Shown piece after piece: positions 1-64,000 of a DNA stretch of 64,000 nt (the stretch's first letter is position 1; each line of letters starts with the position of its first letter). Position numbers and translations under genes: made by a program. The stretch is from Isoptericola sp. BMS4 (GTDB lineage Bacteria > Actinomycetota > Actinomycetes > Actinomycetales > Cellulomonadaceae). The stretch is taken from positions 3,963,748 through 4,027,747 of the forward strand of contig NZ_SIRP01000001.1 of the NCBI RefSeq assembly GCF_011634835.1, in the 5' to 3' direction. Under the pieces are notes generated by a model. It made no database searches and was not told the DNA's origin. It saw only the letters and a program-made list of their open reading frames with translations.

Positions 1-189
1 GGGCAGGGAGCGTTCGACGTCCGGGCCCGTGGTCGCGCCGGGTGCGCTGGGGAAGGGCGCCGGCGCGGCCGGGGCGGGCGAGGTGGTGAGCATGCCCGGG
101 ACGACGTCGTAGGCGTCGGCGACCAGGTATCCCCCGAGGAGCACGACGGCGGTCACGGCGGTGGCGGTGACGTTTCCCCGCCAGCCCAT
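1..189 (-). CDS. D-alanyl-D-alanine carboxypeptidase family protein, N-terminus only
   Basis: Only the first 63 codons are in the window; the gene runs off the left edge. The protein opens with [20 protein letters not shown], a short basic N-region followed by a hydrophobic membrane/signal segment, then a Pro/Ala-rich extracytoplasmic stretch. A strong ribosome site (CGAGGAGG) lies 4 nt before the ATG at 189. Family knowledge: actinobacterial dacB (PBP4-type carboxypeptidase, peptidoglycan trimming outside the membrane) commonly lies divergent to ppa and starts with just such a segment. No catalytic motif is visible here, so the product name rests on neighbourhood and N-terminal style. It could be another exported protein. 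Confidence 0.5.
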
Positions 190-434
190 GCGGCCTCCTC
201 GTTCCCGTGTCCCCACGACGCTACCGCCGAGCGCGCGTCGAGCGCTTCGTGAGCATCGTCACAGCCCGGCGCCCGTGGCGTGCTCGTTGTGTATCTTCCC
301 ACGTCCGCGGGGCGCCGCGCGCCACGTCGGAGGCCCGGTCCGCGCCGGCGCGCATGGCAGACTTTGACGGGGCGTCTGCACCGGGAATGCCCGCCACCAC
401 GCACGTCCGAGGCACGTCCAAGCATGGAGGAACA
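190..434. promoter_or_regulatory. divergent intergenic region dacB-like / ppa
   Basis: This 245-bp gap must hold promoters for both divergent genes. No clear sigma-70 hexamer pair or operator palindrome could be picked out with confidence; TTTGAC at about 363-368 is a possible -35 element for ppa. The GGAGG at 426-430 is the ppa ribosome site. Confidence 0.35.
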
Positions 435-935
435 GTGGAGTTCGACGTCACGATCGAGATCCCGAAGGGCCAGCGGAACAAGTACGAGGTCGACCACGAG
501 ACGGGGCGCATCCGCCTCGACCGCATGCTGTTCACCTCGACCCGCTACCCCGACGACTACGGGTTCATCGAGGGCACGCTCGGCGAGGACGGCGACCCGC
601 TGGACGCGATGGTCCTGCTGGAGGAGCCCACGTTCCCCGGCTGCCTCATCACGTGCCGCGCTCTCGGCATGTTCCGCATGCGCGACGAGGCGGGCGGCGA
701 CGACAAGGTGCTGTGCGTCCCGACGGGCGACCAGCGCATGGCGTGGCGGCAGGACATCGACGACGTCTCCGACTTCCACCGCCTGGAGATCCAGCACTTC
801 TTCGAGGTCTACAAGGACCTCGAGCCGGGCAAGTCCGTCGAGGGCGCGCACTGGGTGGGCAGGGCCGAGGCCGAGGCCGAGATCGAGCGCTCGCTCCAGC
901 GCGCCAAGGAGACCGGCTACTACGACAAGCACTGA
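435..935 (+). CDS. ppa: inorganic pyrophosphatase, family I
   Basis: Cytoplasmic Mg-dependent hydrolysis of pyrophosphate to two phosphates, which pulls biosynthetic reactions forward. The 166-residue product shows the family I signature DGDPLD (residues 52-57) with the preceding KYE (16-18) and RYPDDYG, and later the YKDLEPGK segment. Length is normal for bacterial single-domain enzymes. The GTG start at 435 is chosen because GGAGG sits 4 nt upstream and the protein then begins with [12 protein letters not shown], the usual N-terminus; open frame continues further upstream but is not conserved in style. It stands alone between a divergent cell-wall gene and a dehydrogenase 38 nt downstream. 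Confidence 0.96.
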
Positions 936-973
936 CGTGCGCCGGCCGGCCGCGCCGGTCGTACGGTAGGCGC

Positions 974-2035
974 ATGCTTGCCTCCGTCATCCACGACGCC
1001 CGAGACGTCCGCGCCGAGGAGCGCCCCGACCCGCGGATCCTGACGCCCGGGGACGCCGTCGTGCGCGTCGTCGCCGCTTGCGTGTGCGGCTCCGACCTGT
1101 GGCCCTACCGCGGGGTCACGCCGACGAAGCGACCCCGCCCCATCGGGCACGAGCTCGTGGGCGTCGTCGAGGAGCTGGGCGACGACGTCACCTCCGCGCG
1201 GGTCGGGGACTTCGTCGTCCTGCCCTTCACCATGAGCTGCGGCACCTGCCAGGCCTGCCGCGCCGGCGTGACCGCCGCGTGCGACCTGGTCACCGGCTTC
1301 GGCGGCACCGACCGCGAAGGCCACCCTGTGGACGGCGCGCAGGGCGAGCGCGTCCGCATCCCGCTCGCGCAGCACTCCCTGTTCCCCGTCGGCCGCACGG
1401 AGGCCGAGATCGAGGCGGCGGGCCTGGTCCCGCACCTGCTCGCGCTGGCCGACGTCATGTCGACCGGCTACCACGCCGCCGCCTCCGCGCGCGTCGCGGA
1501 GGGCGAGACCGTCGTCGTGGTCGGCGACGGCGCCGTCGGGCTGTGCGGCGTGATCGCCGCGCGGCTGCTCGGCGCCGGGCGCGTCGTCGCCATGAGCCGG
1601 CACCCGGACCGGGCCGCGCTGGCCCGCGACCTCGGCGCCACCGACGTCGTCGCGGAGCGGGGCGACGACGCGATCGCCGCGCTGCGCGAGCTCCTCGACG
1701 GCGACCTCGCCGACGCCGCCCTGGAGTGCGTCGGCACGAAGCAGTCGATGGACACCGCGCTCGACGCGGTGCGCGGCGGCGGCCGCATCGGCTTCGTGGG
1801 CGTGCCGCACGGGGGTCCCGAGCTGAGCGTGCGGCGCATGTTCGACCGCAACCTCACCGTCGGCGGCGGCATGGCGTCCGCCCGGCACTACATGGAGCAG
1901 CTGCTCCCCGCGGTCCTGTCCGGCGAGATCGAGCCCGGGAGGGTGTTCGACCGCGAGCTGCCGCTGGCCGACGTCGCCGAGGCCTACGCCGCGATGGACG
2001 AGCGCCGCGCCACGAAGGTCCTCCTGCGCCCCTGA
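974..2035 (+). CDS. zinc-dependent medium-chain alcohol dehydrogenase
   Basis: A 353-residue MDR-family NAD(P)-dependent dehydrogenase. Catalytic zinc ligands are visible as C38 (VCGSD) and H59-E60 (GHE), and the structural zinc lobe as C-x2-C-x2-C-x7-C around residues 90-104 (CGTCQACRAG). The Rossmann dinucleotide motif GDGAVG lies near residue 180. Substrate is unknown; the closest style is the group of glutathione-independent aldehyde/alcohol dehydrogenases. The ATG at 974 lies directly after a short GC-rich spacer. Its stop faces that of the NlpC/P60 gene, with a long perfect palindrome between them. Confidence 0.9.
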   Translation: MLASVIHDARDVRAEERPDPRILTPGDAVVRVVAACVCGSDLWPYRGVTPTKRPRPIGHELVGVVEELGDDVTSARVGDFVVLPFTMSCGTCQACRAGVTAACDLVTGFGGTDREGHPVDGAQGERVRIPLAQHSLFPVGRTEAEIEAAGLVPHLLALADVMSTGYHAAASARVAEGETVVVVGDGAVGLCGVIAARLLGAGRVVAMSRHPDRAALARDLGATDVVAERGDDAIAALRELLDGDLADAALECVGTKQSMDTALDAVRGGGRIGFVGVPHGGPELSVRRMFDRNLTVGGGMASARHYMEQLLPAVLSGEIEPGRVFDRELPLADVAEAYAAMDERRATKVLLRP

Positions 2036-2042
2036 GCCACGT

Positions 2043-2100
2043 TGTGGGTACGCAGATGGCGTGGACTCACGGGTGAGTCCACGCCATCTGCGTACCCACA
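2043..2100. repeat. 28-bp perfect palindrome between convergent genes (family D)
   Basis: Arms 2043-2070 and 2073-2100 are perfectly complementary over 28 bp with only GG between them. It lies 7 nt after the dehydrogenase stop and 2 nt from the stop of the opposite gene, so it is placed to act as a bidirectional transcription barrier. There is no T-tract, and the stem is much longer than a normal intrinsic terminator. Its sequence is unrelated to the other palindromes of this window. Confidence 0.9.
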
Positions 2101-2102
2101 GC

Positions 2103-3629
2103 TCACGGGCGGCCGGCGTAGGGCATGACGTCGGTCCAGCGGATCGCGGTCTCCCGGACGTCGATGCCGGGGCGCGGCGCCTCGACCATCGTCCCGCCGC
2201 CGGCGTAGAGGGCCACGTGCCGGATGGTCGACGGGTCCGAGGTGTCGTTCGCGTAGAAGATGAGGTCGCCCGGCCGCATCTGGTCGTAGGGGATCTTGGC
2301 GACCTCCTGGTACTGGGTGCGCGTGGTCCGCGTGATCCACAGCCCTGCGGCCTTCCACGCCTGCGACGTGAGCCCCGAGCAGTCGTAGCCCGGGTTCCCC
2401 TCACCGCCCCACTGGTACTCGACCCCGATCCTGGCGCGCGCCCACGCGAGCGCCTCTCGCCCCTGCGCGGCGGTGCTGCGTCCCACCGTGACGACCGGCT
2501 GCGGGTCGGGCTCCGGCTCGCTCGTCCGCGTCGGCTCCGGCTCGGGTTCCGGGTCGGGCTCGCGCGTGCGGGCGGGGTCGGGGTCGGGCGCCGACGTGTC
2601 CTCGGCCGGCGCCGGGTCGCCGGACGACGCCGTCCCGCCGGTCCGTCCCGCGTCCTCGGCCTCCCCCGCGGTGCCGGGGCCGGAACCGGCCGGCTCGTCG
2701 CTCGCCGCGGCCTCGTCCGGCGCGCCGTCGTCGGCCGCAGGCCGGTCGTCCTGCCCGCCCGCCGGCCCTGCACCGGGCGCACCCCCGTCCTCGACGGCCT
2801 CGCGGGCCCGGCGCTCCTGCGCCCGGTCCGCCTCGGCCTGCCGCGCCTCGTCCCGCTCGCGCTCCAGCGCGACGCTGGTGCTGCGCAGGTCCGCCAGGCG
2901 CCCGTACAGCGCGTCCCGCTCCCGCTCGGCCGCGGCCGAGCGGGCCTCGAGCGAGGCGACGGCGTCCTCCGCTCGGGCGAGGGTCTCGGCGGCGCGCTCC
3001 TTCGCCTCCGCCTGTGCGTCGCGGGCGGCGCTCCAGCGGGCGTCCGCCTGGCGCGCGGCGGCGCGGGCGTCGGCCTGCGCGGTGAGCGTCGCCGCCAGCT
3101 TGCGCTCAACGGCGCGGCGGGCGGACCCGGTCGCGGTCACCTGGTCGAGGCTCTGGGCCCCGGTCACGACGGCCAGCGGGCCGAGGGCCCCGGCCGACCG
3201 CGCCCCCGTCCGGTACGTCTCCGCCATCGCGGCACGCGCCGCGGCCTCCGCCTCGGCCGCCGTCTCGGCGCGCTCCCGGGCCTCGGCGGTGGCGTCCCGG
3301 GCCGCGTCGAGGTCGGCGGCCGCCTGCGTGTAGTCGGTGGCCGCCGTCTGGACGGCCGCCTCCGCGGCCGCGAGGTCGGCGCGGATGGCGTCGAGCCGGT
3401 CCTGGGCGCCGCCGACGTCGAGGCGGGCCGCGTCGACGGCGGCGTGGGCGGCGGCCACCTCGTCGTCACCGGGCGGCTCGGCCCGGGCGGCGCCGCCCGT
3501 GGCGAGCGCGGGCCCGATGCCGAGCAGCGCGGCGGCGAGGACGGCGATCGCGCGGCCGGGCCGCCGGGCCGTCCAGGGCCGTGCCCCCGTCGTCGTGGCG
3601 CGCGACGGCGCGCGACGCGTGTGGAGCAT
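2103..3629 (-). CDS. secreted NlpC/P60 peptidoglycan endopeptidase with coiled-coil N-terminus
   Basis: A 508-residue exported cell-wall hydrolase. Residues 1-48 form a signal peptide (basic start, hydrophobic core, ATGGAARA). Residues about 55-250 are Ala/Arg/Glu-rich coiled coil, about 255-375 an acidic, Pro/Thr-rich linker, and about 385-508 the NlpC/P60 domain. The catalytic Cys is in YDCSGLTSQAW and the His in IRHVALYAGGG. Family knowledge: such RipA/CwlO-type enzymes cut the D-Glu-mDAP/Lys stem-peptide bond and the coiled coil keeps them inhibited or docks to FtsX. The ATG at 3629 has AAGGAACG upstream. An open frame extends further but lacks a ribosome site. Confidence 0.9.
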   Translation of the reverse strand: MLHTRRAPSRATTTGARPWTARRPGRAIAVLAAALLGIGPALATGGAARAEPPGDDEVAAAHAAVDAARLDVGGAQDRLDAIRADLAAAEAAVQTAATDYTQAAADLDAARDATAEARERAETAAEAEAAARAAMAETYRTGARSAGALGPLAVVTGAQSLDQVTATGSARRAVERKLAATLTAQADARAAARQADARWSAARDAQAEAKERAAETLARAEDAVASLEARSAAAERERDALYGRLADLRSTSVALERERDEARQAEADRAQERRAREAVEDGGAPGAGPAGGQDDRPAADDGAPDEAAASDEPAGSGPGTAGEAEDAGRTGGTASSGDPAPAEDTSAPDPDPARTREPDPEPEPEPTRTSEPEPDPQPVVTVGRSTAAQGREALAWARARIGVEYQWGGEGNPGYDCSGLTSQAWKAAGLWITRTTRTQYQEVAKIPYDQMRPGDLIFYANDTSDPSTIRHVALYAGGGTMVEAPRPGIDVRETAIRWTDVMPYAGRP

Positions 3630-3814
3630 GATCGTTCCTTCCCTGCCCGCCCAGGACTGCGGGCGGCCCCGCCCAGGCTCGCCCCGACGGGCCCCCGACG
3701 CCACCGGAAAGCACGCCACACCGGCCTCGGGCAACACGACACGCCGTCCGCATCGTGGTCTCAATTTGCGAGACACCTCTGTCGCCGGCCGTCGACCGCG
3801 GCTACGGTCGGGCC
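3630..3814. promoter_or_regulatory. divergent promoter region NlpC/P60 - metY leader
   Basis: The interval contains an AT-richer patch with the inverted repeat GTCTC-N7-GAGAC (3758-3774), a candidate operator about 40 nt before the metY leader peptide. The regulator is not in the window. No other gene is visible here. Confidence 0.4.
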
Positions 3815-3838
3815 ATGACTCGTCGAATGTGCCGCTGA
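3815..3838 (+). CDS. possible cysteine-containing leader peptide of metY (MTRRMCR)
   Basis: A 7-codon open frame, ATG to TGA, encodes MTRRMCR. It is followed immediately by a nested stem-loop (feature 3844-3900) and then by metY. Known precedent: short upstream ORFs containing Cys codons control sulphur genes in mycobacteria and other actinobacteria by translation-coupled attenuation. Here the Met-Cys pair near the stop and the position before a methionine operon support the same idea. No obvious Shine-Dalgarno precedes it (GGTCGGGCC), so it may be weakly translated or leaderless. Function is inferred. Confidence 0.5.
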   Translation: MTRRMCR

Positions 3839-3843
3839 CCACC

Positions 3844-3900
3844 GCGCACGTTCGCCTGCCTGCGGTCGCTCGCACCGCAGCCTCCTGACCCCTCGTGCGC
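3844..3900 (+). promoter_or_regulatory. nested stem-loop after leader peptide, candidate attenuator
   Basis: An outer 7-bp stem (GCGCACG 3844-3850 with CGTGCGC 3894-3900) encloses an inner 7-bp stem (CTGCGGT 3860-3866 with ACCGCAG 3874-3880). It begins 6 nt after the leader stop codon. A ribosome stalled on the Met-Cys codons would be positioned to change its folding. Confidence 0.45.
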
Positions 3901-3988
3901 ACCCCACCGTCGCGGTCCACCTCCAGCGTGCAGGCCTTCTGGGGCTCCGCGACCGACCGCCCCGCCGTCGACCCGCCCAGGAGCAGCC

Positions 3989-5365
3989 ATGAGCACCGCC
4001 ACCGACAGCACGCCGCAGCCCGCCTGGTCCTTCGAGACCCGCCAGATCCACGCCGGCACGACGCCCGACCCGGCCACCGGCGCCCGGGCCCTGCCCATCT
4101 ACCAGACGACGTCGTTCGAGTTCCCGTCCGCCGACGTCGCCGCCGACCGCTTCGCGCTCCAGGACCTGGGCCCGATCTACACGCGCATCGGCAACCCCAC
4201 CACCGAGGCGGTCGAGAACCGGATCGCGGACCTCGAGGGCGGCGTCGGCGCGCTGCTCGTGGCCTCCGGCCAGGCCGCCGAGACGCTCGCACTCCTCAAC
4301 GTCGCCCGCGCCGGCGACCACGTCGTGGCCAGCCCGAGCCTCTACGGCGGCACGTACAACCTGCTGCACCACACGCTGCCGCGGCTCGGCATCGAGACCA
4401 CGTTCGTCGACGACCCGCACGACCCGGAGGCCTGGCGCGCCGCCGCCCGGCCGACCACCCGGGCGTTCTTCGGCGAGACCATCCCCAACCCGCGCGCCGA
4501 CGTGCTGGACATCGCGGCGGTCGCCGGCGTCGCGCACGAGGTGGGCGTGCCGCTCATCGTCGACAACACCGTCGCCACCCCCTACCTCGTGCGGCCGATC
4601 GAGCACGGCGCCGACGTCGTCGTGCACTCGGCCACCAAGTACCTCGGCGGGCACGGCACCTCGATCGGCGGCGTCATCGTCGACGGCGGCACCTTCGACT
4701 ACGCCGCCCACCCCGAGCGGTTCGCCGACTTCAACGAGCCCGACCCCAGCTACCACGGCGTCGTCTACGCCCGCGACCTCGGCGTCGGCTCGCCCCTCGG
4801 CGCCAACCTCGCGTTCATCCTCAAGGCGCGCGTCCAGCTGCTGCGCGACCTGGGCCCCGCGATCTCGCCGTTCAACGCCTTCCTCCTCGCCCAGGGCCTC
4901 GAGACCCTCTCGCTGCGCCTCGAGCGCCACGTGGAGAACGCGCGGCGGGTCGCCGAGTGGCTCGAGTCCCGCGACGACGTCGGCGTCGTGCACTACGCCG
5001 GCCTGGAGTCGTCGCCGTGGCACGCCAACGCCCGCCGCTACGCCCCGCGCGGCGCGGGCGCCGTGCTCGCCTTCGAGCTCCGCGCCGACGACGACGCCCG
5101 GGCGGCGGCCGCGGGCCGCGCGTTCGTGTCCGCGCTGCGGCTGCACTCCCACGTGGCCAACATCGGCGACGTGCGCTCCCTGGTCATCCACCCGGCGTCC
5201 ACCACCCACTCCCAGCTCACCCCGGCCGAGCAGGCCGCGTCCGGTGTCACCCCGGGGCTGGTGCGGCTCGCCGTCGGGCTCGAGCACGTCGACGACATCC
5301 TCGCCGACCTGGAGCTCGGGTTCGCCGCCGCGGCGGAGGTCGCGACCGAGGAGGCCGCTGCGTGA
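3989..5365 (+). CDS. metY: O-acetylhomoserine sulfhydrylase (aminocarboxypropyltransferase)
   Basis: A 458-residue PLP enzyme of the Cys/Met metabolism family that makes homocysteine (or methionine) from O-acetylhomoserine plus sulfide (or methanethiol) in the cytoplasm. The PLP lysine is K217 in SATKYLGG, and the N-terminal YTRIGNPT and SGQAAE motifs are typical. The long insert around residues 235-275 is usual for MetY compared with MetB/MetC. ATG at 3989 is preceded by CAGGAGCAGCC. Its stop overlaps the metX start by 4 nt (GTGA), so both are translated from one transcript. A possible leader peptide upstream suggests sulphur-responsive control. Confidence 0.95.
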   Translation: MSTATDSTPQPAWSFETRQIHAGTTPDPATGARALPIYQTTSFEFPSADVAADRFALQDLGPIYTRIGNPTTEAVENRIADLEGGVGALLVASGQAAETLALLNVARAGDHVVASPSLYGGTYNLLHHTLPRLGIETTFVDDPHDPEAWRAAARPTTRAFFGETIPNPRADVLDIAAVAGVAHEVGVPLIVDNTVATPYLVRPIEHGADVVVHSATKYLGGHGTSIGGVIVDGGTFDYAAHPERFADFNEPDPSYHGVVYARDLGVGSPLGANLAFILKARVQLLRDLGPAISPFNAFLLAQGLETLSLRLERHVENARRVAEWLESRDDVGVVHYAGLESSPWHANARRYAPRGAGAVLAFELRADDDARAAAAGRAFVSALRLHSHVANIGDVRSLVIHPASTTHSQLTPAEQAASGVTPGLVRLAVGLEHVDDILADLELGFAAAAEVATEEAAA

Positions 5366-6588
5366 GCGTCGCCACCCGTCGCCCCACGGCGCCCGCCGCC
5401 CCGCGCGGCGCCGACCTCGGCCCCGTGCCGGCGACGGGGGCGTGGCGCGACGGCGACCCGGCCGGGGCGCGCCGGTTCGCCGACGTCGGCGCCGTCGAGC
5501 TCGAGTCGGGCGGCGTGCTGCCCGACGTGCGGGTCGCCTACGAGACCTGGGGGACGCTCGCCCCGGACGGCTCCAACGCCGTCCTCGTGCTGCACGCGCT
5601 CACCGGCGACGCGCACGTCGCCGGTCCCGCCGGGCCGGGGCAGGCGACCGCCGGCTGGTGGGAGCAGATGATCGGCCCCGGCGCCCCGATCGACACCGAC
5701 CGGTACTTCGTCGTCGCGCCCAACGTGCTCGGCGGCTGCCAGGGCACCACCGGCCCGGCGTCGACCGCCCCCGACGGGCGCCCGTGGGGCGGGCGCTTCC
5801 CGCGCCTGACCACGCGCGACCAGGTGGCGGCGGAGATCGAGCTGACCCGCCAGCTCGGGATCAGCCGGTGGGAGCTCGTCATCGGGGCGTCCATGGGCGG
5901 GCTCCGCGTCCTGGAGTGGGGGGTCCTCGGCCCGGAGGCCGGCATCGAGGTGCGCAACGTCGCGCCGATCGCCACGACGGCGCAGACGTCGGGCGACCAG
6001 ATCGCCTGGGCGCACCCGCAGCTCGGGGCCATCCGGGCCGACCCGCGGTGGCGCGGCGGCGACTACTACGACGCTCCCGACGGCGACGGGCCCTCCGCCG
6101 GGCTCGCCATCGCCCGCCAGATCGCGCACACCACCTACCGCACGGCGCCCGAGCTCGACACGCGCTTCGGCCGCCTGCCGCAGGGCGGCGAGGACCCGCT
6201 GACGGACGGGCGCTACGCCGTGCAGTCGTACCTCGACCACCACGGCGACAAGCTCGCCCGCCGGTTCGACGCCAACTCGTACCTGATCCTCACCGAGTCG
6301 ATGCTCAGCCACGACCTGGGACGCGACCGCGGCGGGGTGGAGGCCGCGCTGGCGCAGATCCGGGCGCGTGCGCTGGTCGTCGCCGTCGACACCGACCGCC
6401 TGTTCCCGCCCGAGCAGGCGGAGCGCATCGCGGAGGGGCTGCCTGCCGCCGAGCCCCTGCGCCTCGTCGTCTCCGACTACGGGCACGACGGGTTCCTCAT
6501 CGAGTTCGACCAGCTGGGCCCGGTGGTCGCGGACTTCCTCGCCCGGGCGGGCGTGCCGGACGGCGCCGACCCCGAGCGGCGCGACTGA
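5362..6588 (+). CDS. metX: homoserine O-acetyltransferase
   Basis: A 408-residue alpha/beta-hydrolase-fold acyltransferase that acetylates L-homoserine with acetyl-CoA, the step before MetY. The catalytic triad is visible: nucleophile S177 in GASMGG, D343 in DTDRLFPP and H375 in YGHDGFL. The GTG start overlaps the metY stop, indicating translational coupling. The approximately 25 N-terminal residues (Ala/Pro/Arg-rich) precede the conserved part and may be variable. metY and metX together make a two-gene direct-sulfhydrylation route to homocysteine. A strong hairpin follows the stop. Confidence 0.95.
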   Translation: MSVATRRPTAPAAPRGADLGPVPATGAWRDGDPAGARRFADVGAVELESGGVLPDVRVAYETWGTLAPDGSNAVLVLHALTGDAHVAGPAGPGQATAGWWEQMIGPGAPIDTDRYFVVAPNVLGGCQGTTGPASTAPDGRPWGGRFPRLTTRDQVAAEIELTRQLGISRWELVIGASMGGLRVLEWGVLGPEAGIEVRNVAPIATTAQTSGDQIAWAHPQLGAIRADPRWRGGDYYDAPDGDGPSAGLAIARQIAHTTYRTAPELDTRFGRLPQGGEDPLTDGRYAVQSYLDHHGDKLARRFDANSYLILTESMLSHDLGRDRGGVEAALAQIRARALVVAVDTDRLFPPEQAERIAEGLPAAEPLRLVVSDYGHDGFLIEFDQLGPVVADFLARAGVPDGADPERRD

Positions 6589-6591
6589 CGC

Positions 6592-6621
6592 CCGCCGGAG
6601 CGGCCCCGGCCGCTCCGGCGG
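6592..6621 (+). terminator. hairpin terminator after metX
   Basis: A 14-bp perfect stem (6592-6605 with 6608-6621) and a 2-nt loop begins 3 nt after the metX stop. It has no T-tract, as is common in very GC-rich actinobacteria. Confidence 0.65.
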
Positions 6622-6700
6622 CGGGTGCCGGGAGGCGCACCTACCGTGGGTGAGGCCGCCACAGCTCGGTGGCCGGCACCCCGCGACCGGAGGCGACGTC

Positions 6701-7117
6701 ATGCGGCTCAACCCTTACCTCAGCTTCAAGGACCAGGCCCGCGAGGCGCTGGAGTTCTACCGGTCCGCGCTCGGCGGCGAGCTGGACATCAGGACGTACG
6801 GCAGCCTGCCCGAGATGGGCGTTGACCCGGCCGAGCAGGAGCTCGTCATGCACGGCCAGCTCGACGCCCCGCACGGCCTCACCCTCATGGCGTCCGACAC
6901 CGGGACGATGATGCCGCACGTCCGGCCGACGGCCGGCATGTCCGTGTCGCTCACCGGGTCCGGCCCCGAGGATCTGGAGTACGTCCGGTCGGCCGTGGAG
7001 GCGTTGTCCGACGGCGCGACCGACGTCATGCCGTTCGAGAAGGCGCCGTGGGGCGACCACTACGGGCAGCTCACCGACAGGTACGGCATCACCTGGATGT
7101 TCGACGTCGGGGAGTGA
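6701..7117 (+). CDS. VOC / PhnB-like family protein
   Basis: A 138-residue protein of the glyoxalase/bleomycin-resistance (VOC) superfamily, PhnB-like (DUF1338/3-demethylubiquinone-methyltransferase-like) branch. Family features are the opening RLNPYLSFKDQAREALEFYRSALGG (given here as two parts, RLNPYLSFKDQ then REALEFYRSALGG), the central MHGQLD and MASD, and the C-terminal WGDHYGQLTDRYGITWMF. The enzymatic substrate is unknown for most members, so no reaction is assigned. GGAGG 8 nt before the ATG supports the start. It faces the coiled-coil gene downstream. Confidence 0.85.
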   Translation: MRLNPYLSFKDQAREALEFYRSALGGELDIRTYGSLPEMGVDPAEQELVMHGQLDAPHGLTLMASDTGTMMPHVRPTAGMSVSLTGSGPEDLEYVRSAVEALSDGATDVMPFEKAPWGDHYGQLTDRYGITWMFDVGE

Positions 7118-7141
7118 GCGCCCCGCCCGGCGGGCCCGGGG

Positions 7142-8131
7142 TCAGTGCAGCAGCGCCTCGCGGCGGGCCGCCAGCTCCCCGAGGCGGCCGGTGACGCCGC
7201 GCTCCCGGTCGGCGAGCCGCGCCCGCACGCCGTCGACCGCCTGCCCGGCGCCCGCGACCCGCTGCCGCGCCTCGCTGATGCGGTTCGCCACCGCCCAGTC
7301 GGTGAACATGTTGTCGAACCAGATGTCGAGGGTGCGGGTCAGGCCGCCGACGCCCACGTCGGCCACGCCCGTCTCACCGAGGTCGCCCAGCTCCACGCGC
7401 AGGTGGGCGAGCGCACCGTCCGCGGCACGCAGCAGTGCGGCGGCCCGGTCGAGCTTGTCGTGCTTGACCATGCTCGCGAGCATGTCGCCGCCGAAGAACG
7501 TGTCGTAGGTGGACCAGCCGTCGGCGCTGCGCAGCACGTCGGACGCCTGGGCGAGCGCGCCGGCCGCGTGCTCGGCCGCCGTCTGCGCCTCGGCGATCTC
7601 GACCTGCTCGGCGCGCAGGGCGCCCACCTGCTCGGCGACGTCCGCCAGCGCGGTGGCCTGCGGGGCGCCCGAGTCGTGCACCCACCGCTCCTTGGCGGCC
7701 AGGGCCCGGCGGTAGCGCTCCTCGGCGTCGCCCAGGGCCACGAGCCCGGCGTCGACCGCGTCGAGCTCCCGGCGCGCCTGGGCGACGCGGGTCTCCGCCG
7801 CCGCGACCCGGTACTCGGCCGCCTGCTGCTCCGCCCGCTCCGCGCCGAGCCGCTCGTCGCGGTCGCCGCGCAGGCCTGCCCACACCCGGGTCAGGCTGAG
7901 CTTCTCGAGCCGTTCGACGTCCGCGGTCTCGTCGTCGAGCCTCGACCGGGTCTCGGCCCGCGCGGCCTCGGCCGCCGACAGCTCCTCGGCGGCGCGGCCG
8001 CGCCGGGCCACCTGACGGCGCCGCTCGTCGACGGCGGCGCGGGCGGCGCCCAGCTCGACCTCGACCGCCTCGCCCGCACTCGGGGCCGGGTCTGCGGGCT
8101 GGGACGGCGACGGGGAGGTGGCGTGTGTCAT
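7142..8131 (-). CDS. coiled-coil hypothetical protein
   Basis: A 329-residue Ala/Arg/Glu-rich protein not recognised by family. Residues about 20-190 read as long amphipathic coiled coil (repeated heptad-like AEELSAAEAARAE patterns), and about 210-300 form a more globular part with WSTYDTFFGGDMLASM and LDIWFDNMFTDW. There is no signal peptide or membrane segment, so it is probably cytoplasmic. ATG at 8131 is preferred; a TTG three codons upstream is possible. It is divergent to the quinone-reductase-like gene and convergent with the VOC gene. Confidence 0.75.
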   Translation of the reverse strand: MTHATSPSPSQPADPAPSAGEAVEVELGAARAAVDERRRQVARRGRAAEELSAAEAARAETRSRLDDETADVERLEKLSLTRVWAGLRGDRDERLGAERAEQQAAEYRVAAAETRVAQARRELDAVDAGLVALGDAEERYRRALAAKERWVHDSGAPQATALADVAEQVGALRAEQVEIAEAQTAAEHAAGALAQASDVLRSADGWSTYDTFFGGDMLASMVKHDKLDRAAALLRAADGALAHLRVELGDLGETGVADVGVGGLTRTLDIWFDNMFTDWAVANRISEARQRVAGAGQAVDGVRARLADRERGVTGRLGELAARREALLH

Positions 8132-8196
8132 GCGCGCCAACCTACCGCCGGGCCGCCCGCCTCGGTCTCGGCGGGCACGGCCGCTAGGTTGGACGC

Positions 8197-9156
8197 ATGC
8201 TCGCTGCCACCGTCGCCCGGTTCTCGCCCGACTCCCCGCTCGACGGCCTGGAGGTGACCGAGCGACCGGAGCCCGCGGCCCGGGAGCACTGGACGACGGT
8301 CGACGTGCGGGCCGCGAGCCTCAACCATCACGACCTGTGGTCGTTGCGCGGGGTCGGGCTGCGTGCGGAGCAGCTGCCGATGACTCTCGGCACCGACGCG
8401 GCCGGCGTCACGCCCGACGGGGAGCGCGTCGTCGTGCACGGCGTCATCGGCGCGGACGGGCACGGCGTCGGGCCTCGCGAACCGCGCTCGCTGCTGTCGG
8501 AGCGCTACCCGGGGACCCTGGCGGAGCGGGTCGCGGTCCCGACGGCCAACCTGGTTCCGCTGCCTGCCGAGCTGTCCTTCACGGACGCCGCGTGCCTGCC
8601 CACGGCCTGGCTCACGGCGTACCGGATGCTCTTCGGCGCGGCCGCCCTCTCTCCGGGCGACCGCGTGCTCGTGCAGGGCGCCGGCGGCGGCGTCGCGACG
8701 GCGGCGACCGTGCTCGGCGCCGCGGCCGGGCTGGAGGTGACCGTCACGTCGCGGTCCGCGGCGAAGCGGGCCCGCGCCCTGGAGCTCGGGGCGGCGCACG
8801 CCCTGGAGCCGGGCGAGCGCGTGCCCGCCCGCGTGGACGCCGTCCTCGAGTCGGTGGGGCAGGCCACGTGGTCGCACTCGGTGCGGTCGGTGCGCCCGGG
8901 CGGCACCGTCGTCGTGTGCGGTGCGACGTCGGGGGACGCCGCACCGGCCGAGCTGGCGCGGATCTTCTTCACGGAGATCCGGGTGCAGGGCGTGACGATG
9001 GGGTCGCGCGACGACCTGGCCGCGCTGGCACGGTTCTGTGCCAGCACCGGCGTGCGACCGGTCGTCGACTCGCAGGTCTCGCTCGCCCGGGTGGGCGAGG
9101 GACTGGCGCGGCTCGAGGCCGGCGACCAGCAGGGCAAGGTCGTCGTCGTGCCCTGA
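8197..9156 (+). CDS. zinc-binding-dehydrogenase-like / quinone-oxidoreductase-type MDR protein
   Basis: A 319-residue medium-chain reductase without the structural-zinc cysteine lobe, hence of the quinone oxidoreductase/enoyl reductase branch. The N-terminal substrate domain contains SLNHHDLWSLRGVG and GTDAAG; the NAD(P)H-binding motif is VQGAGGGVATAA (near residues 159-170). Substrate unknown. Its stop is 17 nt from the stop of the RAMA-domain gene on the other strand. Confidence 0.88.
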   Translation: MLAATVARFSPDSPLDGLEVTERPEPAAREHWTTVDVRAASLNHHDLWSLRGVGLRAEQLPMTLGTDAAGVTPDGERVVVHGVIGADGHGVGPREPRSLLSERYPGTLAERVAVPTANLVPLPAELSFTDAACLPTAWLTAYRMLFGAAALSPGDRVLVQGAGGGVATAATVLGAAAGLEVTVTSRSAAKRARALELGAAHALEPGERVPARVDAVLESVGQATWSHSVRSVRPGGTVVVCGATSGDAAPAELARIFFTEIRVQGVTMGSRDDLAALARFCASTGVRPVVDSQVSLARVGEGLARLEAGDQQGKVVVVP

Positions 9157-9172
9157 CGACCCGCGCGACCTC

Positions 9173-10756
9173 TTAGGCGAAGCGGGCGCGGTAGGCGTCC
9201 AGCAGCGACCCGGAGCCGTCCGCGAGCTGCCACACCGTCCATCCGTCCACGGTCGGCGAGCCCGAGACGACCGAGGCCGCGAGGTCCGGGTGCCGGTACC
9301 GGCCGCCGCCCGGGAGCTCGATGGCGCCGTCGGGCTGCAGGACGGCCTCGAAGTGCTGGCGCCGTCGCGGCCGCGACCAGCGCAACCGGGTCGGGACGCC
9401 GAGGCGGCCGGCGAGCGCTGCGAGGTCCGGGTCGACCTCGTCCTCGCTGTCCTCCTCGGAGGACGCCCACGCGGGGGCGGCGGTCGACAGTCGCGGCGCC
9501 TCCAGCGGCGGCACGCTCAGCCGCGGGGGCTCCAGCGGCGGCACCTGCAGCCGGGGGAGGTCGTCGGCCGCGCCGGACCAGCGCGGCGGCGGGACGGCGG
9601 GCCGCTCACGCCGCGGCGCGGGCAGCGGCAGGTCGAAGGCGGGCGCCGCGGCGGCGGCGAACTCCTGGTCCAGCCCGGGCCGGTGCGTGGACGCCCCGGG
9701 CGGCGGGGCCGGTGCGGGCGCGGCCGGCGGGTCGGCCGGCAGCGGCGGCAGCGGGGACGTGTCGTGCACCCCGCCGGAGAAGCGGTCGGTGCGGGAGCGA
9801 CGGCGCGCGGGAGCGGTGCGGCGGCGCGGGGCGGGCACCCCGCCCGGCAGCGACGTCGGGAGGTCCGGGGTCGGCGGCGCGGCGGGCACCCCGCGCGGCG
9901 GGGTGTCGTCGGCGGCGGGCGCCGGCTCCGGGACGGCGAGATCGCGGGACGCGGCCGCGCGGCGGCGCCCGGACCGGGTCGGGGCGTCCTCGGACCGGCT
10001 GCGGGCCTCGGCCGGCGCCTTGTCGTGCAGCGCCAGCCCGACGGCGACGCCCTCCGCGAAGCTCTCCGGCTCGCGCTCCGCGGCCGGCTCGGCCGGGCTC
10101 ACGACCTCGGCCTCCCCGCCGGCGGCGTCGCCCGTGGCCGCGCCGCCCCGGGTATCGGCGGAGAGCTGTGGTGCGGCCGGGGAGGACGCCGGGTGGATGA
10201 CCAGCGGCGACACGTCCACGAAGCGGCGGCCGTCCGCGCTGTGCACCACGCCCATCTTGAGGACCTCGACCGGCATCGTCGGCTGCCGCAGGAAGTCGAC
10301 GGCGTTGAGGATCTCCTCGCTGGCCTCCTGGCAGATCATGATGAGGCGGGCGCTGCTGCGGCCGGGCTGGGACCGGGTGAGGGGGACGCTGTCGTAGAAG
10401 GCGGCGACGTCGCGGTGGAACGCCTGCTCGCCGCCGTGGTAGCGGGCCGCGAGCTGGCCGCGGGTGAGGCGCCCGGCGGCGCCCGCGTGGTCGAGCGCGC
10501 GCGTCAGCGCCGACCGGTCCAGGTCGGCGACGAGCTCGACCACCACCGGGGAGCCCGTCGCGTCCAGCGCCAGCAGGTGCGGTTCGTCCGGACCGTTCCC
10601 CGGCGCCACGGGGAAGATCTGCTCACCCAGCAGGCCGTCGATGTGCGTCTCGACGACGGTGTGCGCCGTGGTGCCGACACCCGGCTCCCGGGCGACCTGC
10701 TGGCGGGCAGACTGCACCAGGAGCGGCCGTTGACCATCGACCTCGAACAGCGGCAT
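9173..10756 (-). CDS. RAMA-domain protein with nuclease-fold-like N-terminus
   Basis: A 527-residue three-part protein. Residues about 20-165 resemble the NucS/DUF91-type restriction-endonuclease fold: LLALDATGSPVVVELVAD sits where such nucleases carry D-x(n)-E-x-K, but the expected Lys is replaced, so catalysis is doubtful. Residues about 175-410 are a long Pro/Ala/Arg-rich disordered linker containing the near-repeat PPLEPPRLSVPPLEAPRLS. Residues about 430-527 match the RAMA domain (restriction enzyme and methylase associated), ending LPGGGRYRHPDLAAS...WTVWQLADGSG. RAMA domains are thought to sense modified DNA. The cellular role is unknown. Confidence 0.72.
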   Translation of the reverse strand: MPLFEVDGQRPLLVQSARQQVAREPGVGTTAHTVVETHIDGLLGEQIFPVAPGNGPDEPHLLALDATGSPVVVELVADLDRSALTRALDHAGAAGRLTRGQLAARYHGGEQAFHRDVAAFYDSVPLTRSQPGRSSARLIMICQEASEEILNAVDFLRQPTMPVEVLKMGVVHSADGRRFVDVSPLVIHPASSPAAPQLSADTRGGAATGDAAGGEAEVVSPAEPAAEREPESFAEGVAVGLALHDKAPAEARSRSEDAPTRSGRRRAAASRDLAVPEPAPAADDTPPRGVPAAPPTPDLPTSLPGGVPAPRRRTAPARRRSRTDRFSGGVHDTSPLPPLPADPPAAPAPAPPPGASTHRPGLDQEFAAAAAPAFDLPLPAPRRERPAVPPPRWSGAADDLPRLQVPPLEPPRLSVPPLEAPRLSTAAPAWASSEEDSEDEVDPDLAALAGRLGVPTRLRWSRPRRRQHFEAVLQPDGAIELPGGGRYRHPDLAASVVSGSPTVDGWTVWQLADGSGSLLDAYRARFA

Positions 10757-10906
10757 GCATCCAACTCCCGGCTCGGATCACGACCCCCGCGGCCGCGTTC
10801 CGCACCAAGCCTAGGCCAGCCTCCTGTGCGCCCGGCGCACGGGTCCGGCGGACGGGCACGGCCTCGGACGGTCGGTGGTCGCGGGGTTCCCGGACAGCGG
10901 TCGAGG

Positions 10907-11239
10907 TTACTCCGCGGGGCTGCCGTCGTCATGGACCGCGGGCCTCCCGGCGAGCCGTTCCTCGACCCGCGCGACCTTCTGGTCGAGCTGCCCGGTGCGG
11001 CCGGGGCGGATGTCCGCCTTGAGCACGAGCGACACCCGGTGCCCGCCCGCGGCGACGGCCTCGGTGGCCCGCTGCACGACGGGCATCACCTCGTCCCACT
11101 CCCCCTCGATCTCGGTGAACATCGCGGTGGTGCGGTTCGGCAGCCCGGACTCGCGGACGATGCGGACGGCCTCGGCGACGGAGTCCGTGACGGACTCGCC
11201 CGCGCCGAGCGGAGCGACGGAGAACGCGAAGACAGCCAT
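10907..11239 (-). CDS. MTH1187/YkoF-family thiamine-binding protein
   Basis: A 110-residue protein of the MTH1187 family, small ferredoxin-fold proteins of which some bind thiamine or its HMP moiety. Diagnostic parts are [12 protein letters not shown], the [19 protein letters not shown] stretch and the basic [12 protein letters not shown]. It acts in the cytoplasm; no enzymatic activity is known. ATG at 11239 is chosen because the conserved domain begins there. The left end of palindrome A1 lies 21 nt upstream of this start. Confidence 0.85.
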
Positions 11240-11260
11240 GTCGCCATCATGCGCTCCCTC

Positions 11261-11327
11261 GGTGCCGAACATGTGATCGGTCCGGGATTCCAAGTCTGAA
11301 TCCCGGACCGATCACATGTTCGGCACC
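11261..11327. repeat. family A palindrome, copy A1
   Basis: Perfect 30-bp arms (11261-11290 and 11298-11327) with a 7-nt loop CAAGTCT. The outer part reads GGTGCCGAACATGTGATCGG and the inner part TCCGGGATTC. It lies between divergent genes, 21 nt from the thiamine-binding protein start and 27 nt from the cofD start, so it is not placed as a 3'-end terminator. Confidence 0.92.
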
Positions 11328-11354
11328 CGGGGGGCAGCGGCATAGGCTCGGCGG

Positions 11355-12323
11355 GTGGACAGCTCCCCCTCGGCCCCTCGCGTCACCCTCCTCGCCGGCG
11401 GGGTGGGCGGCGCCCGTCTCGCCCACGGCCTCGCGCTCGCCCTGCCCGACGGCGGCGCGGAGCACCTGCGGATCGTCGGCAACGTGGGCGACGACACCGA
11501 ACGGCACGGGCTCCTCGTCTCGCCCGACCTCGACACCGTCATGTACACGCTCGCCGGGCTCAACGACGAGCAGCGCGGCTGGGGGCTGACGGGCGAGACC
11601 TACGGCGTCCTCGACCAGCTCGCCCGTCTCGGCGAGGACACCTGGTTCACGCTCGGCGACAAGGACCTCGCGACCCACGTGGTGCGGACCGCCGCCCTGC
11701 GCGACGGCGAGCCCCTCAGCGCGGTGACCGCCCGCCTGTGCGCGGCGCTCGGGGTGCACGCCACCCTCCTGCCCGTGACGGACGACCGGCTGCGCACGCT
11801 GGTCGACACCCCAGCGGGCCGCGTCGCGTTCCAGGAGTACTTCGTGCGGCGGCAGCACGCCGACGCCGTGCTGGGGCTGACGTTCGACGGCGCCGACACG
11901 GCGCGGCCCGCGCCCGGGGTGCTCGCCGCCGTCCGCGACACCGAGGTGCTCGTCGTCGCGCCGTCGAACCCGTTCCTGTCCGTGGAGCCGCTGCTCGCCG
12001 TGCCGGGGGTGCGCGACGCCCTGCGCGCGACGTCGGCCCGGCGCGTCGCGGTGAGCCCGATCGTCGGCGGCCGGGCGCTGAAGGGACCGGCCGCGCAGGT
12101 GCTCGAGACACTGGGGCACGAGGTGTCCGCGCTGGGCGTGGCGCGCCTGTACACCGGGCTGGTGGACGTGATGTGCGTCGACGAGGCGGACGCCGCCCTG
12201 GCCGACCCGATCCGCGACCTCGGGCTCGACGTCGTCGTCACCGACACGATCATGGGCGGCCCCGCCGGGCGCGAGCGGCTCGCGCGCGAGCTGCTCACCG
12301 CCGTCGGGCCGGCACCGCGCTGA
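11355..12323 (+). CDS. cofD: 2-phospho-L-lactate transferase (coenzyme F420)
   Basis: A 322-residue CofD/FbiA enzyme that transfers the phospholactyl (or phosphoenolpyruvyl) group from the GDP-activated donor to the deazaflavin Fo, forming (dehydro)F420-0. Typical elements are LLAGGVGGARLAHGL near the N-terminus, GNVGDD, TWFTLGDKDLATH and VSPIVGGRALKGPA. Length is normal. The GTG at 11355 gives the expected N-terminus. cofC follows 2 nt after its stop, so the donor-forming and transferring enzymes are co-transcribed. Confidence 0.95.
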   Translation: MDSSPSAPRVTLLAGGVGGARLAHGLALALPDGGAEHLRIVGNVGDDTERHGLLVSPDLDTVMYTLAGLNDEQRGWGLTGETYGVLDQLARLGEDTWFTLGDKDLATHVVRTAALRDGEPLSAVTARLCAALGVHATLLPVTDDRLRTLVDTPAGRVAFQEYFVRRQHADAVLGLTFDGADTARPAPGVLAAVRDTEVLVVAPSNPFLSVEPLLAVPGVRDALRATSARRVAVSPIVGGRALKGPAAQVLETLGHEVSALGVARLYTGLVDVMCVDEADAALADPIRDLGLDVVVTDTIMGGPAGRERLARELLTAVGPAPR

Positions 12324-12325
12324 CC

Positions 12326-13126
12326 ATGCGCATCGTCGGTGCCGAACAGGTGGATCCTCCGGGATTCACGGCCGGAAACCCGGAACAACCACCTGTTCGG
12401 CAACGACGGGTCGTGGCGGTCGTGCCGCTGCGCGACGGCGTGTCCGGCAAGTCGCGGCTCGCCGCCGACCTCGACCCGGTGGCCCGGCGGCGGCTGGTCG
12501 CCGACCTGGCCCGGCACGTCGTCGGCGTGCTGGCGGCGCACGAGGGCGTGGAGCGCGTGCTCGTCGTCACCGCCGACGTGCCGTTCACGCGCGCCGCCCT
12601 CGGCGGCCTCGCCCGCGGTCCCGGCGACGCTCCCGTCGACGTCGTGGCACAGCCGCCCGCGCGGCCCGGCCTGAACGCGGCGCTGGACGTCGGCCGCGAG
12701 CACGCGGCCGCGCGCGGGGCACGCCGCCTGCTGGTCGCCCATGCCGACCTGCCGATGCTGGCGGCCGACGACGTCACCGCGATGCTCACCACGGGCGGTC
12801 ACCGCGGCAGTCCCGGTTCTGGTCGGCAGTCCGGACTGCCGACCAGAACCGGAACTGCCGACGAGATCCCGGTGGTCGTCGGGACGGACCGGCACGACGC
12901 CGGCACGAACCTGCTCGTCGTCCCCGCGACGGCCGCATTCCGCTTCCGGTTCGGTGCGGGGTCCCGCGCCGCGCACGAGGCCGAGGCCGCACGGCACGGG
13001 CTCGCCGTCGCCGTCGTGCGCCGCCCGGGGACCGCCGTCGACCTCGACACCCTCGACGACTGGGGGCAGCTGCCCGACGACGCCCGCCGGCGCCTGCGCG
13101 ACGCCGTCGGGTCGTCGCTGCCCTGA
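12326..13126 (+). CDS. cofC: 2-phospho-L-lactate guanylyltransferase with two in-frame palindromic insertions
   Basis: CofC activates phospholactate or phosphoenolpyruvate with GTP, supplying the substrate of CofD. Family features: VVPLRDGVSGKSRLAADL, TADVPF, AHADLPMLAADDV and TDRHDAGTNLLVV. As read the product is 266 residues, longer than usual CofC. Two stretches are palindromic DNA: codons about 4-28 (12334-12408, family A) and codons about 160-179 (12805-12860). Removing the first leaves MRIV joined to VAVVPLRD, a normal N-terminus. A GTG at 12413 could instead be the true start, placing the first palindrome in the leader; no good ribosome site favours either. The second insertion is unambiguously inside the conserved domain and keeps frame. 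Confidence 0.9.
   Translation: MRIVGAEQVDPPGFTAGNPEQPPVRQRRVVAVVPLRDGVSGKSRLAADLDPVARRRLVADLARHVVGVLAAHEGVERVLVVTADVPFTRAALGGLARGPGDAPVDVVAQPPARPGLNAALDVGREHAAARGARRLLVAHADLPMLAADDVTAMLTTGGHRGSPGSGRQSGLPTRTGTADEIPVVVGTDRHDAGTNLLVVPATAAFRFRFGAGSRAAHEAEAARHGLAVAVVRRPGTAVDLDTLDDWGQLPDDARRRLRDAVGSSLP
12334..12408. repeat. family A palindrome, copy A2, at the start of cofC
   Basis: A 75-nt element whose outer arms TGCCGAACAGGTGG pair perfectly with CCACCTGTTCGGCA; the inner arms retain CCGGG/CCCGG with about four mismatches, and a further CGTCG/CGACG extends the stem outward with one mismatch. It lies in frame in cofC as read from the ATG at 12326. It is the most decayed of the stem-complete copies. 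Confidence 0.8.
12805..12860. repeat. 28-bp palindrome inside cofC (family C)
   Basis: Arms 12805-12832 and 12833-12860 abut with no loop and pair with a single mismatch. Each arm itself begins and ends with CGGCAGTCC or a close variant. The sequence is unrelated to family A. It encodes SPGSGRQSGLPTRTGTA-like residues between ADDVTAMLTTGG and DEIPVVV of CofC and keeps the reading frame. Confidence 0.88.
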
Positions 13127-13166
13127 CCGGGCGATGAGTCGGGCCCCGCGGGCGCGTCCATCCCCC

Positions 13167-13496
13167 ATGAGCATCGAGCTGATCGACCAGGACACGCTGC
13201 CCGACGCCGACTTCGAGGGTTACCTGCACGGCTCCACCGTCTCGGTGATGTTCGAACGCATCGACCGCGACGGCGCGGGGCCGCGCCTGCACCGCCACCC
13301 GTACACGGAGACGTTCATCATCCGGTCGGGGCGCGCCCTGTTCCGCGTGGGGGACGACGAGGTGGTCGCGGTGGGCGGCCAGATCCTCGTCGCGCCCCCG
13401 CGGACACCGCACCGGTTCGCCGTCGTCGGCCCCGAGACCTACGAGGCCCTGCACGTCCACGCGAACGACCGGTTCGTCACCGAGTGGCTGGAGTAG
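13167..13496 (+). CDS. cupin-domain protein
   Basis: A 109-residue single-domain cupin. The metal-binding motif 1 is visible as HRHPYTETFIIRSG (H-x-H-x4-E, residues about 37-48) and motif 2 as PPRTPHRFAVVG with its His. Function cannot be deduced; such proteins include small dioxygenases, isomerases and sugar or hormone-like sensors. The ATG at 13167 is 40 nt after cofC. Its TAG stop directly abuts the stop of the aldo/keto reductase on the opposite strand, with no spacer. Confidence 0.85.
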   Translation: MSIELIDQDTLPDADFEGYLHGSTVSVMFERIDRDGAGPRLHRHPYTETFIIRSGRALFRVGDDEVVAVGGQILVAPPRTPHRFAVVGPETYEALHVHANDRFVTEWLE

Positions 13497-14477
13497 TCAC
13501 ACCGCGTCGAGACGAGCCCGCAGCGCGGGGTCGAGGTCGAGGTCGGCCGCCCCGAGCAGCTCGTCGAGCTGCGCCACGCTGCTCGCCCCGACGATCGGGA
13601 CGACAGGCACGTCAGCGCCCGTCAGCCACGCGAGGACCACCTGGTTCGGCGTCGCGCCGGTCTCGGCCGCGACCTCGCGGAGCACCCGCAGGCGCTCGTG
13701 CGTCGTCGGGTGGTCGAAGCCTGCCCACAGGGGCTTGTCCTCGCGCACCAGCGCGCCCTGCATGAGCGGCGAGTATGCGACGACGGCGAGCGGGCTGCCC
13801 GCCTCCGTCGACGCGCGGGCGTAGTCGAGCAGCTCGTACGACGCCCAGTTGCGCCGGCCGACATCGGGCCGCGGGTACGGGTAGGTGAGCTGCTGCTGCA
13901 CCAGGCCGTAGGGGGCCACGCCCTGCCGCCGGGCCTCCTCGCGCGCCTCGACCACGCGGTGCAGCGCGACGTTCGAGATGCCCGTGACCCCGACGAGCCC
14001 CTCGGCCTGGAGCTTGCCGAACGCCCCGACGGTCTCGGCGAGCGGCGTGCCGACGTCGTCGACGTGCCCGTAGTAGGCGTCGAGGTGGTCGACGCCCAGG
14101 TGGCGCAGGCTCTCGCGCGCCTCGGCGGCGATGGTCTCGGCGCCGAGGCCCTGGTAGTTCATGGGCGGCACGTGCTGCAGCGGCAGGTTCGGGTCCTTCT
14201 TGGCCGCGCCCACCTTGGTGGCGAGGCGCAGCTCGTCACGGTTGCCACGTTCGGCGAGCCAGCGGCCGATGACGTCCTCGCTGTCCCGGCCGTACCCCTC
14301 GCCCCAGGCGTTGTAGTTGTTCGCGGTGTCGAGGAACGTGCCGCCCGCCTCGACGAAGCGGTCGAGGATCGCGAACGACGTCGTCTCGTCCGTGCGGGTG
14401 CCGAACCACATCGTGCCGAGGCACAGCGTGCTGACCTCGAACGACGTCGTGCCGTCACCGATCGTGCGGTAGCGCAT
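13497..14477 (-). CDS. aldo/keto reductase
   Basis: A 326-residue NADPH-dependent oxidoreductase with TIM-barrel fold. Visible features: catalytic Asp and Tyr in FLDTANNYNAWGEG, Lys in LATKVG, the YYGHVDD His, and the nucleotide-binding IVGASSVAQLDE at the C-terminus. Substrate unknown. AGGGAGAACCCCC precedes the ATG at 14477. It is divergent from a MocR-type regulator 77 nt away with a 16-bp palindrome between them, so it is the likely regulated target. Confidence 0.92.
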   Translation of the reverse strand: MRYRTIGDGTTSFEVSTLCLGTMWFGTRTDETTSFAILDRFVEAGGTFLDTANNYNAWGEGYGRDSEDVIGRWLAERGNRDELRLATKVGAAKKDPNLPLQHVPPMNYQGLGAETIAAEARESLRHLGVDHLDAYYGHVDDVGTPLAETVGAFGKLQAEGLVGVTGISNVALHRVVEAREEARRQGVAPYGLVQQQLTYPYPRPDVGRRNWASYELLDYARASTEAGSPLAVVAYSPLMQGALVREDKPLWAGFDHPTTHERLRVLREVAAETGATPNQVVLAWLTGADVPVVPIVGASSVAQLDELLGAADLDLDPALRARLDAV

Positions 14478-14520
14478 GGGGGTTCTCCCTGTCTGGCGGG
14501 TGCTGTCCCGCACGACGCTA

Positions 14521-14536
14521 CGGACCGATCGGTCCG
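14521..14536. promoter_or_regulatory. 16-bp palindromic operator between AKR and mocR
   Basis: CGGACCGATCGGTCCG is a perfect palindrome, followed closely by GGTCCGGGTG. It lies midway between the two divergent start codons, in the position expected for an autoregulating divergent regulator. Confidence 0.6.
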
Positions 14537-14554
14537 GGTGTACCGTCCATTGAC

Positions 14555-15976
14555 ATGGCAGATAGCCAGGCCAATGCGGTGCTCGCCTGGGACACGGTGC
14601 TCGACCTCGGCGACGGGCCGGAACCGCTGGTGCAGCGGCTGGAACGTGCGCTGCGCGGGGCCGTGCACGCCGGCCGCGTGCCGCCCGGGGCGGCGCTGCC
14701 GCCCAGCCGCGCCCTCGCCGACACGCTGGGCGTCTCCCGGTGGGTGGTCACCGAGGCGTACGGGCAGCTCGTGGCCGAGGGGTTCTGCGAGGCACGCGTC
14801 GGGTCGGGCACCCGGGTGTCCGCGCACGCGGGCCCCCGGCCCGTCGCCCCGACGCGGACGGCTCCTCTCCCGGAGCCGCGAGCCCCCTTCGACCTCGGCC
14901 CTGGCGTCCCCGACCTGCGCCACGTGCCGCGGACCGCATGGGCGCGGGCCGTGCACGACGCGCTGCGGGACGCCGCCGACGCCGAGCTCGGCACCGCCGA
15001 CCCCGCCGGCGCACCCGCGGCACGGACCGCGGTCGCCGGCTACCTCTCCCGCGCCCGGGCGGCGACCGTCACCCCGGACGACGTCGTCGTCACGCACGGC
15101 GCGACCGACGCCATGACACGGCTCGCGCGGGCCCTGCGCGGTGCCGGGCACCGCACGCTCCTGGTGGAGGACCCCAGCTGGGGGCGGCTGCGCGACGTCG
15201 CCCGGGACGCCGCGCTGACCCTCGTCCCCGTCCCGGTCGACGACGACGGCCCCGACGTGCCCGCGCTCGTCGGGGCGGCGCGGCGGACCGGGGCGCGTGC
15301 CGCGCTGCTCACGCCGGCGCACCAGTTCCCCACCGGGGCGCTGCTGGCGCCCGCACGGCGCGAGCAGGTGCTCGCCTGGGCGCGGGCCGTCGACGGGCTG
15401 GTGATCGAGGACGACTACGACGCCGAGTTCCGCTACGACCGCCGGCCCGTCGGGGCGCTGCAGGGCCTCGACGCCGACCGGGTGGCGCTCGTCGGGTCGC
15501 TGAGCAAGACCGTCTCGCCGGCGCTCGGGCTCGGCTGGATGACGCTCCCCCGCCGGTGGCGCGAGCGCCTGGGGCCCGGCTTCGGCGGTGCCCCGCCGTC
15601 CACCGTCGACCAGCTCGCCCTGGCCCGGTTCGTCACCGGGGGCGGCTACGAACGGCACCTGCGAGCCGCCCGCGCCCGGTTCCGGCGACGCCGGGCCGCA
15701 CTGCTCGACAGCCTGGGCCGGCACCTGCCCGGCCTGTCCGTGAGCGGCATCGCCGCGGGGCTGCACGTCGTCGTCACGCTGCCCGACGGCGTCAGCGCCG
15801 CCGCCGTGGTCCGGGCTGCCGCCGCGCGGGACGTCACCGTGGCCGACCTCGACCGCTACCGGCTCACCCGCGGCCCGTGCGACGCGCTCGTCCTGGGCTA
15901 CGGCAACCTCGCCGACGCCCGCGTCGACGAGGCCGTCGCCCGCCTCGCCGCCGCCGTCCACGACGCCCGGGCCTGA
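14555..15976 (+). CDS. MocR/PdxR-type GntR regulator with aminotransferase domain
   Basis: A 473-residue transcription regulator: a GntR winged helix (about 18-90, with LPPSRALADTLGVSRWVVTEAY) joined to a fold-type I aminotransferase domain (about 110-470). The PLP-binding motif SLSKTVSPALGLGW places the Schiff-base Lys at K318, and EDDYDAEFRYDR supplies the Asp that contacts the PLP ring. Family knowledge: such proteins sense PLP or amino-acid adducts; some (PdxR) control PLP synthesis. No pdx genes are adjacent, so control of the divergent aldo/keto reductase is the simplest inference. Confidence 0.9.
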   Translation: MADSQANAVLAWDTVLDLGDGPEPLVQRLERALRGAVHAGRVPPGAALPPSRALADTLGVSRWVVTEAYGQLVAEGFCEARVGSGTRVSAHAGPRPVAPTRTAPLPEPRAPFDLGPGVPDLRHVPRTAWARAVHDALRDAADAELGTADPAGAPAARTAVAGYLSRARAATVTPDDVVVTHGATDAMTRLARALRGAGHRTLLVEDPSWGRLRDVARDAALTLVPVPVDDDGPDVPALVGAARRTGARAALLTPAHQFPTGALLAPARREQVLAWARAVDGLVIEDDYDAEFRYDRRPVGALQGLDADRVALVGSLSKTVSPALGLGWMTLPRRWRERLGPGFGGAPPSTVDQLALARFVTGGGYERHLRAARARFRRRRAALLDSLGRHLPGLSVSGIAAGLHVVVTLPDGVSAAAVVRAAAARDVTVADLDRYRLTRGPCDALVLGYGNLADARVDEAVARLAAAVHDARA

Positions 15977-16016
15977 GCGTCGTCCACCGACCGCCTGGCA
16001 CCGGACCGTGCCCCGC

Positions 16017-16526
16017 TCAGAAGTGCGGGCGGGCCTGCGCGGACGAGGTCGCGCTCAGCCCGATGCCCGCGTCGAAGGACTCGGTGAACCACCGCACGAG
16101 CGGCGGGTGCGAGGTCGCGACGAGGGTCACCCGGGCGCTCGCGCCGTCCGGCGACGACGCCCCGGCCACCCGGAACCCGTCGAACTCGGCGGCGGTACCG
16201 GGGTGCGCGGCGAGGTAGGCGGTGACGGACTCGCGGACGTCCGCGTCGGTGAGGGTCAGCGTGGCGGAACCGGGGTCCCCGGTTGCGCCGCCGATGACGG
16301 CACCGGCGGCGGCGCCGTCGGCGGCGTCGAGGGCGATCACGTCCGCGAGGTCGTACAGCGCCTTGCGCTCGAGGTGGACGGCCGTCGCGGACGCCACCAT
16401 CGCGACGATCATCAGGCCGAGCACGACGCAGCCGAGCGTGAGCAGCATGATCCTGCCCGACTCGTCGTCGCACGCGCCCGCCCGGCGAGGCGCGGGTCCG
16501 TGCGGGGCGGCGGTCGTCCGGGGCAT
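16017..16526 (-). CDS. TadE/TadG-like pilus-assembly (pseudopilin-like) protein
   Basis: A 169-residue single-pass membrane protein. After a short Arg-rich cytoplasmic head containing DDESGRIM comes the hydrophobic segment LLTLGCVVLGLMIVAMVAS (about 28-48), then an Ala-rich ectodomain. The ESGRIMLL junction is typical of TadG-type/Flp-associated proteins (Rv3656-3660 style). No other tad genes are in the window, so it may be the last gene of a cluster or an orphan. Role is inferred. Confidence 0.65.
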   Translation of the reverse strand: MPRTTAAPHGPAPRRAGACDDESGRIMLLTLGCVVLGLMIVAMVASATAVHLERKALYDLADVIALDAADGAAAGAVIGGATGDPGSATLTLTDADVRESVTAYLAAHPGTAAEFDGFRVAGASSPDGASARVTLVATSHPPLVRWFTESFDAGIGLSATSSAQARPHF

Positions 16527-16599
16527 CGGTCGGTCACTCTACCGAGGCGCGGGGCGCCCGCCGGCACGCCGTCCACAGGGCCGGCTCACCAGGTCCCGC

Positions 16600-17205
16600 T
16601 CACCACCGGCCACGGTGCACGACGTCGTCCATCGGGCGGCGGCGCCTCCGGGCGGGCGAGCCTGCCGCGCCGCCGTCCGCGGGGTGCCCGACCGCGACGA
16701 CTCCCGTCGGCGACCACGCGTCCGGCACGCCGAACGCGTCCCGGACGGCGTCCACCCGCCCGGCGGGGACGCCGAAGAAGCATGCGCCGAGCCCTTCGTC
16801 GACGGCGGTCTGCAGCATGAGCAGCGACGCCATCCCGGCGTCGACGTGCCAGTACGGCACCGGCCAGCGGGCCTCGTCCCGGTCGGTCCACCCCTTGTCG
16901 ACGGCGGCGTACCGGTCGAGGTAGGCGTCGCGGGAGCTCAGCACGACGACGAGGAGCGGGGCGGTGGACATCCCGGCGAGCCAGCCGGACATGTCGCGCT
17001 CGGACGAGGACGGCGCGGCCGCCGCCCAGAACGCGGCGCGCTCGTCGGGCGTCTCCAGCACCAGGAACGACCATCCCTGCGTGAACCCGGCGCTCGGGGC
17101 GCGCACGGCGTGCCGCAGCAGCCGGTCGGTCACCTCCGGGTCGACCGCGTCGTCCGTGAACCGCCGCACCATCCGCCGTCGTCGGACGACCTCCGTGAAC
17201 TCCAC
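16600..17205 (-). CDS. nitroreductase family protein
   Basis: A 201-residue FMN-dependent oxidoreductase. The N-terminal RRRRMVRRFTDDAVD and the following RAPSAGFTQGWSF are the FMN-binding signatures; QTAVDEGLGACFFGVP is the central helix. Physiological substrate unknown; related proteins reduce nitroaromatics or quinones. The GTG at 17205 is chosen because the family begins VEFTEVVRRRR; everything upstream is palindrome A3, which ends only 10 nt before the start. Confidence 0.88.
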   Translation of the reverse strand: MEFTEVVRRRRMVRRFTDDAVDPEVTDRLLRHAVRAPSAGFTQGWSFLVLETPDERAAFWAAAAPSSSERDMSGWLAGMSTAPLLVVVLSSRDAYLDRYAAVDKGWTDRDEARWPVPYWHVDAGMASLLMLQTAVDEGLGACFFGVPAGRVDAVRDAFGVPDAWSPTGVVAVGHPADGGAAGSPARRRRRPMDDVVHRGRW

Positions 17206-17215
17206 GACCCCATCC

Positions 17216-17300
17216 TGCCGAACATGTGGTTGCTGGCTGCCCACCAGGTGGTTGATCCGGGATTCGGCGGCTGAATCCCGGATCAACCACATGTTCGGCA
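17216..17300. repeat. family A palindrome, copy A3, interrupted by 22 nt
   Basis: The right arm (17273-17300, 28 nt) pairs perfectly with a left arm split in two (17216-17232 and 17255-17265). The 22-nt insertion 17233-17254 ends with a second GTGGTTG, a partial copy of the arm. The loop is GGCGGCT. It lies after the stop of the FAD/Fe-S gene and 10 nt before the nitroreductase start. Confidence 0.9.
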
Positions 17301-17316
17301 CCGGGGGGCGGGCGGG

Positions 17317-20300
17317 TCAGAGCCGCTCGGCGATGACCTCCACGAGCGCCTTGCCCTCGACGCCCTCGAGCTGCACGGCCTGGGTGCGGCAGGAGAACCC
17401 GTCGGCGACGTACTCCGCACCCTCGGGGCGAGAACGCAGCGCGGGCAGGAGCGCGTTCTCCGCCACCGCCACGGACACGTCGTAGTGCCCCTTCTGCATG
17501 CCGAAGTTCCCGGCGAGGCCGCAGCAGCCGGCGAGCTCGGTGACCGTCGCCCCGGCGTCGGCGAGGAGCCTCCGGTCCGCCTCGAAGCCCATCACCGAGT
17601 GCTGGTGGCAGTGGGGCTGCACGACGGCGGTCAGGTCGGACAGGTCCGGCATCGTCCAGCCCGTCTCCGGGCCGGGCGCGGTGTCGGGCGAGGTGAGCAG
17701 CTCGGCGAGCGTCCGGGTGGCACCGGCGACGGCCTTCGCGCGGGGGTCGTCGGGGAACAGGTCGAGCAGGTCGGAGCGCAGCACGGCGGTGCACGAGGGC
17801 TCCAGGCCGAGGATCGGGATGCCGTTCACGGCGTACGGCCCGAGGACGGACAGCAGCGACGACAGCCGCCGCCGGGCGCCGTCGAGCTGCCCGGTGGAGA
17901 TCCACGTGAGGCCGCAGCACGCCTGCTGGTCCGGCACGACGACGTCGTAGCCGGCCTCGGTGAGCACCTTGACCGCGGCCTGCGGGACGGACGGCGCGAG
18001 CGCGTCGCTGAACGAGTCCGCCCACAGCACCACCTTCGGGCGTCCCTGGATGCCGGGGGTCCCGGGCAGCTGGCGCGTCGCCAGCCCGGGGACGCCGTAG
18101 GTGGCGCTGCCACGCCGCCACCAGGTGCGGAACGGGATCTCGGCGAACTCGGGCACCTGACGGCGGGTGTCCATGCCGCCGGCCCACAGCACGGCCCTGG
18201 CGATCCACGGCACCCCGAGGACCTTGTTGACGAGCCGCGGCATACCGCCGGCGAGACGCGCCCAGCGCGGCAGCCAGCCCAGCGCGTAGTGGTCCACCGG
18301 CCGGAGCTTCCCCCTGTAGGTGCGGTGCAGCACCTCGGCCTTGTACTGGGCCATGTCCACGCCGGCGGGACAGTCGGACGAGCAGGCCTTGCAGCTCAGG
18401 CACAGGTCGAGCGACTCGCGCACCTCGGGCGCCGCCAGGCCGCCGACGAGGGTGCCGTTGACTGCCTCCTGCAGCACGCGCGCCCGCCCGCGGGTGACAT
18501 CCTTCTCGTCCTTCGTCGCCTGGTAGCTGGGGCACATGAAGCCGCCCGAGGCGGACGTGTCCGCGCGGCACTTGCCCACGCCCACGCAGCGGTGCACGGC
18601 GGTGGTGAGGTCGTGGTGGTCGTGCCCGAAGGAGAACCCGGCGTACCCCGCCTTCTTCGCGACGCCGCGCAGCGGCCCGGAACCGAGCAGGCCGCGCTCC
18701 CCCACCGGGGCGGTCGACGGCACCGCCCGGGCCGCGGGCCGGCGCAGGGCCGCGTCCACGGCGGCGGGCCGCACGACGACGCCCGGGTTGAGCAGGTCGT
18801 CCGGGTCGAACAGCGCCTTGAACCGCTCCATGAGCGTGATCGCCTCGGGCGAGTACATGAGCGGCAGCAGCTCCGAGCGGGCGCGGCCGTCGCCGTGCTC
18901 CCCGGACAGGGAGCCGCCGTGGTACGCCACGAGCCGGGCGGCGTCCGTCATGAACGTGCGCAGCACCGACCCGCTGGTCTCCATCGGGATGTCGATGCGC
19001 AGGTGCACGCAGCCGTCGCCGAAGTGCCCGTACGGCAGCCCGTCGACGCCGTAGCGGTCCATGAGCTCCTGCAGGTCGCGCAGGTAGGAGCCCAGGCGCT
19101 CGGGCGGGACGGCAGAGTCCTCCCAGCCCGGCCACGCCTGCTCGCCCGCGGGCGTGCGGCCGGCGAGCCCGGCGCCGTCGGCCCGGATCTGCCACATCTT
19201 GGAGGCGTCGGGCCCGGCGGGCAGCACGAGCGAGGACTTGGACGACGACGCCGCGACGATCGCCTCCGCACGCGCCATCGCCTCGGCCTGGGTGTCGCCG
19301 CCGACCTCGATCATCAGCCAGCCCGCGCCCTCCGGCAGGTCCGGCACGGCCGCGTCGCCCTTGGCCCGCCGCACGACGTCGACGAGCCGGGCGTCCAGGC
19401 CCTCGACGGCGAGCGGGTGGTGGCCGAGCAGGTGCGGCACGTCGTCGGCGGCCGACGGCATGTCGGCGTACCCGAGCACGACGAGCGTCGGCGCGCTGGG
19501 CACCGCCACCATCCGCAGCGTGGCGCCGAGCACGGTGACGCAGGTGCCCTCCGTGCCGACGAGCGCCTTGGCGAGGTCGGACCCGTTCTCCGGCAGCAGG
19601 TGCTCCAGCGAGTAGCCCGACACCTGCCGGCCGAACCGCCCGAACTGGGTGCGGATGAGCGCGAGGTTCTCGCGCACCAGCTCCGCCAGCCCGGGCACGG
19701 CCGCGAACGTCGGGTCGCCGCTCCCGGCGGTGAAGCGCCGTCCCCGCCCGTCGACGACGTCGAGCTCCAGCACGTTGTCGGCGGTGCGGCCGTAGGCGAC
19801 GGCGTGCGGGCCGCACGCGTTGTTGCCGATCATGCCGCCGAGCGTCGCGCGGTTCTGCGTGGACGGGTCCGGCCCGAACCGCAGCCCGTCCGGGGCGCCC
19901 GCGCGCTGCAGGCTCGACATGACCGCTCCCGGCTCCACCCGGGCGACGCCCTCGCCCGGCGCGGCGGCGGCGTTCACGTCGACGACCTCGTTCATGTACC
20001 GCGAGAAGTCCAGCACGACGCCCGGCCCCACGGCGTTGCCGGCCACGGACGTGCCGCCGCCGCGCGCCGTCAACGGGACCTTCAGCTCGCGCAGCACCTC
20101 CAGCGCGCGCACGGCGTCGGCCGTGCTGCGGGGGAAGGCCACGACGTCGGGCACCACGCGGTAGTTGGACGCGTCGGTCGAGTACTCGGCCCGGCGCCGC
20201 GTGGAGGTGTCGACCTCCCCCGCGACGACGGTGCGCAGCGCGTCGGCGAGGGCCTCGCGCGCCTCGGCCGCGGCCCGTTCCGCGTCCGCGCGCGCCGGCC

Positions 20301-20364
20301 CGGGCTGCGGGGCGGCGTCCTGTCCTGCGGCGTCGTTCACGGTCTGGTCGTTCTCGGCGGGCAC
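17317..20364 (-). CDS. FAD-linked oxidoreductase with Fe-S and CCG domains (D-lactate/2-hydroxyacid dehydrogenase type)
   Basis: A fusion of about 1,015 residues. Order: FAD_binding_4 (PCMH) with TARGGGTSVAGNAVGPG near residue 110; FAD-oxidase C-terminal domain, with HFGDGCVHLRID; 4Fe-4S ferredoxin domain with CLSCKACSSDCP; and two CCG domains with ACCGLTW and CCGLAGNFG. This architecture is shared by YdiJ/Dld-type membrane-associated dehydrogenases that pass electrons from D-2-hydroxyacids to quinone or ferredoxin-like carriers. Start uncertain: GTG 20364 follows GACAAT by 7 nt, fitting a leaderless transcript; GTG 20421 is also open. Confidence 0.88.
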   Translation of the reverse strand: MPAENDQTVNDAAGQDAAPQPGPARADAERAAAEAREALADALRTVVAGEVDTSTRRRAEYSTDASNYRVVPDVVAFPRSTADAVRALEVLRELKVPLTARGGGTSVAGNAVGPGVVLDFSRYMNEVVDVNAAAAPGEGVARVEPGAVMSSLQRAGAPDGLRFGPDPSTQNRATLGGMIGNNACGPHAVAYGRTADNVLELDVVDGRGRRFTAGSGDPTFAAVPGLAELVRENLALIRTQFGRFGRQVSGYSLEHLLPENGSDLAKALVGTEGTCVTVLGATLRMVAVPSAPTLVVLGYADMPSAADDVPHLLGHHPLAVEGLDARLVDVVRRAKGDAAVPDLPEGAGWLMIEVGGDTQAEAMARAEAIVAASSSKSSLVLPAGPDASKMWQIRADGAGLAGRTPAGEQAWPGWEDSAVPPERLGSYLRDLQELMDRYGVDGLPYGHFGDGCVHLRIDIPMETSGSVLRTFMTDAARLVAYHGGSLSGEHGDGRARSELLPLMYSPEAITLMERFKALFDPDDLLNPGVVVRPAAVDAALRRPAARAVPSTAPVGERGLLGSGPLRGVAKKAGYAGFSFGHDHHDLTTAVHRCVGVGKCRADTSASGGFMCPSYQATKDEKDVTRGRARVLQEAVNGTLVGGLAAPEVRESLDLCLSCKACSSDCPAGVDMAQYKAEVLHRTYRGKLRPVDHYALGWLPRWARLAGGMPRLVNKVLGVPWIARAVLWAGGMDTRRQVPEFAEIPFRTWWRRGSATYGVPGLATRQLPGTPGIQGRPKVVLWADSFSDALAPSVPQAAVKVLTEAGYDVVVPDQQACCGLTWISTGQLDGARRRLSSLLSVLGPYAVNGIPILGLEPSCTAVLRSDLLDLFPDDPRAKAVAGATRTLAELLTSPDTAPGPETGWTMPDLSDLTAVVQPHCHQHSVMGFEADRRLLADAGATVTELAGCCGLAGNFGMQKGHYDVSVAVAENALLPALRSRPEGAEYVADGFSCRTQAVQLEGVEGKALVEVIAERL

Positions 20365-20445
20365 GTGGGCGATTGTCGCACCAGTCGCGCCGCTCCCGGA
20401 GGACCGGTCCAGGCGCGGCACGACCCACGGCGGCCGCGGGCGGGC

Positions 20446-22668
20446 TCAGAGCACGAGCTCGGGCTGCAGGCGCGCCGGCGTCCACACGCGCCGGCGCCGC
20501 GCGAGCAGCGTCGTGACCGCGAGCGCCGCCGTCAGCACACCGGCCAGCACGCCCACGTCGCGCCACACCGTGGCCAGGTTGCCGCCGTACAGGAGCTGAC
20601 GCAGGCCCTCGACGGCGTACGACATGGGCAGCACGTGGTGCAGCCCGCGCAGCGGCTCGGGGATCGTCTGCCAGGGGAACGTGCCGCCCGCCGTGACCAG
20701 CTGGACGAGCATGAGCACCAGGCCGAGGAACTGGCCGGCAGCGCCGAGCCAGACGTTGAGCATCTGCACGATCGCGATGAACGTCCCGGACACGAGCACC
20801 ATGAACAGCGCCGTGGCGAGCGGGTAGGCGGGCTGGATGTCGAGCGCGAACTTCGTCACGGTGAACATGGCCGCCACCTGCAGCACGCCGATCGCGGCGG
20901 GCGCCGACCAGCCGCCGAAGGCCGTGGCGAACGCGGAGCGCCCGGCCGCGAGCGCCCGGGTCGACAGCGGCTTGACCAGGAGGAACAGCACGTAGGCGCC
21001 GATCCAGGTGGCGAGCGACAGGAAGAAGGGGGCGAGGCCGCCGCCGTAGGTCCCCGCCGACGACAGGGCGTCGTTCCGCACCTCGACGGGGTTGCCGATG
21101 GTCTCCGCCGTGTCCTCGCGGGTGGCGTCGTCGGGGTTCGGCACCTGGCCGAGGCCGTCGGCCAGGCCGTCCCGCAGGTCCGTGGTGCCGCCCACGAGGT
21201 CCTTCGCCCCGGAGCGCAGCTCGAACGTGCCGTCGGCGAGCCGCGCGGCGCCGTCGGACACCTGCCCGGTGCCGTCCGCGAGCCGCCGCACGCCGTCGAC
21301 CAGCGCGGGGGTGGACGCCGCGAGCTCGCCGGTCCCGTCCGCCAGCCGGCCGGCGCCGTCGGCGAGCGTGCCCGCGCCGTCGGCGGCGGACGCGATGCCG
21401 GACGCCAGCCGCGGCGTCGCGGCCGCCAGGGTCGCCGCGCCGTCGGCCACCTCCTGCGACCCGTCGGCGAGCCGGTCGAGCCGGGCGGAGGCGTCCTCGA
21501 CCTGGTCGACGGCGGACGTCACGTCCTGCCGCTGGGCGTCCAGGGCGGCGTCGACGTCGGACCGTGTGGTGTCGAGCCGGTCGAGGGCGTCGGCGCGGAG
21601 CTCCTCGCAGCGCGCGCCCAGGTCGTCGCCCGACTCGGCCGCCTGCGCGCACAGCTCGGCGAGCTGCGCGTCCAGGTCGCTGCGCCCCTGGTCGAGGGCG
21701 TCGGCCGCGTCGGAGCGGGCGCCGTCCAGGGTGGGCAGCACCTGCCGGGCGGCCGCGGCGGCCTGGTCGCCGTACTGCGCGACCTGCGCGTTCCCGTCCG
21801 CGACCTGCCGCGCGCCGTCCGCGAGCCGCCGCGTCTGGGCGGGCAGGTCCGCCGTCCCCGCGCGCAGCGTGCCGAGCCCGTCCGCGAGGTCGGCCGCGCC
21901 GTCGTCGAGCCGGCGGGCGCCGTCGTCGAGCTGCCCGACGGCGTCGGACAGCGGCCCGACCTTCTCCGCCAGGGTCGCCGCGCCGTCGGCGGCCTGTCCG
22001 GCGCCGTCGGCGAGGTCGTGGGCGCCGTCGTCGGCCGACGCCACACCGGCGCGGAGCTGCTTCGTGCCGTCGAGGAGCCGGCCCGCGCCGTCGACGGCGT
22101 CGGCGAGGTTGGTGTGGATGGAGCCGAACCCGCGCAGGAACGTGTCCGCGGCCTCGGTGCCGACCTGGGAGGCGATCGAGTCGCGCACCTGGTCCACGAT
22201 GGTGTCGGCGATCGTCCGGGCGAGGTAGTTGTTGGCGTCGTTGGTGATGAGCGTGAGGCTCGCCTGCTCGGGCTCGAACCGGCCGGACGAGACGAGGTCG
22301 GCGGAGAACTCCGGGCCGATGACGAGCGCGGCGTCGTACCGCCCGTCGCGCACGCCCAGCTCGGCGTCGTGCTGGGTCGTCTCCACCCAGCCGAACCCTC
22401 CGTCGTCGAGGAGCTGGTCGGCGACGTCGCGCCCGAAGTCGCGGTCCTCCTCGTCGCCCGTCGCGGCGTCGGTGGTCGTGGTGCCCTCGTCCTGGACGAC
22501 GACGGCGGCCGGCACCTCGGCCAGGCGCCCGTACGGGTCGTAGTTGGCGAAGAGGTACAGCCCCGCGTAGAGGGTGGGGATGAGCGCCAGCGCCAGGACG
22601 GCGAGCTTCGGCAGCGTGCCCGCCGTCATGCGGCGCAGCTCGGACAGCGCCAGGCGGATCGCGGTCAT
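20446..22668 (-). CDS. YhgE/Pip-family membrane protein
   Basis: A 740-residue protein of the YhgE/Pip family (phage infection protein of Lactococcus is the named member), related to ABC-2 type permeases. One N-terminal membrane helix (LPKLAVLALALIPTLYAGLY) is followed by a large extracytoplasmic region (about 50-510) rich in ADGAxxLADG-type repeats, predicted long helices. Five or six C-terminal membrane segments follow. It may help export of small proteins or polymers; in Gram-positives a homologue acts with type VII secretion. Its ATG overlaps the stop of the ABC-ATPase-like gene (ATGA). Confidence 0.88.
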   Translation of the reverse strand: MTAIRLALSELRRMTAGTLPKLAVLALALIPTLYAGLYLFANYDPYGRLAEVPAAVVVQDEGTTTTDAATGDEEDRDFGRDVADQLLDDGGFGWVETTQHDAELGVRDGRYDAALVIGPEFSADLVSSGRFEPEQASLTLITNDANNYLARTIADTIVDQVRDSIASQVGTEAADTFLRGFGSIHTNLADAVDGAGRLLDGTKQLRAGVASADDGAHDLADGAGQAADGAATLAEKVGPLSDAVGQLDDGARRLDDGAADLADGLGTLRAGTADLPAQTRRLADGARQVADGNAQVAQYGDQAAAAARQVLPTLDGARSDAADALDQGRSDLDAQLAELCAQAAESGDDLGARCEELRADALDRLDTTRSDVDAALDAQRQDVTSAVDQVEDASARLDRLADGSQEVADGAATLAAATPRLASGIASAADGAGTLADGAGRLADGTGELAASTPALVDGVRRLADGTGQVSDGAARLADGTFELRSGAKDLVGGTTDLRDGLADGLGQVPNPDDATREDTAETIGNPVEVRNDALSSAGTYGGGLAPFFLSLATWIGAYVLFLLVKPLSTRALAAGRSAFATAFGGWSAPAAIGVLQVAAMFTVTKFALDIQPAYPLATALFMVLVSGTFIAIVQMLNVWLGAAGQFLGLVLMLVQLVTAGGTFPWQTIPEPLRGLHHVLPMSYAVEGLRQLLYGGNLATVWRDVGVLAGVLTAALAVTTLLARRRRVWTPARLQPELVL

Positions 22669-23489
22669 CGGGTGGTCTCCTCGGTCTCTGCCTCGGCGTC
22701 TGCCTGGGTGTCTTCCTCGGTGCCCGCCTCGACGTCCGCCTCGGTGGCGGCTGCGGTCTCGGCGTCCGCGTCGTCGTCGGACGGCGGGTCCGGCGGCACC
22801 TCGACGGGAGCGGCGGGCAGCTCGGGCCGGGTGCGCAGCACCTCGAGCGGCGGGTCGTGCATCGTCCGGCCCCGGGCGGGCGGCAGGTCGACGCCCAGGT
22901 CGCGGGCGGAGGACCGGGTGCACTGCACGAGCACGCCGTACCCGGTCGCCGCGAGCGTCTCGGCGACCGACCACCAGCCCCACGGGTCGCCGCCGTGCCG
23001 GTCGGGGACGGTGAGCACGACGAATCGCACGTCGCGGTCGGCGGCCGCGAGCTCGGCGAGCAGGGAGGTCCGCAGGACGCCCGGGAGCTGGTCGACGCGC
23101 CGGCGGCGCTCGTCGGCGAGGTCCTGGTCGGCGAGCCAGCGGGAGACGTCGGGCGGCAGGGAGCGGCGGCGTGCCAGCGCGAGCCCCTCGGCGACGACGT
23201 CGGCGACGGTCAGCGCCTCCTCGGGCTCGTTGACGCCCGGCACGTCGACGACGGCGGTGACGGCTCGCAGGGCGCGAGAGCTGCGGGTGGCGCGATGCCC
23301 CTCGACGAGCTCGACCGTGCCGGCGAACGGGCGCAGCCGCCCGGTCGCCACCAGCGCGAGCGCGGTGTGCCCGTGCCCCGGCTCGGCCGCCACCAGCACG
23401 CACTCCCCCGTGGACAGATCGAGGTCCATGGGCTCGAGGGCGGGCTCGCGCCGCCCCTGCACGCTCACTCCCCGCAGGCTGATCCGCAC
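22665..23489 (-). CDS. degenerate ABC-ATPase-like partner of YhgE
   Basis: A 274-residue cytoplasmic protein resembling ABC ATP-binding subunits: RISLRGVSVQGRREPALEPMDL opens like an ABC domain. The Walker A position reads AAEPGHGHTALAL, with His where the catalytic Lys should be, and the Walker B region reads FVVLTVPD rather than an L-L-D-E sequence. ATP hydrolysis therefore seems lost. The C-terminal 60 residues are highly acidic (repeated TEADVEAGTEED-like sequence). GTG at 23489 has GAGGGACG upstream. It is translationally coupled to the YhgE gene and presumably binds it. Confidence 0.75.
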   Translation of the reverse strand: MRISLRGVSVQGRREPALEPMDLDLSTGECVLVAAEPGHGHTALALVATGRLRPFAGTVELVEGHRATRSSRALRAVTAVVDVPGVNEPEEALTVADVVAEGLALARRRSLPPDVSRWLADQDLADERRRRVDQLPGVLRTSLLAELAAADRDVRFVVLTVPDRHGGDPWGWWSVAETLAATGYGVLVQCTRSSARDLGVDLPPARGRTMHDPPLEVLRTRPELPAAPVEVPPDPPSDDDADAETAAATEADVEAGTEEDTQADAEAETEETTR

Positions 23490-23603
23490 CGTTCGTCCCT
23501 CGTTCCCCCGGTCGTGCCGCGCCGGACGGCCCGGCGTCTCGACGGTGCACCGTCGGGCGCCGATCGGCACGCGGAACACGACCACCCGGCACGACCGCCG
23601 TTC

Positions 23604-23641
23604 GATACAATGTTGTATCCAAAAGGATACGCTCATGTATC
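23604..23641. promoter_or_regulatory. two tandem GATAC-N6-GTATC operators
   Basis: Four half-sites, GATAC 23604, GTATC 23615, GATAC 23626 and GTATC 23637, form two 16-bp inverted repeats exactly 22 bp apart (two helical turns), with the spacing also making GTATCCAAAAGGATAC. The patch is strikingly AT-rich for this genome. The pattern suits a TetR-type repressor bound as two dimers controlling the YhgE operon or the divergent epimerase. No TetR gene is nearby. Confidence 0.7.
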
Positions 23642-23738
23642 GGCCCAGATGGGGCCCGCGCCCCGTTCCGTGAGGCGCCTCACCCGTGAGCGCCGACACA
23701 CCGAGCGCGCTGCCGCTCGGACGACTACGGTCGGGCAC

Positions 23739-24797
23739 GTGAGAGTCGTCGTGGTCGGAGCCAGCGGGAACGTCGGCACGGCCGTGCTGCGAGCCCTGGC
23801 GCGCGAGCCGGTCGTGACCTCGATCGTCGGGGTCGCGCGCCGGGTGCCGCGCGCGGACGGGTCCAGCACGGTGGAGTTCCCCCACGACGCGGCCCGGTGG
23901 GTGCGCGTCGACCTCACGGACACCGCGGACGCCGTCATCGCCGGCCTCGACGAGGCCGTGCGGGGCGCGGACGCCGTCGTCCACCTGGTGTGGGCGTCCC
24001 CGTCGACGCGCGACCCCGACGTCATGCGGCGCATCAACCTGGACGGCTCGCGCGCCGTCGCCGAGGCCGCGGTGCGCGCGGGCGTGCCGCACCTCGTCTT
24101 CGGCTCCACCTCCGGCGTGTACGCACCAGGGCCGGCCGGCGGCACCGTCCCGGAGACCTGGCCGCTGCGCGGCGTGCCCACCTCCGCGTACTCGGTGCAG
24201 AAGGTCGAGGTCGAGCGCATGCTCGACGACCTCGCGGAGCGGCACCCCGGCCTCGTGGTGACGCGCGTGCGCCCGTCGCTGATGCTCCAGCGCGAGGCGG
24301 GCGCCGAGCTCGCCCGCTACTTCCTCGGCCCGCTGGGCACGTGGGGCCTCCGGGCCGTCGCCAAGCGCGCGCCGGAGGGCGCCCTGCTCCCGGCGCTGCC
24401 CTTCCCGGACGGGCTGCGCCTGCAGGTGCTGCACGCCGACGACGCCGCGGACGCCTACCGGGCGGTGGTCGTCGGGCGGCACCCGGGTGCGTTCAACGTC
24501 GCCCCCGAGGGCTGGCTCACCGGGGACGACCTCGCCCACACGCTCGCCGGCGGGCGGAGGGTCCCCGTCTCCCCCGACCTGGCGCGGACGGGCCTGGCGG
24601 TCGCCTCCCGGCTGTACCTCGCCCCGATCGACGTCGGCTGGTTCGACATGGCACGGGCCGACGTCGTCCTGGACGCGAGCCGCGCCCGCGAGCTGCTGCA
24701 CTGGGCGCCGACCCACGACCCCGCGGACGTCCTCCGCGAGACGGTCGAGGGCGTCATCGCCGGCGCCGGCGCCGGCTCACCGCCCCTGAGCGGCTGA
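23739..24797 (+). CDS. NAD-dependent epimerase/dehydratase family protein
   Basis: A 352-residue extended short-chain dehydrogenase. The N-terminal GASGNVGTAVLRAL binds NAD(P); the catalytic region is FGSTSGVY followed by SAYSVQKVEVE, where the Tyr-x3-Lys pair is Y-S-V-Q-K. Substrate not predictable; related proteins act on nucleotide sugars or serve as atypical dehydrogenases. GTG at 23739 begins the Rossmann strand VRVVVVGASG. It is divergent from the YhgE operon, and the tandem operators lie about 100 nt upstream. Confidence 0.88.
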   Translation: MRVVVVGASGNVGTAVLRALAREPVVTSIVGVARRVPRADGSSTVEFPHDAARWVRVDLTDTADAVIAGLDEAVRGADAVVHLVWASPSTRDPDVMRRINLDGSRAVAEAAVRAGVPHLVFGSTSGVYAPGPAGGTVPETWPLRGVPTSAYSVQKVEVERMLDDLAERHPGLVVTRVRPSLMLQREAGAELARYFLGPLGTWGLRAVAKRAPEGALLPALPFPDGLRLQVLHADDAADAYRAVVVGRHPGAFNVAPEGWLTGDDLAHTLAGGRRVPVSPDLARTGLAVASRLYLAPIDVGWFDMARADVVLDASRARELLHWAPTHDPADVLRETVEGVIAGAGAGSPPLSG

Positions 24798-24916
24798 GGC
24801 GGTCGAGCCGGGACGGCGGACGGTTTTCCCAGGCAATCAGGTTACGGTCGGGGCGACGTCTCCGTCGACGCGCGCGCGTACGCCGCGTCGGCACCCCGTA
24901 CCGAAGGACCACACCC

Positions 24917-25573
24917 ATGACGCTCCTGCGACTCGACACCAGCATCCAGGGAGACCGGTCGGCGAGCTCCGCCCTCGCCGACCTCGTCGTCGGCGAGTAC
25001 CGGACCGCGCACCCCGACGCGCCGGTCGTCACCCGCCACCTCGGCGAGAACCCGCTGCCCGCCGACGCGTGGGCGCTGGCCTACGGCGCCGGGTTCGTCC
25101 CGGAGGCCGAGCGCACCGCCGAGCAGCGGGCCGCGACGGAGCTCGCCACCGCGCTGGCCGACGAGGCCCGATCCGCCGAGATGCTGGTGCTCGCCATGCC
25201 GCTGTACAACTACGGCGTCTCGCAGCACGCCAAGACGTGGATCGACCTGGCTATCGTCGGCGGCGGCACCGGCGTGCCGATCCTCGAGGGCAAGCCCGTC
25301 GTCCTCGTCACCACCCGCGGCGGGTCGTACGCCGAGGGCACGCCCCGCGAGGGCTGGGACCACAACACCGACTACCTGCGCCGCATCCTCGTGGACATCT
25401 GGGGCGCCGACCTCACCGTCGTCGAGCGCGAGTTCACGCTCGTCGGCATCAACCCCGCGCTCGACCGGTTCGCCGAGCCCGCCGCCGCCATGGCCGCGCA
25501 GGCCGAGCGGGAGGCCGTCGAGGCCGGCCGCGCGCTGAGCTCTGCCCGCGCGCTGGCGGCCGCCGCGAGCTGA
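24917..25573 (+). CDS. FMN-dependent NADH-azoreductase
   Basis: A 218-residue flavodoxin-fold enzyme of the AzoR family that reduces azo compounds and quinones by two-electron transfer from NADH. Motifs: MTLLRLDTSIQGDRSASSAL (FMN phosphate loop), AMPLYNYGVSQHAKTWID, and TTRGGSY. Cytoplasmic dimer by family. ATG at 24917 follows AGGACCACACCC. It converges on the osmC gene with a strong shared hairpin, and the pairing of a quinone reductase with a peroxide-reducing OsmC protein suggests oxidative/electrophile defence. Confidence 0.92.
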   Translation: MTLLRLDTSIQGDRSASSALADLVVGEYRTAHPDAPVVTRHLGENPLPADAWALAYGAGFVPEAERTAEQRAATELATALADEARSAEMLVLAMPLYNYGVSQHAKTWIDLAIVGGGTGVPILEGKPVVLVTTRGGSYAEGTPREGWDHNTDYLRRILVDIWGADLTVVEREFTLVGINPALDRFAEPAAAMAAQAEREAVEAGRALSSARALAAAAS

Positions 25574-25585
25574 CCCCACGTGCGA

Positions 25586-25619
25586 GAGCGGGCGAGGTGG
25601 CCGACCACCTCGCCCGCTC
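25586..25619. terminator. bidirectional hairpin terminator azoreductase / osmC
   Basis: A 15-bp perfect stem (25586-25600 with 25605-25619) and tetraloop CCGA lie between two converging stop codons. Confidence 0.8.
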
Positions 25620-25635
25620 CCTCACCGCCTCGGTG

Positions 25636-26079
25636 TCAGCCCTCGAACTTCACGTCGAGGACGATCTGCCCGACGCCCCCGAGCGCCTTGGAGACGGGGC
25701 AGCCGGCCTTCGCGGCCTCGGCCGCCGCGCGGTAGGCGTCCGCGTCGATCCCCGTCGCGGACCCGACGACGCTCAGCAGCACCTTCGAGATCTCGAAGCC
25801 GCCGCCGGCGGCCGGGCTCAGCGTCACGTCGGCGCTCACGTCGGTCTTGCCGGGCGTGCCGCCCGCGTTCGCGACCTCCAGGGAGAACGCCATCGCGAAG
25901 CACGACGAGTGCGCGGCCGCGATGAGCTCCTCCGGGCTGGTCGTGCCGTCGGCGTCCTCGGCGGCGCGCTTCGGGAAGGACACGTCGAACGTGCCGGCGC
26001 CCGAGCTGGCGAGCTGGACCTGGCCGGACCCCTCCTCGAGCGAGCCGTTCCAGGCGGTGCGTGCGGTACGGGTGGGCAT
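25636..26079 (-). CDS. OsmC family peroxiredoxin
   Basis: A 147-residue OsmC/Ohr-type thiol peroxidase. The two redox cysteines are visible as C60 in AAAHSSCFAMAFSLEV and in KAGCPVSKALGGV. The N-terminal TARTAWNGSLEEGSG and C-terminal AAEDADGTTSPEELIAAAH segments match OsmC more than Ohr. It reduces organic hydroperoxides in the cytoplasm. AAGGAGATCTCCT before the ATG at 26079 is a strong ribosome site. Confidence 0.92.
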   Translation of the reverse strand: MPTRTARTAWNGSLEEGSGQVQLASSGAGTFDVSFPKRAAEDADGTTSPEELIAAAHSSCFAMAFSLEVANAGGTPGKTDVSADVTLSPAAGGGFEISKVLLSVVGSATGIDADAYRAAAEAAKAGCPVSKALGGVGQIVLDVKFEG

Positions 26080-26179
26080 AGGAGATCTCCTTCGTGCTCC
26101 GGGACAGGTCACTGCGACGGTATCCCCCGGCACGCGCCCCCGGCACGCGCTCCCGCGCGGCACGCCGGTGTGCGCTCCG

Positions 26180-27658
26180 TCACCGCGACGGCGCGGTGAA
26201 GTCGACCGCCTCGTCCGCGACGGCCAGCACGGACCAGACGTTGCCGTCGGCGTCGGACAGCTCGTAGGCCGGCACCACCAGGACCGCGCCGTCCTCCTGG
26301 TGCTGCTGCGTCAGGCCGAGCCGGGCGCTCGTGATCTCCACGTCGGACACCGGCCAGCGCACCGGGTCGCCCGGCGCCGGCGGCGCGGGCGGGGGCGTCG
26401 GCTCGGTCGGTTCCTCGACGGGCCGGTCGACGTCGGCGCCTTCCGCGAACGTGATCGGCCACGCCGACCCCGCGAACCGGGGGTCGCCGAGCCGTTCCAC
26501 CGCCGCGGCCGGGCTGACCACCGGGTAGTCCCCCAGGTCCACGAGGGACCCGAGCGACCCGTCCAGCCAGGCGATGCCGGACGCGCCGACGGTCGCGCTC
26601 CACTGCGCCCCGGTGCGCCTGCCGTCGACCACCTGGTGGGCGGTCACCCAGCGCGCGGGCTCGTCCTCCGTCTCGTCGGCCTCGAGCTCGAAGCCCGCCG
26701 GGTCGACGCCGAGCGACCGCATCGCCTCGCGCAGGGCGTCCACCGCCTGCCCGGCCGTGACCGCCTCGCCCCCCGGCTCGGCGCACCCGGCGGGCTCGGT
26801 CCCGCCGTCGGACGTCGCCGCGTCGCCACGCTCCTCGACGACCTCGCCGCAGCGCCACGGGTCCGCGGACGGGTCCTGGTAGCCGAACGACGCCGTGCCG
26901 TCGGCGGACAGCCAGACACTCGGTCCCCCGCCGTCCCGGGGGCCGACGCTCCACGACCCGTGGTCCCGGCGCGGCTCGCCGTCGACGCCGAGCGCTGCGG
27001 CGACCCGCGCCGCCCCGTCCCGGGTCGCGACGCCCGTGGCGTCGACCCCGTAGGCCGTCGCCTCGCCCGCCTCCGTGGACAGCCCGCGGGCGTGGAACAC
27101 CGCGCGCCCGGAGTACCAGCCCGGGTACGCCATGTCGGCGGCGCCCGGCTCGGTGGCGGCGGCCGCGTCGCCACCCGCGTCCGCGGCACCCGGGAGGGTG
27201 CCCGCCCGCTCCGGAGCGCCGTCGCCGGCGCCGCCCAGCACGACCGCGGGCTCGGCCGAGCCCGGCACGACCGCGTCAGGCTCCCCCGCCTGCGTGCCCA
27301 GCACGTAGCCGCCACCGCCCACGGCCAGGACCGCCACGGCAGCGGCCGCCAGCCACGACGCGCGCCGGCGCCGGCGCGCCGCGAGCTCGTCGCCCTCCGT
27401 CCCGGCACCGGCGCCCTCGGCGGCGCCGGCCCCCGCGGTCTCCGCCCTCGCGGCAGGCTCGTCGGGATCGCCGTCGGCAGCGGGCGGCTCCGCGCCGAGG
27501 ATGTCGTCCACCGCGGCCCGCAGCACGCCCTCGCGCACCCGGACGCGCTCCGCCGGGTCCGCGGCCCGCAGCCGGTCGAACGCCTCGTCCGGGGGCCCGT
27601 CGCCGGCGGCGCGCCCCGTGCTCTCGCCGTGGCCGTCGTGGCCGTCGTCGTGGCTCAT
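26180..27658 (-). CDS. probable membrane anti-sigma/sigma-associated protein
   Basis: A 492-residue protein with a cytoplasmic N-terminus (about 1-97, acidic and His-rich start), one membrane helix (ASWLAAAAVAVLAVGGGGYVLG, about 99-122) and a large extracytoplasmic part. Placed 54 nt downstream of an ECF sigma gene on the same strand, it has the topology of an anti-sigma or sensor partner. No zinc-binding anti-sigma motif (H-x3-C-x2-C) is visible, so it is not a classical ZAS protein. The ectodomain has repeated YGVDATGV/WSVGPRDGG patches not matched to a family. Confidence 0.6.
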   Translation of the reverse strand: MSHDDGHDGHGESTGRAAGDGPPDEAFDRLRAADPAERVRVREGVLRAAVDDILGAEPPAADGDPDEPAARAETAGAGAAEGAGAGTEGDELAARRRRRASWLAAAAVAVLAVGGGGYVLGTQAGEPDAVVPGSAEPAVVLGGAGDGAPERAGTLPGAADAGGDAAAATEPGAADMAYPGWYSGRAVFHARGLSTEAGEATAYGVDATGVATRDGAARVAAALGVDGEPRRDHGSWSVGPRDGGGPSVWLSADGTASFGYQDPSADPWRCGEVVEERGDAATSDGGTEPAGCAEPGGEAVTAGQAVDALREAMRSLGVDPAGFELEADETEDEPARWVTAHQVVDGRRTGAQWSATVGASGIAWLDGSLGSLVDLGDYPVVSPAAAVERLGDPRFAGSAWPITFAEGADVDRPVEEPTEPTPPPAPPAPGDPVRWPVSDVEITSARLGLTQQHQEDGAVLVVPAYELSDADGNVWSVLAVADEAVDFTAPSR

Positions 27659-27712
27659 GCCGACCTCCTCGGTCCCGGCCGCCCGCTGCGGCCCCCTGCC
27701 CGGTCTGTGTGC

Positions 27713-28264
27713 TCAGCGCGCACCGGCTTGCACCTCGTCCGCCTCCGCCTCCCAGGCGGCGCGCAGCCGCGCACGCGCCCGGGACAGCGCGGCGTCCGCG
27801 CCCCCGCGCGAGACGCCGAGCACCGCCGCGAGGCCGTCGCCGTCCAGCCCCTCCCACGCCACGAGGAGCAGCACGCGCCGCTCCCGCGCCGACAGCCTCG
27901 CCAGCACCGCGCGCACGCGGTCGTCGTCGACGGCCAGGTCGGCCGGGTCCACGTCGTCGGGCTCCTCGGGCACCACGGCGACCGGCGTCGCCCGCGCCTT
28001 GCGGCGGTGGTTCGCCAGCACGAACCCGGCCGTGCGGTACAACCAGGGCAGCTCGGCCCCGCGCGGCACGTCGGCACGCCGCCGCCACGCCGTGGCCAGC
28101 ACGTCCGCGGCGAGGTCCTCGGCGTCGTCCGAGCCGGCCGGGAGCCGGCGCACCAGGTAGCGCTGCACCGCGCCGGCGTGCGCCGCGAACACCGCGTCGA
28201 ACCAGGCGGCGTCCGCCCCGGCCCCGCGCACGTCGACGGGCGCCGGGTCTGTCTCTGGGCTCAC
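27713..28264 (-). CDS. ECF-type RNA polymerase sigma factor
   Basis: A 183-residue sigma-70 family protein with region 2 (about 20-90, including DAEDLAADVLATAWRRR and LPWLYRTAGFVLANHRRK) and region 4 (about 120-175, LSARERRVLLLVAWEGLDGD then VLGVSRGGADAALSRAR). It directs RNA polymerase to its own promoters. GTG at 28264 is the start that fits region 2 spacing. It is followed by the membrane protein above, presumed to hold it inactive. It is divergent from the DUF4012 gene. Confidence 0.9.
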   Translation of the reverse strand: MSPETDPAPVDVRGAGADAAWFDAVFAAHAGAVQRYLVRRLPAGSDDAEDLAADVLATAWRRRADVPRGAELPWLYRTAGFVLANHRRKARATPVAVVPEEPDDVDPADLAVDDDRVRAVLARLSARERRVLLLVAWEGLDGDGLAAVLGVSRGGADAALSRARARLRAAWEAEADEVQAGAR

Positions 28265-28394
28265 CGGGCCTCCCGTGGTCCTGCGTCCGCTTCCACCCCG
28301 CCTGTGTCGCCGGGCGCCGCACCCTTGCACGGCCGGCGGATCTCACCCGCAGATTCATCCCGCCACCGCGTCGCGGCGGCCCTACCGTTCCAGC

Positions 28395-30284
28395 ATGACG
28401 GTGGACGCCGGCACGCGGAACGGTCCGGCCCCCGGACGGGCACGGACACGCCGACACACGGGCCGGTGGGTCCTGCTCGTGCTGCTGGTGCTCCTGGCCG
28501 CCGGCCTCGCCGGCGCCGTCCTGCTGGTCCGCGACGCCCTCGCCGCCCGGGAGGCCCTCGCGGCGGTCGCCGTGCAGGTCCCCACCGTGGAGCAGGAGCT
28601 GCGCGACGCCGCCTCGCCGGGCAGCGACAGCTCCGACGGCGCGGACCGCGCGCAGGTGGAGGCCGCGCTCGCAGAGCTCGTCCGCGCCACCGACGAGGCC
28701 CGCGCCGCGACCGACGGCCCCCTGTGGTGGCTCGCGGCCCGCGCGCCCGTCGTCGGCCCGTCGGCCCGGGCGGTCGCCGACGTCGCGCTCGTGCTCGACG
28801 ACGTGGCCGACCGCGCGCTGCCCGGCCTCGTCGAGGTGGCCGACGCCGTCGCCGCCACGGGGCGCACGCCCGACGGCGGCCTCGACCTCGGCCCCCTCCG
28901 GGCGGCGGCGCCGGCGGCCACCGAGGCGCGCGCGACCGTGGACGCCGCCCGCGCCCGCCTCGACGGCGTGGACCCCGACGCCCTGCTGCCGGAGCTCGCG
29001 GGCCCGGTCCGCACCCTGCACGACCGGCTCGGCGACCTGGCCGGCGCCGCCGCGACCGCGGAGCGTGCCGCCGTGCTGGCCCCCGCCATGCTCGGCGCCG
29101 ACGGGCCGCGCACGTACCTCGTGCTGGGGATGAACTCCGCCGAGCTGCGCGCCGGCGGCGGCATCCCCGGCGCCCTGATCCTGCTGCGCGTCGACGAGGG
29201 GCGCGTCGAGCTGGTGCGCCAGGTGCCCGCGTCCGCCGTCGGCCCGTTCGACGAGCCCGTGCTGCCGCTCGCGCCGGACGACGTCGCCGCCTACACGCCG
29301 CGGCTGGGCCGGTTCGTGCAGGACGTCACCGCCACCCCGCACTTCCCGACGTCCGCCCGGCTGGCCGCCGCGATGTGGGCCCGGGCGCAGGGCGAGGAGG
29401 TCGACGGGGTGCTGGCCACGGATCCCGTCGCCCTGGCGGCGCTGCTCACGGAGACCGGGCCGGTCGACGTCCCGCTCTCCGGGCGGGTCGCCGACGCGCT
29501 CGGCCGCCGGCACGTCGAGGTGGGCGGTGCCGACGCCGTCGACGTGCTGCTCCGGCGCGCCTACGACCTCCTGGAGCCCGACGACGCCGACCTGTTCTTC
29601 GCCGACGTGGCGGGCGCCGTCCTGGCCCGCGCGACGGCGCCCGACGTCGCCCCCGGCGCCCTGCTGGGCGGCCTGCGCGCCGCGGCGGGCGAGCACCGCC
29701 TGCGGGTGTGGTCGGCCCACGACGCGGAGCAGCGCCGCCTCGCGGGCACCGTGCTCGCCGGAGGGTTCGACGACGGGCCGCGGGCGGCCGACGCCGTCGG
29801 GGTGCTCCTCACGGACCACGTCTCCGGCAAGATGTCCGCCTACCTCGACGTGTCGCTGACGCACGCGCGCTCGCGCTGCACCCCGGAGGGCAGGGTCGAC
29901 GTGCTCGAGCTCCGGCTCGCGTCGACGGCCCCCGCCGACGCCGCGACCGCGCTGCCCTGGTACGTGGCGGGCCTGCCCGGCGGCGAGGCCCCGCCCGGCA
30001 CGCTCCTGGTCGGGGTGACGGTCGCCGGCCCCCGCGGCGGCCCGGCGCCGCGGCTGGAGCGGGACGGCGACCCGTTCGGCGGGCGGTCCGCCACCACGCA
30101 CGGCCGCCCCACGACGGCCGTGACCGTCCGGCTCGACCCGGGCGCGTCGACCACGCTGCGGCTGCGCGTCCCGGCCGCCGCCGAGCCCGGCCCGGCCACG
30201 CCGCCGGGCAGGCTCGAGGTGTGGTCCACCCCGACGGTCTCCGCCGGCGGGCTGCTGGACGTGCCGGTGCCCCGCTGCGGGTGA
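28395..30284 (+). CDS. DUF4012 domain-containing membrane protein
   Basis: A 629-residue protein. One N-terminal helix (WVLLVLLVLLAAGLAGAVLL, about 27-46) anchors a large outside part. The DUF4012 core includes RTYLVLGMNSAELRAGGGI and the following LLRVDEGRVELV, and later VDGVLATDPVALAALL. Such proteins occur in actinobacterial and other Gram-positive envelopes, often beside polysaccharide or surface-protein genes; the reaction is unknown. Next downstream is an LPXTG surface protein, and upstream a divergent sigma factor. Confidence 0.85.
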   Translation: MTVDAGTRNGPAPGRARTRRHTGRWVLLVLLVLLAAGLAGAVLLVRDALAAREALAAVAVQVPTVEQELRDAASPGSDSSDGADRAQVEAALAELVRATDEARAATDGPLWWLAARAPVVGPSARAVADVALVLDDVADRALPGLVEVADAVAATGRTPDGGLDLGPLRAAAPAATEARATVDAARARLDGVDPDALLPELAGPVRTLHDRLGDLAGAAATAERAAVLAPAMLGADGPRTYLVLGMNSAELRAGGGIPGALILLRVDEGRVELVRQVPASAVGPFDEPVLPLAPDDVAAYTPRLGRFVQDVTATPHFPTSARLAAAMWARAQGEEVDGVLATDPVALAALLTETGPVDVPLSGRVADALGRRHVEVGGADAVDVLLRRAYDLLEPDDADLFFADVAGAVLARATAPDVAPGALLGGLRAAAGEHRLRVWSAHDAEQRRLAGTVLAGGFDDGPRAADAVGVLLTDHVSGKMSAYLDVSLTHARSRCTPEGRVDVLELRLASTAPADAATALPWYVAGLPGGEAPPGTLLVGVTVAGPRGGPAPRLERDGDPFGGRSATTHGRPTTAVTVRLDPGASTTLRLRVPAAAEPGPATPPGRLEVWSTPTVSAGGLLDVPVPRCG

Positions 30285-30305
30285 ATCCCCCGCACGGCGC
30301 GCCTT

Positions 30306-30317
30306 TCACCCGGGTGA
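30306..30317. promoter_or_regulatory. 12-bp palindrome upstream of LPXTG gene
   Basis: TCACCCGGGTGA is a perfect palindrome, followed by a looser TCACC-containing copy (TTCTCACCTGCCCGGG). It lies 80-90 nt before the LPXTG gene start and could be an operator. Confidence 0.4.
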
Positions 30318-30397
30318 GCACGGTTCTCACCTGCCCGGGCGCGGCTAGCGTGAACGGCACGCAGCACCACCGTCGCAGCACCGCTGAAGGAGTCGAG

Positions 30398-31138
30398 ATG
30401 GGCATCGCCGGACGCAGGCTCGTGGCTCCCGTCATCGGCACCGTGACGGGCACCCTGCTCGCGCTCGGCGCGGTCGGCGCGACGTCCGCCGGAGCCGCCA
30501 CGACGCCGAGCCCGGGCGCGGACGGCTACGAGCCGCCCGAGGAGCCCACGCTCACCGCCGAGATCTTCGAGCCCGTGTGCGACGGCGACGTGCCCTACCT
30601 GCGCTACGCCGTGAAGGCCACGGGCACGGAGAACGACACCGTGACGATCACCTGGATCCACCCCTCGGGCGCGGACGTCGTCCAGGCGGGCCTGCCGCTG
30701 TCCGGGCGGGTGCTGTGGCCCGGCGCCGAGGTGGCCGACGACGGCACGCCGCTCGACTGGCCCGGCTGGCGCCTCGAGGACGGCACCTGGGTGGTCGGCG
30801 ACGAGTACGACTGGGTGCGCCCCTCGGTGGACGTGCTGTTCGAGGTCAACCCCGAGCTGACGCTGACGGCCGACTACCCGCCGTCGTCCCCCGACTGCGC
30901 GACGAACCCGCCCGGGCAGCCGCCGAGCACCCCGCCCGAGCCGGGCGACGACACCACCCCCGCCTCCCAGTCGACCGTGCCGGCGGCCGTGCCCCCGGGG
31001 TCGGCGACTCCCCAGGGGCCCGTGGCCCTGCCCCGCACCGGGGCACAGGTCGCCGGCCTCGCCGCTCTCGCCGCCCTGCTGGTCGGGGCGGGGGCGCTGG
31101 CCGTCGGCACGGTCCGCCGGCGACGCGCGCAGCGCTGA
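30398..31138 (+). CDS. LPXTG-anchored surface protein
   Basis: A 246-residue exported protein. The signal peptide (about 1-33) ends near TSAGAAT. The mature part (about 45-170) is a small beta-rich domain with two cysteines (EPVCDGD and SSPDCATN). A Pro/Thr-rich spacer precedes the sorting signal: LPRTG at about 212-216, a hydrophobic helix and the tail RRRRAQR. A class A or E sortase would link it to peptidoglycan. AAGGAG lies upstream of the ATG. No ligand-binding family recognised. Confidence 0.85.
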   Translation: MGIAGRRLVAPVIGTVTGTLLALGAVGATSAGAATTPSPGADGYEPPEEPTLTAEIFEPVCDGDVPYLRYAVKATGTENDTVTITWIHPSGADVVQAGLPLSGRVLWPGAEVADDGTPLDWPGWRLEDGTWVVGDEYDWVRPSVDVLFEVNPELTLTADYPPSSPDCATNPPGQPPSTPPEPGDDTTPASQSTVPAAVPPGSATPQGPVALPRTGAQVAGLAALAALLVGAGALAVGTVRRRRAQR

Positions 31139-31181
31139 CCGGCACGAGCTCCGCCCCGGACCCCGGGCCGGAGGACAGGCC

Positions 31182-31245
31182 CCGGTGACGGCGGCGGGCA
31201 GCCCCCGCGCCCCCCTGCGGGAGGCGGGCCCGCCGTCGTCACCGG
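31182..31245. terminator. bidirectional terminator LPXTG gene / chitinase
   Basis: An 18-bp stem with one mismatch (31182-31199 with 31228-31245) and a 28-nt GC-rich loop sits between two converging genes. Confidence 0.65.
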
Positions 31246-31250
31246 TCTTC

Positions 31251-32897
31251 TCAGCAGGCGCCCTGGTCGCGCCAGACGCCCCACTCGCCGGTGGTGCCGG
31301 GCTCCTCCCCGGTCGTCCACCACTGCGCCCGCCACTCGTGGCCGCCGTGCGCCACCACGTCGCCGCCGGTGTACACGGCGGAGGCGTCCCAGGCGCCGGC
31401 CGCGCAGTCACCTGCCGGCGGGTCCGTCGGGTCCGGGTCGGGCTCCGGGTCGGTCCCCGGCTCACCGGGGTCGACCGGCCCGGGGTCCCCGGTGAGCAGC
31501 CCCGCCTCGACCGCGTCGAGCAGCTCGCCCGGCTCGTCGCCGGACAGGTCCCACCACATGGCCCCGCCGAGGCCCTGCTCGCGGACGTATCCGGACTTCT
31601 GCGCGACGGTCCGCGGGGTGTCCAGGCTCCACCAGGTGTTGCCGTCGTACCGCCACGCGGCGCCCACGGCCTCGTCGTAGTGGCCCGTGCCGAGCGACTT
31701 CAGCACGTCGTAGTCCTCGATGCCGGCCTCCCACGTCGCGGGGGCGGCGCCGGTCGCCGGTCCCCACGGCTCCGCCGAGGTCGCCCCCGTCCAGCCGCGG
31801 CCGTACATCGCCATGCCGAGCCCGAGCTGGGCCGGGTCGACACCCGCCGAGACGTACTCCTGGACGGCCCTGTCCACGGAGAACTGCCGGCTCGGCTCCC
31901 GCGGGTCCGCCGGGTCGTCGTACAGGTTGATCTGGTGGCCGGTGAGCGCCGGGTCCCAGGCGCCGTGCAGGTCGTAGCCCTGGACGTTCCCGAAGTCGAG
32001 CGAGTCGAAGACCGCCGGGTCGTTCCACCCACCGGCGGCGATGTCGGCCGGGTTGGCCGGCAGGAACGCCGAGAGCAGGTAGTCCTCGCCGGTCTCGGCG
32101 CCGTACGCGTCCAGCTGGCGGCGGAACTCCGCGAGCAGCGCCTTGAAGTTCGCGGCGTCGTTCTCCTCGTCGACGTGGTTGCCCACGTTGCCGTTCTGCG
32201 AGCCGGGCCACTCCCAGTCGATGTCGAAGCCGTCGAACACGCCGGCGGCCGCACCCGGCCCGCCGCGCCCGTCGATCACGGGCAGGTCGCCCTTGAGGTA
32301 CAGGTCGACGCAGGACGACACGAACTTCTGCCGGGACTCGGGCGTCGCGGCGGCCTTCGAGAAGTTCTTCGACCACGTCCACCCGCCGAGGGACAGCATG
32401 ACCTTGAGGTGCGGGTGCTTCGCCTTGAGCTGCTTGAGCTGGTTGAACGAGCCGGCGAGCGGCTGGTCCCAGGCGTCGGCCTCGCCCGACACGCTGTCGG
32501 CGGCGGAGTAGCTCTTGCCGTAGTCGGCGTACGCGTCGCCCGCGCCGTCGGAGCCGTTCGGGCCTGATCCCTGCGCCTTGTTGGCCTCGAAGCAGGTGAG
32601 CGTCTCGTGGTGGATGTTGCCGAACGCGTAGTTGACGTGGGTGAGCTGCTCGGCGGCGCCGGACGTGTCCAGGTCCTGCACCTGGAAGTCCCGCCCGTAG
32701 ACGCCCCACTGGGTGAAGTACCCGACGTTGCGGTATCCGTTGATCGCGCTGTCGCCGGGGTCGGCGACGGCGGACGCCGCCTCGGCACCCGTCGACGCGG
32801 ACGCGGCTACGGCGCTCACGCTGCCGGCGACCACCATGGCGGCGGCTGCCAGGGCGGCCGCCCCGCGGCGCGCCCTCGTGACGTGTCTGGACATCAT
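31251..32897 (-). CDS. secreted GH18 chitinase with C-terminal CBM5/12
   Basis: A 548-residue exported endochitinase. A signal peptide (about 1-45, MMSRHVTRARRGAAALAAAA then AVAASAS) leads to a GH18 TIM barrel with the catalytic DGFDIDWEWPG (general acid E229), SLGGWTW, MAMYGRGW and MWWDLSGDEPG. After a Pro/Asp linker comes a CBM5/12 chitin-binding module (AWDASAVYTGGD ... WWTTGEEPG). It cuts beta-1,4 GlcNAc polymers outside the cell. AGGGAAGGGAACG precedes the ATG at 32897. It lies downstream of and parallel to a second chitinase. Confidence 0.95.
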   Translation of the reverse strand: MMSRHVTRARRGAAALAAAAMVVAGSVSAVAASASTGAEAASAVADPGDSAINGYRNVGYFTQWGVYGRDFQVQDLDTSGAAEQLTHVNYAFGNIHHETLTCFEANKAQGSGPNGSDGAGDAYADYGKSYSAADSVSGEADAWDQPLAGSFNQLKQLKAKHPHLKVMLSLGGWTWSKNFSKAAATPESRQKFVSSCVDLYLKGDLPVIDGRGGPGAAAGVFDGFDIDWEWPGSQNGNVGNHVDEENDAANFKALLAEFRRQLDAYGAETGEDYLLSAFLPANPADIAAGGWNDPAVFDSLDFGNVQGYDLHGAWDPALTGHQINLYDDPADPREPSRQFSVDRAVQEYVSAGVDPAQLGLGMAMYGRGWTGATSAEPWGPATGAAPATWEAGIEDYDVLKSLGTGHYDEAVGAAWRYDGNTWWSLDTPRTVAQKSGYVREQGLGGAMWWDLSGDEPGELLDAVEAGLLTGDPGPVDPGEPGTDPEPDPDPTDPPAGDCAAGAWDASAVYTGGDVVAHGGHEWRAQWWTTGEEPGTTGEWGVWRDQGAC

Positions 32898-32998
32898 CGT
32901 TCCCTTCCCTCGGGGCCCGCGCTCTCGTCGTCGGGCCGTGGGTACCGGCCGCGCCCATCGAACGGGGGACGGGGCACGGCCGGTGACTCGTGGTGCGG

Positions 32999-35371
32999 TC
33001 AGCAGGCGCCGGCGTCGTCCCAGGGGCCCCACGCGGAGCCGCCCGGCTCGTCGCCCTGGGTCCACCACTTCGCGGTGTACTCGTGCTCGCCGTACGAGAC
33101 CGCGTCACCGCCGGTGTAGACCGTGGCCGCGTCCCAGGCGGGGGCGTCACAGGCACCGGGCGCGCCGTCGGAGCCGCCGTCGTCGCCGCCCGCGCCCGGT
33201 TCGACGACCGTCGCACCGCGCGGATGGTCGTACGTCGTGGCGTACTCGGTGCCGTCGATCGTCACCGTGACGTTGGAGAACTGCGCCACGGGCAGGGCCC
33301 ACTTCAGCTGGTTGGTGATCGACCCGCCCGCCGGGATCCCCCCGGCAGGCACCTCGAACGTCGCGGTGTGGAAGCTCGCGCCGAGCCCGCCGACGTTCGG
33401 GCCGCTGCGCCCGGGCGTCGTCGTCGTGCCGAGCCCGGACCAGTCGCTCATCTCCCCCGTGTCGGTGGTCGAGTACTGGAACGACACCGTGGCGCCGGCC
33501 GGGATGCCGGTGGCGCCGTCGTTGCGGAAGACGACCTTCGGAGCGATCGGGTAGTTGTTGTCGCCGAGCGCGAACTCGGTGTAGTCGACGTCGACGTCGA
33601 GCGCCTCGGTGGGCATCGCGTGCTCCGCCTTGGTGGCGCCGTAGGGCGTCGTCGTGGAGAGCTTGTCGTGCATCAGGTCGACGAGCGTGCTGCCCGTCGT
33701 GTACTGCCCGGCGGCCTCGTCGTAGGCGTAGTCGCCGGCGAGCTCCCAGATCATCATGCCGCCCAGCCCTGTCTCGGCCACGTAGTCCGCCTTGGCGCCG
33801 ACGGCCTCGGCGGCGTCACCGGACAGGAAGGTCGCCGTCTCGGCGTTCCACCACCACTGGTTCTTGGTGACGGGGTCGAAGTGCGGCTCGTAGGTGCCCG
33901 CGATGGTGGTGGGCACGCCGTAGGCCTCTGCGTAGTCGCCGACGACGCCGTCCTGCAGGTTCTTGACGTGCCAGATCGGGTTGACCCCGGCCGGGACGGC
34001 GTTGCCCTGCGGGTCGGTGTCGTACCAGAGGTTGTCGATGCCGTCCGCGCCGTTGCCGCACCTGCCGTCGGTCCCGGCGGGGCAGGTGGACCCGGCGGGG
34101 GCCGGGGCGCGGCCGCCCATCCCTGCCTCGCCGCCGGTCACGTCCTGGAAGCCGCGCGTGTAGAACGGCACGCCCAGGTTGATGCGGCCCGCCTGCATGG
34201 CGCCACGGAAGTAGTGGGCCGCCCAGTCCCCGTTGAGGTAGCCGATGCCGTCGTACGCGCCGTACACGTTCCCGGCGGCCAGCTCGGGGTCCTTGCCGTC
34301 GTCGAACAGCGCGGCATTGCCGCCCACGTACTCGTTCCACGCGCCGTGCAGGTCGTACGTCATCAGGTTCACGTAGTCGACGTACTCGGTGATCTGGTAG
34401 ACCTCCATGCCGCGCAGCAGCCAGCCGGACGACGGCGTGGCGGTGGTGAGCAGGTAGTACTCGCCGTCCTCGGCGCCCGCCCGGTCGAGGTGCTCCCGCA
34501 GCGTCCTCATGAGCGCGACGTAGCCCGCGAAGAGCTCGCCGCGGCGGGCGTTGGAGATCTCGAAGTCGTCCGGGTTGCCGGCGTCGGCGTTGGACGTCGG
34601 GTACTCGTAGTCGATGTCGATGCCGTCGAAGCCGTACTCCCGGACGAAGTCCACGACCGACGCCGCGAACGTGTCCATCCGGTCCTGCGACTCGGTGAGC
34701 GTGTAGAAGCCGCCGTCGGCGACGCGGTCGCCCTCGCCGTCGAAGTAGCCGCCGGTCTCGGCCCAGCCACCGACGGCGGGGATGACCTTGACCCCGGGGT
34801 TCGCGGCGCGATACTTCGCGAGCAGGTTGAAGTGGCCGGTGTACGGCAGGCCGGGGTCCATCTCGGCGCCCGCGACGCCCGGCCACGTCATGTCGGTCGC
34901 CGGGTTGCCGGGCACGTCGGCGTTGACCGACACCCGGTCGTCGGGGCCGACATGGGCGAACGCGTAGTTGACGTGGCTCAGCGACTCCCAGGGGATGTCG
35001 CCCGCCAGGTAGGCGGGCTGCCCGTCCGTCCCGGTGCGCCAGGACGAGAAGTAGCCGATGACGCGGCGGTCGAGGCCGTGGGGGAGCTTCTCGCGCCCGT
35101 CGGTGTCGTAGACGTCGCAGTACGGCGTGGCGACGCCGGGGGTCGGGCGCATGCCGTCGGGGCGGCACGCCTCGTCGGGGTCGGCGGCCGCGACGGCCTG
35201 CCCGGTCGCGGCGGCGGGCGGGGTGTCCTGCACGAGCGCGGTGGCCGCGCCGCCCGTCAGGGCGGTCGTGAGGCTCACCGCCAGCGCAGTGACGGCCGCG
35301 AACGACCGGGCACGACCGTGGCCCGGAGCGGCAGGGGGTGCGGTGGGACGTCCGGCAGGTGAGGCTCGCAT
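32999..35371 (-). CDS. secreted multidomain GH18 chitinase with CBM5/12
   Basis: A 790-residue exported chitinase. A signal region (about 1-47) is followed by GH18 with DGIDIDYEYP (catalytic E256), AVGGWAE, VNLMTYDLHGAW and MIWELAGDYAYD. The insert of about 80 residues with two Cys (TCPAGTDGRCGNG) matches subfamily A (ChiA-like) enzymes. Residues about 590-710 look like an Ig/FnIII-type domain, and a CBM5/12 module ends the protein (VYTGGDAVSYGEHEYTAKWW). ATG at 35371 has AGGGAGATC. Together with the next chitinase it forms a pair with probably complementary cleavage modes. Confidence 0.94.
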   Translation of the reverse strand: MRASPAGRPTAPPAAPGHGRARSFAAVTALAVSLTTALTGGAATALVQDTPPAAATGQAVAAADPDEACRPDGMRPTPGVATPYCDVYDTDGREKLPHGLDRRVIGYFSSWRTGTDGQPAYLAGDIPWESLSHVNYAFAHVGPDDRVSVNADVPGNPATDMTWPGVAGAEMDPGLPYTGHFNLLAKYRAANPGVKVIPAVGGWAETGGYFDGEGDRVADGGFYTLTESQDRMDTFAASVVDFVREYGFDGIDIDYEYPTSNADAGNPDDFEISNARRGELFAGYVALMRTLREHLDRAGAEDGEYYLLTTATPSSGWLLRGMEVYQITEYVDYVNLMTYDLHGAWNEYVGGNAALFDDGKDPELAAGNVYGAYDGIGYLNGDWAAHYFRGAMQAGRINLGVPFYTRGFQDVTGGEAGMGGRAPAPAGSTCPAGTDGRCGNGADGIDNLWYDTDPQGNAVPAGVNPIWHVKNLQDGVVGDYAEAYGVPTTIAGTYEPHFDPVTKNQWWWNAETATFLSGDAAEAVGAKADYVAETGLGGMMIWELAGDYAYDEAAGQYTTGSTLVDLMHDKLSTTTPYGATKAEHAMPTEALDVDVDYTEFALGDNNYPIAPKVVFRNDGATGIPAGATVSFQYSTTDTGEMSDWSGLGTTTTPGRSGPNVGGLGASFHTATFEVPAGGIPAGGSITNQLKWALPVAQFSNVTVTIDGTEYATTYDHPRGATVVEPGAGGDDGGSDGAPGACDAPAWDAATVYTGGDAVSYGEHEYTAKWWTQGDEPGGSAWGPWDDAGAC

Positions 35372-35420
35372 GATCTCCCTCGATCTCCCTCGTGGTCGAC
35401 GATGACCCTGGTGAGAAAGT

Positions 35421-35435
35421 TAGGAGAGTTTCCTA
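35421..35435. promoter_or_regulatory. TAGGA-N5-TCCTA inverted repeat upstream of chitinase
   Basis: AGTTAGGAGAGTTTCCTATC lies 50 nt before the chitinase start, inside an unusually AT-rich patch. The repeat is TAGGAGA-G-TTTCCTA with one mismatch. It is a likely operator for inducible control of chitin degradation; the regulator is unidentified. Confidence 0.55.
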
Positions 35436-35523
35436 TCGCTGCCATCCGGGATGTCCACAGGAAGTGGCTCACGCCGCACGCACCGACCTAAGCGATTCCA
35501 CCTAGAAGGCCGGCGGGTGGCGG

Positions 35524-37122
35524 TCAGGAGGCAGGGCTCAGCGCACGCACGGTGAGCTCGGCGCGCGAGCCCACGCCCACCTTGCGGAACACCCGCCCGA
35601 GGTGGACCTCCACCGTGCGGACCGAGACGCACAGCCTGTCGGCGACCTGCCTGTTCGCCAGCCCCTCGGCCACCAGCCGCGCGACGTCGAGCTCGCGCGA
35701 CGTCAGCACGTCCGCCCAGCGCTCCCAGACGCCCCCTCCGGGCCGTCCGGGCTCCGCTGCGACCCGGTCGTCGGCTCCCACGCACGCCACGCCGACCAGC
35801 GAGCGCACCACCGCGGCCCCGGGGTCCGGGCGGCTCGAGTCCGCACGGCACACGGCGGACGCCGCCGGAACGTGCGCCGTGCCGACGGCGCGCAGCGACT
35901 CGGCCAGCTCCTCGCCGTCCGGGACGCACCCGGCCACCGCGGCGGCGAGTCCCCCGCCCACCTGAGCAACCGGGAGCCGGGCCGCGGCCTCGGCGAGCAC
36001 GTGCCCGGCCCGGGCACCGTCCCCGCTTCGAAGCAGCGCCAGCGCCTGCACGACACGCAGGTGCGCCTCGGCCAGCGGCGAGAGCACCGCGCCCCGCTCG
36101 TCCCAGGAGCACGGCTCGCGCGCGGGCACCGCAGACACGACCGCGCGCGCCAGGACCGCGTCCACCGCCTGCGGGTCCCTCTCCAGCCGGGCGAGAGCAT
36201 CGACGACCGCCACGAGCGCCGCGATGTCCGCCGGGGACACCGCAGCCTGCGCCACCGGCACCACCATCCGGGCCAGCGTCGTGCCCGGCGGTTCGGGGCC
36301 GGCGCCGATGCCGACCCGCGCCCCGGGGCCGCCGAGGGCCCGCACCGCCCCCCGGGCCCGTTCTGCGTCGTCGTGCACGGACGCCACGCCGGTGCTGGTC
36401 ACCCGGTCCAGCCAGGCCGCGGCGTCGTCCAGGTGGCCGGACAGCAAGGCTGCCCTGCCCGCGGCCAGGAAGGCACGGGCCCGGACCTCGCCCGTGCCGT
36501 GGCTCGCGGCCTCGCGCGCGATCGCGTGCGCCGTGACCGTCCCGCCCAGGAGGAGCCTGTCCTCCGCCAACCGCACCAGCCCGTCGGCCAGGGCGGGGTC
36601 ACCCGCGAGCGTCGACAGGGCGGAGTGCCAGCGCGCGGCCTCCGGCTCGCCGGCGCGGTCGAGCTCCGCCGCCAGGTCCGCGTGCACCCGTGTGCGGTCA
36701 CCCATGCCGGCGTCCTCGTGGACGACGGCCCGCACCCGCGGGTCGACGCGCCGGAACCGCCCGTCAGCCGGCCGCAGGTGATCGACGAGCGGTGGGACGA
36801 GCAGGTGCTCGACCGGGGCGCCCGTCGCGCCCAGGAGCACGTCGACGCGATCCAGCACGAGCACGCCGGCGGCGAGCACCACACGGCGCGCGGCGTCGTG
36901 CAGACGGGCCTCCTCGACGGCGGCGCGGACGGCGGGCGCCACGGGGAGCGGGTCGGGCAGGGCCGCCTGGCCCGCCACCTGCTCGGGCGAGAGACGGGCC
37001 AGCGTCTCCGCGACGGCGACGCGGTCGTCGCCGACGAGGCGCGCGACACGGCGCGCCACGTGCGGCGCGGCGGGCCGTGCGCCCGCCGGCAGGGTGGCGG
37101 GGCCGTCCGGGGTCGAGGTCAT
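35524..37122 (-). CDS. LuxR-family transcriptional regulator
   Basis: A 532-residue regulator. Only the C-terminal LuxR/FixJ-type helix-turn-helix is recognisable (about 468-530: LTSRELDVARLVAEGLANRQ and SVRTVEVHLGRVFRKVGV). The N-terminal 450 residues are Ala-rich helical repeats resembling the sensory/TPR half of large LAL-type regulators, but no Walker A motif is seen, so the ATPase part is lacking or degenerate. It lies directly upstream of the chitinases on the same strand and may regulate them. Confidence 0.82.
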   Translation of the reverse strand: MTSTPDGPATLPAGARPAAPHVARRVARLVGDDRVAVAETLARLSPEQVAGQAALPDPLPVAPAVRAAVEEARLHDAARRVVLAAGVLVLDRVDVLLGATGAPVEHLLVPPLVDHLRPADGRFRRVDPRVRAVVHEDAGMGDRTRVHADLAAELDRAGEPEAARWHSALSTLAGDPALADGLVRLAEDRLLLGGTVTAHAIAREAASHGTGEVRARAFLAAGRAALLSGHLDDAAAWLDRVTSTGVASVHDDAERARGAVRALGGPGARVGIGAGPEPPGTTLARMVVPVAQAAVSPADIAALVAVVDALARLERDPQAVDAVLARAVVSAVPAREPCSWDERGAVLSPLAEAHLRVVQALALLRSGDGARAGHVLAEAAARLPVAQVGGGLAAAVAGCVPDGEELAESLRAVGTAHVPAASAVCRADSSRPDPGAAVVRSLVGVACVGADDRVAAEPGRPGGGVWERWADVLTSRELDVARLVAEGLANRQVADRLCVSVRTVEVHLGRVFRKVGVGSRAELTVRALSPAS

Positions 37123-37216
37123 CGTCGGCCTCCCGATGCCGGGCGGCGTCGCCGCCGGACCCGGCCTTCTCCGCCGACGCCTCCCGGTCAGCGCGAACGG
37201 GCAGTTCAGCGGTTTG

Positions 37217-37642
37217 TTAGGTCTCCACCAGGATAGTCACCGGGCCGTCGTTCACCAGCTCGACCGCCATGTCGGCCCCGAACCGGCCGGTCGCGACCTC
37301 GAGCCCGCGCTGCCGCAGGTCGGCGGCGACCGCGTCCACCAGGGGCTCCGCGACCGCGCCCGGGGCCGCCTTGTTCCAGGTGGGGCGGCGCCCCTTGCGC
37401 ACGTCCGCGTACAGGGTGAACTGGCTAACCACGAGGACCGGCGCCCCGACGTCCACGGCCGCGCGCTCGTCGCGCAGGATCCGCAGCTCGGCGATCTTGC
37501 GCGCGACCGTCGCCACCTCGGCGGGGCCGTCGTCGTGCGTCACCCCGACCAGCGCCAGGAGACCCGGACGGTCGATGGCGCCCACGACCTCGCCGTCGAC
37601 CGTGACGCTCGCCCGCGTGACGCGCTGGACCACCGCCCTCAC
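37217..37642 (-). CDS. dtd: D-aminoacyl-tRNA deacylase
   Basis: A 141-residue DTD enzyme that removes D-amino acids (and glycine mis-attached to tRNA-Ala) from tRNAs. Signature parts are [35 protein letters not shown] and the C-terminal [11 protein letters not shown], whose Gly-cisPro-type pocket gives chiral proofreading. The GTG at 37642 overlaps the stop of the asparaginase gene by 4 nt, so the two are co-translated. Confidence 0.95.
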
Positions 37643-38682
37643 GACGCGGTCTCGCGGTCGAGCGCCCCGTCGAGCACCGCCCGGACCAGCCCGACCGGCC
37701 GGCCGCCGCCCAGCACGGGCGTGTCCCCCGCGGCGTCCAGGGCCGCCGGGTCGGCGCCGGGCACGCCGGCCGCGCCCGCGGCGCGCAGGGCGGCGGCGAG
37801 GATCGCCGGCCGGGGCCGGTTCGCGCCGTCGAGGATCTTGAACGCGACGGCCGACCCGTCCGGGAGGCCCGCCGCGCACACGCCGTCGGCCCCGATCTTC
37901 GCGACCGCGCCGGGCACGGCCCGCATCACCAGCGTGTCCTCGCGGCCGCGGCCCGCCACCATCTCCGGGTGGGCGGCCATCGCGCGCCCGACCCGGCCGA
38001 GGTCCGTGGACCCGCCGTCGGACGCCTCGGCCGCCAGCCGGCCGAACGACCGCGCCAGGCCGAGCACCGTCGTCGAGAACAGCGGCGCGCCGCAGCCGTC
38101 GACGGTGCCGTGCGTGCCGTCGTCGTCCCCGCCCGTCAGCTCGACGACCGCGGACCGCACCGCCGCCTGCAGCGGGTGGCCGGTGTCCAGGTAGGACGCC
38201 GTGTCCCAGCCCGCGGCGACGCACGTCGCGAGCATGGCGGCGTGCTTGCCGGAGCAGTTCTGCACGACGCGCTCGGGCCCGCGGCCGGACTCCTGCCAGG
38301 CGAGCGCCTCCGCGGCGCCGAGCGGCAGGTCGGGGGTGTTGCGCAGGGCGGACTCGTCGAGCCCGGCGCCCGCGAGGATCTCCCGCACCCCGGCGAGGTG
38401 GCCGGCGTCGCCGCTGTGGCTGGCGGCGGCGAGCGCCAGCAGCCCGTCGGGCAGGTCCAGCCCCGAGCGGAGCATCGCCACGGCCTGCAGCGGCTTGACG
38501 GACGAGCGCGGCCAGATCGTCGTGGCGGGATCACCGAGCGCGAGGCGCGCCTCGCCGGCGGGGTCGAGCACCACGAGGTGCCCCAGGTGCACCGACTCCA
38601 CCAGGTCGCCGCGGACCACCTCCGCGAGCGGGACCGCCTGCCGCGCCACGGGCGCCGTCGTCGGCACGGTCACCGTCACCAC
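37639..38682 (-). CDS. L-asparaginase (rhizobial/AnsA-II type)
   Basis: A 347-residue member of the thermolabile L-asparaginase family first known from Rhizobium, unrelated in sequence to E. coli AnsA/B. Typical motifs: SSVKPLQA near residue 61, [23 protein letters not shown] and [16 protein letters not shown]. It hydrolyses L-asparagine to aspartate and ammonia, in the cytoplasm as no signal is visible. GTG at 38682 is the first start. It abuts the DUF2516 gene and overlaps dtd. Confidence 0.9.
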
Positions 38683-38987
38683 CCGCCCGTGGGGCCCTGC
38701 GGGCGCCGCTTGCCGGTGCCGTACGGCTGGATGCGGGGCCGCACGTCGACCCAGTAGATCATCGCCGGGGCCACCGCGAAGACGTTGAGGAAGCCCATGG
38801 GCACCCCCAGGACCGCGAGCAGGCCGAGTGCCCCCGCGATGCCGAGGATCAGCAGCCAGATGTTCTTGGTGAGCTTGCCCTCGGAGGTGAAGGCCTTGCC
38901 GGGGCGTCGCACGGCGTCGACGAAAGCGACAGCCTGAACCGCGAACACGACCAGACTGAGCACGAACATGATGAAGGTCGGGAGCAC
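38676..38987 (-). CDS. DUF2516 family membrane protein
   Basis: About 103 residues with two predicted membrane helices (MFVLSLVVFAVQAVAFVDAV and the following WLLILGIAGALGLLAVLG) and a positively charged tail. DUF2516 proteins are actinobacterial inner-membrane proteins of unknown function. GTG at 38987 gives MLPTFIMFVLS; an ATG six codons later (38969) is equally possible, as neither has a clear ribosome site. It overlaps the asparaginase start region. Confidence 0.82.
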   Translation of the reverse strand: MLPTFIMFVLSLVVFAVQAVAFVDAVRRPGKAFTSEGKLTKNIWLLILGIAGALGLLAVLGVPMGFLNVFAVAPAMIYWVDVRPRIQPYGTGKRRPQGPTGGW

Positions 38988-39022
38988 GGGTTCGAGCCTA
39001 CGGGAGAACGCCACGCGGGCGG

Positions 39023-39448
39023 CTACGGCAGGACGCGCAGCCGGGCCGCGCGCGCGGCGCCCGCGACCTGCTCGTCCCAGGCGGCGACGACCGTGTCGTC
39101 GTGCCCGACGGTCAGGGCGCTGGCCACGTGCAGGGCGTCGCCGCCGCGCAGCGGGACCGGGCAGGTGTCGAGCAGCTCCGCCGCGCGCTCGGTGACCTGA
39201 GGCGACACCTCGACGACGTGCAGCGCCGGCCACAGCGTCTCCCACGTGGCCAGGCCGCGGCGCCGCGCGAGCGGGTCGAGCACGCCGGCGCGCTCCCCCG
39301 CGGCCAGCGCCGCGCGGACCTCGGCGTCCGCCACGCGGGAGGTCGCCACGACGTCGGCCCGGTTCCACAGGGCGCTGGCGAGCTCGGAGCCGGGCTCGCG
39401 CACGCACAGCTTCACCAGTGCGCTCGCGTCGAGGTAGACGAGGGCCAT
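39023..39448 (-). CDS. PIN-domain toxin, VapC-like
   Basis: A 141-residue PIN-domain ribonuclease. The acidic Mg-binding residues are visible: D7 in VYLDASALVKL, E in VADAEVRAAL, and D in LRGGDALHVASAL. VapC toxins cut tRNA or rRNA and stop translation when their antitoxin is lost. ATG at 39448. The partner antitoxin gene precedes it on the same strand but with a 64-nt gap rather than the usual overlap. Confidence 0.9.
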   Translation of the reverse strand: MALVYLDASALVKLCVREPGSELASALWNRADVVATSRVADAEVRAALAAGERAGVLDPLARRRGLATWETLWPALHVVEVSPQVTERAAELLDTCPVPLRGGDALHVASALTVGHDDTVVAAWDEQVAGAARAARLRVLP

Positions 39449-39512
39449 CGTGCTCCGTCCGGTCCGTGGGTGGGTGCGGTCGTCGCGGGGTGCGTCGTCG
39501 TGGGTCGGGCCG

Positions 39513-39812
39513 TCAGCGGCGGATGCGCCGCACGAGCTCGGACATGCCCGACACGCGTGACGGCGAGCGCCCGCCGGGGCGCGGGCCGCCCGTCGTCGGC
39601 GCCCCGTCGGGCACGGCGTGCGCGGGGCGGTCGGCCGTGGCCGGGGTGAGGAGCCCGTCGCGCACCAGCCCGGCGACGAGGTCCGCCGACTCGACCCCGC
39701 TGAGCCGCGCCACGGGGACCCCGCGGTCGGTGATGACGACCTCCTCGCCCGCGCGGGCCTTCTCGATCCACGACTTCAGCTCGGCGCGCAGGGCGCTGAC
39801 GGCGACCTCCAT
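39513..39812 (-). CDS. Phd/YefM-family antitoxin
   Basis: A 99-residue antitoxin. The N-terminal half (MEVAVSALRAELKSWIEKAR, then EEVVITDRGVPVARL) is the Phd/YefM DNA-binding fold; the basic, Pro/Gly-rich C-terminal half should wrap the PIN toxin encoded next. Such pairs repress their own promoter. The left end of palindrome A4 lies 52 nt upstream of the ATG and could touch this promoter. Confidence 0.88.
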   Translation of the reverse strand: MEVAVSALRAELKSWIEKARAGEEVVITDRGVPVARLSGVESADLVAGLVRDGLLTPATADRPAHAVPDGAPTTGGPRPGGRSPSRVSGMSELVRRIRR

Positions 39813-39864
39813 GACCGACGACGGTACCCTGCCCGCCCCGAACCCTCCGGCCCAACATGCCCGA

Positions 39865-39939
39865 CCTGGGTGCCGAACATGTGGTTGGTCCGGGACTCAT
39901 GACCTGAGTCCCGGACCAACCACATGTTCGGCACCCAGG
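39865..39939. repeat. family A palindrome, copy A4 (perfect 35-bp arms)
   Basis: The longest and best-preserved copy: arms 39865-39899 and 39905-39939 pair perfectly over 35 bp with loop TGACC. The outer flank CCTGGGTGCC/GGCACCCAGG extends the stem beyond that of other copies and is shared in part with copy A6. It lies between the stop of the ABC permease and the antitoxin start. Confidence 0.95.
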
Positions 39940-39965
39940 AAGCGCCTGGTCGCGACCCGCGCGGT

Positions 39966-40784
39966 TCAGAGCGAGCGACGGTAGGCCTGGAAGGCCGACG
40001 TCGCGAGCGCCCCCATCAGCGTGACGGCGGCGGCGAGCAGCGCCAGGTGGCCCCAGACGGCGGCCGGGTCGGCGAAGCCCTGCAGCGCGTCCCGCGCGAC
40101 GACGACGGCCCAGTCGAACGGGTTGAACCGCGCGACGCCGGCGATCCAGTCGGGCGCCAGCGACGGGTCCATGACCGCCGACGAGAGGAACATCAGCGGG
40201 ATGGTGAGCAGCTGGGAGACGCCGATCAGCGCCTCCTGCTGCCGGGTGAGCAGCGCGACGGCACCGGAGAGCGCCGCGAACAGGCAGCTCAGCAGCGCCA
40301 CGGCCACGAGCATCACCGCGACCCCGGCCCACCCGCCGGGGAACCGGGCGCCGCCGAGCCAGGCCACCCCGACCACCACGAGCGCCTGCGCGCACGCGAG
40401 CAGCGCGTACCAGGCCATCGTCGCGGCGAGCAGCGCGCCCCGGCTGGTCGGCGAGGCGAGGAAGCGGTCCATGACGCCCCGCTCCATGTCCTGCACGAAC
40501 GTGGTGCCGGCCCACGCGGCGCCGCCCATCGCCGTCATCATCACCACGCCGGGCGTGAGGTACTCCAGGTAGGTGACGTCGGCGCCGCCCGCGAAGCCAG
40601 GAATCTCGATGACGGACCGGAAGAGCTGGCCGAACAGCAGCAGCCAGATCATCGGCTGCAGCAGGTTCATCACCATGAATACGGGGATACGCATGCCCTG
40701 GCGCGCCTGGCGGCCGGTGAGCAGCGCGGCCTGGACGAGGGCCCCGGTCCGCGCCGGTCGTGCGGTCCGTGCCGGTGCGCTCAT
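39966..40784 (-). CDS. ABC-2 type transporter permease
   Basis: A 272-residue integral membrane protein with six predicted helices and the ABC-2 family signature region (FVQDMERGVMDRFLASPTSR, GAVALLTRQQEALI, NPFDWAVVVARDAL). It forms the channel of a DrrAB-type exporter with the ATPase encoded just upstream; the genes overlap by 4 nt (ATGA). Substrate may be a drug or lipid-like compound; not predictable. Confidence 0.9.
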   Translation of the reverse strand: MSAPARTARPARTGALVQAALLTGRQARQGMRIPVFMVMNLLQPMIWLLLFGQLFRSVIEIPGFAGGADVTYLEYLTPGVVMMTAMGGAAWAGTTFVQDMERGVMDRFLASPTSRGALLAATMAWYALLACAQALVVVGVAWLGGARFPGGWAGVAVMLVAVALLSCLFAALSGAVALLTRQQEALIGVSQLLTIPLMFLSSAVMDPSLAPDWIAGVARFNPFDWAVVVARDALQGFADPAAVWGHLALLAAAVTLMGALATSAFQAYRRSL

Positions 40785-41803
40785 GCCGCCGCCTCCGCCG
40801 TCTCCTCGCGGGCGCCGGCCCGGTTCGCCTCCGCCAGGCTGCGGCCGGTGCGGGCCAGGTAGACGTCGTCGAGCGTCGGGCGCGACAGCCCCGCCGCCCG
40901 CACGGCCAGGCCCGCGGCGTCGAGCGCCGTGAGCAGCGCCGGCAGCGCGGTGGCGCCCTGGTCGGCGCGCGCCCGCAGCGTGCGCCCGTCGACCGCGACG
41001 TCGACGACGCCGGGCACGCCCGCCGCGGCCCGGGCCGCGAGGTCCGCGCCGTGCGCGGCGTCGAGCTCGACCGTCACGCCGTCGCCGCGCAGCCCGTCCT
41101 TCAGGGCGTCCGGGCTGCCGGACGTGACGACGCGTCCGCCGTCGACGATGACGACCTGGTCCGCGAGCCGGTCGGCCTCGTCCAGGTAGTGGGTCGTGAG
41201 CAGGATCGTCATGCCGTCGCCGGACGCCATGCGCTCGATCTCCGCCCACATCGCGGCGCGGGCCTCCGGGTCGAGGCCCGTGGTGGGCTCGTCGAGGAAC
41301 AGCACCCGCGGGCGGTGCACGAGGCCGACGGCGACGTCGAGCTTGCGCGCCATCCCGCCGGACCAGGTCTTCACCAGGCGGTCGGCGGCGTCGGCCACGC
41401 CGAAGCGCCGCAGCAGCTCGTCGGCGCGCGACCGGGCGGCGCGGGGGCCGAGGCCCTGCAGCCGCCCGGCGAGCACGAGGTTCTCGCGGCCGGTGCCCAT
41501 CGGGTCGGTCACGGGGCGCTGTGCCACGTAGCCGATGGCGCGCCGGACCGCGGCCGCCTCGCGCGCGACGTCGTGGCCGGCCACGCGGGCGGTGCCGCCG
41601 TCCGGCGCCGAGAGCGTGGCGAGGATCCTCACGGTGGTGGACTTGCCGGCGCCGTTCGGGCCGAGCAGGCCGAGCACGCTGCCCGGCGCCGCCGTGAGGT
41701 CGAGGCCGTCGAGGGCGCGCACGTCGGGCGCGCCGCGGCCGGTGCGGTAGGTCTTGGTCAGGCCGGCGACGTCGATCGCCGGTCCCTGACAGGTCGTGGA
41801 CAT
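40781..41803 (-). CDS. ABC transporter ATP-binding protein, DrrA-like
   Basis: A 340-residue ATPase: Walker A GPNGAGKST, Q-loop GYVAQRP, ABC signature WSGGMARKLD, Walker B VLFLDEPTTGLDPEAR and the switch TTHYLDEAD. The C-terminal extension of about 100 residues with TLDDVYLARTGRSL is characteristic of the DrrA subfamily of antibiotic-efflux ATPases. CAAGGAGCAAGC precedes the ATG at 41803. It energises the permease encoded immediately after it. Confidence 0.93.
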   Translation of the reverse strand: MSTTCQGPAIDVAGLTKTYRTGRGAPDVRALDGLDLTAAPGSVLGLLGPNGAGKSTTVRILATLSAPDGGTARVAGHDVAREAAAVRRAIGYVAQRPVTDPMGTGRENLVLAGRLQGLGPRAARSRADELLRRFGVADAADRLVKTWSGGMARKLDVAVGLVHRPRVLFLDEPTTGLDPEARAAMWAEIERMASGDGMTILLTTHYLDEADRLADQVVIVDGGRVVTSGSPDALKDGLRGDGVTVELDAAHGADLAARAAAGVPGVVDVAVDGRTLRARADQGATALPALLTALDAAGLAVRAAGLSRPTLDDVYLARTGRSLAEANRAGAREETAEAAA

Positions 41804-41914
41804 GCTTGCTCCTTGCCGGGACGTCGCGGTGACGTCCCTTCGTCCGGAGGTCCGGCGCACGCCCTAGGCTGGGAGTGCGTCTCGTGGTGCGGTCGCGCAC
41901 CGGACCCGAGCCAC

Positions 41915-41946
41915 CGGTCCCGGGCGATGGCCGTCGCCCGGGACCG
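41915..41946 (-). terminator. hairpin terminator of the padR operon
   Basis: A 13-bp perfect stem (41915-41927 with 41934-41946) and 6-nt loop lies 8 nt beyond the stop of the membrane-protein gene. Confidence 0.7.
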
Positions 41947-41954
41947 TTCCTGCG

Positions 41955-42884
41955 TCACTTCTGCTGCGGTTCTCCCTTCGGGGTGAAGAGCATCCGGGCG
42001 AGGACGAGCATCATCACCGCGAGGGCGACGACGAAGGTCAGCCAGGACCACGCCCAGCCGGCCGTGAGGCCGACGACGACGAAGACCACGAACGCCGTCA
42101 GCCAGATCACGACCGTGTAGACGCCGAACCGCGCTGCCGCGGCCGGGTCCTGGTCGAAGCGGTCGAAGTGCCCGTCCGTGGCCTGCGCCCGCGCGACGTC
42201 CCGAACCCACGCCTTCTTGCGGTTGGTCTGGGTCACGCCGAGCATCGTGAAGAGCGTGCCGGCCACGACCAGGGCCGCGGCGGCGACGACGTACACCCAC
42301 GGGGCGAACGTCCCGAGGAGCACGAACGCCGCCAGGAGCACGGCGAGGACCGCGAGCGCGGTCGCCAGGTAGTAGCCGCCGGCCCGGCGCGACGGCATCG
42401 GGTGGTTGGTCGTCGTCTCCTGCGACAGGGAGAGCCCGACGACGAAGCCGGCGGCGCTGGCCGCCGTCACCAGCAAGGCCGCGACCGCCGGGGCGGGCAG
42501 GGCGAGCACGTCCACCGAGGCCAGCACGGCGAGGGCGACGAGGGACGCGCCGACGAGGGCGGCGAGGACGACTCCGAGGACGAAACGGGGCCGCGGGCGC
42601 ACGCGGTGGTGCTCGGCGGCGGCGAGCGCCGCCTGCAGGGCGGTGCGCGGCTCCCCGCCGTCGCGGGCGGCGACGTCGGACCGCACGTCGGCGAGGATCG
42701 CACGCACGTCGCCGAGGTCGTCGAAGGCCTGCCGCGCCGCGTCGTCGGGCGACGCGCCGCCGGCACGCAGCTCCGCGGCGCGGGCCTCGAGGTTCGCCCG
42801 GATCTCCTCCTTGAGGTCCTGGACCTCGGGGGACGGCTCGACGCCGGCGAAGGCGTCGTCGAGCAGGCGGTGGACGGTGGTCAT
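41955..42884 (-). CDS. HAAS-type membrane protein partner of PadR
   Basis: A 309-residue protein. The cytoplasmic N-terminus (about 1-80) resembles the HAAS/DUF1700 or permease-prefix domain (LKEEIRANLEARAAELRAGGAS then AFDDLGDVRAILADV). About six membrane helices follow from residue 100 on. Family knowledge: such proteins are commonly encoded directly after a PadR repressor and may transmit an envelope signal. The ATG overlaps the padR stop (ATGA). No transport motif is evident. Confidence 0.78.
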   Translation of the reverse strand: MTTVHRLLDDAFAGVEPSPEVQDLKEEIRANLEARAAELRAGGASPDDAARQAFDDLGDVRAILADVRSDVAARDGGEPRTALQAALAAAEHHRVRPRPRFVLGVVLAALVGASLVALAVLASVDVLALPAPAVAALLVTAASAAGFVVGLSLSQETTTNHPMPSRRAGGYYLATALAVLAVLLAAFVLLGTFAPWVYVVAAAALVVAGTLFTMLGVTQTNRKKAWVRDVARAQATDGHFDRFDQDPAAAARFGVYTVVIWLTAFVVFVVVGLTAGWAWSWLTFVVALAVMMLVLARMLFTPKGEPQQK

Positions 42885-43282
42885 CGGTCGGAGTCCTTGT
42901 CTGTGCTGGCCCCGGGGCGGGCTGCGGTGCTGAGGAGGGCGTCGACGACGTCGCGGGTGGCGACCCACGCGGCGACGTTGCGCCGGTAGACGGCGCGGCC
43001 GGCGTCGGTGATCCGGTAGTACTTGCGGCGCCCGCCCTGGGACTCGTCGCCCCAGTAGGCCTCGACCAGGCCGTCCTTGGTCAGGCGGCGGTACGTCGCG
43101 TAGAGCGTGGCCTCCTTGATCTCGTGCGCTCCACCGGTGGCGTCGCGGATCGTCTTGTAGATCTCGAAGCCGTAGCGGTCCCCGCGACGCAGGGTCGCGA
43201 GCACGATCGTGTCGGTGTGGCCGCGCAGCAGGTCGGCGGAGAACGCGTCGTCCGCCGGCTGGACCTCGTCTTGCTGCATCAC
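42881..43282 (-). CDS. PadR-family transcriptional regulator
   Basis: A 133-residue winged-helix repressor of PadR subfamily 2. Helix-turn-helix: LATLRRGDRYGFEIYKTI, then EIKEATLYATYRRLTKDGLVEAYW, with wing GGRRKYYRITDAGR. These regulators dissociate from DNA on binding small planar compounds. Two adjacent ATG codons (43282 and 43279) are available. It heads a two-gene operon and has a matching operator just upstream. Confidence 0.92.
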   Translation of the reverse strand: MMQQDEVQPADDAFSADLLRGHTDTIVLATLRRGDRYGFEIYKTIRDATGGAHEIKEATLYATYRRLTKDGLVEAYWGDESQGGRRKYYRITDAGRAVYRRNVAAWVATRDVVDALLSTAARPGASTDKDSDR

Positions 43283-43297
43283 GATTAGTACTGTATC
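43283..43297. promoter_or_regulatory. palindromic operator at padR
   Basis: GATTAGTACTGTATC, centred on AGTACT, lies directly before the padR ATG in a locally AT-rich patch. ATAC/GTAT-type palindromes of this length are typical PadR sites, so it is probably autoregulatory. Confidence 0.55.
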
Positions 43298-43324
43298 TGA
43301 TCAACTACTCAACGACAACAAGGT

Positions 43325-43385
43325 GCCGAACATGTGGTTCCTCCGGGTCTGACGTCCTGGATCCCGGAGGAACCACCTGTTCGGC
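43325..43385. repeat. family A palindrome, copy A5
   Basis: Arms 43325-43347 and 43363-43385 pair over 23 bp with one mismatch (CATGTGG against CCACCTG). Its inner arm reads TTCCTCCGGG, with matching AGGAA on the other side. It lies 42 nt before the padR start and 96 nt before the MFS start, between divergent genes. Confidence 0.92.
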
Positions 43386-43481
43386 GGGCGGTGGGCGGCG
43401 GGCCGTGGCAACGTGCCAACCGGACGCACGCACCACCACGCGCGGGCCTCGCCGTCCGCCCCGACGCCGGGAGGGCGCCCC

Positions 43482-45509
43482 ATGACCGCACCGACCGCGC
43501 CGCCGGCCGAGCCCCGGGCGCTGCCCCAGGGCCGGGTCTGGGCGATCTTCGGCGGGCTCATGCTCGCCATGCTCCTCGCCGCCCTCGACCAGACGATCGT
43601 CGCGACCGCCCTGCCGACGATCGTCTCCGACCTCGGCGGGGCCGAGCACCTGTCGTGGGTCGTCACCGCCTACATGCTGGCCAGCACGGCCACCACCGTC
43701 CTGTGGGGCAAGCTCGGCGACCTGTACGGGCGCAAGGCCCTCTTCATCGCCTGCATCGTCATCTTCCTGGCCGGCTCGATCCTGTCCGGCACCTCCCAGA
43801 CCATGAGCCAGCTCATCGCCTGGCGCGCCGTCCAGGGCGTCGGCGGCGGCGGGCTCATGGTGCTGTCCCAGGCGATCATCGGCGACGTCGTCCCCCCGCG
43901 GGAGCGCGGGCGCTACCAGGGCCTGTTCGGCGCGGTCTTCGGCGTCTCCTCGGTGGCAGGGCCGCTGCTCGGCGGGTTCTTCGTCGACAACCTCGACTGG
44001 CGGTGGGTCTTCTACATCAACATCCCCATCGGCGTCGTCGCGCTCCTCGTCGTCGCCGCCGTGCTGCCGCACATCGACGCCGGGGTCAAGCCCCGGATCG
44101 ACTACGCCGGGATCATCCTGCTCGGCCTCGTCTCGACGTCGATCGTGCTGGTGACGAGCCTCGGCGGCACCACCTGGGAGTGGTCCTCCGGTCCCGTGTA
44201 CGCCATGGTCGCGCTCGCCGTCGGGGCGCTGGTCGCGTTCGTCGTCGTGGAGCGCCGGACGGCCGAGCCGGTGCTGCCGCTGCACCTGTTCCGCAGCCGC
44301 GTGTTCACCGTCGCCGCCGTCGTCGGGTTCGTCGTCGGGTTCGCGATGTTCGGCGCCATCACCTACCTGCCGCTCTACCTGCAGACGGTCAAGGGCTCCA
44401 CGCCCACCGAGTCCGGCCTCGAGATGACGCCGATGATGCTCGGCATGCTGATCACCTCGATCGGCTCCGGCCAGCTCATCTCCCGCACCGGGCGCTACAA
44501 GCACTTCCCGATCATCGGCACGGCGGTCACCGCCTGCGGGCTCTACCTGCTCTCCCTCATGGGTCGTGACACGACGACGGCCCAGGCCGGCGTGAGCATG
44601 TTCGTCCTCGGCGCGGGGCTCGGCATGGTGACGCAGGTGCTCGTCATCGCCGTGCAGAACGCCGTCGACTACCGCGACCTCGGCACCGCGACGTCCGGCG
44701 CCACCTACTTCCGCACCATCGGCTCGTCCGTAGGCGTCGCAGTCTTCGGCACGATCTTCGCGAACCGGCTCACGGACGAGCTCCTCACGGGCGTCCCCCC
44801 GTCCGCGCAGGGGCCGTGCGGCCCTGAGACGCTGGCCGCGTCCACGCAGGGGCTCGCCCAGTGCCCGCCCGAGGTGCAGGACTGGTTCACCGGCGCGTAC
44901 GCCGACGCGCTGCACGTCGTCTTCCTGTGGGCGGTGCCCGTGGCGGCGCTCGCGTTCCTGCTGACGTGGCTCCTGCCCGAGGTCGAGCTGCGCACCGCGA
45001 CCCGCAGCGACGACGCCCCGACGGCAGGTCAGGCCGTGGGCGAGTCCTTCGCCCTGCCGTCCAGCCGCACGTCGCTGGAGGAGCTGCGGCTCATCCTGTG
45101 GCGCCGGGTCGGCAAGCGCGACCCCCGGCGGGTGTACGAGCTGGTGGCCGACGAGCTCGGGCTCACGGCCACCGAGTGCTGGATGGTCGCCCGCGTCGCC
45201 CTCAAGCACACCCGGTCCGTCCGGCTCATGTCGGAACGCACCGAGGTGCCGCCGGACGTCGTGCGCCGGGTGGCCGAGGCCCTGCGGGACCGCGGGCTGG
45301 TCGAGGTCGCCGACGACACCGTGCGCGCCACGCCCGCCGGCGACGCGGCGTTCGAGCGGATCCGCGACGCCGAACGGCGTCGGCTGCAGCGCTACGTCGA
45401 CGAGTGGCCCGGCGGCGACGAGCCCGAGGTCGACCAGCTGGTCGACCAGCTCACGCACCAGCTCCTGGCCGACGACACGGACGCAGCGGACGTCCTCGGG
45501 GCCCGCTGA
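43482..45509 (+). CDS. DHA2-type MFS efflux pump with C-terminal winged-helix domain
   Basis: A 675-residue drug:H+ antiporter of the EmrB/QacA (14-helix) family: motif A GKLGDLYGRKALF, motif C-like GPLLGGFFVDNLDWRWVFY, and ALDQTIVATALPTIV at the first helix. The 14 helices end near residue 510. The following 150 residues (SLEELRLILWRRVGKRDP ... VRRVAEALRDRGLVEV) look like a MarR/DUF-type winged helix, unusual for a transporter. ATG at 43482 has GGGAGGGCGCCCC. It may export an inducer sensed by the adjacent PadR. Confidence 0.9.
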   Translation: MTAPTAPPAEPRALPQGRVWAIFGGLMLAMLLAALDQTIVATALPTIVSDLGGAEHLSWVVTAYMLASTATTVLWGKLGDLYGRKALFIACIVIFLAGSILSGTSQTMSQLIAWRAVQGVGGGGLMVLSQAIIGDVVPPRERGRYQGLFGAVFGVSSVAGPLLGGFFVDNLDWRWVFYINIPIGVVALLVVAAVLPHIDAGVKPRIDYAGIILLGLVSTSIVLVTSLGGTTWEWSSGPVYAMVALAVGALVAFVVVERRTAEPVLPLHLFRSRVFTVAAVVGFVVGFAMFGAITYLPLYLQTVKGSTPTESGLEMTPMMLGMLITSIGSGQLISRTGRYKHFPIIGTAVTACGLYLLSLMGRDTTTAQAGVSMFVLGAGLGMVTQVLVIAVQNAVDYRDLGTATSGATYFRTIGSSVGVAVFGTIFANRLTDELLTGVPPSAQGPCGPETLAASTQGLAQCPPEVQDWFTGAYADALHVVFLWAVPVAALAFLLTWLLPEVELRTATRSDDAPTAGQAVGESFALPSSRTSLEELRLILWRRVGKRDPRRVYELVADELGLTATECWMVARVALKHTRSVRLMSERTEVPPDVVRRVAEALRDRGLVEVADDTVRATPAGDAAFERIRDAERRRLQRYVDEWPGGDEPEVDQLVDQLTHQLLADDTDAADVLGAR

Positions 45510-45530
45510 CCGGCACCCGTCTGCCTGCGG

Positions 45531-46739
45531 TCACATCTCCGGCAGCGTGGCCCGGGCGGCGTCGGGCGTCATCCCGGACGCCTCGAGGGTGTCGACGACG
45601 GGCGAGCGCAGCAGCAGCACCAGCGACTGCACCTGCCAGTGGCCCTCGCCGAGGGTGCGCGGGTCCACGTCACGGGCGACGGCGGCCAGCGCGTCGCGCG
45701 CCCGGTCGAGACCCGTCCCGGAGCCGAGCGCGGCCGCCAGCAGCCGCACGCCCTGCGCGTACCGCACGACCAGGTCGGCCACCGGGTCGGCCACCGGGTC
45801 GACGTCGGGCGGCGCGGGCATCGCGCCGGACAGCGGGACGACCGACACCCGGTGGTCGACGTCGTCGCCGTCCAGCAGGCCGAGGGAGCGCAGGGCCGCG
45901 GGGGCGCGGCGGGCGAGCACGCGCACGCTGCGCATCGCCCGGTCGACCAGGACGGCCTGCGCCGCGAGGCGCGTGATCTCCGTGCGGTGCACCCGGTTCA
46001 CGCTCACCCGCGCGATCTCGTACGACTTGGTCGCCAGGTCGTGCCAGTCCTCCAGGACCCGCTCGGCGGCGCGGCCCCGCACGAGGGCGGCGGCCAGCTC
46101 GTCGGCGTCGCCGTCGCGCAGGCCGCGGGCGAGGGCCTCCAGCGTGAGCGCGAGCTCACGCGTCGCCTCGAGGGCCAGCGCGCGGATCCGGCGGCGCGGG
46201 TCCCCGGGCGTGACCAGCGCGACGAGCAGCGCCACGGCGCCCCCGACGAGGGCGTCCGTCCACCGCCCCAGCGCACCGCTCGTCGCGACGGCGGCAGGCA
46301 GGCCGACGACGACGCCCGCCTGCACGCCCGCCTGGATGGTGAGCAGCGGGCCCCGGTCGATGAACCGGGCGATCAGCGCCGAGGCCCCCATGACCAGCGC
46401 GATCTGCCACCAGCCCGACCCGATGACGTGCACCATGAGGTCGCCGAGCGCGACGCCGACGGCGACCCCGACGGCGACCTCCGCCACCTTGCGCAGCTCG
46501 CGGTCGAAGCTGAAGCCGAGGCACACCCACGCGGCGATCGCCGCGAAGAACGGCTGCTCGTGGCCGAGGACGACCGTGGCGAGGCCGTACGCGACGCCGG
46601 CGGCGAGGGCCGCCTGGAGCACGGGCCAGAACGAGGTGCGCAGGCGCGACACGCCCTGGCGCACGCGGATGCGGCCGGGCAGCGTGCGCAGGGCCGCGCG
46701 CGCCGCGGCACCGGCCCGCCGGGCCGGGGGCTCACCCAT
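45531..46739 (-). CDS. FUSC-family membrane protein
   Basis: A 402-residue aromatic-acid-exporter-like (FUSC) protein. About six helices between residues 35 and 170 (WPVLQAALAAGVAYGLATVV, then FFAAIAAWVCLGFSF and DRELRKVAEVAVGVAVGVAL) are followed by a long cytoplasmic helical half (about 185-300). Members export hydroxylated aromatic acids or phosphonolipids in other bacteria; the substrate here is unknown. ATG at 46739 follows a 5-codon open extension without ribosome site. It converges with the MFS gene. Confidence 0.87.
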   Translation of the reverse strand: MGEPPARRAGAAARAALRTLPGRIRVRQGVSRLRTSFWPVLQAALAAGVAYGLATVVLGHEQPFFAAIAAWVCLGFSFDRELRKVAEVAVGVAVGVALGDLMVHVIGSGWWQIALVMGASALIARFIDRGPLLTIQAGVQAGVVVGLPAAVATSGALGRWTDALVGGAVALLVALVTPGDPRRRIRALALEATRELALTLEALARGLRDGDADELAAALVRGRAAERVLEDWHDLATKSYEIARVSVNRVHRTEITRLAAQAVLVDRAMRSVRVLARRAPAALRSLGLLDGDDVDHRVSVVPLSGAMPAPPDVDPVADPVADLVVRYAQGVRLLAAALGSGTGLDRARDALAAVARDVDPRTLGEGHWQVQSLVLLLRSPVVDTLEASGMTPDAARATLPEM

Positions 46740-46805
46740 CGCGCCTCGCACCACGCACGCTCACGACGGCTCCGCCGACGGCGGCGTCGCGGTCGCGGCG
46801 CCGGG

Positions 46806-47966
46806 TCACAGCAGGCTCTGCGGGGCGTCCGGTCCGCGGGGAGTCAGCCCGCGCGCGAGCGGCCCGTGCGCCTCCGGGCGGTCGGCGGAGACCCCGTCGC
46901 CGGGGACCACGACCTCCTGGGAGGCGTCGACGACCAGCTCGGTGCCGCCGGCCTCGCCGACGACGACGAGCCCGGCGTCCTCCGGCGCGGACCGCTTGAT
47001 CACGGCGAGCGCCACGGGGCCCAGCTCGTGGTGCCGCGCGACGGTCGTCACGGTCCCGACGGCGCGCCCGTCGGCGCCGCCGACCCGCACCTCGGCGCCG
47101 GCCTCCGGGACCACGTGCTGGGAGCCGTCGAGGTGCAGCAGCACCAGACGGCGCGGCGGCCGGCCCAGGTTGTGCACGCGGGCGACCGTCTCCTGGCCGC
47201 GGTAGCAGCCCTTGTGCAGGTGGACGGCGGTGCGCAGCCAGTCGAGCTCGTGCGGCACGCTGCGGTGGTCGACCTCGCGGCCGAGCCGCGGGCGCCACGC
47301 CTCGACCCGCAGCGCCTCGGTGGCCCAGGTGCCGACGAGCCGCCGGCCCGCGGTCTCGCGCTCGGCGACGGCGGCGGCGAGGTCGGCGCGGGGCACGAGG
47401 ACGAGCCGCCAGGGGCGGTCCCCGCCCGGGTGCCCGTCGGCGGGCGGGCCGTAGCGGGTGCCGCCGGCCGCGACCCGCGGCCAGGTGTCCCACCACGTGA
47501 CGTGCTCGCCCTCGGCGCCCTCGGCGGCGACCGGCTCACCGACCGCCGCGTACTCGGCGGTGACGTCGGCGACCTCGACCCGCATCATGAAGCGCATCGA
47601 GTCGAGCCAGGCGGCCAGCGGCGCGGCGTGGTCGCCCTCGGTGACCAGCCACGTGGCCTCGCCGTCGTCGACGACGCCCGCGGCGTGCTCCACGTGCCCC
47701 TGCGGCGAGAGGACGAGCAGCTCGGTGGACGTCCGCGGGGCGAGGGACTCCACGTCCTGCGAGGTGATCGAGTGCAGCCAGCCGAGCCGGTCCGGCCCGC
47801 TGACGCGCACGACGCCCAGGTGGGACTGGTCGACGACGGCGTCCCCGCGCACAAGGGCGCGCTGCTCGGCCACGGGGTCGCCGTAGTGCCAGGCGACGCC
47901 GGCGTCGGGCCCCGACGCGGGCACGGCGCCGGGTCGCGCGAGCAGCGGGCTGTCCATGCTGTCCAT
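46806..47966 (-). CDS. YgfZ/GcvT folate-binding protein
   Basis: A 386-residue protein of the YgfZ (IbaG/COG0354) family, tetrahydrofolate-dependent factors for repair and assembly of certain Fe-S proteins. The signature KGCYRGQETV is at about residues 253-262 and contains the conserved Cys. The N-terminal DQSHLGVVRVSGPDRLGWLH is the GcvT-like start. Cytoplasmic. The two genes after it on the same strand region (nitrobindin and a small membrane protein) lie just upstream. Confidence 0.92.
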   Translation of the reverse strand: MDSMDSPLLARPGAVPASGPDAGVAWHYGDPVAEQRALVRGDAVVDQSHLGVVRVSGPDRLGWLHSITSQDVESLAPRTSTELLVLSPQGHVEHAAGVVDDGEATWLVTEGDHAAPLAAWLDSMRFMMRVEVADVTAEYAAVGEPVAAEGAEGEHVTWWDTWPRVAAGGTRYGPPADGHPGGDRPWRLVLVPRADLAAAVAERETAGRRLVGTWATEALRVEAWRPRLGREVDHRSVPHELDWLRTAVHLHKGCYRGQETVARVHNLGRPPRRLVLLHLDGSQHVVPEAGAEVRVGGADGRAVGTVTTVARHHELGPVALAVIKRSAPEDAGLVVVGEAGGTELVVDASQEVVVPGDGVSADRPEAHGPLARGLTPRGPDAPQSLL

Positions 47967-47999
47967 CAGGGGGTGACTCCCTCGGCGACGGTGGTGCGG

Positions 48000-48563
48000 T
48001 CAGTCCTGGGCGACGGGCTGCCGGTCGAGCTTCGCGGAGGCGTACGAGCCGAGCGGGTGCCCGAACGCCGCGATCTCCTCGACCCACATGAGCTGGCCCT
48101 CGACGAGGCCGTACAGGCGCTTCGCGGCCGTGACCTCGACGGCGCTGGAGGTGCGGGCCACGAAGTCCGTGGCGAGGTCGATGCGCCCGTTGCCGACCGC
48201 GCCGAGGAACAGCGAGAGCCGGCCGGACGCGTCGGTGAGCAGGACCTCGATCGGGTGCCGGTCCTCCTCCAGCCCGTCGGGGCGGTCGGTGGACACGCGC
48301 CAGTAGCCGGTCTCGGTGGACCAGACGGTGTCGGGCTCGTCGTCGCCGTACGTCTCGCCGTCGGCCGCGGCGCCGGAGCGCACCCGCAGCGTGGACTCGA
48401 CGCGCAGGTACGGCCCGCCGTCGTGGTCGAAGACGAGATCCTGGACGAACGGCGTGGCGTCGATGCCGGCGTACTCGATGACGCCCTCGCCCCGCCAGCG
48501 GCCCACGAGCCACGCGAGCGGGTACACCTCGGGCGCGAGGCCCTCGGGAAAGACGAAGGGCAT
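48000..48563 (-). CDS. FABP-like (nitrobindin/DUF1794) heme-binding beta-barrel protein
   Basis: A 187-residue protein of the nitrobindin family: ten-stranded beta-barrel, in characterised members binding ferric heme and NO or isomerising peroxynitrite. Typical parts: LAWLVGRWRGEGVIEY (residues about 17-32), VFDHDGGPYLRVESTLR and the C-terminal SYASAKLDR. ATG at 48563 overlaps the stop of the small upstream gene. It is the third gene counted from the A6 palindrome. Confidence 0.9.
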   Translation of the reverse strand: MPFVFPEGLAPEVYPLAWLVGRWRGEGVIEYAGIDATPFVQDLVFDHDGGPYLRVESTLRVRSGAAADGETYGDDEPDTVWSTETGYWRVSTDRPDGLEEDRHPIEVLLTDASGRLSLFLGAVGNGRIDLATDFVARTSSAVEVTAAKRLYGLVEGQLMWVEEIAAFGHPLGSYASAKLDRQPVAQD

Positions 48564-48676
48564 CAGCGCTGGCCCTGGAAGAGCTTGTAGACGACGTACC
48601 CGGCGAACCAGACGATCGCGACGGACACGACGACCAGCAGGCTGAGGAACACGGCCTCGAGTGCTTCGATGGACAT
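48563..48676 (-). CDS. 37-residue single-pass membrane protein
   Basis: A short gene encoding MSIEALEAVFLSLLVVVSVA followed by IVWFAGYVVYKLFQGQR: one membrane helix and a basic tail. Its TGA overlaps the nitrobindin ATG (ATGA), and it starts at ATG 48676. Not recognised as a family, but the tight coupling and clean hydrophobic profile support translation. The left end of palindrome A6 is 31 nt upstream. Confidence 0.72.
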   Translation of the reverse strand: MSIEALEAVFLSLLVVVSVAIVWFAGYVVYKLFQGQR

Positions 48677-48707
48677 GCCGCGATCCTACCCAGCCGCCCA
48701 CCCCCGC

Positions 48708-48791
48708 TGCCGAACATGTGGTTGCTCCGGGGGACGCGGCAGCAGTCCGGGACCGATCACATGCTCGGCACCCAGGAACGGCCTGTTCGGC
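48708..48791. repeat. family A palindrome, copy A6, degraded, plus fragment
   Basis: The left arm TGCCGAACATGTGGTTGCTC (48708 on) and a right arm ending ATGCTCGGCA (to 48770) pair with several mismatches. A loose fragment CCTGTTCGGC follows at 48782-48791 after CCCAGGAACGG, a flank resembling that of copy A4. It lies between divergent genes. Confidence 0.82.
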
Positions 48792-48847
48792 GGTACGACC
48801 AGTACCGCGGCGCGAGCGGGCCGTGCGACGGGGTAACGTCGCCCGCC

Positions 48848-49234
48848 ATGAGCCACACCGCCCCGGCACCCGCCGCCCGATCCCTCGTGATCAAGACCAC
48901 ATCGGGGCTGGACCGGCCGGAGGCCGCCAACCAGGCGCTGACGGTCGCGGCCGCCGCCGTCGCCTCCGGGGCGGAGGTGAGCCTGTGGCTGACCGGTGAG
49001 TCCGCGTGGTTCGCGGTGCCGGGCCGCGCGGCCGAGCTCGCCCTCGAGCACGCCGCCCCGGCCGCGGACCTCCTCGACGCCGTCCTCGCGGCGGGCACCG
49101 TGACACTGTGCACGCAGTGCGCCGCGCGGCGGGAGATCACGGAAGGCGACGTGCTGCCCGGGGTGCGGGTCGCCGGCGCGGCCGTGTTCACCGAGGAGAT
49201 CCTGCGTCCCGGCGCGCAGGCCCTCGTCTACTGA
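48848..49234 (+). CDS. DsrE-family protein
   Basis: A 128-residue protein of the DsrE/DsrF-like fold, sulphur-relay or predicted peroxiredoxin-like proteins. Features: SLVIKTTSGLDRPEAANQAL at the start, GAEVSLWLTGESAWF, and the conserved CTQCAARREI (C-x2-C). Function in actinobacteria is unknown. ATG at 48848 fits the first beta strand. It stands alone, divergent from the small membrane protein. Confidence 0.88.
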   Translation: MSHTAPAPAARSLVIKTTSGLDRPEAANQALTVAAAAVASGAEVSLWLTGESAWFAVPGRAAELALEHAAPAADLLDAVLAAGTVTLCTQCAARREITEGDVLPGVRVAGAAVFTEEILRPGAQALVY

Positions 49235-49437
49235 GGCCGGGTCCTCGAGCCCCGGTCGCGCGCACGCGGGACGCGTCCGCGCGACTGTGACCCACGGCAC
49301 GGCGGAGCCCCGGGCCCGCGTCGTAGATTGAAGTTTGAATCACCGGTCGTGCCGCCGTGGGCCCCACCGTCCGCCGACCGACGCCGGGCGCACCACCCCG
49401 GGCGGGCGACCGTGCCCCCACGATCCGGAGACCCCCC

Positions 49438-50103
49438 ATGACCTCCCTGACCTCCCCCACCAGGACGTGGAACGACCTCGTGATCCCGGCCGCCGGGACC
49501 TACCAGCTCGACGAGGGGCACAAGCGCCTCGGCTTCCTGGCCATGCACATGATGGTCAGCCCCGTGCGGGGCGAGTTCGCGACCGGGAGCGCCACCATCC
49601 ACGTCGCCGACGACCCGCTGCGGTCGTCGGTCACCGCGACCCTCGACACCGCGTCGGTCACGACGCACAACCCCGACCGGGACGCCCACCTCAAGAGCGC
49701 CGACTTCCTCGACGTCGAGAACCACCCCACGATCGAGTTCCGCAGCACCGGGATCGAGTGGCGCGCCGAGTCCGACCCGATCTTCTCGTGGGCCCGCCTC
49801 AAGGGGCGCACCCCCGGCCGCAGCGGTGACGCCGGTCAGGCCGCCAGGACCTCCGCCAAGTTCGTCCTGCACGGGGAGCTGAGCATCCGGGGCGTCACGC
49901 ACCCCATCGCGCTCGACGCCGAGTTCGGCGGCGCCGGCCGGGACCCGTTCGGCAACGACATCTTCGGCTTCAACGCCTCCGCCGACTTCGAGCGGGAGAA
50001 GTACGGCTTGGTGTGGAACGTCGCCCTCGAGTCCGGCGGCGTCCTCGTCGCCAAGCGGGTCCGCATCGAGCTGGCCGGCGAGGCGATCCGCCAGGGCGAC
50101 TGA
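49438..50103 (+). CDS. YceI-family protein
   Basis: A 221-residue lipocalin-like YceI protein, a family that binds polyprenoid lipids. Typical: AGTYQLDEGHKRLGFLAMHM, VRGEFATGSATI, HNPDRDAHLKSADFLDVENH and IRGVTHPIALD. No signal peptide is visible, so it is probably cytoplasmic, unlike the periplasmic E. coli member. Upstream, TTGAAGTTTGAATC near 49327-49340 is a candidate regulatory direct repeat (TTGAA-GT-TTGAA). Stop faces the membrane-protein gene 23 nt away. Confidence 0.92.
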   Translation: MTSLTSPTRTWNDLVIPAAGTYQLDEGHKRLGFLAMHMMVSPVRGEFATGSATIHVADDPLRSSVTATLDTASVTTHNPDRDAHLKSADFLDVENHPTIEFRSTGIEWRAESDPIFSWARLKGRTPGRSGDAGQAARTSAKFVLHGELSIRGVTHPIALDAEFGGAGRDPFGNDIFGFNASADFEREKYGLVWNVALESGGVLVAKRVRIELAGEAIRQGD

Positions 50104-50126
50104 GCGCCCCCCGGTCTCAGGCCGGT

Positions 50127-50876
50127 TCAGGCGAGGACGAGCCGGCCCACGACGAACACCAGGATCCCCGTCACCGCGACCGGGGCCGTGACGGCGGCGA
50201 GCACCGCCCGCCGCGACGCCAGGGCGGGCTGCCGCGCGAGCAGCAGCTGCAGCGCCGCGACCACCAGACCCGCCACCACGCCGGCGACAGCGCCGCTCAC
50301 GACGTCGATCCCCGGCGCCACGGTCGCCGCGCCCGCCGCGGCGCCGCCGCCCACCGCGACGCCCACGAGCGACCCGGCCCAGCCGCGCGCCACCGGCAGC
50401 GCCGACACGGCCGACGCGACGGCGAGACCCACCGCCGCCGTGATGACGAGGGACGCGCCCGCCTCGGTGCGGCCCGCCGCGACCCACCCCGCGCACGACA
50501 CGGCCACCACGCAGCCCGACACCGTGCCGCTGACCGACTCGACGAGCCGCGGCCGTCCGCCGCGCCGCAGCATCTCGGCGACGAACGCGAGCACGAGCGC
50601 CATCGCGATCACGAGCGGCAGGTGCCGCAGCACCGGCTCGCCGCGCGTCGCCCACGCGACAGCGACACCGCCGAGCCCCGCGAGGCCCACCACGACGGTC
50701 GCGCCGCCGGGCGCGGGCAGCCGCAGCAGCGACGCCCATCCCGCGGCGAGGAGCAGGACCAGCACCCCGGCCGCCGCGGCGACGGCGTCCTCCCCCAGGT
50801 ACGCCGCTGCGGCCACGGCGGCGGCGAGCACGGACGTCAGGACGGCGCGGGTGGTCACACGGGTGGGCGCAGGCAC
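50127..50876 (-). CDS. multi-spanning membrane protein, unknown
   Basis: A 249-residue, very Ala/Val-rich protein with about eight predicted membrane helices and almost no loops (VLTSVLAAAVAAAAYLGEDA at the start, VTAPVAVTGILVFVVGRLVL at the end). No family recognised. GTG at 50876 (MPAPTRVTTRA) is the likely start; the open frame continues upstream through non-hydrophobic sequence. It is divergent from glnR. Confidence 0.72.
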   Translation of the reverse strand: MPAPTRVTTRAVLTSVLAAAVAAAAYLGEDAVAAAAGVLVLLLAAGWASLLRLPAPGGATVVVGLAGLGGVAVAWATRGEPVLRHLPLVIAMALVLAFVAEMLRRGGRPRLVESVSGTVSGCVVAVSCAGWVAAGRTEAGASLVITAAVGLAVASAVSALPVARGWAGSLVGVAVGGGAAAGAATVAPGIDVVSGAVAGVVAGLVVAALQLLLARQPALASRRAVLAAVTAPVAVTGILVFVVGRLVLA

Positions 50877-51213
50877 GCCCCGAGTGTCCCAGAACCGGCA
50901 CCCCGCGGGCTCATCCGTGGCCCGGGAGTGCGGGGCCCGGCGCCCGCCGGGCGGGCGGAGCACCACCGACTCACGTGTCCGCAACGAGCGCTTCACACGC
51001 CGGTAACACTCCACAGGGCAGACTGCGGGGAACACGCGAGGGCACGCGGACGACACCGGGCCGGTACATGATCGACACGTGACCGGCCCGTGAGAGTCCG
51101 TGCGACAGGCCGCTCGGACCGCGTGTGACGCGCACCGCACCCGCGGTACGTTGTCCGACACACCGGTCGGACACCGGTCGGGCGACCCGCCCGACGGACG
51201 GGAGGAGGTACCG
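50877..51213. promoter_or_regulatory. glnR upstream region with 11-bp tandem repeat
   Basis: This 337-bp gap has no gene. It holds ACACCGGTCGG twice in direct tandem (51160-51170 and 51171-51181), 32 nt before the glnR start; 11 bp is one helical turn, so a protein could bind both copies on one face. GTCCGA at 51153 and GTCGGAC also form a loose inverted repeat. GGAGGAGG at 51201-51208 is the glnR ribosome site. Confidence 0.5.
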
Positions 51214-51990
51214 GTGGCCGAGCTGTTGATCCTCACGCCCGCGACGGACGGGTCGGTCGAGGTGCTGCCCGCGCTCGGCCTCCTCAGCCACCGGGTGCGG
51301 GTGCTGCCGATGGAGCCCTCCGCCCTCGTCGACGCCCCCGACTCCGACGTCGTGCTCGTCGACGCCCGCCGCGACCTGGTCGCGGCCCGCACCACCTGCC
51401 GGCTGCTGCACGCGACCGGCCTCACCGTCCCCCTCGTCCTCGTCCTCACCGAGGGCGGCCTGACCGTCGTCACCCACGAGTGGGGCGCCGACGACCTGCT
51501 GCTCGTCACCGCCTCCCCCGCCGAGGTCGAGGCCCGCATCCGCCTCGTCGTCGAGCGGTCCTCCCACGGGCCCGTCGACGACGGCCCCGAGGAGATCGCC
51601 GCCGGCGAGCTCACCATCGACGCCGGGGGCTACACCGCCCGCCTGCGGGGCCAGCCCATCGACCTCACCTACAAGGAGTTCGAGCTCATCAAGTACCTCG
51701 TGCAGCACCCCGGGCGCGTCTTCACCCGCGCCCAGCTGCTGCAGGAGGTGTGGGGCTACGACTACTACGGCGGCACCCGCACCGTCGACGTGCACGTGCG
51801 TCGGCTGCGCGCCAAGCTCGGCCCCGAGCACGAGCAGCTCATCGGCACCGTGCGCAACGTCGGCTACCGGTTCGACCCGCCCAAGGAGTCCCGGACCGAG
51901 GAGGACGACGGCGGCGCCACGGACGGCGGCGGGCCCGACGGCAGCGGGCAGGACGGCGGCGAGGCGCGGGCCGCGACGCCGGCCGGGTGA
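51214..51990 (+). CDS. glnR: GlnR, OmpR-family nitrogen regulator
   Basis: A 258-residue response-regulator-like protein matching actinobacterial Gln[61 protein letters not shown] in the receiver part, and a C-terminal winged helix ([37 protein letters not shown]). The receiver lacks the usual phosphorylation pocket, as in known GlnR, which works as an unphosphorylated homodimer controlling glnA, amtB and other nitrogen genes. The last 40 residues are a Gly/Asp-rich tail. GTG at 51214 follows GGAGGAGG. Confidence 0.88.
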
Positions 51991-52051
51991 GACCTGCGCC
52001 CTGGCGCCCCCTCCCGGCCCCGGCGCGGGTAGGTTCGTGCGGGTGACCGCG

Positions 52052-52981
52052 ATGTCCGACTCCAGCGACTTCTCCAGCGCCCTCGTGGACGGGCCGTGGC
52101 GCCACGACCTCGTCGCCGCCAACGGCTCGCGCTTCCACGTGGCCACGGCCGGGCCGGAGCGCCCGAAGGACGACGCCCGACCCCTGGTGCTGCTCCTGCA
52201 CGGGTTCCCGCAGTTCTGGTGGGCGTGGCGCCACCAGCTGACGGCGCTCGCCGAGGCCGGGCACCACGTCGCCGCGATGGACCTGCGTGGCGTCGGTGCC
52301 TCCGACAAGCCGCCCTCGGGGTACGACGTCCCCACCACCACCCGCGACGTCGCCGGGGTGGTGCGATCCCTCGGCCACGACCGCGCCGTCGTCGTCGGCC
52401 ACGGCACCGGCGGGGTCGTCGCCTGGGCGATGGCGCGCCTCCAGCCGACCGTCACCGCCGGCCTCGCCGCCGTCTCGGCGCCGCACCCCGCCCGGCTGCA
52501 CACCTCCGGGGCCGCCCTCCTGACGCGCGCGGCACGACGCCAGCTCGCGCTCTACCAGCTGCCCACCCTGCCGGAACGACGGATCGTCGACGGCGACCTC
52601 ATCGCCCACATCCTCCGGCTCGGGGCGTCCCGCCCGCTGCCGCCCGAGGACGTCGAGCTGTTCCGCACCGTGATGCGCATCCCGTTCGCCGCCCACACGG
52701 TGATGGAGACCCTGCGCTGGCTCGTGCGCTCCACGCCACGGCCCGACGGGCGCCGGTTCCTCACCACCGTCCGCGAGCCGATCGACGTCCCCGTCCTGCA
52801 GCTCCACGGCTCCGCCGACGGCTTCGTGCGGCGCGAGCAGGCCGACGTCGACGGCCGGGCGCTCGCCCGCCACTACCGCTTCGAGGTCCTCGACGGCGCC
52901 GGGCACTACCTGCCCGAGGAGGCCCCCGACGCCGTCAGCAGCCTCCTGCTCGACTGGCTCGCCGCCACCGACCCGCGCTGA
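52052..52981 (+). CDS. alpha/beta-fold hydrolase lacking the usual nucleophile
   Basis: A 309-residue protein with the epoxide-hydrolase-like layout: LLLHGFPQFWWAWRHQLTAL (oxyanion HGFP), DLRGVGASDKPPSGYD, a lid region, and PVLQLHGSADGFV then GAGHYLPEEAP (Asp and His). At the nucleophile elbow it reads VVVGHGTGGVVAW, with Gly where Asp or Ser is expected. Either activity is lost or another residue serves. ATG at 52052; GTG codons at 52043 and 52037 are alternatives. It follows glnR by 61 nt. Confidence 0.85.
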   Translation: MSDSSDFSSALVDGPWRHDLVAANGSRFHVATAGPERPKDDARPLVLLLHGFPQFWWAWRHQLTALAEAGHHVAAMDLRGVGASDKPPSGYDVPTTTRDVAGVVRSLGHDRAVVVGHGTGGVVAWAMARLQPTVTAGLAAVSAPHPARLHTSGAALLTRAARRQLALYQLPTLPERRIVDGDLIAHILRLGASRPLPPEDVELFRTVMRIPFAAHTVMETLRWLVRSTPRPDGRRFLTTVREPIDVPVLQLHGSADGFVRREQADVDGRALARHYRFEVLDGAGHYLPEEAPDAVSSLLLDWLAATDPR

Positions 52982-53041
52982 GCCCGCGGGCGGCGGCCAC
53001 ACTCCCGGCCCGGCCCGCTCAGCCTCCCGACCCGGCCAGGC

Positions 53042-53812
53042 TCAGCCCCGGGGGCCCGGCTTGACGAGCTTCGCCGCCGCGTCCGGGTCGGTCTCCCCCG
53101 CCCCGTACGCCGGGCACCACCGCGCCACGGGGCACGCCCCGCACGCGGGACGGCGCGCGTGGCAGACGCGACGCCCGTGCCACACCAGGTGGTGGCTCAG
53201 CATCGTCCAGTCACGCTTGGCGAACAGGTCGCCGACCTCGTGCTCCACCTTCACCGGGTCTTCCTGCGCGGTCCACCCGAACCGGCGGGCCAGGCGACCG
53301 AAGTGGGTGTCCACCGTGATCCCGGGGACGCCGAACGCGTTGCCGAGCACCACGTTCGCCGTCTTGCGCCCCACGCCCGGCAGCGTCACCAGGTCGTCGA
53401 GACGCGCCGGGACCTCGCCGTCGAACCGCTCCACGAGCGCCTGCCCCAGCCCGATGAGCGCCCGCGTCTTCGCCCGGAAGAACCCCAGCGGCTTGAGCAG
53501 CTCCTCCATCTCCGCCGGCTCCGCCCCCGCGTACGCCGCCGCGTCCGGGTAGCGAGCGAAGATGGCCGGCGTGCTCGCGTTGACCCGCACGTCCGTCGTC
53601 TGCGCCGACAGGACCGTCGCGACCAGCAGCTCCAACGGCGTCGTGAAGTCCAGCTCCGCCCGGGCGTCCGGGTAGGCTGCTGCGAGCTCTCGGTCGATGC
53701 GCCGCGCCCGGCGCACCAGCGCCAGGCGGGACTCCCCCGTCGGCGTCACGGCGCCGCCCGGCGGCGTCGAGGCGGGGGTGGACGATCCGTTCGCAGTCGT
53801 CGTTGTCGGCAC
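53042..53812 (-). CDS. nth: endonuclease III
   Basis: A 256-residue bifunctional DNA glycosylase/AP lyase for oxidised pyrimidines. Helix-hairpin-helix [13 protein letters not shown] carries catalytic K150, with D168 in ITVDTHFGR. The 4Fe-4S cluster ligands are C217-x6-C224-x2-C227-x5-C233. Length is slightly long owing to a Thr/Pro-rich N-terminus of about 28 residues that may not be translated. It is divergent from crp, an arrangement conserved in actinobacteria. Confidence 0.94.
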
Positions 53813-54019
53813 CTCGGCAGCGTATCCACAGCCTCCGACACCGGCCCGCCGGTCGCCCCGAGGCCGCGGGCGCCGTCACTCGTCGGGTGCCGCGCCGCGC
53901 CGTTCCCGACGTGATTTGGTGCGGTGAGGCAGACTGAGAACTGGAACACAATCCCTTGACAACCTGTGGACGACCACCCACGACAGGGTCGGCCGCCCCC
54001 GAACCACGTGAGGATTCCT

Positions 54020-54697
54020 GTGGACGACACCGTCGTGCTCTCCGCCCCTCTCTTCGCGGACATGGACAGCGAGGAGACCAAGGCGCTCTTCGAGTCCATG
54101 GTCCCCGTCGAGCTCAGCCGTGGGGACGTCCTCTTCCGGGAGGGCGAGCCCGGCGACCGGCTGTACGTGATCGCGCAGGGCAAGATCAAGCTCGGCCGTC
54201 GATCGAGCGACGGCCGGGAGAACCTGCTGTCGATCCTCGGCCCCGGCGAGATGTTCGGCGAGCTCTCGCTGTTCGACCCGGGCCCGCGCACCGCGTCGGC
54301 CTCGTCCGTCTCGGACGCCCTGGTCTACGAGCTGCGCCACCAGGCGCTCGTGCAGTGGATCGCCGCGCACCCGAACGTCGCCACGACGCTCCTGAGCGCA
54401 CTGGCCCGCCGGCTGCGCCGCACCAACGAGACCCTCGCGGACCTCGTCTTCTCCGACGTGCCCGGTCGCGTGGCGAAGGCGCTGCTCGACCTGTCGACGC
54501 GCTTCGGCGAGCCCAACGACGACGGCATCCGCGTCGCCCACGACCTCACGCAGGAGGAGCTCGCGCAGCTCGTCGGCGCGTCGCGCGAGACCGTGAACAA
54601 GGCCCTGGCCGACTTCGCCACCCGTGGCTGGGTGCGTCGTGAGGGCCGCGCCGTCGTGCTCCTGGACCTGGACCGCCTGGAGCGCCGAGCTCGGTAG
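54020..54697 (+). CDS. crp: Crp/Fnr-family regulator (GlxR/Crp type)
   Basis: A 225-residue cAMP receptor-like regulator. The cyclic-nucleotide pocket is seen in FREGEPGDRLYVIAQGKIKL and PGEMFGELSLFDPGPRTASA, with the Glu and Arg that contact cAMP. The dimer helix follows, then the winged helix (LTQEELAQLVGASRETVNKAL). It matches actinobacterial GlxR/Crp, a global regulator of carbon and development genes. GTG at 54020 begins MDDTVVLSAPLF, the normal start. The 207-bp gap to nth contains no other gene. Confidence 0.92.
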   Translation: MDDTVVLSAPLFADMDSEETKALFESMVPVELSRGDVLFREGEPGDRLYVIAQGKIKLGRRSSDGRENLLSILGPGEMFGELSLFDPGPRTASASSVSDALVYELRHQALVQWIAAHPNVATTLLSALARRLRRTNETLADLVFSDVPGRVAKALLDLSTRFGEPNDDGIRVAHDLTQEELAQLVGASRETVNKALADFATRGWVRREGRAVVLLDLDRLERRAR

Positions 54698-54704
54698 CAC
54701 TTCC

Positions 54705-54738
54705 GGCCGCAACCTCGGGCCTCTGGCCGCAACCTCGG
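54705..54738 (+). repeat. 14-bp direct repeat GGCCGCAACCTCGG
   Basis: Two exact copies (54705-54718 and 54725-54738), 20 bp apart, lie just after crp and left of palindrome B1. A similar pair, GCGACCGCAACCC (55426-55438 and 55445-55457, 19 bp apart), lies right of palindrome B2; both share CCGCAACC. Confidence 0.75.
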
Positions 54739-54746
54739 TGGCGGCC

Positions 54747-54848
54747 GCGCACGACAAGGACCTTTCAGGTCCGGCCGCGTTCACGGGCGCTGGGCGCCCT
54801 CCACTTCGGGAAAGATACGGCCGGACCTGAAAGGTCCTTGTCGTGCGC
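54747..54848. repeat. family B hairpin element, copy B1 (31-40-31)
   Basis: Arms 54747-54777 and 54818-54848 pair perfectly over 31 bp. Between them is a 40-nt core (54778-54817) that contains its own 5-bp stem-loop. Each arm also contains the self-complementary GGACCTTTCAGGTCC. The core is 38/40 identical, in reverse orientation, to that of copy B2, but the arms are largely different. Location: after crp, before a small gene. Confidence 0.93.
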
Positions 54849-54859
54849 TCCGTCGTCGT

Positions 54860-54970
54860 CTCGCGGTGGTCGTCGCCTCGACCGCCCTCTCGCCGTGGTC
54901 GTCCACTCGGCCCCCTCTCGCCGTCGTCGTCCGCCCGGCCGTCGTGTCGCGTCGTCGTCCGCTCCGCGCG
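54860..54970. repeat. degenerate tandem repeat of about 28-29 bp
   Basis: Roughly four imperfect copies of a unit like CTCGCCGTGGTCGTCC-N10 run head to tail. The stretch is noncoding by position, between palindrome B1 and the small gene. Confidence 0.55.
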
Positions 54971-55030
54971 CCGATGCGGGGGCGGGAAAACGCCTGTCGA
55001 GGTCGGAGACGAGCTGCCTAGGGTGGCGCC

Positions 55031-55261
55031 ATGCCGATGGTTCGGATCGAGCTGCGAGCTACGGACCGGGCGGAAGCTCAGCGGGTCGTGCGGGCCTACG
55101 CCGACGGCGGGCGCCACCGGCCCAGCGACGACGCCGCGCTCGACGAGGTCGCGCGATTGGGGCGCACGCCGGCCGGGCGCCCGCGATGCGTCGGGATGAC
55201 CAACGGTCAACCGACCTACCTCAAGTTCGACGTCGAGGTCTACCCCGAGGTGGCCGGCTGA
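55031..55261 (+). CDS. small hypothetical protein bracketed by family B palindromes
   Basis: A 76-residue open frame, ATG 55031 to TGA, encoding MPMVRIELRATDRAEAQRVV and ending YLKFDVEVYPEVAG. Alternating hydrophobic/charged pattern suggests a compact alpha/beta protein with no membrane segment. GGGTGGCGCC upstream is only a weak ribosome site. No family recognised. It occupies the 477-bp segment between the two inverted family B elements and could be their cargo or an ordinary small gene. Confidence 0.6.
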   Translation: MPMVRIELRATDRAEAQRVVRAYADGGRHRPSDDAALDEVARLGRTPAGRPRCVGMTNGQPTYLKFDVEVYPEVAG

Positions 55262-55325
55262 CGGCCCTGCGGCGCCTCGCGAGAGTGGACGGCCCGGCAC
55301 CGGCGCAACCGACACCGGTGCAGGA

Positions 55326-55427
55326 GCGGGTGGGGACGAGGTCGTGTGCCCGGTCGTATCTTTCCCGAAGTGGAGGGCCCCCAGGGCCCGTGAACGCGAC
55401 CGGGCGCACGACCTCGTCCCCACCCGC
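55326..55427. repeat. family B hairpin element, copy B2 (31-40-31)
   Basis: Arms 55326-55356 and 55397-55427 pair over 31 bp with one T-G wobble position. The 40-nt core 55357-55396 reads TATCTTTCCCGAAGTGGAGG and onward, the reverse complement of the B1 core except for two changes that preserve an inner base pair. Only CCGG-N-CG at the inner end of the arm and GCG at the outer end are clearly shared with B1. It ends 47 nt before the ridA stop. Confidence 0.93.
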
Positions 55428-55474
55428 GACCGCAACCCGAAGCCGCGACCGCAACCCAAGAAGCGACCGAGGGC

Positions 55475-55951
55475 TCACACAGCGAGCTCCGCGATCAGCT
55501 CCACCTCGACGGGGGCGTCCAGGGGCAGGACGGCGACGCCCACGGCGCTGCGCGCGTGCACGCCGGCGTCGCCGAAGATGTCGCCGAGCACGGTCGAGGC
55601 GCCGTTGAGGACACCCGGCTGGCCCGTGAACGTCGGGTCGCTGGCGACGAAGCCCGTCACCTTGACGATGCGGACGCCGTCGAGCGTGCCCGTCAGCGAG
55701 CGGACGGCGGCGAGGGCGTTGAGCGCGCAGGTGCGCGCCAGCCCGGCGGCGACGTCGGGGGCCACGAGACCCTCGCCCTCACCCACCTTGCCGGTGGCGA
55801 GCAGGGCGCCGTCGACGAACGGGAGCTGACCGGCGGTGTAGACGTAGTCGCCGGAGCGGACGGCGGGCTGGTAGGCGGCGACCGGGGCCGCGACGTCGGG
55901 CAGAGCGATGCCCAGCTCGGCCAGGCGCGCCTCGGGGGACGTGGCCGACAT
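55475..55951 (-). CDS. RidA-family (YjgF) deaminase
   Basis: A 158-residue RidA protein that in characterised members hydrolyses reactive enamine/imine intermediates from PLP enzymes. Features: VAAYQPAVRSGDYVYTAGQL, the substrate-loop Arg in GLARTCALNALAAV, and the C-terminal HARSAVGVAVLPLDAPVEVE containing the conserved Arg. ATG at 55951 overlaps the stop of the DUF4177 gene, so both are co-translated. Confidence 0.9.
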   Translation of the reverse strand: MSATSPEARLAELGIALPDVAAPVAAYQPAVRSGDYVYTAGQLPFVDGALLATGKVGEGEGLVAPDVAAGLARTCALNALAAVRSLTGTLDGVRIVKVTGFVASDPTFTGQPGVLNGASTVLGDIFGDAGVHARSAVGVAVLPLDAPVEVELIAELAV

Positions 55952-56115
55952 CACTGGCCGCCCGACGGACGCTTGAGGTAGGCGACGAGGTTGGTGCTGT
56001 CGGGGCCGGGGACGACCTGGACGAGCTCCCACCCGTCGGCGCCCCACTGGTCGAGGATCGCCTTGGTGTTGTGAATGAGCAGGGGGATGGTCGCGTACTC
56101 CCACGTGGTAGCCAT
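55951..56115 (-). CDS. DUF4177 domain-containing small protein
   Basis: A 54-residue protein: MATTWEYATIPLLIHNTKAI then LDQWGADGWELVQVVPG. The WE-Y and GW-ELV pattern defines DUF4177, small proteins of unknown function often encoded next to RidA in actinobacteria. ATG at 56115; stop overlaps the ridA start by 1 nt. Divergent from the penicillin-binding protein gene. Confidence 0.88.
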   Translation of the reverse strand: MATTWEYATIPLLIHNTKAILDQWGADGWELVQVVPGPDSTNLVAYLKRPSGGQ

Positions 56116-56247
56116 GCGGCCGATCGTAACCACGCCGGGTGAGGTCCGGCGTCGCACGACGCGGTGACGAGGAGTCCACCGGACCTCCACACGGCGGGCG
56201 GGGTGCCCGGCCGTGCCTGCTCAGGCCCAGCCCGTACCCTAGGACGC

Positions 56248-58746
56248 ATGTCGAACCAGGATCACCGGCGCATCACCCGCACCATGCCGGCGACACAGCT
56301 CGTGGCCCTGCTGCTCGCGTTCGTCCTCGCGGCGGTGGCCGGCGGAGTGCTCTCCGCCGGGCTGGTGATCCCGTTCGTCGCCGGGGCGAACGCTGCCGCC
56401 GACAGCACCGTGGAGATCTACGACGAGCTGCCGGCCGAGCTCGAGCCGGGGCCGCTCTCGGAGCAGTCCCGCGTCTACGCGAGCAACGGCGAGCTCCTCG
56501 CCACGTTCTTCGCGCAGAACCGCATCGTGGTCCCGCTCGACGACGTCTCCGAGAACATGCAGAACGCCGTGATCGCCATCGAGGACGAGCGGTTCTGGGA
56601 GCACGGCGGCATCGACACCCGCGGTATCACCCGCGCCCTGGCGAACAACCTCGCGGGGCACGACCAGCAGGGCGCCTCGACGCTCACGCAGCAGTACGTG
56701 AAGAACGTGCTGATCGAGCAGGCCGTGCGCGACGACGACCCGTTCGGTCTCATCGAGGCCAAGGAGAGCTCGATCGACCGCAAGCTGCGCGAGGCGAAGA
56801 TGGCGATCTCGCTCGAGAAGCAGATGAGCAAGGAGGAGATCCTCCAGGGCTACCTCAACGTCGCGCAGTTCGGCGCCCAGAACCTGTACGGCGTGGAGAC
56901 CGCGTCGCAGTACTACTTCTCCAAGAGCGCCAAGGACCTGAACATCGTCGAGGCGGCGACGATCGCGGGCATCACCAAGAACCCGAGCCGCTTCGACCCG
57001 ACGGTCAACCCGAAGCAGGCACGCGACCGCCGCGACCTGGTGCTGCACAACATGTGGGCGCAGGGGTACATCACGGGCGAGGAGTACGACAAGGCCAAGT
57101 CGACGCCCGTCAAGAAGACGCTGGACGTGACGCCGGTGCAGGTCGGCTGCAGCGCCGCGGGCGACGCCGCGTTCTTCTGCGACTACGTGACCAAGGAGAT
57201 CGTCAACAACGAGGTGTTCGGGGAGACCCGTGGGGAGCGCCAGTCCCTGCTGTACCGCGGCGGGCTGGAGATCCACACCACCCTCGACATGGACAAGCAG
57301 AAGGCGGCCGCGAAGGCCGTCAGGAACGCCGTCGACCCGGACGACTCGAGCCGCCTGCAGTCCGCCCTCGTCTCCGTGGAGCCGGGCACCGGCGAGATCA
57401 AGGCGATGGCGCAGAACGTGCCGTACACCGGCCTCGGCGACAAGAACGGGCGCAGCACCAGCGTCAACTACTCCGCGGGCCCTCTGCACGGCGCCTCGAA
57501 GGGGTTCCAGGTCGGGTCGAACTTCAAGCCGTTCGTGCTCGCCGAGTGGCTCAACGAGGGCCACACACTCTACGAGCAGGTGAACGCCACTGAGGTGAGT
57601 CGCCCCGTCGCCAATTTCCAGACCCCGTGCGTCGGGTCGCTCGGCTCGGACACCTGGGCGCCCGGCAACTCGGAGGGCGCGGCCTTCGGTTACATCTCCG
57701 CACTCGAGGCCACGTACAAGTCGGTCAACACGGCGTACGCGTCGATGGGCTACGAGCTCAACCTGTGCGACCTGCGCAACACCGCCTGGAACATGGGCTT
57801 CCGCCCCACCAACTCGGGCGTGCAGAGGGAGACCATCTACAAGCCCACCAAGGAGGACATCGACGTCCAGGCGCCGATGATCATCGGCACCCAGGAGTCG
57901 ACGCCGCTGTACCAGGCGGCCGCGTACGCGACGCTGGCCAGCGGCGGCACGTACTGCTCGCCCGTCGCAATCACGGGCGTGACCGGCCCCGGCGGCGAGA
58001 AGTACGACGTCCCGAAGGCCAAGTGCGACAAGAACGCCCTGCCGGAGAACATCGCCAACACCGTGGTGTACGCGATGGAGCGGGTGTTCGGCCCGGGCGG
58101 TACGGCCTGGCGGCTCGACGGCGGCCTCTCGGACGGCCGGCCCGTCGCCGGCAAGACGGGCACGTCGCAGCTGTCCGCGCAGACGTGGTTCACCGGCTTC
58201 ACGCCGAACCTGTCGACGTCGGTGTGGGTCGGCAACGCCGACAACCCCAACGAGGACCACACCGAGGGCAATGTCGTGAACGGCCAGTTCTACGACGTCA
58301 TCTACGGTTCCACGCTCGCCGCCCCGGCGTGGAAGGAGTACATGGACAAGGCGGTCGCCGACCTTCCCGTGAAGGACTTCGGCGAGCCGGACCAGTCGCT
58401 GGTCGGCGCTCCCCCGCCGCCGCCCGCTCCCCCGGAGAACAGCGACGACGACTCCGGGGACTCCGGTGACGGCGACTCCGGTGACAGCGACAGCGGCGAC
58501 GGCGGTGGCGAGACCGGCGGTGGCGAGACCGGCGGCGGTGACACCGGTGGCGGTGACACCGGTGGCGGTGACACCGGCGGTGGTGACACCGGCGGTGGTG
58601 ACACCGGTGGCACCGACGGCGGCGGCAACGGTCAGGACGGCGGTGACGGTGGCGGCGACGGCAAGGGCCGCGACGACGCGAGCGCGGCCTCGACGAACGC
58701 CGACGGCGGCACGAGCTCGCTGGCCGGCCTGTGGGGCGACAACTGA
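56248..58746 (+). CDS. class A penicillin-binding protein (transglycosylase/transpeptidase)
   Basis: An 832-residue bifunctional peptidoglycan synthase. A cytoplasmic head and one helix (about 18-50) precede the GT51 domain (about 90-270; catalytic E112 in IEDERFWEHGG, QGASTLTQQYVKN). The transpeptidase domain shows S424-x2-K427 (GSNFKPF), S492-V-N and K636-T-G. The C-terminal 110 residues are a disordered outside tail with seven GGG(E/D)TG-type repeats. PonA-type family. ATG at 56248. The 3' end overlaps the start of the metallophosphoesterase gene by 16 nt. Confidence 0.95.
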   Translation: MSNQDHRRITRTMPATQLVALLLAFVLAAVAGGVLSAGLVIPFVAGANAAADSTVEIYDELPAELEPGPLSEQSRVYASNGELLATFFAQNRIVVPLDDVSENMQNAVIAIEDERFWEHGGIDTRGITRALANNLAGHDQQGASTLTQQYVKNVLIEQAVRDDDPFGLIEAKESSIDRKLREAKMAISLEKQMSKEEILQGYLNVAQFGAQNLYGVETASQYYFSKSAKDLNIVEAATIAGITKNPSRFDPTVNPKQARDRRDLVLHNMWAQGYITGEEYDKAKSTPVKKTLDVTPVQVGCSAAGDAAFFCDYVTKEIVNNEVFGETRGERQSLLYRGGLEIHTTLDMDKQKAAAKAVRNAVDPDDSSRLQSALVSVEPGTGEIKAMAQNVPYTGLGDKNGRSTSVNYSAGPLHGASKGFQVGSNFKPFVLAEWLNEGHTLYEQVNATEVSRPVANFQTPCVGSLGSDTWAPGNSEGAAFGYISALEATYKSVNTAYASMGYELNLCDLRNTAWNMGFRPTNSGVQRETIYKPTKEDIDVQAPMIIGTQESTPLYQAAAYATLASGGTYCSPVAITGVTGPGGEKYDVPKAKCDKNALPENIANTVVYAMERVFGPGGTAWRLDGGLSDGRPVAGKTGTSQLSAQTWFTGFTPNLSTSVWVGNADNPNEDHTEGNVVNGQFYDVIYGSTLAAPAWKEYMDKAVADLPVKDFGEPDQSLVGAPPPPPAPPENSDDDSGDSGDGDSGDSDSGDGGGETGGGETGGGDTGGGDTGGGDTGGGDTGGGDTGGTDGGGNGQDGGDGGGDGKGRDDASAASTNADGGTSSLAGLWGDN
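58500..58620 (+). repeat. tandem 15-bp repeats encoding the PBP tail
   Basis: GGCGGTGACACCGGT-type units are repeated about seven times, encoding GGGDT/GGGET. Third-position variation between units argues for some age, but copy number could vary between strains. Confidence 0.85.
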
Positions 58747-59666
58747 CCGGCGCGGGGGCCCGTGCCGGGCGTCTGATCGGCGGCGCGGTCGCCGTCGCAG
58801 CGGCCGGGCTCGCGTACGCCCACCTGGAGACCAAGCTCTTCACGGTGCGGCACGTCACGGTGCCCGTGCTGCCCCCGGGCGAGGCCGACCTGCGGGTGCT
58901 GCACCTCTCCGACCTGCACCTCACCCCGGCTCAGGAGCGCAAGATCGCCTGGGTCCGGTCGCTGGCCGCGCTCGACCCGCACCTCGTGGTCGACACGGGC
59001 GACAACCTGGCGCACGTCGACTCGCTCGGCCCCGCGCTGCACGCGCTGGAGCCGCTGCTCCGCGTGCCGGGCGCCTTCGTCATGGGGTCCAACGACTACT
59101 ACTCCCCCGTGCCGAAGAACCCCGCCCGCTACCTGCTGCCGGATGCCCGCGTAGCGCCCACGAGGCCGCCCGAGATGCCCGCCGGCGAGCTGGCGGACGC
59201 GATGCGGTCCGCGGGCTGGAAGGACCTCACGAACCGTCGTGATGCCGTCGTCGCCGACGGCCGCACCCTGTCCCTGGTCGGGGTGGACGACCCGCACCTG
59301 GACCACGACGACTTCCCCCCGCCCGCGCCCACCGAGGACGGCGTGCTGCACCTGGGGGTGTCGCACGCGCCGTACCGCCGCGTCCTCGACCGGATGCACG
59401 CCGACGGCGCCGACGTCGTCCTGGCCGGGCACACGCACGGCGGCCAGCTCCGCGTGCCGGGATTCGGCGCACTCGTGACGAACTGCGACGTCGACCGCCG
59501 CCGGGCCTCCGGCCTGCACGGATGGCCCGGGCCGCGCCCCGACGAGGCCGGCGGTGCCGGGTCCACGTGGCTGCACGTCTCCGCCGGCGCGGGCACGTCC
59601 CCGTACGCTCCCGTGCGGTTCGCATGCCGCCCCGAGGCGACCTTGCTCACCTTCACCACCCGGTGA
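58731..59666 (+). CDS. metallophosphoesterase
   Basis: A 311-residue calcineurin-like phosphoesterase with an N-terminal helix (about 14-31, LIGGAVAVAAAGLAYAH). Metal-binding motifs: LSDLHL (D-x-H), VDTGDN, GSNDYY in the place of GNHD, and LAGHTHGGQ. Related membrane-attached enzymes (YkuE type) may act on lipids or UDP-linked intermediates at the envelope. GTG at 58731 overlaps the PBP gene, and co-transcription fits a cell-wall role. Confidence 0.9.
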   Translation: MGRQLTGAGARAGRLIGGAVAVAAAGLAYAHLETKLFTVRHVTVPVLPPGEADLRVLHLSDLHLTPAQERKIAWVRSLAALDPHLVVDTGDNLAHVDSLGPALHALEPLLRVPGAFVMGSNDYYSPVPKNPARYLLPDARVAPTRPPEMPAGELADAMRSAGWKDLTNRRDAVVADGRTLSLVGVDDPHLDHDDFPPPAPTEDGVLHLGVSHAPYRRVLDRMHADGADVVLAGHTHGGQLRVPGFGALVTNCDVDRRRASGLHGWPGPRPDEAGGAGSTWLHVSAGAGTSPYAPVRFACRPEATLLTFTTR

Positions 59667-59758
59667 CGGGATCTCGTTTTCGTCCTGGGGCGATCGTCGG
59701 CTATTCTGGGCAGGCTTCCGCACGCGGGTGACAGCCCGTCGTCGTAGGAGCAGTCCCT

Positions 59759-59835
<77 letters not shown>

Positions 59836-59839
59836 CCAG

Positions 59840-59883
59840 AAAGGCCCTCCGGCCAGCGGAAACGCTGACGTCGGAGGGCCTTT
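59840..59883 (+). terminator. intrinsic terminator after tRNA-Pro
   Basis: AAAGGCCCTCCG (59840-59851) pairs with CGGAGGGCCTTT (59872-59883), 12 bp, ending in T residues. Either it is the native tRNA terminator or it belongs to the element. Confidence 0.8.
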
Positions 59884-59913
59884 CGCTTTGCCCTAAGCGC
59901 CACGGAACCGGGG

Positions 59914-59933
59914 TGCTTCATCAACTGCTTCAT
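59914..59933. repeat. TGCTTCAT direct repeat near the integration end
   Basis: TGCTTCAT occurs at 59914-59921 and 59926-59933, 12 bp apart, between the tRNA and the integrase gene, where arm-type binding sites of tyrosine integrases are usually found. Confidence 0.45.
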
Positions 59934-60015
59934 GACGGCCCGGGACTCCGGCGCGTCTGGGCGGTCTGCGGCGGACCACTGGCGCGAGTTGGAGCATCCT
60001 CACCTCCCAAGCAAC

Positions 60016-60048
60016 GAGGGCTCGATCGTCCGCGACGATCGAGCCCTC
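60016..60048 (-). terminator. hairpin terminator of the integrase gene
   Basis: A 14-bp perfect stem (60016-60029 with 60035-60048), loop CCGCG, lies 20 nt beyond the integrase stop. Confidence 0.75.
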
Positions 60049-60068
60049 AGCCCCGGATGCTCCGTCTG

Positions 60069-61301
60069 TCACCCGCCATCGTCCGCCTGCCGCACCTGGC
60101 CGTTCCCCGGCGTCTTGAACAACGGGTCCATGTGCCACTCGGGGTTGACCACCTCTATGCCGGCGAACTCGTTCATGAACGTCGCCCCGGTGTGGATCAC
60201 CGGGCGCAGCTCGTGGCGGTAGATGCGCTCTGTGGTCGAGGTGTCGGAGTGCCCGACGACATGTGCGATCTGCTCGACGGCCGCTCCCCCGGCGGACATC
60301 AGCGAGACGAAGGAGTGGCGCAGCTCGCGCGGCGTCCACTCCTTGGCATCCACCGAGGGGACGAACTTGAGCGCGGACCGGAACGCGCGACGCACGTTCG
60401 CGGCGTCGAGCGGAGTGCCGACCGACGTCGTGAACACGTGGCCGGTCTCGGCCCAGTCGGACCCGGCCCTGGCGCGGTCCGCTTCCTGCTCACGGCGACG
60501 CCTGCGCAGAGCCTCGACCGCGACGTCGGGGAGGGCGAGGGTGCGCCGGGACTTCTTGGTCTTGGTGTCCCCGGATGCCCGCACGGAGCGCCAAACCTCG
60601 ATCGAGGGTGGGCTCGAGGCGAGGTCGACGTGGTTCCACGTCAGGGCGCGCATCTCCTCGGTGCGGATGCCGACGAGCATCGACACGACGATGTACGGGT
60701 ACATCCAGTGCCCCTTGGTCAGCTCAAGGACGTCCAGCGCCTGCTTCTCGGTCAGGGACTTCGACTTCCGCCCAGCACGCCCTCGTGGGGTCACGGCGAA
60801 CTCGACCACGTTCCGCTCGATGAGGTCACGCGCGACGGCACGCTTGATCGCGCTGTTGAACTGCGCCTTGACGTCAGCGACCGTGCGCGTCGAACGTGTC
60901 TTCGCCAGGTCGGCCAGGAACGCCTCGACGTGCTTGGTCGTCAGTTTCCTGAGCAGCACGTCGCCAAGGCCGTCTACGACGTGCGCGGACATGTAGGCAC
61001 GCGTCTTGACCGTGCTCTCATCGACCTGACCTTGGCCGTACCGGAGCCAGTCGTCGACCGCGTCGCGCACGGTGAGTTTCTCGGCGCCCGGCGGGACGCC
61101 GTTCTCGTAGGCGCGGACGAGCCTACGCACAGCATCGATTGCCGCCGAGCGCGACTTGCCGTAGCCCGTCTTGCGGACCTCCTTGCCACGGTCGTCGTAT
61201 GCGACAACCCGGGTGGCGACCCAGCGTTGCCGCTTCTCGTTCCAGTAGACGCCCCCTTCGCCCCGCGAGCGACGCGGCGGCTTCTTCGACTGCTCGGTCA
61301 C
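60069..61301 (-). CDS. tyrosine-family site-specific integrase
   Basis: A 410-residue recombinase with N-terminal AP2-like arm-binding part (GEGGVYWNEKRQRWVAT), SAM-like core-binding domain (about 75-165) and catalytic domain. Catalytic residues: R213 (GIRTEEMRAL), R328 in TPRELRHS (the box II first His replaced by R325), H351 (VVGHSD) and nucleophile Y361 (YRHEL). It inserts and excises the element at tRNA-Pro. Its ATG overlaps the excisionase stop by 4 nt. Confidence 0.95.
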   Translation of the reverse strand: MTEQSKKPPRRSRGEGGVYWNEKRQRWVATRVVAYDDRGKEVRKTGYGKSRSAAIDAVRRLVRAYENGVPPGAEKLTVRDAVDDWLRYGQGQVDESTVKTRAYMSAHVVDGLGDVLLRKLTTKHVEAFLADLAKTRSTRTVADVKAQFNSAIKRAVARDLIERNVVEFAVTPRGRAGRKSKSLTEKQALDVLELTKGHWMYPYIVVSMLVGIRTEEMRALTWNHVDLASSPPSIEVWRSVRASGDTKTKKSRRTLALPDVAVEALRRRRREQEADRARAGSDWAETGHVFTTSVGTPLDAANVRRAFRSALKFVPSVDAKEWTPRELRHSFVSLMSAGGAAVEQIAHVVGHSDTSTTERIYRHELRPVIHTGATFMNEFAGIEVVNPEWHMDPLFKTPGNGQVRQADDGG

Positions 61302-61510
61302 GCTGCACCGTCCGAGAGGCTGTCGACGTACTCACGCACCGCCTCGACGGGCACGAGGCGGCGGGTACCGACCTTGACGGTGCGCAGTGCACCGCACCGG
61401 ATCAGCTCGTAGACGACGGTCCGCCCGACGCGCAGCACCTCGGCAGCCTCCTCGACCCGGTAGAGCAGCGGGGCGACCTGGCTGGCGGTGATCGACTCAT
61501 TCCTCGACAT
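61298..61510 (-). CDS. xis: excisionase-like helix-turn-helix protein
   Basis: A 70-residue MerR/excisionase-fold protein: LLYRVEEAAEVLRVGRTVVY then ELIRCGALRTVKVGTRRLVP, a typical helix-turn-helix_17 domain. It is encoded directly before the integrase with overlapping codons, the standard arrangement for recombination directionality factors in actinomycete integrative elements. ATG at 61510 has GGGGGAGAG. Confidence 0.9.
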   Translation of the reverse strand: MSRNESITASQVAPLLYRVEEAAEVLRVGRTVVYELIRCGALRTVKVGTRRLVPVEAVREYVDSLSDGAA

Positions 61511-61784
61511 CTCTCCCCCAAGGGCGTTGTTGTCGGCACCAGCAGCGCCGGCGAGGGAGCTTCCCTCACAACCTGGGAATGCCTCCCGAGGGCCGACGGA
61601 GTAACAGGCGAACCTGAACTCTATGGGCCGACGACGTACCCGGGCAGACCCGGATGTGTCCGTGCGGTGTTGCTCCGCGGTCGACATTCCTCTGGCGAGG
61701 GGAATCCACCGTTGGCGGCTGCTCTCGGCGCTGCCGCGCTGATGCTGGCCGCCTGTCCTAGCGATGTCGTGAGGCGGCTCGTCT
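61511..61784. promoter_or_regulatory. upstream region of xis-int
   Basis: A 274-bp gap without a clear gene. It includes GAGGGAGCTTCCCTC (61553-61567, 6-bp arms) and GGGAATGCCTCCC just after, candidate binding sites for an element-encoded repressor. Confidence 0.4.
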
Positions 61785-62144
61785 TCATGAGGCGGGGTCG
61801 GTAGGCACGTCCTTGGGCTTGAGCGGATCGTCCCATCGTTTGAAGTAGCGCTCGATTTCCTTGGGGTTGGCGACGTCCACCTGGAGCCACTCGATGGCGG
61901 CCTCCCTCGACCGTTCCTCGCATAGCGCAGAGTTGTTGATGCGCGGATGATCGGCGATGTCGGTGAGCTCGGCCCACACGCAGTACGCCTGCCCGCCCAT
62001 ATCGGCATCGGTGATGGCTTCGCCGGCGATCTCAGCCATTGTTTCGATGCCGACCTCGTACGGGTCGCTCGACAGCGCCAGGACCCGCTGCGCCGCGCTG
62101 GTCATGATCGCGTAGAGCTTGGAGTTGGCCTCGCTGGTTGGCAT
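61785..62144 (-). CDS. hypothetical protein of the integrated element
   Basis: A 119-residue acidic, helical protein beginning MPTSEANSKLYAIMTSAAQR and ending WDDPLKPKDVPTDPAS. No membrane segment and no family recognised. Codon use is less extreme in GC than neighbouring core genes, as for other genes of this element. ATG at 62144; an upstream open frame lacks a ribosome site. Confidence 0.6.
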   Translation of the reverse strand: MPTSEANSKLYAIMTSAAQRVLALSSDPYEVGIETMAEIAGEAITDADMGGQAYCVWAELTDIADHPRINNSALCEERSREAAIEWLQVDVANPKEIERYFKRWDDPLKPKDVPTDPAS

Positions 62145-62259
62145 GAGTCGAGAGTAGAGAAGCGCACCCAGCTCGGACGGATCACGGCCGCCGTCGGCGC
62201 GGCGCGCGGGATCAAGGCGGATCGGGAGTCCCGCTGCCCGGACACCAGACGTCCTCACC

Positions 62260-63132
62260 TCATGCCGCGGCCGCAGCACGAGTGACCGTCGTCGAGATCC
62301 ACACGAGCAGATCGGACGCAGCATCACGACGGGCCCGCCCTGTTCGGCCGAGGTGGTCGACCAGGCCGGAAGCGACGAGGCCGGCGGCGTCGATGGGCTG
62401 ACCGAACGCGACACGTTGCTCGACCCACCACCCCGTCAGGGTCGACGTCGCCTCGACGAGGGTCGCGAACAGGCCGATTTCGACCGCATCGGTTGGGCGC
62501 AGCGACTGGCCTGCTTCGAGGCGTGCCAGGGCCCAGGGCCGCCAGTCGACGCGGCATCGACGCACGATGGCTCGAGTCGACGGCACACGCCCTGCGGCCA
62601 CTGCCTGCAGCGCGGCGGCGACGTCGGCGCGCAGGCGCGGTGAGTGGTTGCGACCGATGACTGCAGCGATCTTCGCCCACGCGGTATCTCCGAGGCGGGA
62701 CTCGACAAGTAGCCGCAGCTCGGCGAGTGCCGCCAGTCGCGGATCGGCCACGGTGGGTTCGCCGGTGCCGTCCACGAGCGGGACGAGCTCGCTCCTGTGC
62801 ACGTGGGTCGCGTAGGCCTTCTTCACGCGCCGGGCGACGACGTTGCGCGCGACGGCGAACGTCCAGCGCCGCTGGTCCTCGTCGCACAGGACGGTCCACT
62901 GGTCGCGCTTGGTCCACAGGATCTCGACGACGTCGCCGACCACCTCGCTCGTGGCACTGGCGACGTCACCGAGCTCATCGCGCATGACGGCGGTGGTTCC
63001 GGCGGTGCGAAGGCGCCGGTGCACGTAGCCCTCGACGCTGTCAGCCAGGCCGAGCACGCGGACGCCGATCTCGTCGTCGTCGCACAGCGAAGCCGCCGCG
63101 TCGGTCGCCGGGGCTGGGGTCAGCGTCGCCAT
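62260..63132 (-). CDS. sigma-factor-region-2-like protein of the integrated element
   Basis: A 290-residue protein. Residues about 25-110 resemble sigma-70 region 2: VVGDVVEILWTKRDQWTVL and RRWTFAVARNVVARRVKKAY, like the F-x-W-L-x-x-I-A-R-N helix of ECF factors. The remaining 170 residues do not show a region 4 helix-turn-helix. It may be an element-specific transcription factor or a domain-swapped relative. Start overlaps the DUF2637 gene end by 13 nt. Confidence 0.65.
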   Translation of the reverse strand: MATLTPAPATDAAASLCDDDEIGVRVLGLADSVEGYVHRRLRTAGTTAVMRDELGDVASATSEVVGDVVEILWTKRDQWTVLCDEDQRRWTFAVARNVVARRVKKAYATHVHRSELVPLVDGTGEPTVADPRLAALAELRLLVESRLGDTAWAKIAAVIGRNHSPRLRADVAAALQAVAAGRVPSTRAIVRRCRVDWRPWALARLEAGQSLRPTDAVEIGLFATLVEATSTLTGWWVEQRVAFGQPIDAAGLVASGLVDHLGRTGRARRDAASDLLVWISTTVTRAAAAA

Positions 63133-63896
63133 GTCTCAGCCTCCTGACGGTGTGCCATCTGCAAGCGCAGGTTTCGTAGCCATCGCCGCCCGGTCGCCTC
63201 GGAGCCCGCGAATCCCGCCTCGACGGCCATCCGTCCAGTCGGGCGAACTCCAGCCTGTTCCTGGGCGGCCACCCACGCGGCGAAGTCGTCAGTCCTCTCG
63301 GCGGTCTGCTCGACGTCGGTGTCCGACGGTTCCGCGACCGGCGCGACGAGGGCGCCCGAGAACGTGTCGCTATTCTCGGCTGCGGCGATCTGCGCCCGCG
63401 CAGGAACGTCCGGCTCGTTGGCTCGCGCGGAGACGGCGACCGCAACCGGTTCGGCGGCGGGAACGTGCTCGCGTTCTTCGCCGCGCCGTACCGCGATCAG
63501 GACGAGCATGTGAGTGGTCAGCAGCAGCGACAGCGACGGCACCGAGGAGAACAGCGATGCGACCAGCCGGGAGAGCTCCATGTGCCCGACAGGGACGGGC
63601 TCGGCGTGCAGAAAGTTGCCGGTCCACGAGGCGGCTGCGAACACGATCAGCAGGACCCAGGCGTACCAGGTGCCGGCCGCACCACGGGCGCGGAACCGGA
63701 ACGCCGCCCACGTGCCGAACAGGATGACCGTGTCGATCGTCAGCGGGAACATCCACGCCAGCCGCGGGGTGATGCCCGAGGCGATGCCAACCGCGCGCAG
63801 CGCGTTGAACGACAGCGTGAACGCCATGACCGCCGCGACCGTGCACAGCAGCACGCCCGGCCACAACGCCCCCGCCAGGGGCCGGCGCCCGCTCAC
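63120..63896 (-). CDS. DUF2637 (SpdA-like) membrane protein
   Basis: A 258-residue protein with four N-terminal membrane helices (LWPGVLLCTVAAVMAFTLSF and others up to about residue 137) and a cytoplasmic C-terminal region (about 195-258) resembling a winged-helix tail (WVAAQEQAGVRPTGRMAVEA then GSEATGRRWLRNL). DUF2637 proteins occur in actinomycete integrative elements and plasmids of pSAM2 type and are linked to plasmid spread. GTG at 63896 overlaps the preceding gene's stop (GTGA). Confidence 0.88.
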   Translation of the reverse strand: MSGRRPLAGALWPGVLLCTVAAVMAFTLSFNALRAVGIASGITPRLAWMFPLTIDTVILFGTWAAFRFRARGAAGTWYAWVLLIVFAAASWTGNFLHAEPVPVGHMELSRLVASLFSSVPSLSLLLTTHMLVLIAVRRGEEREHVPAAEPVAVAVSARANEPDVPARAQIAAAENSDTFSGALVAPVAEPSDTDVEQTAERTDDFAAWVAAQEQAGVRPTGRMAVEAGFAGSEATGRRWLRNLRLQMAHRQEAETWRR

Positions 63897-64000
63897 CGCG
63901 CCAGTCCCGCGGTTCGAAGGCCGAGGTCGACGGCGATCCGCTCGAGGTCGGCGATGGCTTCAACCACGGCATCCGCCGCGATGCCACGCACCTGCTCCCG
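63893..64000 (-). CDS. C-terminal end of an element gene
   Basis: The last 35 codons of a gene entering from the right edge, ending LERIAVDLGLRTAGLAR and a TGA that overlaps the DUF2637 start by 4 nt. Helical and acidic; too little is present to identify it. Confidence 0.65.
   Translation of the reverse strand, partial: REQVRGIAADAVVEAIADLERIAVDLGLRTAGLAR

Follow-up and report, generated by a model that had tools for sequence, protein, structure and literature searches.

B1 and B2, the two hairpin elements described here, belong to a family of hairpins of about 100 bases that are interspersed in one small group of actinobacteria. The reading we prefer, at somewhat short of an even chance, is that this is a non-autonomous palindromic repeat of RPE/REP-like character, with a functional folded core and a stem matched largely at the DNA level; within this reading, and with the same reserve, B1 and B2 would be two copies of an interspersed element of Promicromonosporaceae-type actinobacteria. 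The family works like the interspersed palindromes of RPE/REP type; we do not claim its membership in a described family.

Results

Two hairpins between convergent genes

In the window (the whole stretch of DNA analysed, 64,000 nt), a Crp-family gene and a YjgF/RidA-family gene are convergent around B1 and B2, which are oppositely oriented 31-40-31 hairpins. P orientation is defined as CCCGAA-GTGGA-inner hairpin-GTGAAC and S orientation as the reverse. The bit scores given below are those of model R1, whose training set of 32 sequences includes both B1 and B2. The features are as follows.

54020..54697, plus strand: Crp-family regulator gene (cNMP-binding and HTH_Crp_2), B1 lying past its stop codon
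54747..54848, minus strand, which is P orientation (GTGGA..GTGAAC): element B1, 102 nt, 95.5 bits
54747..54777, minus strand: 3' arm of B1 (P orientation), 31 nt, about 50 nt past the crp stop codon
54778..54817, minus strand: conserved core of B1, 40 nt, inner hairpin at 54785-54799
54818..54848, minus strand: 5' arm of B1 (P orientation), 31 nt
55031..55261, plus strand: small ORF of 76 aa between B1 and B2, without Pfam match
55326..55427, plus strand, which is P orientation: element B2, 102 nt, 100.2 bits
55326..55356, plus strand: 5' arm of B2, 31 nt
55357..55396, plus strand: conserved core of B2, 40 nt, inner hairpin at 55375-55389
55397..55427, plus strand: 3' arm of B2, 31 nt, the stop codon of the YjgF/RidA-like gene (minus strand) being about 47 nt away
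55475..55951, minus strand: YjgF/RidA-family gene, with a possible longer start; B2 lies past its stop codon

The two 31-nt arms of B1 are 100% complementary across the 40 nt in between, and the B2 stem has one G-T pair and is otherwise built to the same 31-40-31 plan. Coordinates and arm complementarity thus bear out the architecture that an earlier note on this DNA had described, and its count of 38 identical positions in 40 between the oppositely oriented cores was also correct, the two differences together exchanging G-C for C-G in the inner stem. When compared with dinucleotide shuffles (RNA folds for the two strands of each element, DNA folds for the two P strands), B1 and B2 gave z values of -10 to -12, and none of 200 shuffles did as well in each of the six folds. 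A 40-nt loop is unique to B1 and B2 among the 9 palindromes from a scan of the window. A terminator scan, which is uninformative on a stem with a 40-nt loop because it considers only loops of 3-8, gave one weak match within B2 (5-pair stem at 55340-55355, tail GTATCTTTCC, 0.1 expected), and inspection of copies by eye revealed no clear U-tract after the long stems.

The window holds other repeats. Short tags of CCGCAACC types are repeated beside the elements at 54700-54740 and 55424-55457. A second palindrome family, different in kind from B1 and B2, has conserved arms (GGTGCCGAACATGTGGTT..TCCGGGA type), loops of 5-15 nt and five copies (11261-11327, 12334-12408, 17238-17300, 39865-39939 and 43325-43385), and two nearly perfect palindromes with 28-nt arms and loops of 2 and 0 nt lie at 2043-2100 and 12805-12860.

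Distribution of the family

Named contigs that bear the core (61 stretches) come from Isoptericola, Krasilnikoviella, Promicromonospora and Myceligenerans. A pattern restricted to the core matched 18 of 58 relatives, namely 17 of the 18 genomes of the same genus and one of another genus in the family, and its reversed control matched nothing among the 58. A relaxed core pattern matched 38 of 221 family genomes; since its reversed control matched three times in the 221 genomes and 5 of 30 fetched loci were without an element, a few of these matches are due to chance. A covariance model built from 32 copies gave 254 matches, which count twice a few elements recognised on either strand; every one of the 18 genus genomes was matched, with 2 to 56 per genome: 56 and 55 in the two richest and 14 in the window's own genome. 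Under strict filters it matched 8 of 396 genomes of the order, seven belonging to the genus and the other, G031, to genus group g15.

The exact-pattern search found no match among viral contigs, and the search of phages gave none either; plasmids yielded four weak matches of 26-31 bases (E 0.2-0.8), and a plasmid, phage or virus origin is rejected on these counts. At gathering score, Rfam 15 matched only a tRNA in the window, leaving the element without an Rfam family; at E up to 5 there were six matches, all far below gathering (the best, MIR820, 31.2 vs 196 bits). We recognised no published account of this repeat in the open-licence PMC literature.

Some lineages have seen recent spread: the arms are almost the same in seven copies, of which I. 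halotolerans CG 23 contributes six, and one arm type is typical of two genomes, G010 and G013. Beside elements of the latter two there are species-specific GCGCTGACTCGCG tags (L226, L228, L260 and L272), and beside those of I. halotolerans CG 23 tags of GGTAGT/ACTACC type (L047, L100 and L102). In the window's own genome, an intact element is followed directly by a half copy of another at about 2291100-2291260 of contig C1 (L010, L002).

A conserved core that appears to fold

The core runs in the order variable spacer, CCCGAA, GUGGA, inner hairpin, GUGAAC. Two of its column pairs covary among 158 non-redundant copies (A1 numbering): columns 36 and 44 are C-G in 148 and G-C in 9, and columns 42 and 66 are U-A in 145 and C-G in 12, with one exception each. 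The variant cores came by way of the covariance model rather than the strict patterns, and the regular expression behind the 158-copy count was composed after they had been seen. In another alignment, made of 38 copies and overlapping the larger set, the same pairs have 10 and 11 both-sided changes, respectively, again with one exception each. A neighbouring pair, 35-41 (A3), was proposed and then dropped, being unpaired in 12 of the 38 copies. Because pairs 36-44 and 42-66 cross and are hence non-nested, they suggest a compact single-strand fold of the core with a tertiary contact.

Arms that stay paired while their sequence drifts

Among the 73 distinct copies hit through the core (GTGGAGGGC..GCCCGTGAAC), 71 have at least 18 Watson-Crick pairs in 28 arm positions, and the other two have 14 and 16; by this check, which the earlier note had asked for, paired flanks are the rule, with exceptions. 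In a larger set, for which some arm pairing was needed for inclusion, the arm reaches at least 24 bp in 149 of 156 copies and measures 29-33 bp in 128, the core measures 36-41 nt in 155, and the unit is mostly 94-106 nt long. In the window's own genome, L006 keeps a whole core with the middle of its 5' arm lost and L002 is a half copy; the arms of L064, L070 (minus strand) and L074 are short or poor.

Thirty-two of 66 cluster representatives were aligned as diverse copies. In this alignment 98.9% of 981 cells are paired, 24 of 26 outer stem pairs show compensatory both-sided change, and covariation scores 0.832, compared with 0.165 after shuffling and 0.09-0.13 in slid controls. The sequence that the arms do share consists of the innermost CCGG-N-CG, a consensus over the inner ten positions and a weak consensus along the stem. 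An A directly precedes the 5' arm in 36 of the 54 cluster representatives that are intergenic and in 10 of the 12 in-gene ones, a G directly follows the 3' arm in 34 and 9 of these, respectively, and the U-G pair that closes the stem is almost invariant (65 of 66 representatives). The earlier description of the arms as almost unrelated needs one correction, for the weak stem consensus and the conserved A..G outer ends; its view of a structured element, with a constant core and variable paired arms and unlike an ordinary repeat, is supported, and the covarying pairs speak for a folded core.

When 168 arms were compared with 1.66 Mb of collected loci at E up to 0.05, they matched elsewhere at 139 distinct places. 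The strongest matches are incomplete arm copies in tandem beside elements (L272, L246 and L224); among the 25 best, two belong to the damaged copies L006 and L002 and the remainder are 16-25 nt long. The arms thus rarely match other genomic sequence within these loci, a possibility the earlier note had wished to see checked, and on this sample borrowing of arms from elsewhere in the genome is rejected. At about 2120-2210 of L272 a solo arm stands in tandem beside an element, possibly a partial event.

Genomic context

With gene calls from a codon-score caller made for this analysis, 152 of the 156 copies could be classified: 82 are flanked by convergent and 42 by tandem genes, 28 are in ORFs, and divergent gene pairs hold none of the 124 intergenic copies. 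Convergent pairs make up 64 of 97 intergenic regions with an element vs 16 of 197 without one, and divergent pairs 0 of 97 vs 86 of 197; as the loci were chosen for holding elements, these counts are contrasts and not genome rates. Of the 124 intergenic copies, 107 come after a stop codon when read in S orientation, the median distance being 34 nt.

Copies inside genes are read through in frame, 21 in called ORFs and 28, in both orientations, in the larger set, by a method that copies breaking an ORF would escape. In the linker of gcvP an element splits the matches in 5 of 18 genus genomes, and the matches are contiguous in the other 13; empty relatives are known both for this insertion and for that in a glycosyltransferase gene (L160). 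Apart from gcvP, the host genes of in-frame copies, named as we recognise them from sequence, are the glycosyltransferase gene, large genes of helicase-like and nuclease-like kind, and an OleC-like gene.

With respect to replication, 65 of the 103 copies that could be placed, out of 155 model matches in five genomes and with the terminus assumed opposite dnaA, have P directed against the fork (p = 0.01); gene orientation may explain this bias. The copies listed for two genomes, in incomplete lists, thin out toward the assumed terminus, with 36 of 39 (G010) and 33 of 34 (G013) within 0.65 of the origin-terminus distance.

Sites shared between species

Of 18 genomes, at least 11 have an element at the same place on the crp side and at least 7 on the RidA side, and at these shared sites the arms are alike in close pairs and look unrelated in distant ones. 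Homology of both flanks was seen for 157 copy pairs, which overlap and hence are not independent. In these pairs mean arm identity falls from 0.78 to 0.68 with gene divergence, that of the adjacent 40-bp flanks from 0.64 to 0.58-0.60, and that of 17 core positions is 0.98-0.99, a value conditioned in part by the search patterns; random copy pairs give 0.63 for arms, 0.54 for flanks and 0.98 for the core. Because sites are shared and the arms drift in step with the flanks and yet remain paired, it is not necessary to suppose that stems are made anew at each insertion. The earlier proposal of a stem generated anew, taken as applying to every copy, is not supported and is rejected on these shared sites and the gradual divergence of arms at them. 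At the crp-YjgF-like junction of G009 (L113) no element was found, and by eye a short GC-rich hairpin stands there.

Arm evolution compared with an RNA helix

As a control helix, counted on the Rfam structure, we used the RNase P RNA sequences from 16 relatives within the genus and two in other genera of the family, these being 18 of 29 matches after exclusion of ten from other families and a partial match in G007. A first count, on an RNAalifold structure, had given 172 G-U and 4 A-C among 1974 cells and both-sided to one-sided changes of 22:65, and was repeated on the Rfam structure because the RNAalifold prediction by design prefers G-U over A-C; in the recount the G-U contrast held and the p value of the both-sided contrast moved from 3e-5 to 0.007. 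G-U pairs make up 51 of 3724 pairs in the elements (1.4%) vs 118 of 1751 (6.7%) in RNase P RNA (p = 1e-24), and distinct GU:AC mismatches number 47:21 (read on P) vs 118:1 (p = 1e-9). The excess of G-U on the P strand is itself significant (p = 0.002). In the 66 copies located elsewhere than between convergent genes, the ratio on the strand presumed to be transcribed is 10:20, which argues against ordinary selection on the hairpin of a host transcript.

Close relatives show 63 both-sided to 52 one-sided changes in the elements (39 close pairs with arm identity of at least 0.8, some with one homologous flank only) vs 25:48 in RNase P RNA (p = 0.007); with both-flank orthologs only, at the same identity, the comparison is 43:40 vs 25:48 (p = 0.035). 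Transversions account for 40 of the 63 both-sided changes, or 22 of 43 in the stricter set, and for 10 of 25 in RNase P RNA, no clear excess, and transition/transversion ratios are not decisive. The evolution of the arms is, judged from sequence comparison, unlike that of an RNA helix in its few G-U pairs, the both-sided excess being the weaker evidence. The scarcity of G-U intermediates in arms that change jointly suggests copying of one arm from the other in the DNA itself.

Homogenisation of arms together with inversion of the spacer is the signature of template switching between inverted repeats in the account given by PMC8604942, and template switching is described in PMC8794818 as a source of multibase compensation and stem repair in hairpins. 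In the glycosyltransferase insertion the core is inverted between two species (L162 and L163), with inner 26-nt arms identical at 24 of 26 positions. The inserted peptides of the two differ, the orientation of the core being opposite. Core flips were counted in 36 both-flank and 60 one-flank pairs, numbers inflated by the two-element crp/ridA region; outside that region both flanks are reversed at six sites. Among these six, arms are clearly homologous in the glycosyltransferase only and less surely so in L237/L276, and the other reversed sites may be new insertions in the opposite direction.

Tests for a mobiliser

The Y1 transposase domain (PF01797) is absent from all 34 genomes searched, including all 18 of the genus, in a search that matched 5 of 14 control genomes, and a reverse transcriptase domain is absent from the 15 genus genomes examined; Y1/RAYT mobilisation and copying by a resident reverse transcriptase are rejected on these absences. 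No conserved terminal inverted repeat was found, the ends being conserved only as the weak A..G. As to a MITE, near-identical empty sites are lacking for gcvP and the glycosyltransferase, so that no target-site duplication is defined. Like repeats of RPE type, the family is dispersed in many copies over each of the 18 genus genomes and is inserted in frame into coding genes with the reading frame kept (gcvP, glycosyltransferase and others); the 8-9 bp stem, 4-5 nt loop and CGTC-type tag of CGTC-REPs are absent from the elements.

Discussion

We propose the following scenario for the family as a palindromic repeat of RPE/REP-like character. Selection would act on the folded core carried on any good stem, and the core would probably be active as a single strand in P orientation. 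The arms would hold little information in their sequence, and their match would be upheld in the DNA itself, most simply through template switching between them during replication, a process that homogenises arms and inverts the spacer, and not solely by slow compensation in RNA through G-U intermediates. Copies would spread by means of a putative mobiliser that recognises the core or the hairpin, and would survive where they are least harmful or somewhat useful, i.e. past stop codons, where a hairpin that works both ways might have a role in formation of transcript 3' ends or in supercoiling. A few aspects fit this scenario less well. The P-strand excess of G-U and the closing U-G pair are compatible with some selection on P-strand RNA in folded form. 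Between convergent genes, G-U would likewise be kept low if both strands were strictly selected, which could mimic the pattern, and a purely selfish element would not usually persist for so long at sites that species share.

The positions of the elements would also be accounted for by a host RNA structure at gene 3' ends, either a bidirectional terminator or a hairpin stabilising mRNA 3' ends, with a protein-binding core and compensatory arms. This is unlikely in our estimate, even though it draws on the intergenic copies past stop codons in S orientation, the enrichment between convergent genes and absence from divergent ones, the retention of sites between species, the strong covariation and the one weak terminator-like match in B2. 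Against it stand the 28 copies (of 152 classified) that lie in ORFs, with either orientation represented, the lack of a clear U-tract past the long stems inspected, the 10:20 ratio of GU to AC on the presumed transcribed strand vs 118:1 in RNase P RNA, and the 7 of 18 genomes in which the strict finder detected no crp-side element. If the P strand itself were the product, as a trans-acting or self-contained structured RNA of ribozyme- or sRNA-like kind with the core as its active fold, the P-strand G-U bias, the near-invariant closing U-G and the non-nested covariation in the core would follow readily; we consider it decidedly unlikely, however, given that nothing in Rfam comes near a gathering score, that no sigma-70-like promoter was found in 54600-55600, that the upstream motif is conserved for a few bases only and that some genomes hold tens of dispersed copies.

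A small, palindromic, dispersed and polar element at gene 3' ends also calls to mind REP/RAYT or IS200/IS605-type hairpins mobilised by a Y1 transposase, or a MITE whose transposase is encoded elsewhere in the genome. With PF01797 absent from the 34 genomes searched and present in 5 of 14 controls, and with no conserved terminal inverted repeat, this is slightly more doubtful still. The constancy of the core and variability of the arms could alternatively mean that a mobile core inserted into the loops of pre-existing host hairpins, the arms being host terminator stems, and the ordinary GC-rich hairpin seen by eye in G009 where relatives have the element would then find its place. Such an origin is highly improbable considering the nearly fixed arm length, the consensus at the inner ten arm positions, the conserved outer ends, and linkers in the empty gcvP and glycosyltransferase relatives that are too short for such a hairpin.

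In known systems, partial parallels are found for several of these properties. Integron attC sites are recognised as folded single strands whose structure is kept while the sequence varies, with conserved ends and a variable middle; in the present family this arrangement is reversed, the middle (core) being conserved and the arms variable. Rickettsia palindromic elements (RPE) are described as palindromic and interspersed, within protein-coding genes and between genes (PMC3733652, PMC6649704), and the present family is likewise palindromic, interspersed, in genes and intergenic, a likeness by description. Some RPE are classed there as CGTC-tagged REPs, and CGTC repeats are described as lacking a dedicated transposase (PMC3733652, PMC6649704), with stems of 8-9 bp and loops of 4-5 nt (PMC3733652), in contrast to the stem of usually 29-33 bp, folded core of 36-41 nt and drifting arms seen here. 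REPs associated with RAYT (GTAG REPs) are polar hairpins that lie mostly outside coding regions, with some in genes (PMC3733652), as do the present elements, which differ from the REP/RAYT system in size, in architecture and in the lack of a Y1 transposase in 34 genomes. In mitochondria of Nematomorpha, coding palindromes evolve concertedly, with arms inside genes changing together and staying matched; these are not dispersed copies of one element, and the passages concerned mention no common core (PMC6649704). The arm homogenisation and spacer inversion seen here resemble those of hairpins maintained by template switching (PMC8604942), which are described as a mutation process and not as an element with a conserved core (PMC8604942, PMC8794818).

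A more specific version, in which the core would be the active part of an undescribed mobile system acting on folded P-strand DNA or RNA, with a non-nested fold borne on the hairpin and recognised by a factor that is neither Y1 nor reverse transcriptase, and with stems of indifferent sequence that are re-matched continually from arm to arm, we regard as unlikely at present. If it were true, the element could settle in genes as well as at gene ends, drifting in sequence while keeping its shape. The family extends palindromic insertions in reading frames to high-GC actinobacteria, and is distinctive in its constant folded core and in a drifting stem whose match seems to be upheld in the DNA. Its copies, found by the dozen both inside single genomes and between species, are natural replicates of one long hairpin with co-changing arms and a fixed core as marker, from which it should be measurable whether long stems stay paired through selection by way of imperfect intermediates or through single events of arm-to-arm copying. 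The family is thus a natural test case for the maintenance of DNA hairpins.
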